Shown here: positions 1 through 43,065 of the stretch, piece after piece | Layout: each line of letters starts with the position of its first letter | Position numbering within the stretch: the first letter of the stretch is position 1 | Source: Natrialbaceae archaeon | GTDB lineage: Archaea > Halobacteriota > Halobacteria > Halobacteriales > Natrialbaceae | NCBI GenBank assembly: GCA_003559215.1 | Contig: PWMF01000011.1 | Coordinates: 1-43,065 of the forward strand | DNA length: 43,065 nucleotides | Reading direction: 5' to 3' | Notes under the pieces: model-generated | What the model saw: only the letters and a program-made list of their open reading frames with translations | Database searches by the model: none | What the model was told of the DNA's origin: nothing | Made by a program: the position numbers and the translations under genes

Positions 1-1319
1 CCCCACTCGACGAGCCGGTCGCAAAGGATCTCGGGATCGTCGAGTGCCTCGTCGGGAAGTTCGCCGATCTGGCGGGCGCCCCGAAGAATCTCCGGCGGCT
101 CGTCGATCCGCTTAATCCGCGATTCTGGAAGGACGCGGTCCACAAACCACGGTGTCGCTAACGCCACCGCGTTACTCACCGCGTAGGGTAGGGGCCCGCT
201 GGCCTGCACAGCTACTACGGCGTGGTCGGCGTCGGCGTCGTAGCTCACCTCATGCGTTCGGCCGTCTCCGTCCGGTAGGCGGCCAGGTGCCAGTGTCACA
301 CCGCCGTCGTGGCCGCAGGCCACCGTCGCGGCGTGGTTGTGCTGGCTCATCCAGCCGACGTCGTACGGTCGGGGCCCGTCCTCCCCCTCCCCTCCCGTAC
401 GCGGGGTTACACGGCACTGGGGAGAAGACTTTCCGAAATTTTTAACGCTCTCTTCGAGACTGCTCTGCCGGCCGATATCGTCACTGAGAGACTTCAAAAC
501 GCGATTGCCAGCTTCGAGGAGTTCGACTTTGCGGTCCGACTGCGGTCCGAACGTCGCGACGAGACCGAGTTCTGCGAGCCGACCGATCGTCTGGCGAACG
601 CGGGAGTCCTGGACATCGGCGAATTCGGCATAGGACTGCGAGTAGGCAAGCGTCTCGCTGCTCTCGGCTTCGAGCGCTCGGAGCAGCCGGACCTCTCGAC
701 CGTCGGGATCGAGGTCGACGATCGCGTTCTCGACGACGTCGCCGAGTGGTCCCTGCTCGCGGTCCGTAACACGCCACTCGCTAACGCCAGGGAGGTCCTC
801 GCGGTGCTGGTTGCGGACGAACGCTCGGGTGACAGTCGTCGCGACGAACCGGACATCGAACGCTTGCGCGAGCGTAGCGATCAGCCGGCAGATCGGGACG
901 CGGTCGCGGCGCTCGAGGTCGGTGAACTCACGGCCGACGACGACGGCCAGAGTGTGCTTTCCGGTTTCGTTAACAGCTCCAAAAACGCTAGCCGTGGCGA
1001 TGATGTCCTCGATCGTCGAGTGGGACTTACCGAGGCTCGGGAGGACGTCGGCGACCAGGTGCCACGCCTCGCGACGGTTCCCGAGCGCGACGTCGCGGAT
1101 CCGCGATCTTATCCAGTGCGGGACATCTCGATCTTCGAGTTCGGCGTAGAGCTCAGGGACACTCAGCCCGTCGGCGAGCTTGCGAACGGCTCGGATGAAC
1201 GTCTTCCGAACGTCCTGGTAGTTGAGCAGCTCCGACCAGATCTCGGTCACGGTCCCGTCGGCGATCTCAATGGTGCCAACCGACGAGGCCGGCACCTGGT
1301 GAGTCGGCGTTAGCGTCAC
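1..1319 (-). CDS. Large integrated-element protein with central winged helix, partial (C-terminus beyond window)
   Basis: Reading the minus strand from a GTG at 1319 gives 439 codons without a stop to the window edge. The GTG overlaps the TGA of the upstream gene (GTGA), a typical translational coupling. The start can be read as MTLTPTHQVPASSVG. Residues 26-115 are helical and polar (WSELLNYQDVRKTF, REAWHLVADVLPSLGKSHST). Residues 205-278 look like a MarR-type winged helix: RLLRALEAE, then DSRVRQTIGRLAELGLV, then a basic wing. Residues 320-395 have a His/Cys stretch (WMSQHNHAATVACGHDGG) and an Ala-rich part. I do not recognise the family; proteins of this general look occur in haloarchaeal proviruses and plasmids (weak recollection). 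It lies inside the element that interrupts the permease gene at 1865. A 334-aa reading frame on the opposite strand is its shadow. Confidence 0.8.
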   Translation of the reverse strand, partial: MTLTPTHQVPASSVGTIEIADGTVTEIWSELLNYQDVRKTFIRAVRKLADGLSVPELYAELEDRDVPHWIRSRIRDVALGNRREAWHLVADVLPSLGKSHSTIEDIIATASVFGAVNETGKHTLAVVVGREFTDLERRDRVPICRLIATLAQAFDVRFVATTVTRAFVRNQHREDLPGVSEWRVTDREQGPLGDVVENAIVDLDPDGREVRLLRALEAESSETLAYSQSYAEFADVQDSRVRQTIGRLAELGLVATFGPQSDRKVELLEAGNRVLKSLSDDIGRQSSLEESVKNFGKSSPQCRVTPRTGGEGEDGPRPYDVGWMSQHNHAATVACGHDGGVTLAPGRLPDGDGRTHEVSYDADADHAVVAVQASGPLPYAVSNAVALATPWFVDRVLPESRIKRIDEPPEILRGARQIGELPDEALDDPEILCDRLVEW

Positions 1320-1744
1320 GCCTGCTCACCCCCGAGAGTCTCGGCAAGATCGAAGACAGCCGACCACGGAAGCTGTCGGTACTGCTCGATGCCCTTACCG
1401 CCGCGTCCGCAGTGGGTCCACCGGCCGCCGATTAGCTGGTCGACGCGCGACGCGCGGACCAGCGACATTCGGAGGATGTACCCGGCCTCACGATCGACGA
1501 GACGCGTGTGGGCCGCTCTCGCGATCCACCAGCGGCCCCGACGGGAGCCGTAGCGATCCCAACAGGACTTGCACTTGAGGCGATCGCCGGCGCTGACGGA
1601 TCGACCGTTGAACCCGAAGTGATCAACAGCGACGGGATCGGACCACTTGCCACGGTTCTCGGCAGCTGGCTCAAGGGGCCACTGGCTGCAGCTCTCGTCT
1701 TCGACGTCGATGCCGCGATTGCGGTCGTCGGCGACCGACGTCAT
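1316..1744 (-). CDS. Small zinc-finger-like protein of integrated element
   Basis: A 142-aa protein, acidic at the N-terminus and basic later. It has one CKSC pair at residues 58-61 (LKCKSCWDRYGS) followed by an Arg/Trp-rich stretch (RRGRWWIARAAHTRL); only one clear CxxC is present, so a full zinc finger is not proven. C9-type single cysteines could contribute. Its stop overlaps the start of the downstream large gene by 4 nt, so the two are almost certainly cotranscribed. The same frame stays open upstream of the ATG to a TAG at about 1863-1865 and reads protein-like, but contains no ATG, GTG or TTG, so the annotated ATG at 1744 is the only ordinary start. If the upstream part is coding, the gene lost its 5' end at the element border. 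Function unknown. Confidence 0.65.
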   Translation of the reverse strand: MTSVADDRNRGIDVEDESCSQWPLEPAAENRGKWSDPVAVDHFGFNGRSVSAGDRLKCKSCWDRYGSRRGRWWIARAAHTRLVDREAGYILRMSLVRASRVDQLIGGRWTHCGRGGKGIEQYRQLPWSAVFDLAETLGGEQA

Positions 1745-1861
1745 GCCGACCCCCTCGCTTCCGCTGGAGATGAACCAGCAATCGCGATACCAAGCTCTAT
1801 TGAATTTGCGACCGTCTCGGGAAATGCCGAACGCGTATTCTCGGTTTTTCGCCGACTCTGA

Positions 1862-1892
1862 GCACTATATTCGCCGTTTTCCCGTAGGAGCA
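1862..1892. other. Probable junction of integrated element and host gene
   Basis: Permease homology ends at about 1889 and element-like sequence begins. The intervening bases encode PTGKRRI and a TAG. An attachment-site core may lie here, but the second copy would be outside the window, so no direct repeat can be shown. Confidence 0.5.
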
Positions 1893-2755
1893 AAGATCGT
1901 GTTCGCGGTGTCGACCCCGCTGGTGGCGACGATGTACCCTCGATCGCCCGCGTCGCCGGGGACGAAGACGAGCACCGCGACGGCGGCGATCGCCGCGGAG
2001 ATCCCCGGCAGATAGCCGACGACTGCGCCCGCGACGGCGCCGGCGACCGCGGTCGCGCCGACGAGCCAGCGCGGCATCGCGATCGTCGCCGACTCCTGGG
2101 GTGGGATCCCGCTACCCCGGATCGCGTCGATCAGCACGGGTGCGCCGAACAGCCCCGCGAACAGCGGTGCGAGGGTGCCCCCGGCCTCGAGGGGTGCGTC
2201 AGGCGAGAGGTCGAGCGTCGCCGCGCCGAGAAGCGCCGCGAGTGTAAAGGAGAGCGCTCCGCCGGCTCGTCCGCGCCAGGTCCGCTCGGAGGCGATCAAC
2301 GCGACGACGACCGCCGCAAGCAACAGTGAGAGATTGCTCCTGATCGTCGGATACGCCGCGGTCACGCCCCAGGTGATCGGCACCGCGAGCGGGATCGCGA
2401 CGAGCACGGCGAGCAGGCTTCCCAGTGCCGAGAGTCGGATCGCCTCGTACCCCCGCCCCGCGAGCACCATCCGGTGGCCCGGCAGCGCGGTGACGGCCAT
2501 CTCGGCGTCGGGAACGCCGAGTGCCATCGCGGGCACGGCGTTTAGAAAGGTGTGAACGACGCCAGCCGCGAGCATCCCCGCGCCGACGAACAGCGGCGGC
2601 CCGGGAACCGCGGGGGCGATCCCGGCGAGCAACAGCGCGAAGTTGTTGGCGTGGAGTCCGGGCACGAGTCCGCTCAATGTGCCCAGCGCCGAGCCGGCGA
2701 GGATCCAGGCGAGCAGGTGTAGCGCCAGCCCCGGATCTCCGACGAACTCGACCAT
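1865..2755 (-). pseudogene. TctA/DUF112-type membrane permease, 3' truncated by element insertion
   Basis: The 296-aa reading frame is a polytopic membrane protein of the archaeal TctA-like family (COG1784/DUF112). It has the duplicated Gly-Pro-Gly signature of the family: LSGLVPGLHANN at residues 28-38 and VGYLPGISAA at 246-255. Family members are usually about 400 aa. Here the normal sequence stops after VDTANTIFA (residue 289), in what should be a membrane segment, and is followed by PTGKRRI and a stop. The other two frames beyond this point are not hydrophobic, so a simple frameshift does not explain it. Left of the break lie element genes. The gene starts with MVEFVGDP and has a TATA-like TTTAAA at 2781-2786, about 29 nt upstream, implying a leaderless mRNA. 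The missing C-terminal third should be beyond the left edge or lost; transport is probably abolished. Confidence 0.75.
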
Positions 2756-2778
2756 CGCCGTCGTTGGTCCCGGCTTCG

Positions 2779-2788
2779 GATTTAAACT
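2779..2788 (-). promoter_or_regulatory. TATA box of truncated permease gene
   Basis: TTTAAA (palindromic, 2781-2786) is centred about 29 nt upstream of the ATG at 2755, the spacing expected for a leaderless haloarchaeal transcript. Confidence 0.45.
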
Positions 2789-2873
2789 CGAGCGTCTGCC
2801 CGTCGCGCGAAGCTACCGCTGTCGAGTTGCAGCGCAAAAAATGCGGGATCGATCGAAATCGTCGCGTCGCGAC

Positions 2874-3215
2874 TTAGCCGAAGAGTTCGCCGAGGCCCTC
2901 GCCGCCGGCCTCCTCGTCTTCGTCGTCGTCGTCGTCTTCTTCTTCCGCTTCGGCCTCGTCGGCCTCGTCGACTTCCTCGTCGGCTGCGCCCTCGTCGGCT
3001 GCAGCGCCACCCGCGGCGGCGCCGCCAGCGGCGGGGACGGCAGCGGCTTCCGAGACCGCGTCGTCGATGTCGACGTCCTCGAGCGCGGCGACGAGCGCCT
3101 TGACGCGGGACTCCTCGACGTCGACGCCGGCGGCGTCGAGCACGTTCGTCAGGTTGTCTTCGTTGATCTCTTCGTCCGTTTCGTTCAGGATGAGTGCAGC
3201 GTAAACGTATTCCAT
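2874..3215 (-). CDS. rpl12: Ribosomal stalk protein P1/L12 (archaeal)
   Basis: This 113-aa protein is the archaeal P1-type L12, which binds as dimers to P0 and recruits translation GTPases. It starts [10 protein letters not shown], the conserved N-terminal dimerisation helix, and has the Ala/Gly hinge (residues about 60-75), a long Asp/Glu run, and the conserved C-terminal tail ending GLGELFG. The last tail is shared with P0, which ends GLGAMFG. It is the last gene of the rpl1-rplP0-rpl12 operon, 19 nt after rplP0. Length and order match the classical Halobacterium and Haloarcula arrangement. Confidence 0.97.
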
Positions 3216-3234
3216 TGTAGTTACCTCGAGTTAG

Positions 3235-4278
3235 TTATCCGAACATCGCGCCGAGCCCTTCGCCGCCACCGCCGTCCTCGTCGTCGTCATCGTCGTCGGT
3301 GTCGGCCTCGTCGGCCTCGGCTTCCTGGTCGTCTGCCGATTCGTCTTCCTCGTCCGCGTCGTCAGCCGACGCGGACTCGGCGGGTGCTTCGACGCCCTGC
3401 AGTTCCTCGGGCAGGGCCTCCTCGTCGTCGATCTGGGCCGCAAGCGCGCGAAGCTGCGCGTCGGCCTTGCTGACGAGGTCGGGCATGAGCGCTTCGTCCT
3501 CGATCGCGGCCTGCAGGCCGAGGCTCTTGGCCTCGCCCGTGGCCTTCGCGATGAGGGTCGGCGCCGTCGCCTCGGTCGGGTAGCTCGCGTTGATCGAGAG
3601 GTTCCGGGCGCCAGCTGCGGCCGCCTGGATGTCGCTCTCGTAGGCCTCGACGTCGATGTCGAGGTCCTCGGGGTCGAAGAGGGTCCCTTCGGCCACGACG
3701 GCGCGAAGGTCGAGCCCGACTTCCTTGGGCTCGATACCCAGCTCGTTGAGGACGTTCGCGAGGTCGGCGGTAACCTCCTCGCCGGCCTCGAGGACTGTCG
3801 AGTCCTCCATGACCTTGATCGAGCCGTCCTGAATCCGAGCGTTGGCGCCAACGCTCTGGAGCTCGCCGACGAACGGGCCCGGGTCGACACCGGTGTCCCC
3901 TTCGGGGATCACGATGTCGTTAGGCGCGACCTCGCCCTCGTTGATCGGGGCGGGGGTCTTCGACGCCTCGAGCTCCTTGTAGAGCGCGAACGGGTTGTCG
4001 TTCGTACCGACGAGCCCGACCTGTCCCTCGATGTGTTCGACGAGGTCGTCGAGGTCGGCCTCCTCGAGCGCGCGGACCTGCAGGGTGTTGCGGCTGACGC
4101 GCAACTCGGCGGTGCCGTGCAGGTCGCGACGCATATCCTGGAGCTGCTTGCTCGGAATGCCGGCGATACCGACGATGCCGACGCTCTCGTAACTCTCGAT
4201 GAGTTCGCTGAGTTCGCCGACCTCCTCTTTCTTCCACTGGGGAAGGTTCTGGGTCTTGCGCTCGGCCTCTGCGCTCAT
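3235..4278 (-). CDS. rplP0: Ribosomal protein P0/L10e, stalk base
   Basis: A 347-aa protein with the archaeal P0 layout: 23S rRNA-binding domain at the N-terminus ([18 protein letters not shown], then [14 protein letters not shown]), a middle insertion domain, a helical spine that carries L12 dimers (about residues 240-300), and an acidic tail ending GLGAMFG. It anchors the stalk to the large subunit near the L11 site. It starts 1 nt after the rpl1 stop, so translation is coupled. The acidic linker before the tail is longer and richer in Asp than in non-halophiles, as expected for a salt-in proteome. Confidence 0.97.
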
Positions 4279-4279
4279 C

Positions 4280-4912
4280 TTAGGCCACCTCCACGGACGG
4301 CCCCATCGTCGTCTTCACGAAGACGGAGTCGATGTTCTGAGGCCCCTTCTCGAGGTCGGCGTGCAGTCGCCGGAGGATCACGTCGATGTTGTCCGAGATG
4401 TCCTCGGCGTCCATGTCCTCGGCACCGACGCGCGTGTGGAACGTGCGGCGGTCCCGGGACCGGATCTGCACGGTGTTTTTGAGCCGGTTGACGGTCTCGA
4501 CGACGTCGTCGTCGGGACCGAGCGGGTCCGGCATCTTCCCCCGAGGACCCAGGACGGTACCCAGGTATCGGGCGATATCTTGCATCATCGCCTCCTCGGC
4601 GATGAAGAACTGAGTCTCGTCCGCGAGGTCTTTGGCCTCGTCGTCGTCCAGATCGGCCACGTCGCTCTCCGAGAGTACCTCGTCCGCGACCTCCTCGGCG
4701 CGGACTGCGGTTTCGCCCTCGGCGATGACGACGATCTTGGTCTCTTGGCCGGTTCCGGACGGCAGGACGACCGACTCATCGACACGGTTCGACGGTTCGT
4801 TCAGGTCGAGATCGCGCAGGTTAATCGCGAGGTCGACCGTCTCGGTGAAGTTCCGATCGGGTGCGTCCTCGAGTGCGCGAGTGACTGCTGTTTGAATATC
4901 CGAATCTGCCAT
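4280..4912 (-). CDS. rpl1: Ribosomal protein L1
   Basis: This 210-aa protein is archaeal L1, which forms the L1 stalk and binds 23S rRNA helices 76-78. It starts [18 protein letters not shown] and contains the conserved segments [26 protein letters not shown] (residues about 132-141) and the C-terminal TTMGPS motif. It is the first gene of the three-gene operon. A strong Shine-Dalgarno (GGAGGTG, complement of 4917-4923) lies 4-10 nt before the ATG, unusual here because many other genes in the window look leaderless. In Halobacterium and methanogens L1 represses its own operon by binding an rRNA-like site on the mRNA; the structured leader fits that mode. Confidence 0.97.
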
Positions 4913-5008
4913 CGTTCACCTCCGTAGTACGCAGGAGTGCTCCTACGGGTCAGTGAAACAGGCTGCGCCTGTCTCTGTTGAACGAAGTGGGATGCCGGAC
5001 TTAAACCC
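4913..5008 (-). promoter_or_regulatory. Promoter and structured leader of rpl1-rplP0-rpl12
   Basis: On the minus strand a TATA-like GTTTAAGTCC (5007-4998) predicts a start near 4976 and an untranslated leader of about 65 nt. The leader can form two hairpins. One pairs 4958-4963 with 4967-4972 (ACAGGC/GCCTGT, loop TGC). The other pairs 4922-4927 with 4943-4948 (CCGTAG/CTACGG) and its base overlaps the Shine-Dalgarno by two bases. A leader of about 74 nt with an L1-binding mimic is described for the Halobacterium operon; that this one works the same way is inference. Confidence 0.6.
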
Positions 5009-5102
5009 GTCGAACTGTCCTGCCCGTGTGTCTCCGGCCCGTAGCCGCCGGATCGGTGCCGACGTCGAAAGGCGTTTGCTCCTCCTCCCGGTAGCTGGTC
5101 GT

Positions 5103-5483
5103 ATGGCCGATCTCGCCGCCGATATCGAGCTCGAGTCGCTCACGCCGACCCACTGGACGGCGATCGGGCTGGCAGCGGTCACCGCCGCGGTCCATCTGAT
5201 CCTCGGCCTCTCCTTTCTCCCCCACTGGATGGGCGGGGCCTTCCTGGTCGCAACCGCGGGGTTCCTACTTGGAATCTGGCTCGTCCTCGCCGACCGTCGA
5301 CGGCGCCTCGTCTATCTCGCCGGGATCCCCTATACCGGCGCTCAGATCGTTCTTTGGTATCTCCTTAACGAGCCGACCGGGATCGCCGACGTCACCGCCG
5401 CTGGCGCGGTCGACAAGGTCGCACAGCTGTTGCTGATCGGCGTACTCGTCGTCCTGCTGGCCCGCGAGGATCGAAATCCGTGA
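5103..5483 (+). CDS. Four-helix haloarchaeal membrane protein, unknown function
   Basis: A 126-aa protein starting MADLAADIELESLTPTHW. After a short soluble N-terminus it has about four hydrophobic segments: residues 19-38 (HWTAIGLAAVTAAVHLILGL), 42-62, 68-85 and 103-121. A charged RRRR loop sits between helices two and three, and the C-terminus is EDRNP. It resembles small haloarchaeal membrane proteins with a THWTAI start (DUF7475-like, from memory, not checked). I placed the start at 5103, not at an upstream in-frame ATG, because the upstream part is promoter of the divergent rpl1 operon. Its stop overlaps the GTG of the next gene by 4 nt, so it is probably cotranscribed with the CDP-alcohol phosphatidyltransferase. 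Confidence 0.8.
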   Translation: MADLAADIELESLTPTHWTAIGLAAVTAAVHLILGLSFLPHWMGGAFLVATAGFLLGIWLVLADRRRRLVYLAGIPYTGAQIVLWYLLNEPTGIADVTAAGAVDKVAQLLLIGVLVVLLAREDRNP

Positions 5484-6229
5484 CGACCGACCCTCTCGAG
5501 CGACGACGACGGACGATCCCCCAGTGGGGCCGAGCGACGGCGGGCTGCGTGACGACCGCGCTCCTCGCGCTGTTCGTCCTCGAGGTGATCTGGCCGGATG
5601 GCCCGACGATCGGCTTTCTCGCGGTCGTCGCGGGCGTTCTCGGTCTCGAATCCGCACTGCTGTTCCGGACGATCGACCGCGCCAGCTTCCGGCCACTTAC
5701 ATCCGCGACGTGGGTGACCCTCGCACGCGGCGGGGCGGTCGCGGTCCTCGCCGGATTCCTCGTCGTCCCGACACCCGACGGCCCCGCCACGTGGGTGCCG
5801 GCGATCCTCTTTGCGCTTGCGGCCGGACTCGACGCGATCGACGGACTCCTCGCCCGGGCGACCGACTCGGCGACCGAACTCGGCGCGCGACTCGACGTCG
5901 AGATGGACGGCCTGGTCGTCCTGGTCGGCTCGGTCGTCGCCGTCGTCGCCGACGCGGTTCCGCTCGCTTTCCTCGCCGTGGGTGCAGCCCGATACCTGTT
6001 CGTGCTGGGTTCATGGTGGCGACGGCGACGCGGCCGGCCTGTCCTCGAATTGCCGCCGAGCCGGGTGCGGCGACCGCTCGGCGCGCTGGCGATGGCCACC
6101 GCCTGGCTCGCGCTGGCACCGATTCCCGGTCGACCGATCTCCTACGCGGTCGCCGCGGTCGTAACGGTGCCGTTCCTCACGAACTTCTGTCGGGACTGGC
6201 TCGCAGTCTGTGGTTACGACGTGCCGTAG
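5480..6229 (+). CDS. CDP-alcohol phosphatidyltransferase family protein
   Basis: A 249-aa membrane enzyme starting at a GTG that overlaps the previous stop. The complete family signature DxxDGxxARx8GxxxDxxxD is present: D118, D121, G122, A125-R126, G135, D139 and D143. The four aspartates bind the metals and activate the alcohol that displaces CMP from a CDP-lipid. Several hydrophobic helices flank it, at about residues 20-38, 45-62, 80-97, 105-117 and 145-165. In haloarchaea such enzymes attach inositol-phosphate, glycerophosphate or serine head groups to CDP-archaeol. The substrate cannot be told from the sequence. The N-terminal about 70 residues with two extra helices are additional to the minimal domain. 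Followed after 103 nt by the dehydrogenase gene. Confidence 0.88.
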   Translation: MTTDPLERRRRTIPQWGRATAGCVTTALLALFVLEVIWPDGPTIGFLAVVAGVLGLESALLFRTIDRASFRPLTSATWVTLARGGAVAVLAGFLVVPTPDGPATWVPAILFALAAGLDAIDGLLARATDSATELGARLDVEMDGLVVLVGSVVAVVADAVPLAFLAVGAARYLFVLGSWWRRRRGRPVLELPPSRVRRPLGALAMATAWLALAPIPGRPISYAVAAVVTVPFLTNFCRDWLAVCGYDVP

Positions 6230-6332
6230 CACGGACAACGATCAAGTACCTCCCTGCGGAACCGTTCCGTACAGTGATCTCTCTCCCCGACAGACCGGAC
6301 GCCGTCGTCTGGGCCGACGACGGGAGGGCCGG

Positions 6333-7346
6333 ATGAACGCGCGTCGCCTCCGCTTTACCGCCCCCCGGTCGGTCGCCGTCCGAACCGAGCCGGTTCCGGA
6401 ACCCGGCCCCGAGGAGGTGCGGATCCGGGCGACCGTCTCGGCGATCAGCGCCGGCACCGAGGGACTGCTCTACCGCGGGGAGGCGCCGTCCGCCCTCGAG
6501 GCCGACGCCGCACTCGAGGCCCTCAACGGGGATCTCTCCTACCCCCTCTCGTACGGCTACGCTACCGTCGGCACCGTGACCGCCGTCGGCGACCGCGTCG
6601 ACGACGACTGGCTCGAGCGCCAGGTGTTCGCGTACAACCCTCACGAGAGCCACTTCTGTTGCTCCCCCGACGAACTGCTCCCGATTCCCGAGACGGTCGA
6701 CTCCCGCGAAGCCGCGCTCTTCGCGAGCCTCGAGACGGCGGTCACGTTCGTCCTCGACGGCCGACCCCTGCTCGGCGAGCGGGTGGCGGTGTTCGGACAG
6801 GGGGTCGTCGGTCTCCTGACGACGGCGCTGCTCGCCCGTTTTCCCCTCGAGTCTCTCGTCGTCTTCGACCGGTACGAGCGACGCCGCGAGCTTGCGACGG
6901 CGTTCGGCGCGGATCGGGCGCTCGATCCGGATGCGGGCGACGTCGCCTCGCGCTTCGAGAACGTCGCGGGCGCACGGGCCGACCTCAGCTACGAACTGTC
7001 GGGCAACCCGGACGCGCTTGACGACGCAATCGCGGCGACCGGGTTCGACGGTCGAGTGATCGTCGGCTCGTGGTACGGGACGAAGCCCGCGACGGTCGAC
7101 CTCGGCGGCCACTTTCACCGCAATCGGATCGACGTCCGGAGCAGTCAGGTAAGCACTATCGCGCCCGACCTCTCCGGGCGGTGGGATCGAGATCGGCGCC
7201 ACGAGACGACCTGGGGCCGACTTCGAGAGCTCGAGCTCTCCGGACTGATAACCCACGAGTTCCCGCTCGAGGACGCCGACGAGGCCTACGAGCGCCTCGA
7301 AAGTCGGCCCGAGTCGACGACCCAGGTGCTGTTGACCTACTGCTGA
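6333..7346 (+). CDS. MDR-superfamily dehydrogenase, zinc site atypical
   Basis: A 337-aa medium-chain dehydrogenase/reductase. The N-terminal GroES-like domain starts MNARRLRFTAPRSVAVR and continues PGPEEVRIRATVSAISAGTE. The Rossmann half carries FGQGVVGLLTTALL (about residues 153-166) and YELSGNPDALDDAI, typical of COG1063-like proteins. The canonical GHE catalytic-zinc motif is replaced by SYGYATVGTV, and there is no four-Cys structural zinc lobe, so it belongs to the zinc-free or atypical branch (BchC-like relatives look similar). I chose the ATG at 6333 over an upstream in-frame start because the additional 41 residues are Arg-rich and non-conserved. It opens a same-direction run with the PTPS, glycosyltransferase and methyltransferase genes, which suggests a reductive step in one pathway. 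Confidence 0.82.
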   Translation: MNARRLRFTAPRSVAVRTEPVPEPGPEEVRIRATVSAISAGTEGLLYRGEAPSALEADAALEALNGDLSYPLSYGYATVGTVTAVGDRVDDDWLERQVFAYNPHESHFCCSPDELLPIPETVDSREAALFASLETAVTFVLDGRPLLGERVAVFGQGVVGLLTTALLARFPLESLVVFDRYERRRELATAFGADRALDPDAGDVASRFENVAGARADLSYELSGNPDALDDAIAATGFDGRVIVGSWYGTKPATVDLGGHFHRNRIDVRSSQVSTIAPDLSGRWDRDRRHETTWGRLRELELSGLITHEFPLEDADEAYERLESRPESTTQVLLTYC

Positions 7347-7412
7347 GCTTCCGGCCTCGGTCTTCCGTCGGCCGGCCGAGCAGTTTACGGGCTCGCCGCG
7401 GTACCCCGACCC

Positions 7413-7790
7413 ATGTACGCCGTCTCGGTCGATCGCTCGCTCGTCGCCCAGCACTACCTGACCGTTCCCGATCCGGGTCCGGAGGGAGAACCCCACTCCC
7501 ACCACTTCACCGTCGAGGCGACCTTCCGCGGCCCGGAGCTGAACCGCTTCGAGTACCTCGTCGACATCGACGCGGTGACGGCCGCGATGGACGCCGTCGC
7601 CGACCGCTACCGCGACGAGCTACTCAACGACCTCCCCGCGTTCGAGGGCGCGAATCCGAGCGCCGAGCGGTTCGCCCGCGCGTTCGGGGACCGCCTGCTC
7701 GAGCGCCTCGAGCCCGACGCCGCAACCGAGTTTCGGATCGAGATCGCGGAGGACGACGTCGCCCGCGTCGCCCACGAGCGGGAGCTGTAG
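7413..7790 (+). CDS. 6-pyruvoyl-tetrahydropterin synthase-like (PTPS/QueD fold) protein
   Basis: A 125-aa tunnelling-fold protein. The three zinc ligands are visible as H14 (VAQHYL), H28 and H30 (EPHSHHFTVEA). The usual catalytic Cys four residues before the HxH pair is absent; that position is E24. The protein has no Cys at all. Replacement of this Cys by Glu is known in the PTPS-III branch, which cleaves the side chain of dihydroneopterin, so canonical QueD or PTPS chemistry is doubtful. The C-terminus (FRIEIAEDDVARVAHERE) has the glutamate-containing strand that anchors pterins in this fold. The next gene begins at the base immediately after this stop, so both are translated from one mRNA. 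Confidence 0.85.
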   Translation: MYAVSVDRSLVAQHYLTVPDPGPEGEPHSHHFTVEATFRGPELNRFEYLVDIDAVTAAMDAVADRYRDELLNDLPAFEGANPSAERFARAFGDRLLERLEPDAATEFRIEIAEDDVARVAHEREL

Positions 7791-8858
7791 ATGGAGGTGG
7801 GACTCGTCGTCCCCGACGCCCTCGAAACGACCTCCGGCGGCTACCGGTACGATCGCCGGCTCGTCGCCGGTCTCGAGGACCGGGGTGACAACGTCGAGGT
7901 GATCGTCCTCTCGACCGTGCCCGACGACGCCGTCCGCGCCCGGCTCGACCGTCCGTTCGACGTCCTCTTGCAGGACGAACTCTGCTACGATCATCTCGCC
8001 GATTGCAACCCGAGCCTCGAGTCGCCCGAACTCGTCGTCTCGATCGTCCACAACCTCCAGTCCGACGACACCTCGCTCGCGAACCGGAAGCGAGAGCGGA
8101 TCCGCGACCGTGAGCGACGCTACCTCGAGACCGTCGATGCGGCCGTCTGTACCAGCGGCCACACCCGCGACCGGGTCGCATCGCTGGTCGACCTGCCGAC
8201 GGCGGTCTCACCTCCCGCCGGTCGCCACGAGACGGTTCCGGTCGATCGGTCGACGGTCGCGGCCCGCGCGAGGGAGGGCCCGCTGCGGATCGCGTTCGTC
8301 GGGAACCTCGTCCCGCGAAAGGGCCTCGAGGCGCTGCTCGAGGGGAGTTCCCGGCTCGAGGGCGACTGGGAGCTGACAGTCGTCGGAAGCTCCGACGCGG
8401 ACCCTGCCTACGCCACGCAGATGCGCGAACGGGCCGAGATACTCGCCGTCGACGATCGCGTCGAGTTCGCGGGCCGGGTCTCCGACGACGCCCTCGAGTC
8501 GGTCTATGAGCGGAGCCACGTTCTCGCGGTCCCCTCTCGACACGAGGCATTCGGCATGGTTTACCTCGAGGCAATGGAGTACGGCGTCGTCCCGATCGCC
8601 AGCCTGAACGGGGGCGCGAGCGAGTTCGTGATCGATAGCGAGAACGGATTCCTCGTCCCGCCCGAAGCCCCCGACCGCATCGCGGCCCGTCTCGAGGAAC
8701 TCGCCGCTGACCGGGACCGACTCGCGACTCTCGGTGCGCAAGCGCTCGAGACCGCGGCTGCTCACCCCTGGTGGACGGAGACGACGGCGACGGTTCGGTC
8801 GTTCCTGCGACGCGGGCTCGAGGGTGGGTTCGGCAAGTCGGGGAGGGTCCAGCCGTGA
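7791..8858 (+). CDS. GT4 family glycosyltransferase
   Basis: A 355-aa GT-B retaining glycosyltransferase. The N-terminal domain has the Gly-rich acceptor loop (TSGGYRYDRRL, residues 14-24). The C-terminal donor domain starts with AFVGNLVPRKGLE (168-180) and has the E-x7-E signature in EAFGMVYLE (E252 and E260) followed by GGASEFV. It lacks a signal peptide or membrane helices, so it is cytosolic, perhaps peripheral. The gene begins at the base after the PTPS stop and overlaps the following methyltransferase by 4 nt (GTGA). This tight packing ties a sugar transfer to whatever the PTPS, dehydrogenase and methyltransferase make. Donor and acceptor are unknown. Confidence 0.9.
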   Translation: MEVGLVVPDALETTSGGYRYDRRLVAGLEDRGDNVEVIVLSTVPDDAVRARLDRPFDVLLQDELCYDHLADCNPSLESPELVVSIVHNLQSDDTSLANRKRERIRDRERRYLETVDAAVCTSGHTRDRVASLVDLPTAVSPPAGRHETVPVDRSTVAARAREGPLRIAFVGNLVPRKGLEALLEGSSRLEGDWELTVVGSSDADPAYATQMRERAEILAVDDRVEFAGRVSDDALESVYERSHVLAVPSRHEAFGMVYLEAMEYGVVPIASLNGGASEFVIDSENGFLVPPEAPDRIAARLEELAADRDRLATLGAQALETAAAHPWWTETTATVRSFLRRGLEGGFGKSGRVQP

Positions 8859-9796
8859 CCGACCAGCGAACGTACCTCGAGGTAAAGCGAACCGTCGACG
8901 ATCGGGCGCTGAATCGACGGGTGCTCGAGCGGTTCGCCGAGGGGCTCGACGCGCGCTCGAGTCCGGTTCGGATCCTCGAAATCGGCGCCGGGATCGGCAC
9001 GATGATCGGCCGGCTGGCGGCGTGGGACTGTCTTCCGGACGAGATCGCCTACCGCGCTGTCGACCGGGATGCCGAGAGCGTTCGATACGCACGCGAGCGC
9101 GTCCCCGAGTGGCTCGAGGACGCGGGCTACGCGGTCGACCGGGTCGACGACGGTCGAGGGGAGACGACGCTGCTTGCCCGCTCGGGCGAGCGGCGACTCG
9201 AGATCACGCTCGAGGTCGCCGACGGGTTCGAGATCGAGGATCGGGCCGACGCCGTGATCGCGTCGGCGGTACTGGATATCGTCGACCTCGGGCGGGCGAT
9301 CCCGGCGATCGAGGGACTGCTCGAGCCCGGCGGCCTGCTGTACGCCCCGATCACGTTCGACGGCGGGACGACGTTCGCGCCGCGGGACCCGGCCGACAAC
9401 CGGATCGAGCGCCGTTATCACCACCACATGGACGCGGTGCGATCGGCGGGCGGGAGTCAAGTCGGTCGCGAGCTACTGTGGCGACTCCCCGACGCCGGCT
9501 GGCCGGTGCTCGAGGCCGGCGGCTCGGACTGGGTGGTTCGGCCCTGCACCGAGGGAGCGGGGACCGGGACGGCGATGGGGTATCCCGACGGGGAACGGGC
9601 GTTTCTCGAGGGCCTGCTCGAGACGATCGACGGTGCGCTCGCCGAACTCGAGGCTGCCGAGCGCGAATTCGGGATCGGCGACCTCGAGCCCGACGAGCGA
9701 CGACGGTGGCTCGGGCGTCGGCGGAGCGAACTCGAGAGCGGAGAACTGGTCTTCGTCGCGCACAACCTGGACGTCCTCGCACGTCGGCCCGAGTAA
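8855..9796 (+). CDS. Class I SAM-dependent methyltransferase
   Basis: A 313-aa protein starting at GTG 8855, overlapping the glycosyltransferase stop. Motif I is RILEIGAGIGTMIGRL (residues about 39-54); an acidic residue of motif II is in YRAVDRDAESV; motif IV-like is AVIASAVLDIVDLG, followed by LLEPGGLLYAPITFDG. The second half contains RRYHHHMDAVR and a long helical acidic tail (residues about 245-300), which is additional to the core Rossmann fold. The upstream in-frame ATG at 8771 lies inside the glycosyltransferase gene and was rejected. As the last gene of the block it probably modifies the pathway product, but substrate prediction is not possible. Only 57 nt separate its end from the convergent rpl11. 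Confidence 0.88.
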   Translation: MTDQRTYLEVKRTVDDRALNRRVLERFAEGLDARSSPVRILEIGAGIGTMIGRLAAWDCLPDEIAYRAVDRDAESVRYARERVPEWLEDAGYAVDRVDDGRGETTLLARSGERRLEITLEVADGFEIEDRADAVIASAVLDIVDLGRAIPAIEGLLEPGGLLYAPITFDGGTTFAPRDPADNRIERRYHHHMDAVRSAGGSQVGRELLWRLPDAGWPVLEAGGSDWVVRPCTEGAGTGTAMGYPDGERAFLEGLLETIDGALAELEAAEREFGIGDLEPDERRRWLGRRRSELESGELVFVAHNLDVLARRPE

Positions 9797-9853
9797 CGCA
9801 CGGAGCTGACGCTGTGGCTCGGAATCGAAGAACCGCAAAACGGAACGATCTGT

Positions 9854-10330
9854 TTACGCGGAGAGCGCGTCGTCGTACTCGCCGTCGTCGACCTTCTCCT
9901 TGAACTCGCGAGCGTCGTCGCCCTCGATGGTGACGCCCATCGAGGCGCAGGTCCCGACGACCTCCTTCGCGGCGTTTCGCGTGTCGTAGGCGAGCAGGTC
10001 AGGGTGTTTCTGCTCGGCGATCGTCTTCACCTGATCGATCGAGAGGTCGGCGACGAAGTCCTTCTGGGGTTCGCCGCTGCCGGTGTCGAAGCCGGCTTCG
10101 TCCTTGACCAGTGCGGCCGTCGGCGGGACGCCGACGTCGATCTCGAAGGAGCCGTCGTCGTCGTAGTCGACGGTGACGGGTACTTCGGTGCCGTCGAACG
10201 CTTCGGTCTGATCGTTGATCTCCTGTACGACCGCCTGCACGTCGACGGGGGTCGGTCCGAGCTCGGGACCGAGCGGTGGGCCAGGGTTGGCCTGGCCACC
10301 CGGAACGAGCACTTCGATGGTTCCAGCCAT
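9854..10330 (-). CDS. rpl11: Ribosomal protein L11
   Basis: A 158-aa archaeal L11, which binds the GTPase-associated centre of 23S rRNA next to P0. It starts MAGTIEVLVPGGQANPGPPLG; the PGPPLGPELG loop and the C-terminal KHPDLLAYDTRNAAKEVVG helix are diagnostic. The tail (GDDAREFKEKVDDGEYDDALSA) is the archaeal extension. A TATA-like TTAAAA (complement of 10354-10359) sits about 27 nt before the ATG, indicating a leaderless monocistronic transcript. In other haloarchaea rpl11 lies directly upstream of rpl1; here about 4.9 kb and six opposite-strand genes separate them. Confidence 0.97.
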   Translation of the reverse strand: MAGTIEVLVPGGQANPGPPLGPELGPTPVDVQAVVQEINDQTEAFDGTEVPVTVDYDDDGSFEIDVGVPPTAALVKDEAGFDTGSGEPQKDFVADLSIDQVKTIAEQKHPDLLAYDTRNAAKEVVGTCASMGVTIEGDDAREFKEKVDDGEYDDALSA

Positions 10331-10351
10331 ACCCGTGACAACCCGTGCGCG

Positions 10352-10361
10352 AGTTTTAAGG
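10352..10361 (-). promoter_or_regulatory. TATA box of rpl11
   Basis: Minus-strand CCTTAAAACTC, centred 27 nt upstream of the rpl11 ATG, fits a strong leaderless haloarchaeal promoter. Confidence 0.55.
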
Positions 10362-10404
10362 ATTGCTTTTTCGGGCAGTCGAGCCTGTCACCGACTGGCG
10401 CACG

Positions 10405-10707
10405 CTACTCGACGCTGTCGGCGCGCCACTGAGCGAACGACTCGAGGACGTGCGCCTCGTCGAACCGCTCGATACAGGGGACGTCGTAGGGGTGGAGCTC
10501 CCGAACCCGATCGACGAGCTCGTCGTAGGCGTCGTCGGTCGTCTTGGCGAGCAGGATCGACTCCTCGTCGCGGTGGACCTCGCCCTCCCACCTGTAGGTC
10601 GACGTCGTCGACAATTCGTTGACGCAGGCCGCCAGTCGCTCCTCGAGCAGCGTTTCGGCGATCCGGTCGGCCGTCTCGGGGGGCGCCGTGACGTAGACGG
10701 TCGGCAT
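10405..10707 (-). CDS. cutA: CutA1-like divalent-ion tolerance protein
   Basis: A 100-aa protein starting MPTVYVTAPPETADRIAETL. It has the CutA trimer-core signatures LLEERLAACVNEL (residues about 20-32), TYRWEGEVHRDEESILLAKT and ELHPYDVPCIERF. CutA forms a stable PII-like trimer; the link to copper tolerance in bacteria is old, and the real ligand is unclear. An upstream in-frame ATG would add nine residues, but the family begins at the chosen Met, and a TATA-like TTTTGT lies about 28 nt before it. Downstream is rpl11 in the same orientation, but with its own promoter. Confidence 0.93.
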   Translation of the reverse strand: MPTVYVTAPPETADRIAETLLEERLAACVNELSTTSTYRWEGEVHRDEESILLAKTTDDAYDELVDRVRELHPYDVPCIERFDEAHVLESFAQWRADSVE

Positions 10708-10783
10708 GCTCGCGAGTACGTCGGTGACGGACAAAAGCGTGGTTGATCGACGATACGGCCGGTGGACTGCGGTCGAGCCGCGC

Positions 10784-10978
10784 TCAGTTGTCGCCGTTTC
10801 CGACGACCGGATTGAACGTCCCGGTGATATCCCACTCGTGAATACAGTGCGGGTTGCCGACCCGTTTCTCGCCGTCCTCGAGAACCAGCTGCCACGCTCC
10901 GAGGTCTTCGTCCCATCGTTCTGCTCGTTCGCACTCCTCGCATACTCGCATCGTCGGTTTCCGTACCTGTGCGTTCAT
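10784..10978 (-). CDS. HEWD family small zinc protein
   Basis: A 64-aa haloarchaeal protein starting MNAQVRKPTMRVCEECER. It has a CxxC pair (C13 and C16 of this start), the WDEDLGAWQLV segment and the naming HEWDITGTF motif preceded by a third Cys (PHCIHEWD). The cysteines and histidines suggest a small zinc-binding fold. Longer in-frame starts exist (11005, 11026), but the family aligns from about the chosen ATG. The function of HEWD proteins is unknown; they are common single genes in haloarchaea. Confidence 0.8.
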   Translation of the reverse strand: MNAQVRKPTMRVCEECERAERWDEDLGAWQLVLEDGEKRVGNPHCIHEWDITGTFNPVVGNGDN

Positions 10979-11186
10979 TACCGGGTGTGCGAACTCGACG
11001 CACATAACGGTGTCTCTGCGCGGCAATTGCTGCCACTTGCTTCGAACTCGAACGGTAGCGGCGCCGTGACGGTACGGGGCTCGTAACTATATCACCGGTC
11101 CTCGTTAACACGAGGCAGTACGGGCGAGTCGCGAACAGCCGCGGCTCGAGGGCGCAGTTGACGAAAAATTTACATTTCGAGTGCCG

Positions 11187-12731
11187 TCAGCAGGCGACCG
11201 CCGCCTTCTCGTCGTCGTCCGCGTTGACGGGCTCCTCGAGATCGTCGTTTTCGTCGATCGGTTCCTCGGCGTCATCATTCACCGGCTCCTCGACGGGTTC
11301 CTCATCGACGGGCTCGTCGTCGACATCGTTCTCGTCGATCGGCTCCTCTACGGGCTCTTCTTCAACCGGCTCCTCCTCTACGGGCTCTTCATCTACCGGC
11401 TCCTCCTCGAGTTCGTCGGCGTCGACGATCATGACGAAGATGGTCGCCTCCTCGATCGTTACCTGTAGCACGTCGTCGTCGGGCGCATCGACGGGCTCGT
11501 CGTCGACATCGTTCTCGTCGATCGGCTCCTCTACAGGCTCTTCATCCACCGGCTCCTCCGGGTCGACCGGTTCTTCGGGCTCAACCGGTTCCTCTACGGG
11601 CTCCTCATCTACCGGCTCCTCCTCGTAGTCGTCGGCTTCGTCGTTCTCGTAGTCGTCGGCCTCGTCGTTCTCGTAGTCGTCGGCCTCGTCAACCGGCTCC
11701 TCCTCAGCCGGTGCGTCCTGGTGGACGCCGAGATCGACGATGGTCGCCTGCTCGATGGTCACCTCGATCGCTCCCTGGTAGACGAACATGCCGTCGTCCT
11801 CGTCGACGCCGTTATCGTCGACGTCGTTGTCGTCAGCGTAGTCGTCTTCGACACCGTTGTTCTCGAGTTCGTCGTTCTCGACGTCGTTGTCGTCAGCGTA
11901 GTCGTCTTCGACACCGTTGTCCTCGAGTTCGTCGTTCTCGACGTCGTTCTCGTCGGCGTAGTCGTTCTCGATGTCGTTTTCGTCGATCTCGTCGGGGAGA
12001 TCGTCGACGTCTTCGACTATAACGAAGATGGTCGCTTGATCGATGGTCACCTGCTGCTGATCATCAGGCGCGTCGGCCTCGTCGTTCTCGTAGTCGTCGG
12101 CCTCGTCGTTCTCGTAGTCGTCGGCCTCGTCGTTCTCGTAGTCGTCGGCCTCGTCAACCGCTTCCTCATCGAGGTCGTCTTCCTCATCGACCGGTTCCTC
12201 GTCAACCGGTTCATCATCGACCGGCTCCATGACCGGCTCCTCCTCGAGGAGGACGAGCGCGGTCGCCTGGCCGATCGAGATCTCGTGGGCGTCGTCGATA
12301 TCGTTCTCGTCGACACCGTTGTCTTCGAGGTCGTTCTCGTCGAGTTCATCGTCGGCTTCGTCGTCCTCGACGCCGTTGTCCTCGAGTTCGTCCTCCTCAT
12401 CGGCTTCGTCGTCGTCCGCGTAGTCGTCCTCGAGTTCGTCGTCTTCGTCGACGGCGTCGGTCTCGTCGACGTCCTCATCGAGTTCGTCCTCCTCGTCAGC
12501 CGGTTCGTCGGGGAGGGTGTCGGCGTCCTCGATCAGGACGAAGATGGTCGCCTGTTCGATCGTCACCTGTAACGCTCCATCGTCAGGGGCGTCTGTCGGT
12601 TCCTCGTCAGCTTCGTCGTTCTCGTAGTCGTCGACGCTGGTTACAGCGGGACCCGCTGCAACGGCTGCGGCTCCGCCCGAGCCCAGCACCATCAGCGCGA
12701 CAACTACGACAAGTATGTTACGTACGCTCAT
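11187..12731 (-). CDS. Secreted hyperacidic repeat protein with five VTIEQATIFV modules
   Basis: A 514-aa protein starting MSVRNILVVVVALMVLGSGG, a Sec-type signal peptide with likely cleavage near residue 26. The mature part is mostly Asp, Glu, Pro, Val and Asn in short repeats (ADDYENDE, EEPVDEEPV, LEDNGVEDDYADDNDV). Five hydrophobic beta-like segments interrupt it: residues 54-70 (LQVTIEQATIFVLIEDA), 149-162 (HEISIGQATALVLL), 226-242 (QQVTIDQATIFVIVEDV), 321-333 (AIEVTIEQATIVD) and 421-438 (VLQVTIEEATIFVMIVDA). Spacing is 77-100 residues. The protein ends KAAVAC, with its only Cys as last residue. I know no family. The charge suggests an exported cation-binding or surface polymer-like protein. 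A TATA-like GTTTAAG lies about 35 nt upstream. Confidence 0.85.
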   Translation of the reverse strand: MSVRNILVVVVALMVLGSGGAAAVAAGPAVTSVDDYENDEADEEPTDAPDDGALQVTIEQATIFVLIEDADTLPDEPADEEDELDEDVDETDAVDEDDELEDDYADDDEADEEDELEDNGVEDDEADDELDENDLEDNGVDENDIDDAHEISIGQATALVLLEEEPVMEPVDDEPVDEEPVDEEDDLDEEAVDEADDYENDEADDYENDEADDYENDEADAPDDQQQVTIDQATIFVIVEDVDDLPDEIDENDIENDYADENDVENDELEDNGVEDDYADDNDVENDELENNGVEDDYADDNDVDDNGVDEDDGMFVYQGAIEVTIEQATIVDLGVHQDAPAEEEPVDEADDYENDEADDYENDEADDYEEEPVDEEPVEEPVEPEEPVDPEEPVDEEPVEEPIDENDVDDEPVDAPDDDVLQVTIEEATIFVMIVDADELEEEPVDEEPVEEEPVEEEPVEEPIDENDVDDEPVDEEPVEEPVNDDAEEPIDENDDLEEPVNADDDEKAAVAC

Positions 12732-13112
12732 GTCCCGCGTTCGTGATACGGGGAGTCATGGCGCTTAAACTGGGACTGCCATTTCAGTGATAAATCTTCC
12801 GTTCCGCGGGGTAACCCGGGCGCTAGTCGCCACCGGCGGCAGAAAATGCCAATTACGATTACATTTCTCGCTCGCTCCGATTCGATCGACAGCCCGACAG
12901 TAGACCGCCAAACGGCGTCCCTAGTCTCGCCTCGCCGACCGTTCCGGCGAGCCTCTCAGATCTCGTTTCCTTCATCGATTTGCGTCGATCAGTATCCCCA
13001 CAGATAACGGATACTGAACGACGACTCGACGCTCGTCCGGACTGCTGCAGGTCGGTTCCGGCGCACCCGCAAGCCGCTGTGCGGGTTGCATCGGGAGACC
13101 CAGTTGACCGTC
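12732..13112. other. Intergenic region without convincing gene
   Basis: The 381-nt gap holds the promoter of the acidic repeat gene (about 12760-12770) and the downstream region of pckA. A 53-codon frame from 12847 has no recognisable features. A hairpin at 13065-13086 is listed separately. Confidence 0.6.
13065..13086 (-). terminator. Hairpin downstream of pckA
   Basis: ACCCGCA at 13065-13071 pairs with TGCGGGT at 13080-13086 (loop of 8), 26 nt after the pckA stop. There is no T-tract, so a terminator role is uncertain; it could stabilise the mRNA end. Confidence 0.25.
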
Positions 13113-14624
13113 TCAGTACACCGACTCGAGGATCTCCGTTCGGAGTTCGTCGAACTGCGCGAGGTAGTCCTGGCGCTCCCGGCGCAGTTCTGCCAGAGAC
13201 GTGTCGTAGTCGTCGACGTAGTCAGGGACGTAGTAGTCCTCGACGTCGATACCGGGAACCGACTCCGGAATCGTCAGCCCTGTAGTCTCGTCGTCGGTCC
13301 ACTCGACGGTACCGCGGGCGGTCTCGGTGAGGATCGTCACCGACTCCGTGACGCCGACGTCCTTCGCGTCGTCGCCGAGATATCCCGTGTTGAGCAGGTA
13401 GCAGTCGACGTCGAGCGTCTCGATGAGGTCCTGGAAGAGGTTCCCCTCCTCGCCCTCGGGACCGACGATGAAGGGGTTCGTCCCGACGACGCGGATCGAC
13501 TCGCCGGCCCGTGAGGGGTCACCGGCGCTGGTTTCGATCGACTCGCCGAGCATGAACGCCGCGGCGGCCTGTGCGGTCGAGAGCTTCGAAACCGGCGGCA
13601 TCAGCGGGTTTCGAGTGATGAAAAACACCTGGTCGACCCGATCAAGGTCGATCTCGTCGGCCGCACTCGAGAGCTCGTCGCGCTGGACGGTCGCACGCGC
13701 GTTCGAGGTGTATCGGGACTCGTCGAAGTCGACCGTCCCGTCGTCGTCGACGGCGACGTTCTCGAGGATCGCCGACTCGTCGGTCGCGGCCTCGTGGAGG
13801 GCGGGCTGTTCGTCCTCATCGAGCCCGATCGTCTTGATGAACAGTCCCTTTCCTTCGCTGCCGGGAACGGAGCCGTCGGGAAGCAGCGCGCAGACGTCGT
13901 CCTGGAGCATGGGTGCGCCCTCCTCGCCGTCGAGCCAGCAGCCGTGGGCGGTCAGTGTCGACTTGCCGGTCGCCGACAGTCCCATAAAGAGCTGGCCGAC
14001 GTCGCGCAGGTCGCCCTCAGCGTCGCGAACGCGGACGCGTTTGCTCCCGGCGTGGAGTCCGAGTCCACCCTGCTGTTTGATCCGGTACATAAAGAGTCGG
14101 AGGAACGACTTCTTGGCCTCGCCGGTGTAGTCGCTCCCCAGTACCGCGGTGACCCCCTCGTCGGGGAGGATCCGAATCGCGGTCTCGTCGTGGTCGGGCA
14201 GCTGTACCGTCTGGAGGTCCGGCTCGCGGCCGTCGCTGGGTTCGAACAGGCTCGCCCAGGCAAACGCGATCCGGGCGTGTTCGACGGGAACGTAGAGCCG
14301 ACAGCAGAACGTCGCCTCCGGGTGACGACCCATCAGGCGGTCCACACAGAGCAGCTGGCGGTTCTGGGCAGCTTCGACCGCGGTCTCGACCAGTTCGTGG
14401 TCGCGCCCGCCGAACGGGTGATCGACGGCGTTTTTCGTTCGGTCGGAACTCCGCGAGCGAACGTCGCTGACGTACGACGGCGAGCCGAACTCCGTCGTCG
14501 TCTCCTCGTGTTCGGCGAGTTCGCGCAGCTCCTCGAGCGACGGATCGTACCGGACGTTCGATGCAGTCGCTGGATCGGGAAGCGCTCGGCTCGGCGGACG
14601 CGGCTCCGCCCCGGTTTCGGACAT
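13113..14624 (-). CDS. pckA: Phosphoenolpyruvate carboxykinase (ATP)
   Basis: A 503-aa ATP-type PEP carboxykinase, converting oxaloacetate and ATP to PEP, CO2 and ADP at the start of gluconeogenesis. The kinase-1a P-loop is GLSATGKST (residues 215-223), the metal-binding kinase-2 segment is MLQDDVCAL (239-247), and the substrate loop includes FFITRNPLMPPVSKLS and LLNTGYLGD. The ATP-specific class is indicated by these segments; GTP-type enzymes differ. A P-loop alanine replaces the usual Gly of GLSGTGKT. The C-terminal helical part ends LRTEILESVY. A TATA-like GTTTATA (complement of 14651-14657) lies about 30 nt before the ATG. Stands alone between a cupin and the acidic repeat gene. Confidence 0.95.
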   Translation of the reverse strand: MSETGAEPRPPSRALPDPATASNVRYDPSLEELRELAEHEETTTEFGSPSYVSDVRSRSSDRTKNAVDHPFGGRDHELVETAVEAAQNRQLLCVDRLMGRHPEATFCCRLYVPVEHARIAFAWASLFEPSDGREPDLQTVQLPDHDETAIRILPDEGVTAVLGSDYTGEAKKSFLRLFMYRIKQQGGLGLHAGSKRVRVRDAEGDLRDVGQLFMGLSATGKSTLTAHGCWLDGEEGAPMLQDDVCALLPDGSVPGSEGKGLFIKTIGLDEDEQPALHEAATDESAILENVAVDDDGTVDFDESRYTSNARATVQRDELSSAADEIDLDRVDQVFFITRNPLMPPVSKLSTAQAAAAFMLGESIETSAGDPSRAGESIRVVGTNPFIVGPEGEEGNLFQDLIETLDVDCYLLNTGYLGDDAKDVGVTESVTILTETARGTVEWTDDETTGLTIPESVPGIDVEDYYVPDYVDDYDTSLAELRRERQDYLAQFDELRTEILESVY

Positions 14625-14639
14625 ACGGTTCGATCATCA

Positions 14640-14927
14640 TCTTCCTTATGTATAAACATGGTGGCCTTTGATTCGAGCGTGTCAGTTTCTATCGTGCGGC
14701 TGAGAGAGATAGGCAAAGCCTACGCATTACTGGGCGAGATACCGGATACTGTACAGCCAGGGAATGATCAGCACACGTATGATTGTGGAAGTAAACTCGC
14801 CTCAGAAGTAATTCTGATTCGATTCCGAACGAGGTACTCTCGTGGAGACGAGAGCGACGGCTCGGCGGAGGGACAGTCGAAAAACGCTCGTCGATCGGCG
14901 ACCCGACTCCGGCTCGGTTGCCGTCGG
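14640..14927. other. Intergenic region, lower GC, no gene seen
   Basis: About 290 nt between the pckA start and the cupin stop. Its left end holds the pckA promoter. Reading frames crossing it show no family features. Confidence 0.5.
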
Positions 14928-15293
14928 CTACTTCTCGAGTATGCCGTCGTCCTCGACGTTCGGCGCCCCGACAACGAGCACACGGCTCTCCTCGACGGCT
15001 CTGAGTTGTCGCCACGACTCAGGCGGGACGACGAGCACCTCGCCGGGGGTGAGTTCGACGACGTCGCGTCGGTCCTCGCGCTCGATCGTGACATCGACGG
15101 TGCCTTCGAGGACGACGTACAGCTCCTCCTGCTCGCCCTGGCGGTGGTAGGCGTTCTCTTCGCCCTTCTGGTAGCGCCAGACGCTCGGTCGCATCTGCTC
15201 CGTCTCGAGGTCGGAGCCGATATCGAGCAGCGTCGGTGCCTCTCCGTCGAACTCGTGGGTATCGACGTTCTCGGGATCGATCAACGAGTACAT
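14928..15293 (-). CDS. Single-domain cupin protein
   Basis: A 121-aa cupin starting MYSLIDPENVDTHEFDGE. Motif 1 appears as YHRQGEQEELYVVLEG (residues about 48-63), with His and two Glu in the metal-ligand positions, and motif 2 as LTPGEVLVVPPESWRQL, in which the usual His of PxxxxH is replaced (PPESWRQ), so metal binding may be altered. The fold is a small beta barrel used by many isomerases, dioxygenases and sugar-binding proteins; a specific activity is not apparent. I chose the ATG at 15293 over an upstream one because the added N-terminus is not cupin-like and a T-rich TATA-like element lies about 29 nt upstream. Confidence 0.85.
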   Translation of the reverse strand: MYSLIDPENVDTHEFDGEAPTLLDIGSDLETEQMRPSVWRYQKGEENAYHRQGEQEELYVVLEGTVDVTIEREDRRDVVELTPGEVLVVPPESWRQLRAVEESRVLVVGAPNVEDDGILEK

Positions 15294-15444
15294 GCTCGTC
15301 GGTTCGAGAACCGAACGCAAAAAAACGATGCCGGCGGGGACGCGCCCTCGTGCCGCTCGTCCGGCGTTGCCTTGCGGAGAGAGCCAGCGTCCGAACTCGA
15401 ATAGCAACCATGTTACCAATACCCTCTCGGGTCGAAGGTCGAGT

Positions 15445-15681
15445 ATGGACCCGTACTTCCCCAGTCCGAACCCACCCTGTGCCCCGAAACCGTGCCAGCG
15501 GTGTGAGACGCGCGTCGACGGCGACGAGACAGAGGGGTGGTGGCTCGAGCGCCGACAGTGGCAGGGGCCAAACTACTACCAGCTGCTGTGTCTGTCCTGT
15601 TGCGTCGCCGTAATGAATGAGGAGCCGACCCATCCCGACGTCGCACACGAATCCGACGCTCGAGACATCCTCTACGACTGA
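15445..15681 (+). CDS. Small double-CxxC haloarchaeal protein
   Basis: A 78-aa protein starting MDPYFPSPNPPCAPKPCQRC. It has CQRC (residues about 17-20) and a second Cys cluster LLCLSCC (about 48-54) separated by a Trp-rich stretch (GWWLERRQWQGPNYYQ), the layout of a zinc ribbon-like fold. The C-terminus is acidic (HESDARDILYD). Function unknown; comparable small zinc proteins are abundant in haloarchaea. I placed the start at 15445 because the upstream in-frame sequence overlaps the divergent cupin promoter. The methyltransferase gene follows after 46 nt in the same direction. Confidence 0.75.
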   Translation: MDPYFPSPNPPCAPKPCQRCETRVDGDETEGWWLERRQWQGPNYYQLLCLSCCVAVMNEEPTHPDVAHESDARDILYD

Positions 15682-15727
15682 CCGGGAAGGGGGAACCGGG
15701 AAGTGCCGGCGGCGCCAACGACCGCGT

Positions 15728-16303
15728 ATGGGTTTTCACACGTTTCCGCTCGAACGCGCCGACGAACTCGAGGATCCCTCGCGGTACCGGTACTGCTCGC
15801 GCGAGGAGCTGCTCGAGTTGCTCGATCCGTCCGACGACGACGTCCTTGCGGATCTGGGCTCGGGAACCGGCTTCTACACCGACGACGTCGCGCCGTTCGC
15901 CGGAACGGTGTACGCGGTCGACGTCCAAGCCGCGATGCACGACCGGTATCGCGAGAGGGGGGCGCCCGAAACCGTCGAGTTCGTGACCAGCGAGGTATCG
16001 ACGCTTCCGTTCACCGAGAACGAACTCGACGGGGCGTTTTCGACGATGACCCACCACGAGTACGCGACCCCGCCCGGATCGACGTCGCCGGACGATGCGC
16101 TCGAGGAACTCGCGCGGGTCATTCGGCCCGGCGGTCGCCTCGTCACCGTCGACTGGTCGGGCGACGGCGACGGTGAGGACGGTCCGTCCCTCGAGGAGCG
16201 GTTCTCGCTCGCGGAGGCCGTCGACGGGCTCGAGGCCGTCGGTTTCACGGTTGAGACCGCTCGCGACCGTCCCGAGACGTTTGCGCTCGTCGCAGTCCGA
16301 TAA
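15728..16303 (+). CDS. Class I SAM-dependent methyltransferase (UbiE/COQ5-like)
   Basis: A 191-aa protein starting MGFHTFPLERADELEDPSRY. Motif I is VLADLGSGTGFYTDDV (residues about 39-54), the acidic ribose-binding residue is in VYAVDVQAAM, and motif IV-V is ELDGAFSTMTHHEYA followed by VIRPGGRLVTVDWSGDG. This arrangement and the LARVIRPGGRLV strand resemble the Methyltransf_11/UbiE group, often acting on quinones or small molecules. No substrate can be assigned. It may be cotranscribed with the small CxxC gene upstream; the next gene on this strand is 118 nt further on. Confidence 0.88.
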   Translation: MGFHTFPLERADELEDPSRYRYCSREELLELLDPSDDDVLADLGSGTGFYTDDVAPFAGTVYAVDVQAAMHDRYRERGAPETVEFVTSEVSTLPFTENELDGAFSTMTHHEYATPPGSTSPDDALEELARVIRPGGRLVTVDWSGDGDGEDGPSLEERFSLAEAVDGLEAVGFTVETARDRPETFALVAVR

Positions 16304-16421
16304 CGAGTGTGGTAGACAGATAGTCGAAAATGGAGAGCACATTACTACATATGTTTAGACACCACTCTTTAAGATACTAGTACGAAATGCTTTTCCCCAC
16401 TCAATGCGGCCATTCGGTCGT

Positions 16422-16559
16422 ATGATCGTCGATTCCTACACGCCGACGAAACCGTCCTACGAGTGTCCCGGTTGCGGGTACAGAGACCACGCCACCTCGG
16501 ATCCGCTTTGTCCCGACTGCGGCGGGCAACTCAGCAACATCGCCGTCGCTCGGGAGTAG
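16422..16559 (+). CDS. 45-aa rubrerythrin-like zinc ribbon protein
   Basis: A 45-aa open frame starting MIVDSYTPTKPSYECPGCGY. Two knuckles, CPGC (residues 15-18) and CPDC (30-33), form a rubredoxin/rubrerythrin-type ribbon, and the end QLSNIAVARE matches the widespread haloarchaeal tiny proteins annotated as rubrerythrin-like domain. The iron or zinc ligand set is complete. It has no di-iron domain, so it is not a rubrerythrin enzyme. Too short for most gene callers, but the pattern is characteristic. Confidence 0.85.
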   Translation: MIVDSYTPTKPSYECPGCGYRDHATSDPLCPDCGGQLSNIAVARE

Positions 16560-16571
16560 TCACTACCGGGC

Positions 16572-17042
16572 TCAGTCGAAGTCCGGCAGATCCTCAGGGG
16601 GTTCGTACTCGGCCTTCCAGTCGATGTACTCCTCCTTGAGGATCACCGAGACGATCTGGCCGAACTCGGTCAGTTCGGCGTTGATCGCCGAGACGGTACC
16701 CCAGGTGTCAAGCTCGGGGTGGTACTCCCGCTCCTGCCAGTCCTCGGGGATACCGGGAGCGTGGTAGCCGACCCGGTCGGCGAAGTCGTCCCAGAAGAAG
16801 TCGAACTCGGCGAAGAGCTCGAGATCGCGGGCGATCCCGTACTCGCGGTCGTCGAGGTCGGTGTCCTCGAGCCACTCCGCGAACGCCTCCTCCCAGGCGC
16901 CCTCGCGGAGAAAGCCCTGTAGCTCCTCCCGTCGGTAATCGATCTCGGTCGGATCCTCGGCGCTGATCGTCGCATCGTCGTACTCGTTCGGATCGACGAA
17001 CGACAGCTCCGGCGGCTCCGGCGGGTCGACCTCGAGTGCCAT
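16572..17042 (-). CDS. Acidic haloarchaeal protein of unknown function
   Basis: A 156-aa soluble protein starting MALEVDPPEPPELSFVDPNE. It is rich in Asp, Glu, Trp and Tyr, with helical segments (EELQGFLREGAWEEAFAEWL; LFAEFDFFWDDFADRVGY) and a C-terminal part ending PPEDLPDFD. There is no Cys, signal peptide or membrane segment. I do not recognise a fold. I used the ATG at 17042; an upstream ATG adds 13 basic residues unlike the rest. It converges on the small zinc ribbon gene, 12 nt away. Confidence 0.75.
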   Translation of the reverse strand: MALEVDPPEPPELSFVDPNEYDDATISAEDPTEIDYRREELQGFLREGAWEEAFAEWLEDTDLDDREYGIARDLELFAEFDFFWDDFADRVGYHAPGIPEDWQEREYHPELDTWGTVSAINAELTEFGQIVSVILKEEYIDWKAEYEPPEDLPDFD

Positions 17043-17168
17043 AGCCGTCCGTACGGCCGGTCGCCGGATAAGGATTCCCACAGCGGAGATACGGACTCCT
17101 GTACGTCGTTTCCCGGAGCGGCTGCAGACGGCTACCGTCGCGTCGGAAAACCGGTTCAGGGGGCCGTA

Positions 17169-17672
17169 TCAGACGATTCCGAGTGCCGAGAAACCGGCGA
17201 CCGAGGCGCCCGTCAATACGACGGTCCAGACGGCGATTCCGGCCGTCATCCAGCCCGCGACGAGCCGACCGCGACTGCCGGCGAGCAGGGCCACGAGGGC
17301 GGCGACGTGGACGCCGGCCATGACCGGCCCGGCCAGCGAGACTCCCGGCAGTCCGTACCGGTCCCAGAGCCGACGTGCCCTTGCGTACCGGTCGCTCCGG
17401 GACTCCTCGAAGGGTTCATCCCGCCGATCGTTCCACCACTCCAGCAGTCGCCGGTAGCTCAGGATCAGCGCGTACACCGAGCCGACGTTGCCGGCGAAGG
17501 CGACGACCGCCGTCGTTATCGGGTTCAGCCCGAGGCCGACGGCGACCGGGACGACGACGAGGATCTCGACCACCGGGATCGCCGCGAACAGGAACACGAG
17601 CGCGTACTGGACGATACCGGTCGCTTCCTCGAGAGCGGTACCGACGTCGACGAGCAGTGGTATAACTGTCAT
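17169..17672 (-). CDS. Small multidrug export-like membrane protein (COG2426)
   Basis: A 167-aa membrane protein with about five hydrophobic segments: residues 20-40, 43-58 (VVPVAVGLGLNPITTAVV), 60-73, 108-131 and 137-160. The features FLFAAIPVVEILVVVPVAVGLG, FAGN and DRYGLPGVSLAGPVMAG match the putative small multi-drug export family (COG2426/DedA-distant). Between helices it has a charged loop with EPFEESRSDRYARARRLW. Transport of drugs is only a family label. It diverges from the HAD phosphatase gene, with about 100 nt between starts. Confidence 0.85.
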   Translation of the reverse strand: MTVIPLLVDVGTALEEATGIVQYALVFLFAAIPVVEILVVVPVAVGLGLNPITTAVVAFAGNVGSVYALILSYRRLLEWWNDRRDEPFEESRSDRYARARRLWDRYGLPGVSLAGPVMAGVHVAALVALLAGSRGRLVAGWMTAGIAVWTVVLTGASVAGFSALGIV

Positions 17673-17769
17673 CGAGCGTCCCTCCTCGGAGGGAGGCCCG
17701 TTTCGATCAAATACCTGCCGTTACTCGCGGATCCGAACACTCAACCCCGTCCTGGCCGTACGACCGGTG

Positions 17770-18549
17770 ATGACAGGCTACGAGGCAGCGATCCTCGATG
17801 TCGACGGGACGATCGTTCGGGGGGAGGCGCTCCTCCCCGGCGCGACCGACGGGCTGGCGGCCCTCGACCAGGCCGGCTGCGACCGGTTGCTGTTCTCGAA
17901 CAACCCGACGCGAGGCAGCGCCCACTACCGGGAGAAACTCGAGCCCCACGGAATCGCGGTCGACCCCGAGAACGTCTTGACGTCGGCGACGGTCTCCGCG
18001 GAGTACCTCGCTGCGACCCACCCCGACGCGACGGTGTACCTGGTCGGCGACGGCCGCCTCGAGTCGATCCTGGTCGACGCGGACGTCGCGCTCGACGACG
18101 ATCCCGAAGCCGCCGACGTCGTCGTCGGCTCGTTCGACAGCGACTTCTCTTACGGGACCCTGTGGGAGTCGCTGCAGGCCCTCGAGGACGGGGTCGAGTT
18201 CTACGGAACCGACCCCGACACGACGATCCCGGTAGATGACGGACTGATGCCGGGATCGGGTGCGATCCTCGCGGCAATGGGCGCCGTCGCCGGCCGCGAG
18301 CCCGACGCGATCCTGGGCAAGCCCTCGAGCGTCGCGGCCGAGGCAGCGATCGACCGACTCGACGCCGATCCCGCGGACGTGCTCGTCGTCGGCGATCGCC
18401 TCGACACCGATATTGCACTCGGCAACCGTGCGGGGATGGAGACCGCGCTCGTGCTCACCGGAATCACCGACGAGGCGACCCTCGCGTCGGCGAGCACCGA
18501 GCCCGATCACGTCCTCGAGTCGCTTGCCGAGGTCGAACGGCTGCTGTAG
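17770..18549 (+). CDS. HAD-superfamily sugar phosphatase, NagD/AraL-like
   Basis: A 259-aa type IIA HAD hydrolase. Motif I is ILDVDGTIVRG (residues 8-18), with D10 as nucleophile and D12 as acid-base; motif II is LLFSNNPTRG; the type II cap lies between about 80 and 180; the motif III lysine is in ILGKPSS and motif IV is VVGDRLDTDIALGNRAG. Family members dephosphorylate sugar phosphates or nucleotides (NagD, AraL, PNPase-like phosphoglycolate phosphatase). The exact substrate is not predictable. I used ATG 17770, with a GTG one codon upstream as alternative. Its stop is 1 nt from the end of the convergent winged-helix gene. Confidence 0.9.
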   Translation: MTGYEAAILDVDGTIVRGEALLPGATDGLAALDQAGCDRLLFSNNPTRGSAHYREKLEPHGIAVDPENVLTSATVSAEYLAATHPDATVYLVGDGRLESILVDADVALDDDPEAADVVVGSFDSDFSYGTLWESLQALEDGVEFYGTDPDTTIPVDDGLMPGSGAILAAMGAVAGREPDAILGKPSSVAAEAAIDRLDADPADVLVVGDRLDTDIALGNRAGMETALVLTGITDEATLASASTEPDHVLESLAEVERLL

Positions 18550-18550
18550 C

Positions 18551-18883
18551 CTACTCGCTCGGCGTCTCGAGGAGCTTCGCGATCGTGACGAACGCATCGA
18601 ACTCCGGGGGCGAGCCGTTGATCTGGACGGCGTTGCGGGAGGGGTCGTACTGGATGAACTCCACCTCCGCCGATTTCGGCAGGTGGACGTGCTGGAGTTC
18701 CAGGGCGATCTCGTCGAAGGAGTCGTCCTCGGGATCGCCGTCGAGGGCATCGTCTTCCCACTCCTCGACCGTCTCGACGACGTTTTCGACTGCGACGGGG
18801 CCGTTCCGCTCGTAGAGATAGTACAGCGCGTACCTGCGGCGTTCGTCGCTCAGAAGCTCGAAGACCGTCTCCAGCTCGACCAT
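18551..18883 (-). CDS. DUF7344-type winged-helix regulator
   Basis: A 110-aa protein starting MVELETVFELLSDERRRYAL. It is a small winged helix: helix 1 with SDERRRYALYYLYER, a recognition region EIALELQHVHLPKSAEV (residues about 58-74), and a wing VEFIQYDPSRNAVQI. The ALxHVHLPKL segment is the family signature of this haloarchaeal regulator group (DUF7344). It is likely a DNA-binding transcription factor, with unknown targets. The same domain occurs, fused to a kinase, in the gene at 38659. Confidence 0.85.
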   Translation of the reverse strand: MVELETVFELLSDERRRYALYYLYERNGPVAVENVVETVEEWEDDALDGDPEDDSFDEIALELQHVHLPKSAEVEFIQYDPSRNAVQINGSPPEFDAFVTIAKLLETPSE

Positions 18884-18907
18884 GAGTGCAGTTGGCGAAG
18901 TACCGAT

Positions 18908-19366
18908 TTAGCTCTTGTCGCTATTTCCGTCGGTTTCTCCCTCGAGAGCGTCCCGACGGAGCCGCTCCCCCGCCTCGCTGTCGACGGTTAGCTCCGGCAC
19001 GGTCGTCGGCCGGTTCTCGTCGTCGATCGCGACGTAGACGAAGTACGATTCGGTGGTCTTCTCGCGTTCGCGCGTTCGCAGGTCCTCGCGCTCGGTGACC
19101 AGCCGGACCTTCACGCTCGAGGTACCGGCGTCGTAGACGTAGGCCGTGATGTAGGCGGTGTCGCCGACCGGAATCGGTCGTTCGAAGTTCATCCGGTCGA
19201 CCCGAGCCGTGACGCAGGTTTCGCCCGAAAACCGCATCGCAGACATCGCGCCCACCTCGTCCATCCACTTCATTACATTGCCCCCGTGGGCGACCTCGAG
19301 CATGTTCGCGTGGTTAGGCTGGACCATCTCGCGGTTCTCGATCAGCGTCTCTAGCAGATCGGTCAT
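18908..19366 (-). CDS. Acyl-CoA thioesterase, hotdog fold (YciA-like)
   Basis: A 152-aa hotdog-fold enzyme starting MTDLLETLIENREMVQPNHA. The active-site region is EVAHGGNVMKWMDEVGAMSAMRF (residues about 25-47, shown in part), where the Asp and Gly-Gly of the central helix are typical of YciA/BACH thioesterases, followed by RVDRMNFERPIPVGD and a SYFVYVAID strand. It hydrolyses acyl-CoA esters; chain length not predictable. The N-terminal 21 residues of the longer frame (from 19429) lack conservation, so the ATG at 19366 was chosen. The C-terminus is a charged extension (GERLRRDALEGETDGN). Diverges from the TraB gene. Confidence 0.88.
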   Translation of the reverse strand: MTDLLETLIENREMVQPNHANMLEVAHGGNVMKWMDEVGAMSAMRFSGETCVTARVDRMNFERPIPVGDTAYITAYVYDAGTSSVKVRLVTEREDLRTREREKTTESYFVYVAIDDENRPTTVPELTVDSEAGERLRRDALEGETDGNSDKS

Positions 19367-19483
19367 CCACGGGGGGTTGCCCGCGTCCGCAGTTAGAGAT
19401 GCCGGGAGCGAATCGTGGAGTGTGAACACATTTCATTCGGTCCTTCGATACTGGTAAAAGTCGGCGACGAGTTGGCACTCCTA

Positions 19484-21256
19484 ATGAGTGATGCAGGCGA
19501 CGCCGACGTCCCGGAGCCCCCCGACCCCGCCGGCAAGGGGCGGGGTTCCGTCGACGTCCTCGGGACCGCTCACGTCTCGCAGGCGAGCGTCGACGACGTC
19601 CACGAAACCGTCGACGAGCGGGAGCCGGACGTCGTTGCCGTCGAACTGGACGAGAACCGGTACCGCCAGATGCAGGGCGGCGCTCCGGACGACATCGAAG
19701 CGAAGGATCTGCTCTCGGGTAACACCGTCTTCCAGTTTCTGGCCTACTGGATGCTCTCGTACGTTCAGTCGCGGCTCGGCAGCCGATTCGACATCGAGCC
19801 CGGGGCTGACATGCGGGCCGCCATCGAGGCCGCCGAGCGAAACGGTAGCGGCGTCGCGCTGGTCGATCGGGACATCCAGATCACGATCCAGCGGTTCTGG
19901 ACGCGGCTGTCGTTCGCCGAGAAGCTCAAGATGGTCGGCGGGCTCGCGCTCGGGGTTACCGATCCGCGAACGATCGGACTCACCTTCGGTGCGGCGCTTG
20001 GCGCCTTTCTCGGACTCGTCTTTGGAGCCTTTCTTGCACCGATGTTCGGCCTCGGCGACCTACTAGCTCTGGGTATCACCGATCCCGCGACGATGCAGTA
20101 CGTCGGCGCGGGCGGGGTCGGGATCGTCGGCGGACTGCTCGTCGGCCTGATCTTCTTGCCCTCCCTCGAGTCGGCCGGCCGCTCCGCGGGCGGGTTCGTC
20201 AGCGGGTTCTCGCTGCGCTTGCTCGCCGGAGCCGTCCTCGGACTGGTCGGCTGTCTCGCACTGGTCGCGACCGGAACCGGAATTGGCCCGCTCTCCCCGG
20301 CCGGCTTCGAGAACTGGGGTGGCTACGCCGTTCGGGGCGGCGTCGGCGCCCTGGCGGGACTCGGGATCGGCGTCTCCCTCGGCGCCGTCGTCGGCTTCGT
20401 CCTCGACGGGCTCGCCGAGGACACCGAGGAGTTAGACGAGATCGACATCGAGGAGATGACCGACGGCGACGTCGTCGCCGCGATGATGGAGGAGTTCCGC
20501 CGGTTCAGCCCCCGCGGGGCCGAGGCCCTGATCGACGAGCGCGACGCCTACATCGCCCACAAGCTCCACGGGCTCCGCGAGCAGGGGTACCACGTCGTCG
20601 CCGTCGTCGGCGCGGGCCACAAGGCCGGCATCGAGCGCTACCTTGAGCATCCCGGAGAGCTACCGCCGATGGAGTCGCTGACCGGCACCGCGTCGGGGCG
20701 GCGGTTCTCGCCGGTGAAGATTGCCGGCTACCTGGCGATGATCGCCTTCGTCGGCTTCTTTTTCCTGTTGATCATGGCGGGGGTCCAGAACACGTTCCTC
20801 CTGCAGCTGTTCCTGGCGTGGTTCGCGTTCAACGGGATCTTCGCGTTCGCACTGGCCCGGCTCGCGGGCGCCCGCTGGATCAGCGCTGGCGTGGGCGGGT
20901 CGGTCGCCTGGCTCACCAGCATCAATCCGCTGCTGGCGCCGGGCTGGTTCGCCGGCTACGTCGAGCTCAAGTACCGCCCGGTCAACGTCCGGGACGTCCA
21001 ACAGCTCAACGAGATAATCGGCGACGCCGACCGCCCGATGGGCGAGGCGATCGAAGAGATGTTCGACGTCCCGCTGTTCCGGCTGATCATGATCGTCGCG
21101 CTGACGAACATCGGGAGCATGATCGCCACGTTCCTGTTTTTCATCGTCGTCATCCCGTGGCTCGCACCCGAGATCGGCGGCGTCGACGCCCTGATGAACG
21201 AGCTGATCCGGGGCGCCGAGAACAGCCTCGAGCTGATCAGAGGGGTGGTTGCGTGA
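19484..21256 (+). CDS. TraB/PrgY-family membrane protein
   Basis: A 590-aa protein starting MSDAGDADVPEPP. The N-terminal half is the TraB/PrgY domain: GTAHVS at residues 27-32, AVELDENRYRQM (52-63), and after an interruption VVAVVGAGHKAGIERY, the conserved closing motif with a Gly-His-Lys. Two Gly-rich hydrophobic hairpins are inserted between them (about residues 160-215 and 222-310). The C-terminal part has further membrane segments (about 425-450, 455-475, 490-510, 555-580). Enterococcal PrgY limits peptide pheromone activity; archaeal members have unknown targets but resemble proteases (Tiki/EreA-like fold). The gene overlaps a site-2-protease homologue by 4 nt, suggesting a joint role in membrane protein or peptide processing. 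Confidence 0.9.
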   Translation: MSDAGDADVPEPPDPAGKGRGSVDVLGTAHVSQASVDDVHETVDEREPDVVAVELDENRYRQMQGGAPDDIEAKDLLSGNTVFQFLAYWMLSYVQSRLGSRFDIEPGADMRAAIEAAERNGSGVALVDRDIQITIQRFWTRLSFAEKLKMVGGLALGVTDPRTIGLTFGAALGAFLGLVFGAFLAPMFGLGDLLALGITDPATMQYVGAGGVGIVGGLLVGLIFLPSLESAGRSAGGFVSGFSLRLLAGAVLGLVGCLALVATGTGIGPLSPAGFENWGGYAVRGGVGALAGLGIGVSLGAVVGFVLDGLAEDTEELDEIDIEEMTDGDVVAAMMEEFRRFSPRGAEALIDERDAYIAHKLHGLREQGYHVVAVVGAGHKAGIERYLEHPGELPPMESLTGTASGRRFSPVKIAGYLAMIAFVGFFFLLIMAGVQNTFLLQLFLAWFAFNGIFAFALARLAGARWISAGVGGSVAWLTSINPLLAPGWFAGYVELKYRPVNVRDVQQLNEIIGDADRPMGEAIEEMFDVPLFRLIMIVALTNIGSMIATFLFFIVVIPWLAPEIGGVDALMNELIRGAENSLELIRGVVA

Positions 21257-21879
21257 GCTACTCGAGCCGAGCCTCGGAGCTCACGTTCAGCGACAAGGAA
21301 CTGTTTGACCTCGCGATCGCCTGGACCGTGCTGAGCGTCGCGTTCGCGCTGTTGCTGGCGCCGATCCACCGCTTCGACGTCGAACTGGGCTGGTTCGTCA
21401 CGATGATCGGGCTGAGCTTCGTCACCGTCGGCGTCGCCTTCCTGCTGCACGAACTCGCCCACAAGGTCGTCGCGATCGAGCACGGCCAAACTGCGGAGTT
21501 CCGGGCGGACTACCAGATGCTATTCTTAGCGATCATGAGCGCGCTGGTCGGGTTTCTCTTCGCCGCGCCGGGTGCGGTCTACCACCGTGGCCGGATCACG
21601 GTTCGAGAGAACGGCCTGATCGCGCTCGCAGGACCGGTGACTAACCACCTGCTCGCGCTGTTGTTCTTCCCGCTGATGCTGTTTCCGGGACTGATCGGCC
21701 TCGTCGGCCACCTCGGCGTGTTGATCAACCTCTTCCTGGCCGCGTTCAACATGATCCCCTTTGGCCCGCTCGACGGGAAGTCGGTCCTCGAGTGGAGTAA
21801 GCCGATCTTCGGGGCCGTTTTCGGGCTGAGCCTGCTGCTGTTGGCGGGCTTTTACCTCCTCTTTGGCTTCCCGTTCTGA
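21253..21879 (+). CDS. Site-2 protease-like M50 metalloprotease
   Basis: A 208-aa integral membrane protease starting at GTG 21253, inside the stop of the TraB gene. The zinc motif HELAH is at residues 66-70 and the third ligand, an Asp, in NMIPFGPLDGKSVLEW (166-181, D174). Hydrophobic segments are at about 20-36, 47-65, 90-108, 120-141, 143-170 and 187-206. There is no PDZ or CBS domain. M50 proteases cleave transmembrane substrates; small archaeal forms have unknown targets. A longer frame starting upstream overlaps the TraB gene in another frame and was rejected. Start overlap GTGA implies coupled translation. Confidence 0.92.
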   Translation: MSYSSRASELTFSDKELFDLAIAWTVLSVAFALLLAPIHRFDVELGWFVTMIGLSFVTVGVAFLLHELAHKVVAIEHGQTAEFRADYQMLFLAIMSALVGFLFAAPGAVYHRGRITVRENGLIALAGPVTNHLLALLFFPLMLFPGLIGLVGHLGVLINLFLAAFNMIPFGPLDGKSVLEWSKPIFGAVFGLSLLLLAGFYLLFGFPF

Positions 21880-21924
21880 ACGCCGACCGGTGGCCTTTTG
21901 CTCGGCCCTGGCAGTCGTTGAGGT

Positions 21925-22920
21925 ATGACGGACCACGCGGACGAGGGGAGCGACACGGAGGGACTGACCTATGCCGACACCGGCGTCGATATCGAGGCCA
22001 GCGAGGACGCGACCGCCGCCTTGCTCGAGGCGTTCGGCAGCGACCTGACGACCGAGTACGCCGGCCTGCTGGACATCGGCGATCGGTACCTCGCGCTGGC
22101 GACCGACGGCGTCGGCACCAAGCTGCTGGTCGCCGAGGCGATCGAGGACTTCTCGACGATCGGGATCGACTGCATCGCGATGAACGTCAACGACCTGGTC
22201 GCGGCGGGGGTCGAGCCCGTCGCCTTCGTCGACTACCTCGCGATCGACGAGCCCGACGACGCCCTGACCAACGAGATCGGGGAGGGGCTGGCCGTCGGCC
22301 TCGAGCAGGCGGACCTCACGCTGCTGGGCGGCGAGACGGCCGTGATGCCCGAGGTCGTCACCGGCTTCGACCTGGCCGGGACCTGCGCCGGCCTCGCCGG
22401 GAAAGACGAGATCCTCGAGGGGAAAGCGGAGGTCGGCGACGCGCTCGTCGGCTTCCCCTCGAACGGGATCCACTCGAACGGGCTGACGCTGGCTCGGGAG
22501 GCCGTCACCCGCGACCACGAGTACGCGGAGCCGTTCCCGCTGAACCCCGAGGTGTCGATCGGCGAGGAACTGCTGCGACCGACTCGGATCTACACCGACC
22601 TGCTCGAGCCGATGCGCGCACACGACGTCCGCGCGGCGGCCCACGTCACCGGCGGTGGCTGGACGAACCTCTCCAGGATGGGCGAGCATCGGTACGTGAT
22701 CGACGATCCGCTGCCGGCCCAGCCGATCTTCGAGTTCGTTCAGTCGGAGGGCGACGTCTCCGACGAGGAGATGCACCGCACGTTCAATATGGGAACCGGG
22801 TTCGTCGTCGCGCTCCCCGAAGAACAAGCCGGGTCGCTGGTCGCCGAAACTGACGGGCAGGTCATCGGACGCGTCCAAGAGGGCGACGCCGTCGAGATTC
22901 GTGGCCTCTCGCTGTTCTGA
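21925..22920 (+). CDS. purM: Phosphoribosylformylglycinamidine cyclo-ligase (AIR synthetase)
   Basis: A 331-aa PurM, which closes the imidazole ring of AIR from FGAM with ATP in purine synthesis. It starts MTDHADEGSDTEGLTYADTG; the GVDIEA start motif, LATDGVGTKLLVA (residues about 57-69), DCIAMNVNDLVAAG, LLGGETAVMPEV and the C-terminal VTGGGWTNLSRM/FNMGTGFV segments are all diagnostic. Lengths and motifs are complete, so it should be active. It stands 45 nt after the protease gene, likely with its own promoter; other pur genes are not nearby. Confidence 0.96.
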   Translation: MTDHADEGSDTEGLTYADTGVDIEASEDATAALLEAFGSDLTTEYAGLLDIGDRYLALATDGVGTKLLVAEAIEDFSTIGIDCIAMNVNDLVAAGVEPVAFVDYLAIDEPDDALTNEIGEGLAVGLEQADLTLLGGETAVMPEVVTGFDLAGTCAGLAGKDEILEGKAEVGDALVGFPSNGIHSNGLTLAREAVTRDHEYAEPFPLNPEVSIGEELLRPTRIYTDLLEPMRAHDVRAAAHVTGGGWTNLSRMGEHRYVIDDPLPAQPIFEFVQSEGDVSDEEMHRTFNMGTGFVVALPEEQAGSLVAETDGQVIGRVQEGDAVEIRGLSLF

Positions 22921-22991
22921 CCGCAACCGCTCTCGGTGGGCGCTTCGAGGCTCGAACCCCGGATCGACAGCGACACGATCACGCCGGTCCC

Positions 22992-23414
22992 TCAGACCGC
23001 CTGTACCGGAATCTCCGTCTGGCGCACGACTCGTTCGGTGACGCTGCCAAGCGGCGTTCGCCGGTCGTTTGTCGCCCCTCGTCGTCCCATCACGATCAGG
23101 TCGGCGTCCTCCCGCTCCGCGTAGTCGACGATCTCCTCCCAGGGCAGCCCGCGACAACACTCACACTCCGCCTCGAGGCCGACTTTCCGGGCGCGGCCGG
23201 CGATCTCCTCGAGCATGTCGATGGCATCGTCCTCGATTTTCTCGTGTTCGGCCTCGACGCTGCCGAGCGCCGGCGGCCGTCCGTGGCGCCGTTCGTCGAC
23301 GACGTAGAGACACACCACCGAGGCGTCGTACTGCTCGGCGAGGTTCAGCCCGTGGTCGATGCCGCGGGAGGCCTGTTCGCTACCGTCCGTCGGGACGAGG
23401 ATCGTGTCGTACAT
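22992..23414 (-). CDS. Universal stress protein, UspA family
   Basis: A 140-aa single-domain UspA protein starting MYDTILVPTDGSEQASRGID. The ATP-binding motif Gx2Gx9GS/T is recognisable as MGRRGATNDRRTPLGSVTER (residues about 113-132), so it is probably of the nucleotide-binding type. A CECCRG motif around residue 84 is unusual for a haloarchaeal cytosolic protein and could be metal- or redox-sensitive. Haloarchaea carry dozens of Usp paralogues, and the role of this one cannot be inferred. Converges with purM. Confidence 0.92.
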   Translation of the reverse strand: MYDTILVPTDGSEQASRGIDHGLNLAEQYDASVVCLYVVDERRHGRPPALGSVEAEHEKIEDDAIDMLEEIAGRARKVGLEAECECCRGLPWEEIVDYAEREDADLIVMGRRGATNDRRTPLGSVTERVVRQTEIPVQAV

Positions 23415-23585
23415 CTCCGTTCACCCGTGTGGTACTCCGATGGCCTGTCAAGTAAAGACGGGTAGCGGTTCTCAGCGGGGGGGAATTCGCCGTCACCTGC
23501 CAGTTTCGAACGCGGCCAGTGCCTGACTCGGATCCGGCCGACCGCTCCCGTCGAGATTCGGTTACCGATCGGCTTCGCTCCCGCC

Positions 23586-24155
23586 CTAGCGGGAGTCGTC
23601 GGCTCTCCCGGTCGCCGCGCGGATCGCGTCGTACTCCTCGTCGCTGTAGGCGATGAATCGAACGTCCTCGAGGAAGTCGGGATCGTACCCGTCGATCTCC
23701 TCGCCGATGATCTCGGCGCCCGCCTCGAGGTCGAAGCCGGCGACACCGCAGCCCAGCGCCGGCATTACGAGCGACCGACAACCCAGCTCGTCGGCCGTCT
23801 CGAGGGCGTTCCGCGTGGCGTCGCGGATGCTCTCTTCGGTCGCCTGCCCGTCAGCACCAGAACCTCCGGTTCTGGTTAGCTCACGAGACTCTGACGGAGT
23901 CTCGTGAACCCCGTAGTGGGGCATCGCCGCGGCGTGGATGACGTACTCGGCGTCGAGGTCGTAGGCGTCGGTGACCGCGGCTTCCCCGAGATCGACCGGT
24001 CCCTTCTCGGTCGCCGCCTCGTTGATCTCTCGGCCGGCCCCGCGTCGGAGCGCGCCGGCGACGCCCGACCCCATCTCGAGGCTCGTGCCGGCGGCGTTGA
24101 CGAGCGCGTCGGCGGACTGTTCGGCGATGTCGCCCCGAACGACGTCGAACTCCAT
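23586..24155 (-). CDS. Macro-domain protein with in-frame hairpin insertion
   Basis: A 189-aa macro domain, the fold that binds ADP-ribose and often removes it from proteins or DNA. It starts MEFDVVRGDIAEQSADALVN: D9 and N20 are the usual adenine and ribose contacts, with the GSGVAGALRRGAG loop at 29-41 and ALGCGVAGFD as the second phosphate loop. Between MPHYG (78-82) and ATEESIRDATRNAL (105-118) is a segment of about 19 residues (VHETPSESRELTRTGGSG) that I believe relatives lack; its DNA consists of two perfect hairpins. The insertion keeps the frame, in a surface loop near the active site. The ATG at 24155 was preferred to an upstream one, which would extend through the promoter of the neighbouring gene. 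Confidence 0.88.
   Translation of the reverse strand: MEFDVVRGDIAEQSADALVNAAGTSLEMGSGVAGALRRGAGREINEAATEKGPVDLGEAAVTDAYDLDAEYVIHAAAMPHYGVHETPSESRELTRTGGSGADGQATEESIRDATRNALETADELGCRSLVMPALGCGVAGFDLEAGAEIIGEEIDGYDPDFLEDVRFIAYSDEEYDAIRAATGRADDSR
23856..23907. repeat. REP-like tandem hairpin pair inside macro-domain gene
   Basis: Two perfect inverted repeats follow each other: arms 23856-23864 and 23868-23876 (ACCAGAACC/GGTTCTGGT, loop TCC), then arms 23881-23891 and 23897-23907 (TCACGAGACTC/GAGTCTCGTGA, loop TGACG). Four bases separate them. I recall similar palindromes in haloarchaeal intergenic regions, but cannot check copies here. Confidence 0.8.
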
Positions 24156-24237
24156 ACGCGCGGTTACAACGGTATCGGGCTTGAAAGTACGCCTGACGGG
24201 GAGAACGGCCCCGGGGAACCTCGTCGCACCAACGATC

Positions 24238-24251
24238 TTAGGTTGACCAAA
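24238..24251. promoter_or_regulatory. DtxR-like operator box 1
   Basis: TTAGGTTGACCAAA is an imperfect palindrome (TTAGGT, 2 nt, ACCAAA). It lies just upstream of the TATA element of the 55-aa gene, over the BRE position. It resembles the half-sites of DtxR/IdeR-type metal-dependent repressors. Confidence 0.5.
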
Positions 24252-24253
24252 AC

Positions 24254-24262
24254 TTTTTATAT
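24254..24262 (+). promoter_or_regulatory. TATA box of the 55-aa gene
   Basis: TTTTTATAT, centred about 28 nt upstream of the ATG at 24286, indicates a leaderless mRNA. It sits exactly between the two operator-like boxes. Confidence 0.6.
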
Positions 24263-24276
24263 TTAGGTTCACCTAA
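24263..24276. promoter_or_regulatory. DtxR-like operator box 2
   Basis: TTAGGTTCACCTAA is a perfect palindrome with 6-nt arms and a 2-nt centre. The arms equal the outer half-sites of the DtxR/IdeR consensus. It lies between the TATA box and the predicted start, a position where a bound repressor would block RNA polymerase. Confidence 0.65.
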
Positions 24277-24285
24277 TCCCACGTA

Positions 24286-24453
24286 ATGGACGTACCCGCC
24301 CGTAGGGAGGAGACGGATACCGAGGAACCCACCGAAGAGCCGACCGCAGTCGTTTCCAGCCACGAACCCCGCCCAGGCAAGCTCGTAATCACCGAACGCG
24401 ACAACAAGGACGGCTGGATCGCGACCGATTGCGCCGTCGATCTCGAACGGTAA
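24286..24453 (+). CDS. 55-aa haloarchaeal protein, likely metal-regulated
   Basis: A 55-aa acidic protein starting MDVPARREETDTEEPTEEPT. The C-terminal half, GKLVITERDNKDGWIATDCA, resembles the short family DUF7331 (a LVIYDxxNxxAWIxSD pattern, from memory). It has one Cys and no signal peptide. The start is fixed by a TATA box 28 nt upstream. Two DtxR-like boxes flank that TATA, and the next gene, convergent, is dpsA, so a role in iron or manganese homeostasis is plausible. Direct function unknown. Confidence 0.75.
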   Translation: MDVPARREETDTEEPTEEPTAVVSSHEPRPGKLVITERDNKDGWIATDCAVDLER

Positions 24454-24557
24454 CGGCTTCGGCTCCCTCGTCGATCGAGCTGTCGAGAGCCGGCTCTCTC
24501 CTTCTGACGGGCGCAAAAAGCGAATTCGAGTACCGTCGCCGTACCGTCGTTCGACCG

Positions 24558-25103
24558 TTACTTCGTCGCCTCTTCGAGGACGAGCGTGTCGTCCTCGAGG
24601 TAGTGCTCGAAGTGGTGGCCGTCGTCCTCCAGCGTCACGAGGATCTCGCGGAGGATCTCGGCGGTCGCGTAGTCGCCCAGGTTCTCCGCGAGCTCGATGC
24701 TGTCGCGCATCGACTCGATGATGTCGCCGTACATCTCGAGGTCGTTCTGGAACATCGTACGGACGTCGTAGACGTCCTCGCCCTCGAACTCGACGGTCGC
24801 GCGGGCCTCCTGGTTCGACGGACCGGAGACGGGAACGCCGCCCAGCGCCTGTGCGCGCTCGGCGATAACGTCGGCGCCCTCCTCGACGTGTTCGTACGCC
24901 TCCTCGAGGAACTCGTGGAGCGGGAGGAACTCCGCACCCTCGACGACCCAGTGGTGTTTCTTGAGCTGGTGGTACAGTACGTACGCGTTCGCCAGCTCCG
25001 TGTTCAACGCCTCGACGACCTGCTCGGCCTTCTCCTGGTCGAGCCGAAGCTCGTTCTCCTCGACGACGTCTGCCGGCTGACGGACTGTTTTCTGGGTGCT
25101 CAT
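24558..25103 (-). CDS. dpsA: DpsA ferritin-like DNA-protection protein
   Basis: A 181-aa Dps-type ferritin like Halobacterium DpsA, a dodecamer that oxidises and stores iron and protects DNA. The intersubunit ferroxidase ligands are visible in YHQLKKHHWVVEGAEFLPLHEFLEEAYEH (residues about 44-72, His and Glu/Asp of the W-x-H-type motif), and the C-terminal helix GHHFEHYLEDDT adds a His pair. Start MSTQKTVRQPADVV is typical of the haloarchaeal protein. TATA-like GTTTAAG (complement of 25132-25137) gives a very short leader. An A5TA T5 palindrome at 25149-25160 lies directly upstream of the TATA and could be a regulatory site. Confidence 0.95.
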   Translation of the reverse strand: MSTQKTVRQPADVVEENELRLDQEKAEQVVEALNTELANAYVLYHQLKKHHWVVEGAEFLPLHEFLEEAYEHVEEGADVIAERAQALGGVPVSGPSNQEARATVEFEGEDVYDVRTMFQNDLEMYGDIIESMRDSIELAENLGDYATAEILREILVTLEDDGHHFEHYLEDDTLVLEEATK

Positions 25104-25148
25104 CGTACTACACGATACAGGCGCCTCGCTCTTAAACCTTCCCCATGC

Positions 25149-25160
25149 AAAAATATTTTT
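25149..25160. promoter_or_regulatory. AT-palindrome upstream of dpsA
   Basis: AAAAATATTTTT, a 12-nt palindrome in GC-rich surroundings, about 13 nt upstream of the dpsA TATA. Could be a regulator site or a bent-DNA element; not a known operator to me. Confidence 0.35.
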
Positions 25161-25313
25161 TACGAATCAGGAAAGATAACTTCTCAGTTTCCCCTCCATA
25201 CGGAGGGTCCGACGGAGCAAATCGAGTCGGCGAGGATGCTTCGGCCCCTACGTGCACCGCGGGCGGTCAGTGCAAGCGGGTGATCTTTCACCCCTCGAGC
25301 GAATTCGTACCGT

Positions 25314-26435
25314 ATGTCCGGCGACACTCAGGGTGCCGTCCCGTTCGCGAAATCGGTCGTGGCGGGAATCCAGGAGAAGAACGTTCCGTTCATGGCCGCG
25401 AGCATCGCGTACCACGCGTTCATTTCGCTGATTCCGTTGCTCGTCCTTCTGTTCTTTCTCGTCTCGCTGCTCGGCGACGAACAGCTCGCGGCCGACGTCG
25501 CCGCGACGACCGAGGGGGTCCTCCCCGAGAGCGGCCAGATCATGCTCGAGGACGCCCTCACGGAGTCGCCGGCGACGGCCGGCGCGTCGATTATCGGGCT
25601 CGTCACGCTCGTCTGGGGGTCGCTGAAGATCTTCCGCGGGCTCGACACCGCGTTCTCAGAGATCTACGGGACGACCGCAGAGAGCTCCCTGCTCGGCGAG
25701 GTTCGTGACGGAATCATCGTCCTCGGCGCGATCACCCTGGCGCTGGTGGCCGCGTCGGCGGCGACGATCGCCTTCGCGATCCTGCCGGACGTGCCGTTTC
25801 TCGGGCTGATAAACCCGCTCCTGTTGATCGTGGGACTCTCGATCGCGTTCATGCCGATGTACTACTTCTTCCCCAAGATGGAGGTCACCGTCCGCGAGGT
25901 CCTTCCCGGGGTCGCCGTCGCCGCGGTCGGCTGGGCCGCGCTCCAGTCGCTGTTCCAGGTGTACGTCTCGCTGGCGGCCGACTCCGAGTCGGGGGGAGCG
26001 ATCGGCGCCATCCTGCTGTTGCTCACCTGGCTGTACTTCGGCGGCATGATCCTGCTCGTAGGCGCCGTCGTCAACGCGACCCGATCGAACGAGGTCGCTC
26101 TTGGGGAGGACGCCGACGACGAGGTCACCGTCCAGAAACGGAAGTTCGACCGGAGCCGACGCACCAACGAACGGCTCCGGGAGGAGCTCGAGCAGCTTCG
26201 TCGGGAGCGAAACAAACTTCGCCAGGACCTCGAGGCCCACCGGAGCCGACGGTACGACCTCGAGGACCGCGTCGGCGACCTCGAGGGACGGGTCCACACG
26301 CTCGAGGACGAGAACGAACGGCTCCGGAATGAGCTCGACGGCCGCGAGGAGCCCGAGTGGAAACAGGCGGTTCGGGAGGCCGCGTCCCAGGTTGAGACGA
26401 TCAACGTCGGGACGGTTCGCGAGCGACGGCCATAG
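25314..26435 (+). CDS. YihY/UPF0761 (BrkB-like) membrane protein with C-terminal coiled coil
   Basis: A 373-aa protein. Residues 1-265 form the YihY/BrkB membrane domain with about six helices; signatures include MAASIAYHAFISLIPLLVLL (residues 28-47), LVWGSLKIFRGLDTAF (98-113), and YYFFPKMEVTVREVLPGV. Residues about 270-350 are a charged, heptad-rich coiled coil (RTNERLREELEQLRRERNKL and so on), an addition typical of halophilic members. The family was once called ribonuclease BN by mistake; its real role is unknown. The coiled coil likely sits in the cytoplasm. The gene is monocistronic or leads the next small gene, 33 nt downstream. Confidence 0.9.
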   Translation: MSGDTQGAVPFAKSVVAGIQEKNVPFMAASIAYHAFISLIPLLVLLFFLVSLLGDEQLAADVAATTEGVLPESGQIMLEDALTESPATAGASIIGLVTLVWGSLKIFRGLDTAFSEIYGTTAESSLLGEVRDGIIVLGAITLALVAASAATIAFAILPDVPFLGLINPLLLIVGLSIAFMPMYYFFPKMEVTVREVLPGVAVAAVGWAALQSLFQVYVSLAADSESGGAIGAILLLLTWLYFGGMILLVGAVVNATRSNEVALGEDADDEVTVQKRKFDRSRRTNERLREELEQLRRERNKLRQDLEAHRSRRYDLEDRVGDLEGRVHTLEDENERLRNELDGREEPEWKQAVREAASQVETINVGTVRERRP

Positions 26436-26468
26436 TACGTGAAAGTCGTGAGAGCTTAGTGGGAGCCC

Positions 26469-26894
26469 GTGGCAGTCACGGTCGTGTCTCACCCAGTCCG
26501 GGCGACCCGGCGCCGGATCCAGCGCGAGTGGGGAGCCGTCGTCGAAGGCGTCGACGACTGTGCGGATCTGGTCGCCGAACCCTGGGATACCTCCCGGACG
26601 ACGAGCCCCGATCGGGTCGTCGTCCCGTTGCGAGCGGCCCTCGAGGCGGCCGGGCTGCTCGAGCAGCTGTCTACCCTGCTGACCGACGCCGTCGACGCGG
26701 CCGGCTGCGAACTCGGCGCGAGCCCGGTTCCCGCCCCGCCGTACGTCACCGTCACCAGTCGGGGCCCGATCCTCCGGGCGACGATCGATCCCGGCCGCCT
26801 CGTGATCCGGTTCGACGCGTTCGAGGTCGTCCGCGACCCGGGTCCCGCCTACCGACGGCTCGACGGCGTTCGCCTCGACGTCTCGCTCGAGTAG
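26469..26894 (+). CDS. Haloarchaeal hypothetical protein (DUF7988-like)
   Basis: A 141-aa soluble protein starting at GTG (MAVTVVSHPVRATRRRIQRE). Its first part is helical (DCADLVAEPWDT, LRAALEAAGLLEQL), and the second is beta-rich (PYVTVTSRGPILRATIDPGRLVIRF, in part). There is one Cys in DDCADL and one in AAGCELG. I believe it matches a conserved haloarchaeal domain of unknown function; the number is from memory. Neighbours on both sides are in the same direction: YihY (33 nt upstream) and the YbaK-like gene (50 nt downstream). Confidence 0.75.
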   Translation: MAVTVVSHPVRATRRRIQREWGAVVEGVDDCADLVAEPWDTSRTTSPDRVVVPLRAALEAAGLLEQLSTLLTDAVDAAGCELGASPVPAPPYVTVTSRGPILRATIDPGRLVIRFDAFEVVRDPGPAYRRLDGVRLDVSLE

Positions 26895-26944
26895 CGGGGT
26901 CCGCGCCCGACGATTTTTTGTCGCGCGTCTCGGTGGTGTACTGC

Positions 26945-27421
26945 ATGCATCCGCGCGCAGCGACGTTCGCCGAACGGGCTCGCGAGGCCTACGGGTTCGA
27001 CCCTGATATCGAGGAGTTTCCCGAGGGAACGAAAACGGCGGAAGACGCGGCCGACGCCGTCGGCTGCGACGTCGCCCAGATCGCCAGCTCGCTGGCCTTC
27101 GACGTCGACGGATCGCTGGTCGTCTGCGTCACCAGCGGTGCGAACCGAGTGGCCGAGTCGGCCCTCGGCGCCGCTTTCGACGTGCCGGCCGAGGACGTCG
27201 AGATGGCCGACCCCGAACGGATCAGGGAGACGCTCGGCTGGTCGATCGGCGGCGTCCCGCCCTTCTGTCACGACACCACGGTCCCGGTCGTCCTCGACGA
27301 GACGCTACTCGAGTTCGACACCGTGTGGGCGGCCGCGGGGACGCCGACGGCGGTCTTCCCGATCGATCCCGACCGGCTGGGCCGGTACGCCGACGCCGAG
27401 CCGGCCGCCGTCGCCGACTGA
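26945..27421 (+). CDS. YbaK/EbsC aminoacyl-tRNA deacylase
   Basis: A 158-aa YbaK/ProX-type editing protein. The start MHPRAATFAERAREAYGFD leads into EEFPEGTKTAEDAADAVGCD (residues about 20-39), then QIASSLAFDVDGSLVVCVTSG with the conserved Lys position replaced by Ser, and GWSIGGVPPFCHD (the conserved GGxPPxG/H loop). The family hydrolyses mischarged tRNAs (Cys-tRNA-Pro, Ala-tRNA-Pro). Lys-to-Ser change in IxKSLxF (here IASSLAF) could alter catalysis; this may be a distinct subfamily. TATA-like TTTTTTGTC lies about 27 nt upstream of the ATG. Confidence 0.87.
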   Translation: MHPRAATFAERAREAYGFDPDIEEFPEGTKTAEDAADAVGCDVAQIASSLAFDVDGSLVVCVTSGANRVAESALGAAFDVPAEDVEMADPERIRETLGWSIGGVPPFCHDTTVPVVLDETLLEFDTVWAAAGTPTAVFPIDPDRLGRYADAEPAAVAD

Positions 27422-27650
27422 TACGGACTTCTGTCCGTCAGTACGGGAACGGCCGCGAGCCGTCTGCGGTCGCTCCGGAAAACCGGTACAGCAGACCGTA
27501 TGAATTGCCCTCGTCGGCGGGGGGTTCGGATCCGACGCCGCCGTACCCGAAAGCACTTGGGGAAGTGGTAATTCAGATATCTAGTAATGCATTCGGATCC
27601 GTCGCTAGCTGGTCGGCCCCTCGATTGCCCCCTCCGAGACGCCTCGAGCG

Positions 27651-28142
27651 ATGGCGACTGAACGGACCCGGCGGGCCGTGCTCGCGGCGTCCGGCTCCCT
27701 CGCGACGCTCGGACTCGCCGGCTGTTTCGGCGACGACGAGGAGTCCGAGGAGTACGTGACCGTCGAGGCGTTCGCCCTCACCGATCCCGAGACGGGGGAG
27801 TCACTCACGACGGTCGACGGGGACGGGTGGGAGGTCGGGCCGCTCCTCGTTCCGCTCGAGGGAAGACTCTCGGTCGGCGCTCGAGCCGAGGACGCCGACG
27901 GCGAGCTGACACTCGGCGAGGACGGGAGTTATCACCTCGGTGCCGTCGCCGTCGAGGAGGGAGACGAGACCGTCGCGATCGAACCCGGCGGCGACCACGT
28001 CGGTCTGGTCGGTCGATCGGCGGGGGCCACCGAGATTGCCGTCGAGCTCTGGGACGACGATCGGTTCGGGTGGGACTCCCCTCCGCTCGAGGTCGAGGTC
28101 GTCGACGACTTCGAGGGACCGATGAACCACACTAGCGACTAG
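27651..28142 (+). CDS. Tat lipoprotein with HDDHW-family domain lacking the His pair
   Basis: A 163-aa protein. Signal: MATERTRRAVLAASGSLATL with RR and lipobox LAGC (C25), exported by Tat and anchored by lipid. Residues 35-154 align with the domain of the next two genes: FALTDPETGE, GPLLVPLEGRLSV, EDADGELTLGED, GGDHVGLVG, TEIAVELWDDD and WDSPPLEVEVVDDFE. In place of HDDHW it has DGDGW (residues 56-60), so the putative metal site is reduced. Acidic linker after the Cys is short. It may be a regulatory or structural partner, or a decaying duplicate. First of five same-direction genes in the Zn/Mn-type uptake locus. Confidence 0.85.
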   Translation: MATERTRRAVLAASGSLATLGLAGCFGDDEESEEYVTVEAFALTDPETGESLTTVDGDGWEVGPLLVPLEGRLSVGARAEDADGELTLGEDGSYHLGAVAVEEGDETVAIEPGGDHVGLVGRSAGATEIAVELWDDDRFGWDSPPLEVEVVDDFEGPMNHTSD

Positions 28143-28296
28143 CGATTCAGCTTACTGGCGCAGTCTCTCCTCGAGACCGACCGGAGAGCGTCTCCGTCCC
28201 GCTCTGTGGACCTGTTACGTCTTCTGCTCTGCTCTACCACTATCGTTCGATCGTCGCCGCAGCGATTAATAATATCGTCAATTTCATTACTAACCC

Positions 28297-28311
28297 CTCG
28301 TACTCTACGAG
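28297..28311. promoter_or_regulatory. Palindrome before the His/Asp-rich lipoprotein
   Basis: CTCGTA-CTC-TACGAG, a perfect 6-nt inverted repeat with 3-nt centre, 12 nt before the ATG at 28324 and near the expected transcription start. Possible operator or leader hairpin. Confidence 0.4.
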
Positions 28312-28323
28312 TGGTATCTAACA

Positions 28324-29037
28324 ATGACGAACGATCGAACCAGCTCGACCCGTCGGAAGCTGCTCGCAGCGTCCGGTTCCCTCGCTGCACTCGGTATCGC
28401 CGGCTGTGTCGGCGACGACGACGAGGAGGACGAGGAGGGTGCGGCTAACGGCGACGACGAAGCCAACGGTGACGACCACGACGACGATCACGACGACGAC
28501 GATCACGACGACGATCATGATGACGACGATCATCACATGGACGTCGAAGAGTTCGAGCTGATCGACCACGAGTCCGGCGAGCAGCTCGCGTACGTCCACG
28601 ACGACCACTGGGATCACGGCCCGCTGTACGTTCCGCTCGAGGACGGCATCGCCGTTGAGGCCCACGCCGAGGACGCCGACGGCGAGGAGGTCGCCTTCGG
28701 CGAGGACGAGGAGTACCAGCTCGAGGCCGAGATCGCCGAGGGTGCCGAGGAGAACGTCGAGATCGAGTCCCACGGCGACCACGTCGAGCTAACCGGCGAG
28801 GAGGAGGGAATCACCGAGGTCGTCTTCCAGATCTGGCACGACGACCACTCCGACTGGGATTCGCCGGAGCTCGAGGTCGAAGTCGTCGAGGACTTCGACG
28901 CCGAAGAGAACCACGCCGACGGCGACTACCACGACGACGATCACGACCACGACGACGATCACGACCACGACGACGATCACGACCACGACGACGACCACGA
29001 CCACGACGACGACCACGACCACGACGACGACCACTAG
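28324..29037 (+). CDS. Tat lipoprotein, HDDHW domain with His/Asp-rich arms
   Basis: A 237-aa protein. RR signal with lipobox IAGC (C28). Residues 44-71 form an N-terminal His/Asp arm (DDHDDDHDDDDHDDD), 72-191 the shared domain (FELIDHESGEQLAY, VHDDHWDHGPLYVPL with HDDHW at 92-96, GDHVELTGEEEG, VVFQIWHDDHSDWDSPELEV), and 200-237 a C-terminal arm of six or more HDHDDD repeats. The arms offer about 25 histidines next to carboxylates, like the metal-sequestering loops of ZnuA or ZinT. Extracytoplasmic Zn or Mn capture is inferred. The gene is a paralogue of the previous one and precedes znuA by 194 nt. An IR lies just before the start. Confidence 0.88.
   Translation: MTNDRTSSTRRKLLAASGSLAALGIAGCVGDDDEEDEEGAANGDDEANGDDHDDDHDDDDHDDDHDDDDHHMDVEEFELIDHESGEQLAYVHDDHWDHGPLYVPLEDGIAVEAHAEDADGEEVAFGEDEEYQLEAEIAEGAEENVEIESHGDHVELTGEEEGITEVVFQIWHDDHSDWDSPELEVEVVEDFDAEENHADGDYHDDDHDHDDDHDHDDDHDHDDDHDHDDDHDHDDDH
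28922..29034 (+). repeat. Tandem 18-nt repeats encoding HDHDDD
   Basis: The 3' end of the lipoprotein gene consists of about six direct copies of an 18-nt unit (CACGACCACGACGACGAT/C). Later copies are identical, which points to recent slippage expansion. Confidence 0.8.
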
Positions 29038-29171
29038 CAACTCGGTTCCGCCCTCCCGCATCCGTAACCGACTCTCGTGTCACCCCCGTTCCGCCCGGAT
29101 ACGGTCTCCCTTTTGTCGGCTCCGTTCGATACTGCGGCTCGTTGTTATCACGCGACCGATCACTGCAACGA

Positions 29172-29201
29172 GTTATTAACTGGCCTCGCGCACATAATAA
29201 C
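29172..29201. promoter_or_regulatory. Spaced inverted repeat upstream of znuA
   Basis: GTTATTA at 29172-29178 and TAATAAC at 29195-29201 form a perfect 7-nt inverted repeat with 16-nt spacing, just upstream of a TATA-like TTTTATT (29205-29211). Possible binding site of a metal regulator; the real operator sequence for haloarchaeal znu genes is not known to me. Confidence 0.4.
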
Positions 29202-29231
29202 CCTTTTATTCGCCCGCTCGTATCTCCTCGT

Positions 29232-30617
29232 ATGACACGGTCACGCCGCGCAGTGTTGCGCTCGAGCGCCGGTGCGCTCTCCCTCGGCGTTCTCGCGGGC
29301 TGTCTGAGCGAGCCCGACGACGAGGGCGGGGACGCGGACGAGGGGTACGCCGCCTTCTTCACGCTCGCCGACTGGACGGAACAGCTCGTCGGCGACGAGA
29401 TGACGATCGAGAACCCGGTCGAAACCGGAGAGATGGGCCACGGCTGGGAGCCCCCGGTCGACCTCCAGCGCGAGATCACGGAGTCGGCGTTTTTCGTCTA
29501 CCTCGATTCGCCCGAGTTCGCCTGGGCGCAGGACGTCGCCGCCGACCTCGAGTCCGAGGACGTCGAGCTGATCGACGCCCTCGAGGCCGTCGAGGGACAG
29601 CTGATCCCGATGGACCGCGAGACCGACGAGGATCGCGAACCCGTCGAAGAGTACGACGGCGATCCGACGGCCGTCGAGGTCGCCGAGTTCGAACTCTACG
29701 ACCAACGTACTGGCGAAGAGGTCGCCTACTGGCACGACGATCACTGGCACGGCGGCGTTCCCGACGTCCCGCTCGACGGACAGCTCGCGATCGAGGGGGT
29801 CTTCGAGGACGCCGAGGGACGGGTCCTCCCGCTCGGCGAGGACGAACCGTTCGCGCTCGAGGCGAAGGTTCCCGACGGCGCTGACGCCGACGCCATCGAG
29901 ATCGAATCGCAGGGCGATCACGTCGAATTCCACGGCCTCGAGGAGGGCCGGACGATGGTCGTCTTCGAGCTGGTGGCCGACGGCGAGGTCGTCTGGGACA
30001 CGAGCGCGGACAACGCCTCGGTCGCGGTCGTCGAGGGCGACGACGAGGAATCCACCGAGTTCGCCGACCCACACGTCTGGGTCGATCCAGTTCTCGCTCA
30101 GGAGATGGTCGAGACGATCGCTGCCGAGCTGGGCGAGATCGATCCGGACAACGCCGACACGTACGAGGAAAACGCCGCCGACTACACCGATCGGATGGAC
30201 GACGTTCACCAGCAGTTCGAGGAGGTTGCCGAGAACGCGACCCGGGACGTCGCCGTCCTCGCGGGCCACCAGTCGTTCGGCTACCTCGAGGAGCGCTACG
30301 ACTTCGAGATCCGAACCCCCGTCGGCGTCTCGCCGGACGCGGTCGAATCGAGCGAGGACGTCTCGGAGCTGATCACTGTCGTCGAGGAACAGGATATCGA
30401 CACGATCCTCTACGATCCGTTCGAGACGCCCGATCCCGAGACTGACGTCCCACAGATGGTCGAGGTGTTGCTCGACGAGACCGACGCTACCGAGGCTGCG
30501 CCGGTCACCCCCGCGGAGGGGACGACCGAGGAGTGGAACGAGCAGGGATACGGCTGGGTCGAGCAGCTAGAGGAGGTCACGGTCCCGTCGCTCGCGAAAG
30601 CACTCGGCGCCGAGTAG
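29232..30617 (+). CDS. znuA: Zn/Mn ABC transporter substrate-binding lipoprotein with inserted HDDHW domain
   Basis: A 461-aa cluster A-I (ZnuA/TroA) lipoprotein; usual length is about 300-350. Tat-like RR signal and lipobox LAGC (C24). Ligand 1 is in GHGWEPP (H70), ligand 2 in ADPHVWVDP (H281), ligand 3 in AGHQSFGYLEERY (H346) and the acidic one in LYDPFETP (about D395). Residues 147-268, where other ZnuA proteins carry a His-rich loop, hold a full copy of the domain of the two preceding lipoproteins (FELYDQRTGEEVAY, HDDHWHGGV at 168-176, LGEDEPFALEA, GDHVEFHG). This fusion links the domain to the transporter. Start at 29232 fits the signal; an upstream ATG adds 30 residues without signal character. 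Followed by ATPase and permease genes. Confidence 0.92.
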   Translation: MTRSRRAVLRSSAGALSLGVLAGCLSEPDDEGGDADEGYAAFFTLADWTEQLVGDEMTIENPVETGEMGHGWEPPVDLQREITESAFFVYLDSPEFAWAQDVAADLESEDVELIDALEAVEGQLIPMDRETDEDREPVEEYDGDPTAVEVAEFELYDQRTGEEVAYWHDDHWHGGVPDVPLDGQLAIEGVFEDAEGRVLPLGEDEPFALEAKVPDGADADAIEIESQGDHVEFHGLEEGRTMVVFELVADGEVVWDTSADNASVAVVEGDDEESTEFADPHVWVDPVLAQEMVETIAAELGEIDPDNADTYEENAADYTDRMDDVHQQFEEVAENATRDVAVLAGHQSFGYLEERYDFEIRTPVGVSPDAVESSEDVSELITVVEEQDIDTILYDPFETPDPETDVPQMVEVLLDETDATEAAPVTPAEGTTEEWNEQGYGWVEQLEEVTVPSLAKALGAE

Positions 30618-30672
30618 ACGGCGAAATGGAAGACATAAGCATATCCGCGTTCGATACGCGAGTGAGAGGCCC

Positions 30673-31413
30673 GTGAGCTCGATCGTCGACATGGAACACG
30701 TGACGTTTTCTTACGGCGAGACCGTCGCCGTCAGAGACGTCTCGCTGACGATCGACGCGGGAGATTTCCTCGGGCTGGTCGGACCGAACGGCTCGGGGAA
30801 GACGACGCTGTTACACCTGATTCTCGGCCTGCATAGCCCCGACAGCGGGCGGATCGAACTGTTCGGCCAGCCGGTCGACGAGTTCGACCAGGGCGAGCGC
30901 ATCGGCTACGTCTCCCAGAAGGCCACGAGTCGCGGCGGGACGATGCCCGTTACCGTCCGTGAAGCGGTCACGATGGGACGGTTCGCCCACGCCGGCCACT
31001 CGCGGCTGACCGACACCGACCGCGAGATCGTCGAGGACGCCATCGAAACGGTCGGCATCACCGATTTGGCCGACCGGCGGATCAACGCGCTCTCGGGCGG
31101 ACAGCGCCAGCGCGCCTACATCGCACGAGCGCTTGCCTCCGAGGCCGACCTGCTGGCGCTGGACGAACCCACCGTCGGCGTCGACGCCGAGTCCCGGGAC
31201 GCGTTCTACAAGCTGCTCGACTCGCTCAACGACGACGGGATCACGATCGTCCTGATCGAGCACGACATCGGCGTCGTCACCGACCGGGCGGACCGAGTCG
31301 CCTGCATCAACACGGAGCTGTTCCACCACGGAGACACGGAATCGTTCGTCGAAAGCGACGCCTTGGAGCAGGCGTACGGAACGACCGGGCAGGTCGTCCA
31401 CCACCACCACTGA
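30673..31413 (+). CDS. znuC: Zn/Mn ABC transporter ATP-binding protein
   Basis: A 246-aa ABC ATPase from GTG 30673. Walker A is VGPNGSGKTTLL (residues 36-47), Q-loop in YVSQKA, signature LSGGQRQR, Walker B LLALDEPTVGVD and H-switch IEHDIG. The closest family is ZnuC/TroB/MntB, by FSYGETVAVRDVSL and SQKATSRGGTMPVTVREAV. The protein ends in VVHHHH, a natural four-His tail that may sense cytosolic metal. Next gene starts in its stop (TGATG), so ATPase and permease are translationally coupled. 55 nt after znuA. Confidence 0.95.
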   Translation: MSSIVDMEHVTFSYGETVAVRDVSLTIDAGDFLGLVGPNGSGKTTLLHLILGLHSPDSGRIELFGQPVDEFDQGERIGYVSQKATSRGGTMPVTVREAVTMGRFAHAGHSRLTDTDREIVEDAIETVGITDLADRRINALSGGQRQRAYIARALASEADLLALDEPTVGVDAESRDAFYKLLDSLNDDGITIVLIEHDIGVVTDRADRVACINTELFHHGDTESFVESDALEQAYGTTGQVVHHHH

Positions 31414-32429
31414 TGGAGCGGACAACCAGACGCCACCTCGAGCGGATCGGAATCGCGCTCACGGGGCTGTTCGCGGTCGTGATGATGATCTTTCTGGCCC
31501 TCGAGTGGCTCCAGGAGTACCCCTACGCGGGGACGCTGTACGATCAGTACACGGTCGCCGGAATGTGGCTCGACTACTACCTCGGAACGAGCGTCTTCGG
31601 CTACTCGTTTATGCTGCGGTCGATCGCGACGGGCGTGCTCGTCGGGATCGCCGCCCCGCTGGTCGGTACCTACCTCGTTCACCGAGAGATGGCTCTGATC
31701 GGCGAAACCCTCGCTCACACCGCGTTCGCGGGGGTCGCCATCGGGCTGCTCTTTAGCGCGACGACCGACTGGGACGGCTCCCTGCTCGTCTCCGCGCTCG
31801 TCGTCGCCGTGGTCGGCGCGTTGCTCGTCCAGTTTCTGTCCGAGCGGACGAACACCTACGGCGACGTGCCGATCGCGATCATGCTCACCGGCAGCTTCGC
31901 CGTCGGGACGCTGATCATCAGCTACGGTCGCGGCGGCTTCTCGGGGGTGAGTATCGAGGACTACCTGTTCGGGAGCGCGGCCGTCATCCCCGCCGAGGGC
32001 GCGCGGCTGGTCGCGATCCTGACCGTCGCAGTCGTCGGCGTCGTCGCGCTCACCTACAAGCAGCTGCTCTTCATCACGTTCGACGAGCAGGCCGCCCGGG
32101 TCGCCCGCCTCAACGTCACCTGGTACAACACGCTGCTCATCGTGATGACCGCCGTCGTCGTCGTCGGCGCCATGCAGATCATGGGCGTTATTCTCGTCGC
32201 CGCAATGCTCGTCATCCCGGTCGCAGCGGCCTCCCAAGTCGCCCACGGGTTCCGCGAGACGCTCTCGCTGTCGATCCTGTTCGGCCAGGTGTCAGTGCTC
32301 GGCGGGTTCGGCTTCGCGATCTCGCAGGGACTGCCACCCGGCGGGTCGATCGTCGTCGTGGCGATCGGGATCTACGCGCTGGCGATCCTGGCCTCGAGCC
32401 GGGCCAGCAGCGCGATCTCGATGCATTAG
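31413..32429 (+). CDS. znuB: Zn/Mn ABC transporter permease
   Basis: A 338-aa ABC-3 family permease with eight to nine membrane segments, first at about residues 11-30 and later ones from 62 to 335. Conserved parts: LIGETLAHTAFAGVAIG (about residues 93-109), the cytoplasmic coupling region FDEQAARVARLNVTWYN, VVVVGAMQIMGVILVAAMLV and GGFGFAISQGLPPGGSIVVV. It is longer than bacterial ZnuB (about 260 aa) because of an N-terminal extension with one extra helix and a loop around residues 35-60. Forms the channel for the metal delivered by the lipoprotein encoded upstream. Confidence 0.94.
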   Translation: MERTTRRHLERIGIALTGLFAVVMMIFLALEWLQEYPYAGTLYDQYTVAGMWLDYYLGTSVFGYSFMLRSIATGVLVGIAAPLVGTYLVHREMALIGETLAHTAFAGVAIGLLFSATTDWDGSLLVSALVVAVVGALLVQFLSERTNTYGDVPIAIMLTGSFAVGTLIISYGRGGFSGVSIEDYLFGSAAVIPAEGARLVAILTVAVVGVVALTYKQLLFITFDEQAARVARLNVTWYNTLLIVMTAVVVVGAMQIMGVILVAAMLVIPVAAASQVAHGFRETLSLSILFGQVSVLGGFGFAISQGLPPGGSIVVVAIGIYALAILASSRASSAISMH

Positions 32430-32489
32430 GTTCCCAGGCTGCGGGAGCACGCTACACGTTTAACCCGTTGCTCGTCAAACACTCGAGCG

Positions 32490-34586
32490 ATGGGACGGTT
32501 ATCCGACCTCTTTGCACCCGAGACCGTCGCCGTGGTCGGCGCCACCGACCGCGAGGGCGCCGTCGGCCGGGCAATCCTCGAGAACCTGCGAGACGAGTTC
32601 GCAGGCGAGGTGATCCCGGTCAACCCTAACCGCGACGAGGTCCTCGGGCTCGAGTGTTATCGCGACGTACAGGCCGCGCCGCCGATCGATCTGGCGGTGG
32701 TCGTCGTTCCGCCGACGGTCGTGATCGACGCGATCGAGGACGTCGCCGAGGCGGGCACCGACGACGTCGTCGTCATCACTGCCGGCTTCTCGGAGACGGG
32801 GGGCGAGGGCGCCGAACGGGAGCGCCGGCTCCGCGAGATCGCCGCGGAGTACGACCTCAACGTCGTGGGGCCGAACAGCCTCGGTGTGATGTCGACGCCG
32901 TCCAACATGAACGCCACGTTCGGCCCGGAGGACGCCCTCGAGGGTTCGATCTCCTTTATGAGCCAGTCGGGGGCCTTTATTACGGCCGTACTCGACTGGG
33001 CCAACGAACAGGGGATCGGCTTCCAGGACGTCGTCTCGCTCGGCAACAAGACGGTACTCGACGAGACGGACTTCGTCCGAGAGTGGGGCCAGGACCCCAA
33101 TACGGACGTCATCATCGGCTACCTCGAGGACATCGACGACGGACAGGGGTTCGTTCGGGCGGCTCGCGAGGTGACCGACGACACCCCGATCGTCCTCGTC
33201 AAGTCCGGCCGCACCGACGCCGGCGCGCAGGCGGCTTCCTCGCATACTGGGGCGATCGCCGGCAGCGAACGCGCCTACGAGGCCGGTCTCGAGCAGGCGG
33301 GCGTAGTGCGGGCGACATCGGTCCAAGAGCTGTTCGACTACGCCCGAGCGCTGTCGGGGCTGCCCGTGCCCGAGACCGACGGCGTCGCGGTCGTCACCAA
33401 CGCCGGCGGCCCCGGCGTACTCACGACCGACGCAGTCGGGGACTCCTCGCTCCGGATGGCCGATTTTACCGACGAGACGATCGACGCGCTCGCCGAGGCG
33501 ATGCCCGACGAGGCCAACGTCTACAACCCGATCGACGCCATCGGCGACGCCGACATCGAGCGCTTCCGCGAGGCGCTGGACATCGCGCTCGAGGACCCGA
33601 ACGTCGGGAGCGCGGTCGTCGTCAGCGCGCCGACCGCCGTGTTGCAGTACGACAAGCTCGCCGAGGTCGTCATCGAAAAACGCGAGGAGTACGGGAAACC
33701 CGTCGTCACCTGCCTGATGGGCGGCCAGCGCGCTCGAGCCGCCGAGGAGGTGCTCCGGGAGTTCGGGATCCCGAACTACTTCGACCCTTCCCGCGCGGTT
33801 GCGGGACTCGACGCGCTCGCGCGCCACCGCGACATCGGCGACCGGGCGATCGACGAGCCGGCCGAGTTCGACGTCGACCGCGACCGTGCTCGAGAGATCT
33901 TGGCGCGGGCCCGCGACCGCGACGACAACCGCCTCGGCGTCGAGTCGATGGACCTGCTCGAGGCCTACGGCATCCCGACGCCCGAGGGCGAGATCGTCGA
34001 CGACCCCGACCGGGCACGCGACGTCGCCGAGTCGATCGAGGGCGACGTCGTGATGAAGATCGTCAGCCCCGACATCTCCCATAAGTCGGATATCGGAGGC
34101 GTCAAGATCGGCGTCAGCGACGACGATGTCTACGACGCATACGAGGACGTCGTCGCGCGGGCGCGCAACTACCAGCCCGACGCGACGATCCTCGGAGTGC
34201 AGGTCCAGGAAATGCTCGATCTCGACGAGTCGACGGAGACGATCGTCGGGATGAACCGGGATCCGCAGTTCGGTCCCCTACTCCTCTTCGGCCTGGGCGG
34301 GATCTTCGTCGAGATCCTCGAGGACACCTCGGTCCGGGTCGCCCCGATCGGCGAGGGAGAGGCTCGCGAGATGGTCGACGAGATCCGGGCGGCGCCGCTG
34401 TTGCGCGGCGCCCGCGGGCGCGAGCCGGCCGACGTCGAGAGCATCGTCGAGACGGTCCAGCGGCTCTCACAGCTGGTCACCGACTTCCCATCGATCCTCG
34501 AACTCGACGTCAACCCCCTCGTCGCCGGCCCCGATGGCGTACAGGCGATCGACCTCCGACTCACCGTCGACACCGACGAACTATGA
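32490..34586 (+). CDS. acd: Acetate-CoA ligase (ADP-forming), fused alpha-beta
   Basis: A 698-aa protein joining both subunits of the archaeal ADP-forming acyl-CoA synthetase. The alpha part has a CoA-binding domain (TVAVVGATDREGAVGRAIL, residues 12-30), a ligase domain with SQSGAF and the phospho-His in SSHTGAIAG (H252). The beta part is an ATP-grasp domain (MKIVSPDISHKSDIGGVKIGV; LLLFGLGGIFVEIL). It makes acetate and ATP from acetyl-CoA, ADP and phosphate, the haloarchaeal route of acetate overflow; other acyl-CoAs are possible. 60 nt after znuB and ending in a 4-nt overlap with a DRTGG gene. No acetate symporter nearby. Confidence 0.95.
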   Translation: MGRLSDLFAPETVAVVGATDREGAVGRAILENLRDEFAGEVIPVNPNRDEVLGLECYRDVQAAPPIDLAVVVVPPTVVIDAIEDVAEAGTDDVVVITAGFSETGGEGAERERRLREIAAEYDLNVVGPNSLGVMSTPSNMNATFGPEDALEGSISFMSQSGAFITAVLDWANEQGIGFQDVVSLGNKTVLDETDFVREWGQDPNTDVIIGYLEDIDDGQGFVRAAREVTDDTPIVLVKSGRTDAGAQAASSHTGAIAGSERAYEAGLEQAGVVRATSVQELFDYARALSGLPVPETDGVAVVTNAGGPGVLTTDAVGDSSLRMADFTDETIDALAEAMPDEANVYNPIDAIGDADIERFREALDIALEDPNVGSAVVVSAPTAVLQYDKLAEVVIEKREEYGKPVVTCLMGGQRARAAEEVLREFGIPNYFDPSRAVAGLDALARHRDIGDRAIDEPAEFDVDRDRAREILARARDRDDNRLGVESMDLLEAYGIPTPEGEIVDDPDRARDVAESIEGDVVMKIVSPDISHKSDIGGVKIGVSDDDVYDAYEDVVARARNYQPDATILGVQVQEMLDLDESTETIVGMNRDPQFGPLLLFGLGGIFVEILEDTSVRVAPIGEGEAREMVDEIRAAPLLRGARGREPADVESIVETVQRLSQLVTDFPSILELDVNPLVAGPDGVQAIDLRLTVDTDEL

Positions 34587-35698
34587 CTGACACCGACACC
34601 GACATCGACACCGACAGCGAATCGACCGCCGACAGCTCGCGGACGCCGATCCTCGTCGCCTCGCTCGAGGAGAGTACCGGAAAGACGGCGATCGCGCTGG
34701 CGCTCGCCAGCCTCGCCCGCGAGCGCGGCGAGGACGTCGGCTACATGAAACCGAAGGGCACCCGCCTGCAGAGCAACGTCGGGAAGACCTTAGACGAAGA
34801 CCCGATGCTCGCCAAGGAGCTGCTCGATCTCGAGGCCGAGATCCACGACCTCGAACCCGTGGTCTACTCGCCGACGTTCGTCGAGCAGGCGATCCGCGGC
34901 CGCGAGCAGCCCGACGAGATCCGCGACCGCGTTCGGGAAGCCTTCAGCGAGGTCTCCGCCGGCTACGATCGGATGATCCTCGAGGGCGGCGGCAGCTACG
35001 ACATCGGCGAGATCGTCGACCTCGCCGACGCCGACCTCGCGGAGTTGCTCGACGCCCGGGTCCTGCTGGTCGCACCCTACGAGGTCCCCGGCGACGCCGA
35101 CGACGTGCTGGCGGCGGCCCGAACCTTCGGCGACAGGCTCGCGGGCGTGGTCTTCAACGACGTTTCCGACGCAGCCTACGACGGGCTCGAGACCGACGTC
35201 GTCCCCTTCCTCGAGGGCCGAGGGATCGACGTCCACGGCGTGATCCCGAGCGAGCGGACGCTCGCGGGCGTCACTGTCGCTGAACTGGCGGACGAACTCG
35301 GCGCGTCGACGCTCGTCGACGCGGGCGACGACGCCTACGTCGAGCGCTTCACTGTCGGGGCGATGGGCGCCGACAGCGCCCTGCGACACTTCCGCCGGAC
35401 GAAAGACGCCGCGGTCATCACCGGCGGCGACCGCGCCGAGATCCACACGGCCGCGCTCGAGGCGCCCGGCGTCCGCTGTCTCATCCTTACGGGCGGACAC
35501 CGTCCCTCGGGCGCGATCGTCGGCCAGGCGACCGAGAAGGGGATGCCGATCCTCTCGGTCCAGACGGATACGCTGACGACGGTCGAACGAGCCGAGGATG
35601 TCATCAGAAGCGGGCGCACCCGCGACGCCGAGACGGTCGAGCGGATGGCGGAGCTGCTGGCCGATCACGCGACCGTCGACGAACTACTCGAGGGGTAG
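34583..35698 (+). CDS. DRTGG-domain protein, phosphotransacetylase N-terminal-like (COG0857)
   Basis: A 371-aa protein from ATG 34583, overlapping the acd stop (ATGA). After an acidic leader (DTDTDIDTDSEST) it has a dethiobiotin-synthetase-like P-loop domain: LVASLEESTGKTAIALALA (residues about 25-43), YMKPKGTRLQ, LEGGGSYDIGEIVDL. From about 235 follows a DRTGG domain (FTVGAMGADSALRHFRRTKD, AVITGGDRAEIHTAAL, LILTGGHRPS). The same pair forms the N-terminus of bacterial Pta, without the phosphotransacetylase domain itself. In haloarchaea the gene regularly sits beside acd, so it may regulate or act with the ligase. Enzymatic activity unknown. Confidence 0.9.
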   Translation: MTDTDTDIDTDSESTADSSRTPILVASLEESTGKTAIALALASLARERGEDVGYMKPKGTRLQSNVGKTLDEDPMLAKELLDLEAEIHDLEPVVYSPTFVEQAIRGREQPDEIRDRVREAFSEVSAGYDRMILEGGGSYDIGEIVDLADADLAELLDARVLLVAPYEVPGDADDVLAAARTFGDRLAGVVFNDVSDAAYDGLETDVVPFLEGRGIDVHGVIPSERTLAGVTVAELADELGASTLVDAGDDAYVERFTVGAMGADSALRHFRRTKDAAVITGGDRAEIHTAALEAPGVRCLILTGGHRPSGAIVGQATEKGMPILSVQTDTLTTVERAEDVIRSGRTRDAETVERMAELLADHATVDELLEG

Positions 35699-35767
35699 CG
35701 CCCTCGATCGACGCCGATCGGGGCCGTCTGACCAAGAGTTAAGAGCCACCCATACATGACCCCTAAC

Positions 35768-36064
35768 ATGGACGACACGCACCAAGAGGTCACCTCGCTC
35801 GTCGGCCGCGAGGTGTACTCGAACAACGGCGTTTTCGTCGGTGAGGTCGAGGATCTTCAGCTCAATATCAGCGAGGAGACGATCGAGGGACTCGCGCTCG
35901 GCAACTTAAACGAGGAGTTGTTCCGCCAGGAGGCCCGCGCCGGAAAGGGCGTCATCGTCCCCTACCGCTGGGTCCGGTCGGTCGGGGACGTCATTCTGAT
36001 CAACGATGTCGTCGAGCGCGTCCGCGATCCCGACGACGAAGAAGAAGACGAGATCGTCGCCTAA
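35768..36064 (+). CDS. PRC-barrel domain protein
   Basis: A 98-aa single PRC barrel, as in the RimM C-terminus and archaeal CdpB-type cell-division proteins. It starts MDDTHQEVTSLVGREVYSN; strands follow in GVFVGEVEDLQLNISEETIEG, ALGNLNEELF and GVIVPYRWVRSVGDVILIN. The tail is acidic. Start: an ATG four codons earlier exists, but a TATA-like GTTAAGA at 35738-35744 predicts transcription start close to 35766, so 35768 as leaderless start is preferred. It is close to haloarchaeal CdpB1-like proteins, an FtsZ1-SepF linked system, though I cannot confirm orthology. Converges with the DHH gene (1 nt gap). Confidence 0.85.
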   Translation: MDDTHQEVTSLVGREVYSNNGVFVGEVEDLQLNISEETIEGLALGNLNEELFRQEARAGKGVIVPYRWVRSVGDVILINDVVERVRDPDDEEEDEIVA

Positions 36065-37516
36065 TCAATTACCGTTCGAACCCTCGCTGCCGTCGACACC
36101 CATCGCGTCGAACAGCGTCCGCTTGACCGCTTCTTCGGTGAGCTCGAGCAGGGTGTCCCGAGTGCCTTCCGAGATCTCGATCCCGGTGAAGATGCCCAGC
36201 GGGATCTCCGCGCTGGCCTGCGTGGAGTGGCCCGCCGTCTCGCCCATCTCGCCGTAGGCGTCGTCGAGGACCTTTCCGATGTTGATGCGGATGTCCTTCG
36301 AGCGGCCCGCGAGGAAGATCGTCTCGTCGGCGATGCCGAAGACGGCGGTCGTCGTCACGCCCTCGAGGTCGAGCAGGTGGCCCGCGGCCTGGGTCAGCGC
36401 CTCGCGGTCTCGGACGAAACCGGCGTTCGAGACGAGGTGGCTGCCCTGGACGTCGCGGTTGGTGATCGCTTCGGCGAGGACGTCTAGCGTCTCTGGAGAC
36501 ATCGACGGCGACTCCACCTGCTCTAAGGTGTCGTGGTTCGCGAAGGGGTAGAGGTAGGCGGCGGCGGTGAGGTCGGCGGGGGTCGTGTCGCGTTTGAAAT
36601 CCAGGGTCTCCGCACGGATGCCGTACAGCAAGGCGGTGGCGACCTCTTCGGAGACGTTCATGTCGAACTCCTGGATGTACTTCGTCATGATCGTCGACGT
36701 CGAGGACATGTTCGGGCGGATGTCGACGAACTCGGGATCGTAGGTCTCCTCGGCCTCGTGATGGTCGATAATGATGTCGATCTCGAGGTTCATCTCGGAG
36801 GAGGTCGCGTGATCGACCAGCGCGACGGTGTCGTACTCGCCAGGGTCGTCGATCTCCTCCCACTGGATCAGATCGATCCCAAGCAGGTTGACGAACGCCC
36901 TGTTTTCCTGGTGGCCGACGTCGCCCAGGTAGACGATGTCGGCCTCGACGTCGAGGTGGTCGGCGATCGCCTGCAGGGCTGCGGCGCTGGCGATCGAGTC
37001 GGGGTCCGGACTGTCCTGAGTGAGAATCGCCATCCGCGAGTCGGTCTCCTCGACCAGCCGGGCGAGTTTCCCCGCGTTGTACTCGAGCTCGCCCGACTCG
37101 AGCGCCCGGAGGGCGGACTCGGCGATCACCGAGGAGGGATTGATGACGATGTCGGCGCCGAGATCGGAGAGTTCGTCGCCCGAGACGGGGTCGCTCGCCC
37201 GCGCGACGAGGAACTGGCTCTCGTCGTTTCTCGTACGGATGTGCTCGACGGCGGCCTTGTTCGCTTCGACGTCGGAGGCGAGAATCAGGACGACGTCCCG
37301 CTCGGCGACGAGGTCGGCGGCCTCGGGCTCGCGGATGTCGGCGGTGCGGGCGTCCAGGTCCTGGTCGCGCAGGGATTCGACGCGGCTCTCGTCGCGATCG
37401 ATGATCACGACGTCCTTTCCCTGCTCGACGAGTTCCTCGGCGACGGCGTAGCCGACGCTCCCGCAGCCGAGAATCGCATAGTCCGAGATTGACGAAATAG
37501 TAACCCCCGTGCTCAT
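36065..37516 (-). CDS. RCK_N (TrkA-N)-DHH phosphoesterase fusion
   Basis: A 483-aa protein. Residues 11-140 are a TrkA-N Rossmann domain (AILGCGSVGYAVAEELVEQG with D40 at the end of strand 2, VVIIDRDESRV). From about 160 follows a DHH phosphoesterase domain: AILTQDSPDPDSIASA (D-x-D at 168-174), VALVDHA (D235, H236) and IIIDHHEAEE (251-253), then a DHHA1 part with HSTQASAEIPLGIF (motif GGHxxA changed to HSTQASA). Family enzymes cleave cyclic dinucleotides, pAp or oligonucleotides; with an RCK_N domain the ligand may be NAD(H) or c-di-AMP, as inferred from potassium-transport regulators. Start is 37516, giving MSTGVTISSISDY. Confidence 0.9.
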   Translation of the reverse strand: MSTGVTISSISDYAILGCGSVGYAVAEELVEQGKDVVIIDRDESRVESLRDQDLDARTADIREPEAADLVAERDVVLILASDVEANKAAVEHIRTRNDESQFLVARASDPVSGDELSDLGADIVINPSSVIAESALRALESGELEYNAGKLARLVEETDSRMAILTQDSPDPDSIASAAALQAIADHLDVEADIVYLGDVGHQENRAFVNLLGIDLIQWEEIDDPGEYDTVALVDHATSSEMNLEIDIIIDHHEAEETYDPEFVDIRPNMSSTSTIMTKYIQEFDMNVSEEVATALLYGIRAETLDFKRDTTPADLTAAAYLYPFANHDTLEQVESPSMSPETLDVLAEAITNRDVQGSHLVSNAGFVRDREALTQAAGHLLDLEGVTTTAVFGIADETIFLAGRSKDIRINIGKVLDDAYGEMGETAGHSTQASAEIPLGIFTGIEISEGTRDTLLELTEEAVKRTLFDAMGVDGSEGSNGN

Positions 37517-37628
37517 GTGAGAGTGTGGTCGAACCGACCGTACTTAACGGTCCCGAAGATTGGAACGTCGGCGCACGCTCGAGGAGAAGCCGTTTGGAGA
37601 CGCCTGACACGGCGCCTCCCAAGGGAAA

Positions 37629-37641
37629 CGTATATTTATCC
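37629..37641 (+). promoter_or_regulatory. TATA box of tRNA-Lys
   Basis: CGTATATTTATCC, centred about 28 nt upstream of the tRNA 5' end, is an unusually AT-rich run in this GC-rich region and a good stable-RNA promoter. Confidence 0.6.
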
Positions 37642-37663
37642 AGGTCCGAAAGTCGGAGGTACA

Positions 37664-37737
37664 GGGCCGGTAGCTCAGTCCGGCAGAGCGTCTGACTCTT
37701 AATCAGACGGTCGCGTGTTCAAATCGCGCCCGGCCCG
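37664..37737 (+). tRNA. tRNA-Lys (anticodon CTT)
   Basis: A 74-nt cloverleaf: acceptor GGGCCGG pairs with CCGGCCC (37730-37736), D stem GCTC/GAGC, anticodon stem TCTGA/TCAGA with loop CTCTTAA (anticodon CTT), T stem GCGTG/CGCGC (one T-G pair) with loop TTCAAAT, and discriminator G. CCA is not encoded. No intron. Confidence 0.97.
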
Positions 37738-37775
37738 CTTTTGCGACGAACAACTTCGTGCGGAGCAAAGCGGCT

Positions 37776-37845
37776 AGAGCGATTTGAAGTAGACCAGAAC
37801 AGCGCAGCGTAGCGAGCGTTTCTGGGTGTAGTTCACAATCGCTCT
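37776..37845. repeat. Long imperfect inverted repeat downstream of tRNA-Lys
   Basis: Left arm 37776-37799 and right arm 37820-37845 pair in three blocks: AGAGCGATT with AATCGCTCT, TGAA with TTCA, and CCAGAA with TTCTGG, with small internal loops. The 20-nt loop contains AGCGCAGCGTAGCGAGCG, a GCG-type repeat. It starts 39 nt after the tRNA. Confidence 0.7.
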
Positions 37846-37921
37846 CGGCCCGGCACTCTCGAGAACCATCCCTCGAGCGCTCCGCAAGAGCGATATCGGT
37901 TCCGGCGGAGTGGACGGACGA

Positions 37922-38584
37922 ATGAGTATTATCGCGGAGTTTACCGTCCCGTCATCGGAGTTCGTCTTCGGCGACGTCTTCACCGAGGCACCCGACACCA
38001 CCATCGAACTCGAGCGCATCGTCCCGGCGACGGGGTCGATGATGCCGTACTTCTGGGTTCGGTGTGACGACCCGGAGGAAGTCGAACGGGCGATCCGAAC
38101 GCATCCGGCGGTCCACGATCTGACGCGACTGGATTCGGTCGACGACTACGCGCTCTATCGGGCGACCTGGGCCGGCGACGTTCACGACCTGCTGTACGGG
38201 ATCGGCGAGACCGACGGAGTGATTCTCGAGGCCTACAGCACCGACAGCTGGTTTTTTCGGCTGCGGTTCCCGAACCACGACGCGCTCGCGGGGTTCTACA
38301 ACTTCTGTACGGATCACGAGATTTCGGTTCACCTCGAACGAGTCTACTCGCTGTCCGAACACGTCAACTCGGGGCGACAGCTGGGACTGACGCCCGAACA
38401 GCGCACGGCACTCGTGCTCGCGCTCAATCAGGGGTACTTCGACACGCCGAGCGAGGCCTCCCTGTCGGAACTCGGAGCAGAGCTCGGAATCACCCAGCAG
38501 GCGATGTCCAAACGGATCCGAGGCGGGACCAAGCAGGTCCTCACAACGGTGTTGCTCGACTCGGTCGATCGAGCACCGAGATAG
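37922..38584 (+). CDS. Bat-like HTH_10 transcription regulator
   Basis: A 220-aa regulator starting MSIIAEFTVPSSEFVFGDVF. The N-terminal about 150 residues are the beta-rich BAT sensor-like domain (TFxVPxxEFxLGxxFxxxPxxxIELERIVP pattern, here PDTTIELERIVPATG) and the C-terminus is an HTH_10 domain: LTPEQRTALVLALNQGYFD (residues about 159-177), SLSELGAELGITQQAMSKRIR, which is a clear helix-turn-helix. It lacks the PAS and GAF domains of full Bat. Haloarchaea have many such regulators. Signal and targets unknown. Start at 37922, 12 nt after an alternative ATG. Confidence 0.9.
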   Translation: MSIIAEFTVPSSEFVFGDVFTEAPDTTIELERIVPATGSMMPYFWVRCDDPEEVERAIRTHPAVHDLTRLDSVDDYALYRATWAGDVHDLLYGIGETDGVILEAYSTDSWFFRLRFPNHDALAGFYNFCTDHEISVHLERVYSLSEHVNSGRQLGLTPEQRTALVLALNQGYFDTPSEASLSELGAELGITQQAMSKRIRGGTKQVLTTVLLDSVDRAPR

Positions 38585-38658
38585 CTCCCCGGATATAATT
38601 CCGTTGTTCGGACTACCCCTCGTACTATCCCGGTTTGTGCCGGACCCGTTCGTACGGA

Positions 38659-39891
38659 ATGAGTGGTACCCACCCCGCCGATTTCGGCGTCGAACCGCCC
38701 GTATCACGCCCTCGCCGACGGATACTCCGACTCCTTCGCTCGAGGGACGAACCGCTGTCCGTGACCGCCCTCGCGACGCGTCTCGCCACGAAGGGATCGT
38801 CACGCGAACTCGAGGGTAGAACGTGCGAGCGAGTACGAATCGCCCTCGTTCACGTTCACCTCCCGAAGCTGGCGGATTCCGGGCTCGTCGAGTGGGATCG
38901 CGAACCTCGAGTGGTCCGGGCGGCGGACGCTCGAGAGTGTGACGACGACGCCGGAGACGACACGGATCGAGACCACGGGCGGTCCCGCGACGGGCGTCCG
39001 TTCGGGGCGTGGCTGTGCTGTCCGAGCTGTGGCCACCGTGACGTGACCCACGTTCGAGTCGGAGCCGACCTCGAACTCGAGTGTCGACACTGCGGACGCG
39101 GTGAAACGCTCTCGCTCGAGCGACGACCTGAGAGACGGTCCGGCGGTTCCGAACCGAGCCGGTCCAGCTCCGGCGGCCGAAGCAATCGCGAGCGAGCGCT
39201 CGAGGCCTCGAACGAGCGACTCGAACAGTTCGCCTACGCCGCCAGTCACGACCTGCAAGAGCCTCTGCGGATGGTCTCGAGCTATCTCCAGTTGATCGAC
39301 CAGCGCTACGGGGACGAACTCGACGAGGATGGGACGGAGTTTCTCACGTACGCGGTCGACGGCGCCGACCGGATGCGGGCGATGATCGACGGGCTCCTCG
39401 CGTACTCGAGGATCGAGACGCAAGGAACCGCGTTCGAACCGGTCGCGCTCGGGGCGGTGCTCGAGGACGTGCGTAAGGACCTGGAGATTCGGATCGAGGA
39501 GACGGACGCGGACGTGTCGATCGAACCGCTGCCCAGCGTCGAGGGCGACGAGACGCAGCTGCGACAGCTCTTTCAGAACCTCCTCTCGAACGCCCTCGAG
39601 TACAGCGGCGACGAACGACCGGTCGTTCGGGTCGAGGCCGAACGCGATGGTTCCAGGTGGCTCGTCTCCGTTCGGGACGAGGGGATCGGGATCGAACCGA
39701 CGAACCAGGAGCGGATCTTCGACGTCTTCGAGCGGCTTCACGGCTCCCACGAACAGCGGGGAACGGGGATCGGACTCGCGATCTGCGAGCGGATCGTCGA
39801 GCGCCACGGCGGCGAGATTCGGGTGGAGTCCGAGCCCGGCGAGGGAGCGGCGTTCGTGCTGGCGCTGCCGGCGATCGAGAGCATTCCGTGA
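38659..39891 (+). CDS. Fusion of DUF7344 winged helix, zinc ribbon and histidine kinase
   Basis: A 410-aa protein of unusual architecture. Residues 14-88 are a DUF7344-type winged helix (RRRILRLLRSRDEPLSVTAL; RIALVHVHLPKLADSGLVEW), like the gene at 18551. Residues 118-148 are a zinc ribbon (CPSC at 121-124; CRHC at 142-145). After a linker comes a HisKA domain with H197 in ASHDLQEPLRMVSSYL, and a complete HATPase: N box FQNLLSNALEYS (305-316), G1 VRDEGIGIE (338-346), F box IFDVFERL, G2 RGTGIGLAI (367-375). No PAS, GAF, or membrane segment. A soluble kinase that could bind DNA directly. The start ATG 38659 follows a TATA-poor gap; no response regulator is adjacent. Confidence 0.9.
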   Translation: MSGTHPADFGVEPPVSRPRRRILRLLRSRDEPLSVTALATRLATKGSSRELEGRTCERVRIALVHVHLPKLADSGLVEWDREPRVVRAADARECDDDAGDDTDRDHGRSRDGRPFGAWLCCPSCGHRDVTHVRVGADLELECRHCGRGETLSLERRPERRSGGSEPSRSSSGGRSNRERALEASNERLEQFAYAASHDLQEPLRMVSSYLQLIDQRYGDELDEDGTEFLTYAVDGADRMRAMIDGLLAYSRIETQGTAFEPVALGAVLEDVRKDLEIRIEETDADVSIEPLPSVEGDETQLRQLFQNLLSNALEYSGDERPVVRVEAERDGSRWLVSVRDEGIGIEPTNQERIFDVFERLHGSHEQRGTGIGLAICERIVERHGGEIRVESEPGEGAAFVLALPAIESIP

Positions 39892-40050
39892 TCGGGCTCC
39901 CGGCCGAACCGCGATTAGTGTGATCGAACCGACCGCCTTCGAGTCGACCACGTGGCGGGGTCGAACCCGAACGGCTATTGTCGAACGGCGTCCACGTCCG
40001 CGCGTGAACACCGTGAGCGTCCTCGAACGACCGCTGCCGACGGAATCAGT

Positions 40051-40575
40051 ATGAGAGTCGTCTCTCTCGCGGGGCCGAGCGACTCGGGCAAGACGACGCT
40101 CGTCGAGCAGCTCGTCCCGCGGCTGGCCGAGGAGCGTCGAGTCGCGACCGTCAAGTCGATCCATCACGATATCGAGATCGACACGCCGGGCGCCGACACC
40201 CACCGCCACCGAACCGCAGGCGCCGAGACGGTCGTCGGCGTCACGCCCGGCCTCACCTTCGACATCACCGCCCGGGGGAAGCGCGATCCGACCGATGAGC
40301 CCGACGACGAGTTCTTCCGGACGGACGACCCCGAGCTTCGGACGCTCTCGAGGGTGCTCACCCGACTCGAGCGCCGCGGTTACGACATCGTCGTCGTCGA
40401 GGGGTTCTCCAAGGCGCCGCTTCCGACGATTCTCGTCGGCGATCGCGATCCCGAGGCGGTCGGCGGCGAGGTCGTCGGCAGGGGGAGCGAATCCCTCTCG
40501 GGGCTCGTCGAGACAGTACTGGGCCTCGAGCCACTCGCGGCGCGTGCGGGGTCATCGGATGCGGACGAATCCTGA
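40051..40575 (+). CDS. mobB: Molybdopterin-guanine dinucleotide biosynthesis protein MobB
   Basis: A 174-aa P-loop protein starting MRVVSLAGPSDSGKTTLVEQ. Walker A is GPSDSGKT (residues 8-15), the middle has VATVKSIHHDIEIDTPGADTHRHRTAGAE (in part), typical of MobB with the T-x-R-H-x-x-A-G-A motif, and VVVEGFSKAPLPTILV is the conserved Walker B-like strand. It supports conversion of molybdopterin to its guanine dinucleotide, used by DMSO reductase-type enzymes. A longer frame from 39952 was rejected, because the added residues are not family-like. No other mob or moa genes here. Confidence 0.93.
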   Translation: MRVVSLAGPSDSGKTTLVEQLVPRLAEERRVATVKSIHHDIEIDTPGADTHRHRTAGAETVVGVTPGLTFDITARGKRDPTDEPDDEFFRTDDPELRTLSRVLTRLERRGYDIVVVEGFSKAPLPTILVGDRDPEAVGGEVVGRGSESLSGLVETVLGLEPLAARAGSSDADES

Positions 40576-40804
40576 GCTGCCCGGTCAGCGATCCCAGGAG
40601 CGGTCTTACAGCGCGCATCGACGGCGCTGGCGGCTTTCGCGGGTCCCCACGCCCGAACGTCTCGTCCGATCGTCGCCATCTATTCCGTCCCGCCTAATAT
40701 AGGGAAAACTGACTGTATCTATAGGTTGATGTTCATATATGCAGGTGCTGATAAATTTGGAAGTGGGATTATTGTGTTTCCTCTTGAATCCGTGAGTGAG
40801 AACA

Positions 40805-41473
40805 ATGACATCCATTGCGGACCTCGAGATTCCGGGTGACGGAACCGGGCTGGCCGAGCTGTTCGACGCCGTCCCATCGCTCACCTGCGAGATGGAGCAA
40901 GTCATCGCCTCGAGCGGACACGGACTGTGGCTGTCCGGTCCCTCGAAGGAGGAGATCGAAGCCGCGATGACGGACGCCAGCGCGATCGAGAACTACTCGC
41001 TGATCAGCAGCGACGACGACCGCTGGCTGTACGACATCGAGTTCGACCCCGAGACGGTCGACCCCCTCGAGCTCGTCCTCGAGGAGGACGGCACCGTCCT
41101 CAGCGCGTCGGCCTCGGGCGGCTCCTGGCTCCTGAGCGTGCGCGTCCTCGAGCGCGAGGACGTCAGCTCGCTGTACGATCGTCTCGTCGACAACGACGTG
41201 ACGCCGACGATCGTCCGCCTGTTCGACGTCGCCGACGAAAGTCACTCCCAGTGTGGCCTCACGCAGCGCCAGTACGAGACGCTGGTCGCCGCGATCGACC
41301 ACGGTTACTTCGAAATCCCCCGCGAGGTATCGATGCAGGAGCTCTCCGAAGAGCTCGACATCTCCCACCAGGCGCTCTCCGAGCGCCTGCGCCGGGCCTA
41401 CCGGGCGCTGGTCACCTCCGAACTCAACGTCGCCGAGGAGGAGGCGACCGCCCCGCCGGTCCCGTCCGACTGA
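40805..41473 (+). CDS. Bat-like HTH_10 transcription regulator
   Basis: A 222-aa regulator starting MTSIADLEIPGDGTGLAELF. It has the same plan as the gene at 37922: an N-terminal sensor-like domain (VPSLTCEMEQVIASSGHGLW) and C-terminal HTH_10: LTQRQYETLVAAIDHGYFEI (residues about 150-169), SMQELSEELDISHQALSERLRR. The C-terminal extension (NVAEEEATAPPVPSD) is acidic. Its upstream region, 40690-40800, is the most AT-rich of the area, with several TATA-like runs (CTAATATAGG, TCATATATGC), suggesting several promoters or regulator sites. The third in-frame codon before the chosen ATG would allow a short alternative start (40796). Confidence 0.9.
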   Translation: MTSIADLEIPGDGTGLAELFDAVPSLTCEMEQVIASSGHGLWLSGPSKEEIEAAMTDASAIENYSLISSDDDRWLYDIEFDPETVDPLELVLEEDGTVLSASASGGSWLLSVRVLEREDVSSLYDRLVDNDVTPTIVRLFDVADESHSQCGLTQRQYETLVAAIDHGYFEIPREVSMQELSEELDISHQALSERLRRAYRALVTSELNVAEEEATAPPVPSD

Positions 41474-41599
41474 CGACAGCTCCGTCCCCGCCCGCTCTCG
41501 ATTTCTACTTCGCGACCCGCCGTAACGGCCGCGCAACTGACCACACCACCTACCGACCACACTGCGTACTGTTATTAGCCGTCCGTGACATGTTGGTGT

Positions 41600-42367
41600 A
41601 TGCACGTCGATACCGACGATGGCGTTCTCGAGATCAGGTTCGATCGACCCGGCGTTCTCAACGCGATGAGCCAGGCGGTCGCTACGGAGTTAGCAGAGAC
41701 GATCGAGCGGGCCAATCCCGACGACCACCATGCGATCGTCATCTCCGGCGAGGGCGACGCGTTCAGCGCCGGCGGAGATATCGAGGCGATGGCCGAATCG
41801 CCCAGCCCGCCCCGCGAGTCCTACGAGGAGGTCACCGAGACGTTCGGCCGAGTCGTCGAGGCGATGCTCGAGTCGCCGGTTCCGATCGTCGCGAAGGTAA
41901 ACGGCGACGCCATCGGGGCGGGGCTGGCCGTCGTCGCCCTCTCGGATATCGCCTACGCTAGCGAGGACGCTACCTTCTCCTGTGCGTTCGTCAGGGTCGG
42001 GCTCATTCCCGACACCGGTGGGACGTTCATGCTTCCCCACATCGTCGGCCTGCGGGCCGCGAAGAAGCTCGCGTTCACCGGGGAGTTTTTCGACGCCGAC
42101 CGAGCGGCCGATCTCGAGTTGGTCAACGAGGCCGTTCCCGCGGACGAACTCGACGATCGGGTCCGAGAGACGGTAGAGCGACTCGGGCGCCGACCGACCG
42201 ACGTGATCGGGATGACTAAACAGGCCCTCCACGAGAACATGGCCCGCCACTGGCGAGAGGCCGCCGACTACGAGAACACGCTGCAGGTCCAGGCGCGCGG
42301 TTCTGACTCCCACGAGGAGGGGGTCGCGGCCTTCCTCGAGGGACGTGAACCGGAGTTCAACGAGTAG
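41600..42367 (+). CDS. Enoyl-CoA hydratase/isomerase family protein
   Basis: A 255-aa crotonase-fold protein starting MHVDTDDGVLEIRFDRPGVL. Oxyanion-hole segments are SGEGDAFSAGGDIEAM (residues about 49-64) and VNGDAIGAGLAVVALSDIAY (104-123); the second catalytic Glu region reads FVRVGLIPDTGGTFML, in which the Glu of canonical hydratases is shifted or replaced by Val-Gly-Leu-Ile-Pro-Asp. So it might be a hydratase with one Asp or an isomerase-type member. The start at 41600 is supported by a TATA-like TTATTA (41572-41577), 27 nt upstream. Acts in beta-oxidation or aromatic-acid degradation; no other fatty-acid genes adjacent. Confidence 0.92.
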   Translation: MHVDTDDGVLEIRFDRPGVLNAMSQAVATELAETIERANPDDHHAIVISGEGDAFSAGGDIEAMAESPSPPRESYEEVTETFGRVVEAMLESPVPIVAKVNGDAIGAGLAVVALSDIAYASEDATFSCAFVRVGLIPDTGGTFMLPHIVGLRAAKKLAFTGEFFDADRAADLELVNEAVPADELDDRVRETVERLGRRPTDVIGMTKQALHENMARHWREAADYENTLQVQARGSDSHEEGVAAFLEGREPEFNE

Positions 42368-42462
42368 TTGACTGGCGCCCGATTTCGCCCGCGAGAACAC
42401 TCGAGTCGCAAGCCACCGCAAGCAACACCATTGTACGGTTCTTCGTCGTGTTTCAAATCGTA

Positions 42463-43065
42463 ATGTCCCCAGAGTTCAACGACGACGACATCGGAAAGAC
42501 AGTGATCAACGCCGACGGCGAGGAGGTCGGTCTCGTCGCAGACGTCGAACACGGTACCGCACACGTAGAACCGGACCCCGGGATCACGGATACGATCAAG
42601 GCGAAACTCGGGTGGGGCGACACTGACGAGAACGCCTACCCCCTTCAGGAGCCGGCGGTCGCCGAGGTCACGGACGACGAGATCCACCTCGAGCGCGACC
42701 TCGAGTCCGGTTCCGATGCTGGAACCGGTGCGGCTGGTGCCGGGACGACGGCCGGCGCGGAAGCGGCGACCGGCGCCACCGACACGGCGGATCGAGGCGA
42801 CGACGACGACCTCATTGGTGACGACGATGACGACCTCATCGGCGACGACGATGATGATCTGATCGGAGACGATGACGACGACCTCATCGGCGACGACGAT
42901 GGCCGCCGCGGTGACGATGATGACCTCATCGGCGACGACGACGATGACGATCTGATCGGTGACGACGACGATGACGATCTGATCGGTGACGACGACGATG
43001 ACGATCTGATCGGTGACGACGACGATGACGATCTGATCGGTGACGACGACGATGACGATCTGATC
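42463..43065 (+). CDS. PRC-like protein with GDDDDDDLI repeats, partial (C-terminus beyond window)
   Basis: Open from ATG 42463 to the edge, 201 codons without a stop. Residues 1-80 form a PRC-barrel/DUF2171-like domain seen in haloarchaea (NDDDIGKTVINADGEEVGLV, HVEPDPGITDTIKAKLGWGD). A Gly/Ala/Thr linker follows (81-110), then from residue 112 an acidic repeat: four units of GDDDDDLI or close, an interruption GDDDGRR, and then at least five GDDDDDDLI units. The last units are exact 27-nt DNA copies. The total number is unknown because the gene leaves the window. No signal peptide is seen, so it is likely cytosolic; function unknown. Confidence 0.9.
   Translation, partial: MSPEFNDDDIGKTVINADGEEVGLVADVEHGTAHVEPDPGITDTIKAKLGWGDTDENAYPLQEPAVAEVTDDEIHLERDLESGSDAGTGAAGAGTTAGAEAATGATDTADRGDDDDLIGDDDDDLIGDDDDDLIGDDDDDLIGDDDGRRGDDDDLIGDDDDDDLIGDDDDDDLIGDDDDDDLIGDDDDDDLIGDDDDDDLI
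42949..43065 (+). repeat. 27-nt perfect tandem repeat
   Basis: GATCTGATCGGT starts at 42949, 42976, 43003, 43030 and 43057, period 27, identical copies. Older, degenerate units of 24 nt precede them from about 42797. The codon-identical copies imply recent expansion; the array continues past the edge. Confidence 0.9.

Follow-up and report, generated by a model that had tools for sequence, protein, structure and literature searches.

The locus described here occupies positions 27651-32429 on the forward strand of contig PWMF01000011.1 from a Natrialbaceae archaeon (GCA_003559215.1); the window, that is, the whole stretch of DNA analysed, comprises positions 1-43,065 of this contig. All features are on the + strand. 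Lipoprotein 1 (27651..28142, 163 aa; Tat signal and lipobox recognised by eye) contains one degenerate copy of a small domain, with DGDGW replacing HxxHW (27756..28112; match of 1.2e-50 to a profile that includes this copy). Lipoprotein 2 (28324..29037, 237 aa) is Tat-type and contains one copy with the motif HDDHW (28537..28896; 1.9e-56, this copy too being in the profile), flanked by His/Asp-rich runs. According to the translation, its residues 203-237 (28930..29034) form a C-terminal His/Asp repeat tail; similar tails are found at loci L146, L147 and L151, and a shorter one at L150. The third copy (29673..30038; 2.1e-54, again with itself in the profile) is inserted into ZnuA, a zinc-type substrate-binding lipoprotein (29232..30617, 461 aa, PF01297), and carries the motif HDDHWHG (29733..29753, residues 168-174). 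In the operon znuA is accompanied by genes for a ZnuC-type ATPase (30673..31413; PF00005, ABC_tran, 8.7e-34) and a ZnuB-type permease (31413..32429; PF00950, ABC-3, 1.3e-55). Two 30-bp inverted repeats complete the layout: ATTAATAA-N14-TTACTAAC at 28265..28294, 29 bases ahead of the ATG of lipoprotein 2, and GTTATTAA-N14-ATAATAAC at 29172..29201, 30 bases ahead of the ATG of znuA, the latter being kept in orthologues. The same genome encodes a fourth copy of the domain in a second ZnuA (C119) and a fifth in an orphan lipoprotein (C192); its third ZnuA (C111) is without the domain.

The original prediction that the two lipoproteins and ZnuA share one domain holds: the three copies can be aligned over their full length of about 118 aa, with 39-52% identity and shuffle z-scores of 17-40, with the motifs in the same order and with HDDHW and DGDGW distributed as had been noted. 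In Smith-Waterman comparisons with 1000 shuffles, lipoprotein 1 and lipoprotein 2 score z 39.6 (63/121 identical), lipoprotein 2 and the ZnuA insert z 27.8 (59/121), and lipoprotein 1 and the insert z 16.6 (42/108), while lipoprotein 2 against the N and C lobes of ZnuA, used as controls, yields z -0.5 and -0.9. The AlphaFold model of the lipoprotein 2 domain is all-beta and apparently Ig-like (pLDDT 95.1), and strands 150-267 of the ZnuA model follow the same 11-strand order; thus the two modelled copies, of the three in the window, do not differ in fold. For lipoprotein 1 we infer the fold of lipoprotein 2, since the two sequences are 52% identical. Among its best structural matches in the PDB are Ig-like sandwiches of a generic kind, for example Rib domains and the S-layer protein SbsC, but normalised to query length the TM-scores do not exceed about 0.5.

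The domain also appears to be undescribed, as had been claimed. Searches of Pfam, NCBIfam and PDB sequences with the single proteins and with a set of 82 copies returned nothing significant: the best E-values of the set were 0.0028 (Pfam), 0.0065 (NCBIfam) and 0.04 (PDB sequences), the Pfam value belonging to Ig_NUP210_15th in 3/82 members, with no Pfam Ig family significant. A PHROGs search matched the ZnuA C lobe only and not the domain, one typical copy used as query found no match among plasmid records, and no description of the domain or the operator was found by title or abstract start in the open-licence literature.

ZnuA matches PF01297 with 142.7 bits over residues 40-430 (cut-off 29), the closest structure to its model is Zn-bound AdcA (7jj8), and its core ligands H70, H281 and H346 are invariant in 24/24 aligned ZnuA sequences and align with the ligands of AdcA and YcdH. 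The inserted domain sits in the loop immediately ahead of the DPHVW ligand motif, at the position of a short acidic, His-containing loop in AdcA; this agrees with the original prediction, which had the domain replace the His-rich loop.

The best-conserved feature of the domain is the HxxHWH motif, present in 142/196 distinct copies, with HxxHW[DE] in a further 26/196. H168, H171, W172, H173 and G174 are invariant in 24/24 ZnuA. The conserved histidines proposed earlier are borne out by the inserts at large: domain positions H23, H26 and W27 are fixed in 71/71 inserts of ZnuA without a urease-linked label and in 7/7 with that label, two of these seven coming from L076, whose urease label is spurious (its urease link was rejected as a weak amidohydrolase match). 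Within the window the full HxxHWH is found in the ZnuA insert only; lipoprotein 2 reads HDDHWD and lipoprotein 1 DGDGWE. A second group of histidines is present in free copies and often missing from ZnuA inserts. The 16/196 copies that lack the His pair also lack histidine more often at other His sites (Fisher p 5e-5 to 0.04, uncorrected for relatedness). In lipoprotein 1 this loss is common to the three orthologues found, and dN/dS values of 0.15-0.42 against them indicate purifying selection; no copy 1 is seen at a fourth Natronococcus locus (L146). It is plausible from these sequences that copy 1 has a non-binding role: lipoprotein 1 may be a duplicate of lipoprotein 2 that is without its histidines and is kept for a use other than motif-based metal binding. 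The original suggestion that this use is regulation or scaffolding is speculative.

Beyond this genome the domain is found in cobalt ECF operons, in ZnuA and on NicO-like permeases that neighbour urease, next to iron proteins of the P19 type, and as a fusion with NosL. It is thus not zinc-specific, and these cobalt, nickel/urease, iron and copper-type settings led us to reject a restriction to zinc loci. In Mollicutes-type bacteria (L137 and L145) the layout of free copy, ZnuA insert, ATPase and permease is repeated. Genes for znu, cbi or urease are present at 41/51 order-sample loci (39 of them since ZnuA itself bears the domain) and at 34/48 non-duplicate named loci (27 for the same reason), counts to be read with the knowledge that ZnuA inserts served as seeds of the profile, which favours their detection. 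Among loci with a copy outside ZnuA the count is 49/76, and three more have a P19-type iron gene. The link to metal transport on which the original prediction relied therefore stands for zinc, cobalt and nickel/urease settings in both archaea and bacteria, though not for every locus: of the 38 loci without a ZnuA insert, 11 show znu, cbi or urease genes in the sequence available around them (14 counting the P19 cases) and 27 show none there, several of the rest being short contigs and others full-length (e.g. L142, L157, L158).

Among 195 haloarchaeal genomes, 125 have ZnuA and 37 the domain, so most ZnuA-bearing haloarchaea are without it. In some lipoproteins and surface proteins the domain is repeated, with 2-4 copies per protein; it is also present in large surface proteins and in a single GLUG-motif protein. 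At the Bacillota locus L174 the domain is present with no transporter seen adjoining. In the domain tree, a quick one built on few columns, ZnuA inserts of haloarchaea and of Mollicutes-type bacteria fall in different parts, and its starred branches force at least three changes of label, which may include losses as well as independent insertions into ZnuA. Left out of the counts are L071, the weak hits L090 and L091, and eight named loci whose regions duplicate ones already included. L071 is a solid match (1.5e-25) that reads HGHWHG; it has no start usable by the ORF caller and no metal gene is seen adjoining.

The inverted repeat GTTAWTAA-N14-TTAWTAAC, located about 30 bp upstream of the start codons of lipoprotein 2 and znuA, recurs in the genome. 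At up to two mismatches there are five sites, one of which serves two divergent genes; they lie ahead of lipoprotein 2, znuA, two COG0523 GTPase genes and two oxidoreductase genes, and an FeoB-like gene adjoins one site. We read genome sites at this threshold only because the pattern at three mismatches is not specific (16 sites in the whole genome versus 12 for the reversed control). With up to one mismatch it is found in 25/41 family genomes versus 3/41 for the reversed control, the pattern having been shaped after sight of the two window sites. In the relatives' loci examined, znuA, COG0523 or the oxidoreductase stands at the site in 9/10, and it also precedes plain znuA. Copy 1 is without the operator, as are the urease-linked and P19-linked copies; no site at up to three mismatches was found for 19/53 haloarchaeal domain-bearing ZnuA (five of them urease-linked) and for 19/47 free copies. 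Within COG0523, links to zinc and membership of zinc regulons are confined to a subset (PMC2770081), and our two operator-linked genes are assigned to COG0523 as a whole. The same 2009 account states that no Zur homologue was recognised in archaea at that time (PMC2770081). The operator would define a predicted zinc regulon for haloarchaea; as a guess, its regulator may be DtxR/ZntR-like.

Several known systems resemble parts of this arrangement. AdcA has ZinT at its C-terminus. ZnuA is similarly a binding protein with an extra, here putatively metal-binding, domain; in contrast to AdcA, the extra domain precedes the DPHxW ligand motif, and Pfam does not identify it as ZinT. PhtD is a proposed zinc scavenger that hands zinc to AdcAII in vitro (PMC3842936). 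As in that pair, a free surface protein with an HxxHxH-type motif is encoded beside a zinc-binding ABC lipoprotein, and the spacing of the zinc-binding Pht HxxHxH equals that of HxxHWH. However, the Pht repeat is a three-stranded unit and our domain an all-beta, apparently Ig-like model (PF04270 is matched by 1/82 members at E 0.021, none significantly), and here the same domain recurs within the binding protein as well as in nickel and cobalt contexts. AztD hands zinc to the ZnuA-like AztC (PMC6689063), a periplasmic or surface zinc protein supplying a ZnuA-like protein, and it is by analogy that we propose transfer here; AztD is a beta-propeller, unlike the domain model. Models of AztC, AztB and AztA scored 84.7/350, 130.5/280 and 191.9/220 bits against the window proteins, all under the cut-off. 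Among haloarchaea, the znuA1C1B1 operon of Haloferax volcanii encodes a putative zinc ABC transporter (PMC8155600); in that account, from whose main text the terms lipoprotein and histidine are absent, we found no mention of such a domain, lipoproteins or operator.

Taken together, we assign a probability of roughly 65% to the reading that this is a zinc-starvation locus in which ZnuABC is fed by surface lipoproteins that share a single small, Ig-like domain for metal capture. The putative Zn(II) ligands would be the HxxHxH histidines, possibly joined by the GDH motif. Lipoprotein 2, with its His/Asp tails, would catch zinc on the outside of the cell, where it would be in short supply owing to carbonate and high pH; the metal would then pass to the like domain in ZnuA, after that to the core site H70/H281/H346, and from there be imported by ZnuCB. 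Metal binding and hand-over to ZnuA, as the original prediction had it, we infer by analogy with PhtD-AdcAII and AztD-AztC.

The domain could instead bind metal without relaying it, serving for storage, buffering or docking, with the insert tuning the affinity of ZnuA or docking the lipoprotein while the core site draws its zinc from solution. We regard this as unlikely. Proteins with 2-4 copies would suit storage, the second His group is often lost from ZnuA inserts, and in cobalt ECF operons and permease fusions the domain is found with no substrate-binding protein in sight; however, insertion immediately ahead of DPHxW in both haloarchaea and Mollicutes-type bacteria favours a role at the core site, as does the scatter of ZnuA inserts in the quick, few-column domain tree. 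More radically, the domain might be no more than a common Ig-like module of the cell surface or of adhesion, its acidic, His-rich make-up an adaptation of halophiles and its proximity to transporters incidental. The generic fold matches (Rib domains, SbsC), the copies in large surface proteins and in the GLUG-motif protein, and the 27/38 insert-less loci without znu, cbi or urease genes are in keeping with such a module, which we nevertheless consider very improbable given histidines conserved at fixed positions, repeated linkage to at least four metal systems in archaea and bacteria, and an operator shared with COG0523 genes.

The metal itself needs separate consideration, as the locus had been predicted to take up zinc or manganese. 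Cluster A-I includes binding proteins for Mn or Fe as well, and the third ligand in Mn-type binding proteins is Glu. A manganese or iron transporter with a DtxR/MntR-type iron or manganese box as its operator would agree with the first of these points, with the FeoB-like gene at one operator site and with archaeal DtxR/MntR-like repressors being described as metal regulators (PMC2770081). It seems improbable to us all the same: the third ligand here is His346, as in the zinc proteins AdcA and YcdH, and the operator is shared with paralogues of COG0523, the family with a subset in zinc regulons (PMC2770081). Because of the three-His ligand set and this shared operator, the zinc half of the prediction is probably right and manganese is set aside.

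The same module may have been fitted to cobalt ECF transporters, to a permease and to a ZnuA-like protein encoded next to urease, and to P19 iron and NosL copper systems. We put only slightly better than even odds on the joint proposal that an HxxHWH Ig-like extracellular metal-capture domain has spread among haloarchaea, Thermoplasmata, a methanogen-like genus and several soda-lake bacterial phyla, plugged into zinc ABC, cobalt ECF, urease-linked nickel ABC and permease, P19 iron and NosL copper importers as an answer to metal scarcity under high carbonate and pH, together with a zinc regulon in haloarchaea that has a defined 30-bp operator. Soda brines have molar carbonate and a pH near ten (PMC6146748), and free metal should consequently be low in them, although we found no paper on metal scarcity there in the open-licence literature; how microbes obtain zinc, nickel and cobalt in such brines looks an open question. 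One capture domain on different importers in unrelated organisms would offer a testable answer, a marker of metal starvation and a compact candidate metal-binding module. The distribution points to a common means of acquiring metals that are scarce: by raw count, soda-lake MAGs are the source of 34/56 named loci.

The putative zinc-uptake locus comprises five plus-strand genes, encoding lipoprotein 1 (27651..28142), lipoprotein 2 (28324..29037), ZnuA (29232..30617), an ATPase (30673..31413) and a permease (31413..32429). Gene positions agree with the layout of the original prediction, and the last three assignments are backed by Pfam. Its central claim, that one domain is used three times, in each lipoprotein and as an insert in ZnuA, held up as well, with a domain length of ~118 residues: pairwise Smith-Waterman comparison of the copies gave z = 39.6, 16.6 and 27.8 against 1000 shuffles (all pairs at z ≥ 16.6), versus z < 0 for the ZnuA lobes used as a control. 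These scores leave no reasonable doubt that the three copies are homologous. A profile search of the contigs (E ≤ 1) finds five copies in the genome, three of them in the window and the others in a second ZnuA (contig C119) and an orphan lipoprotein (C192); the same search finds none in the third ZnuA (C111). A ferritin-like protein is encoded ~2.5 kb ahead of the locus (24558-25103, minus strand).

The lipoprotein 2 domain is modelled as all-beta (pLDDT 95.1, pTM 0.89; alignment of 119 copies), and its 11-strand order recurs at residues 150-267 of the ZnuA model (pLDDT 83, pTM 0.73; 24 sequences), so the fold comparison proposed at the outset comes out in favor of a shared domain. Fold models cover these two proteins; the lipoprotein 1 copy is 52% identical to lipoprotein 2. 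The ZnuA insert is flanked by helices 116-123 and 286-303, the latter coming after the DPHVW ligand motif, and the structure nearest to the ZnuA model is Zn-bound AdcA (7jj8, E 1.4e-15). The closest PDB structures to the domain model are generic sandwiches: the long Rib domain 9avk (E 2e-4, TM 0.48), SbsC, RhoGDI and filamin, with 7-17% identity among the 50 matches listed.

Over 196 distinct copies of usable length, HxxHWH occurs in 142 and HxxHW[DE] in 26. The first two histidines and the tryptophan are invariant in all 71 ZnuA inserts without a urease-linked label, and the third histidine is kept in 68; later histidine sites vary in these inserts and are common among free copies. Within the window the full motif is found only in the ZnuA insert, lipoprotein 2 having HDDHWD. 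In a quick tree, lipoprotein 1 branches within the clade formed by lipoprotein 2 from Natronococcus and relatives. Its three orthologues found carry DGDGW (L147, L151) or DGDRW (L150), and its dN/dS values against L147, L150 and L151 (0.15, 0.42, 0.25) are near those of lipoprotein 2 (0.14, 0.48, 0.17) and ZnuA (0.15, 0.35, 0.12); copy 1 was not seen at a fourth Natronococcus locus, L146. Together, tree position, dN/dS, orthologue motifs and the L146 locus argue that lipoprotein 1 is a retained duplicate without the His pair that not every relative has.

Two 30-bp inverted repeats, GTTAWTAA-N14-TTAWTAAC, end ~30 bp upstream of lipoprotein 2 and znuA. The pattern, drawn up from these two sites, has no match in 100 shuffled windows, and the fetched regions (1.42 Mb) hold 97 sites at ≤3 mismatches versus 7-12 in five mononucleotide shuffles. 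In the haloarchaeal subset (74 loci, 1.11 Mb, 88 sites), a site lies near the start, from 200 bases inside to 120 before the longest frame, of 34/53 genes for domain-bearing ZnuA, 28/47 free copies and 3/7 surface proteins, against a background of 26/634 other ORFs; none does so at urease-linked ZnuA (0/5), permease fusions (0/2), copies linked to P19 (0/3) or lipoprotein 1 genes (0/4). The whole genome has five sites at ≤2 mismatches, two of them in the window; the remaining three precede four genes, two for COG0523 GTPases (one by Pfam, cobW 6e-48 and CobW_C 7e-25, the second assigned from its sequence) and two for PF13454 oxidoreductases. A site at ≤1 mismatch is present in 25/41 genomes of the family (reversed control, 3/41). 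Ten such loci were opened: znuA stands at the site in six, COG0523 in two and the oxidoreductase in one, and L207 has none of the three; at L200, L202 and L205 the ORF-caller frame spans the site. Four of the six znuA genes lack the domain.

PMC2770081 assigns a subset of COG0523 proteins to zinc regulons and reports no Zur recognised in archaea as of 2009. From the survey and this COG0523 background, the operator seems to predate the ZnuA-borne domain, and we infer that the locus is under zinc control. PF13454 FAD/NAD oxidoreductases at or near such operators lie at L197:3343-4548 (-), L198:4091-5359 (-) and L067:4408-5676 (+). In this genome and two relatives, a FeoB-like GTPase with Gate domains (L197:5160-6848, minus strand; also L183, L200, L205) is encoded next to COG0523 and a zinc-type operator; it may be a further metal transporter under the same control.

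The domain often keeps company with metal genes. Counting the window, znu, cbi or urease genes occur at 41/51 loci of the order sample; ZnuA carries the domain at 39, 22 of which adjoin a free or surface copy. Non-duplicate loci from the named-genome scan give 34/48 and 27/48, with such a neighbor at 16 of the 27. For loci holding a copy outside ZnuA the figure is 49/76, and for those without a ZnuA insert 11/38, or 14/38 counting P19 cases. Domain and znuABC co-occur in haloarchaea, Thermoplasmata, whose ZnuA bear 2-3 copies, and Mollicutes-type bacteria (L145, Pfam ZnuA 1.6e-66). In a cobalt setting, a domain lipoprotein lies between cbiQ and cbiM at six named Bacillota loci and two more (CbiM and CbiQ by Pfam in L103 and L133), together with an ATPase gene in all five read gene by gene. 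A methanogen-like genus has cbiM at 2/5 loci, preceded by an anchored protein with two domain copies; its L102:6444-7619, L104:7548-8105 and L105:6033-7208 encode membrane-anchored proteins with one copy each; in L102 and L105, formate dehydrogenase genes lie nearby. At five loci of the order sample, domain-bearing ZnuA adjoins urease genes; one of the five is in this genome, where the short contig C119 shows UreB alone. Natronococcus sp. A-GB7 has a like arrangement. Directly upstream of UreB and UreC, two genomes encode a membrane protein with a C-terminal domain copy, which we read as UreH-like; Pfam hits were below cut-off (L075, NicO 5e-5; L079, MFS_1 6e-5, then NicO 0.007). In three genomes a domain lipoprotein overlaps or adjoins a gene whose product combines Iron_transport (P19) and DUF7350, P19 being identified by Pfam in two and by sequence match in the third. 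In Halorubrum vacuolatum the setting is one of copper: a fusion of NosL to the domain stands beside CopC/CopD (L181:5704-6780). No metal gene was found at 7/51 order-sample loci (L040, L067, L074, L082, L087, L088, L089); in L067 and L074, operator-like sites lie upstream of genes for a regulon-type oxidoreductase or for surface proteins.

Beyond homology, fold class, motif, position, context and operator, which the computations show, a scheme is likely by analogy with PhtD-AdcAII and AztD-AztC: the lipoprotein would capture zinc and hand it over through the like domain in ZnuA, for import by ZnuCB. The Pht triad holds zinc through three histidines together with a glutamate (PMC3842936), and its His spacing is that of HxxHWH. 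The likeness is limited to motif and operon logic, and a Pht profile gave no significant match to the domain copies. A surface scavenger supplying a zinc-binding protein is a known principle, yet searches of family libraries and papers turned up neither the domain nor its use within ZnuA and with different metals, nor the haloarchaeal operator; hence we regard the domain as a new family.

A profile built on four copies finds the domain in 37/195 genomes of the order; ZnuA is present in 125/195. In the phylum sample, at least 19/392 genomes match (82-copy profile, up to 11 candidates scored per genome); beyond the order, among scored candidates, only one genus does (three genomes), methanogen-like on our reading of its genes. 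In the phylum of Tindallia 6/398 match, a Tindallia genome among them and two weakly. The named-genome scan gave 56 loci, from haloarchaea, Thermoplasmata MAGs, Syntrophomonadaceae, Tindallia, Clostridiaceae, Mollicutes/Izimaplasma, Nitriliruptoria, Myxococcales, Lujinxingia and Gemmatimonadetes. Three (Tc-Br11) are presumably from soda brine, and 34 others belong by name to the sets CSSed, CSBr, B1Sed, T1Sed and T3Sed, some MAGs contributing two. PMC6146748 and PMC6704655 tie these sets to the Kulunda soda lakes, with pH around ten for the sediment set. Soda-lake loci predominate, an enrichment seen by eye rather than tested, because the scan patterns derive from haloarchaeal copies (5/7 from CSSed-set MAGs) and the collection is rich in soda-lake MAGs.

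Five haloarchaeal ZnuA (L162-L166; ORFs of 485-518 aa) carry a different insert of ~150 aa (WEWAGLYHL..., GDHGIHHVEE) ahead of the same DPHxW ligand motif, flanked by His-rich runs; Pfam finds nothing but ZnuA in the one scanned. In L073:10948-11574 (-), a lipoprotein downstream of znuB on the opposite strand, an acidic stretch splits the domain mid-way. L071:6995-7459 (+) holds a full domain (HGHWHG) in an open frame that lacks a usable start codon close to its 5' end, either a broken gene or a sequence error. Large secreted proteins with the domain (L045, L048, L065, L067, L074, L109; 627-1049 aa) share a second repeat of ~110 aa (..NEHACLHGDYDDRTPL..EVETPEDG); those scanned have no significant Pfam family, and the operator stands before some of them.
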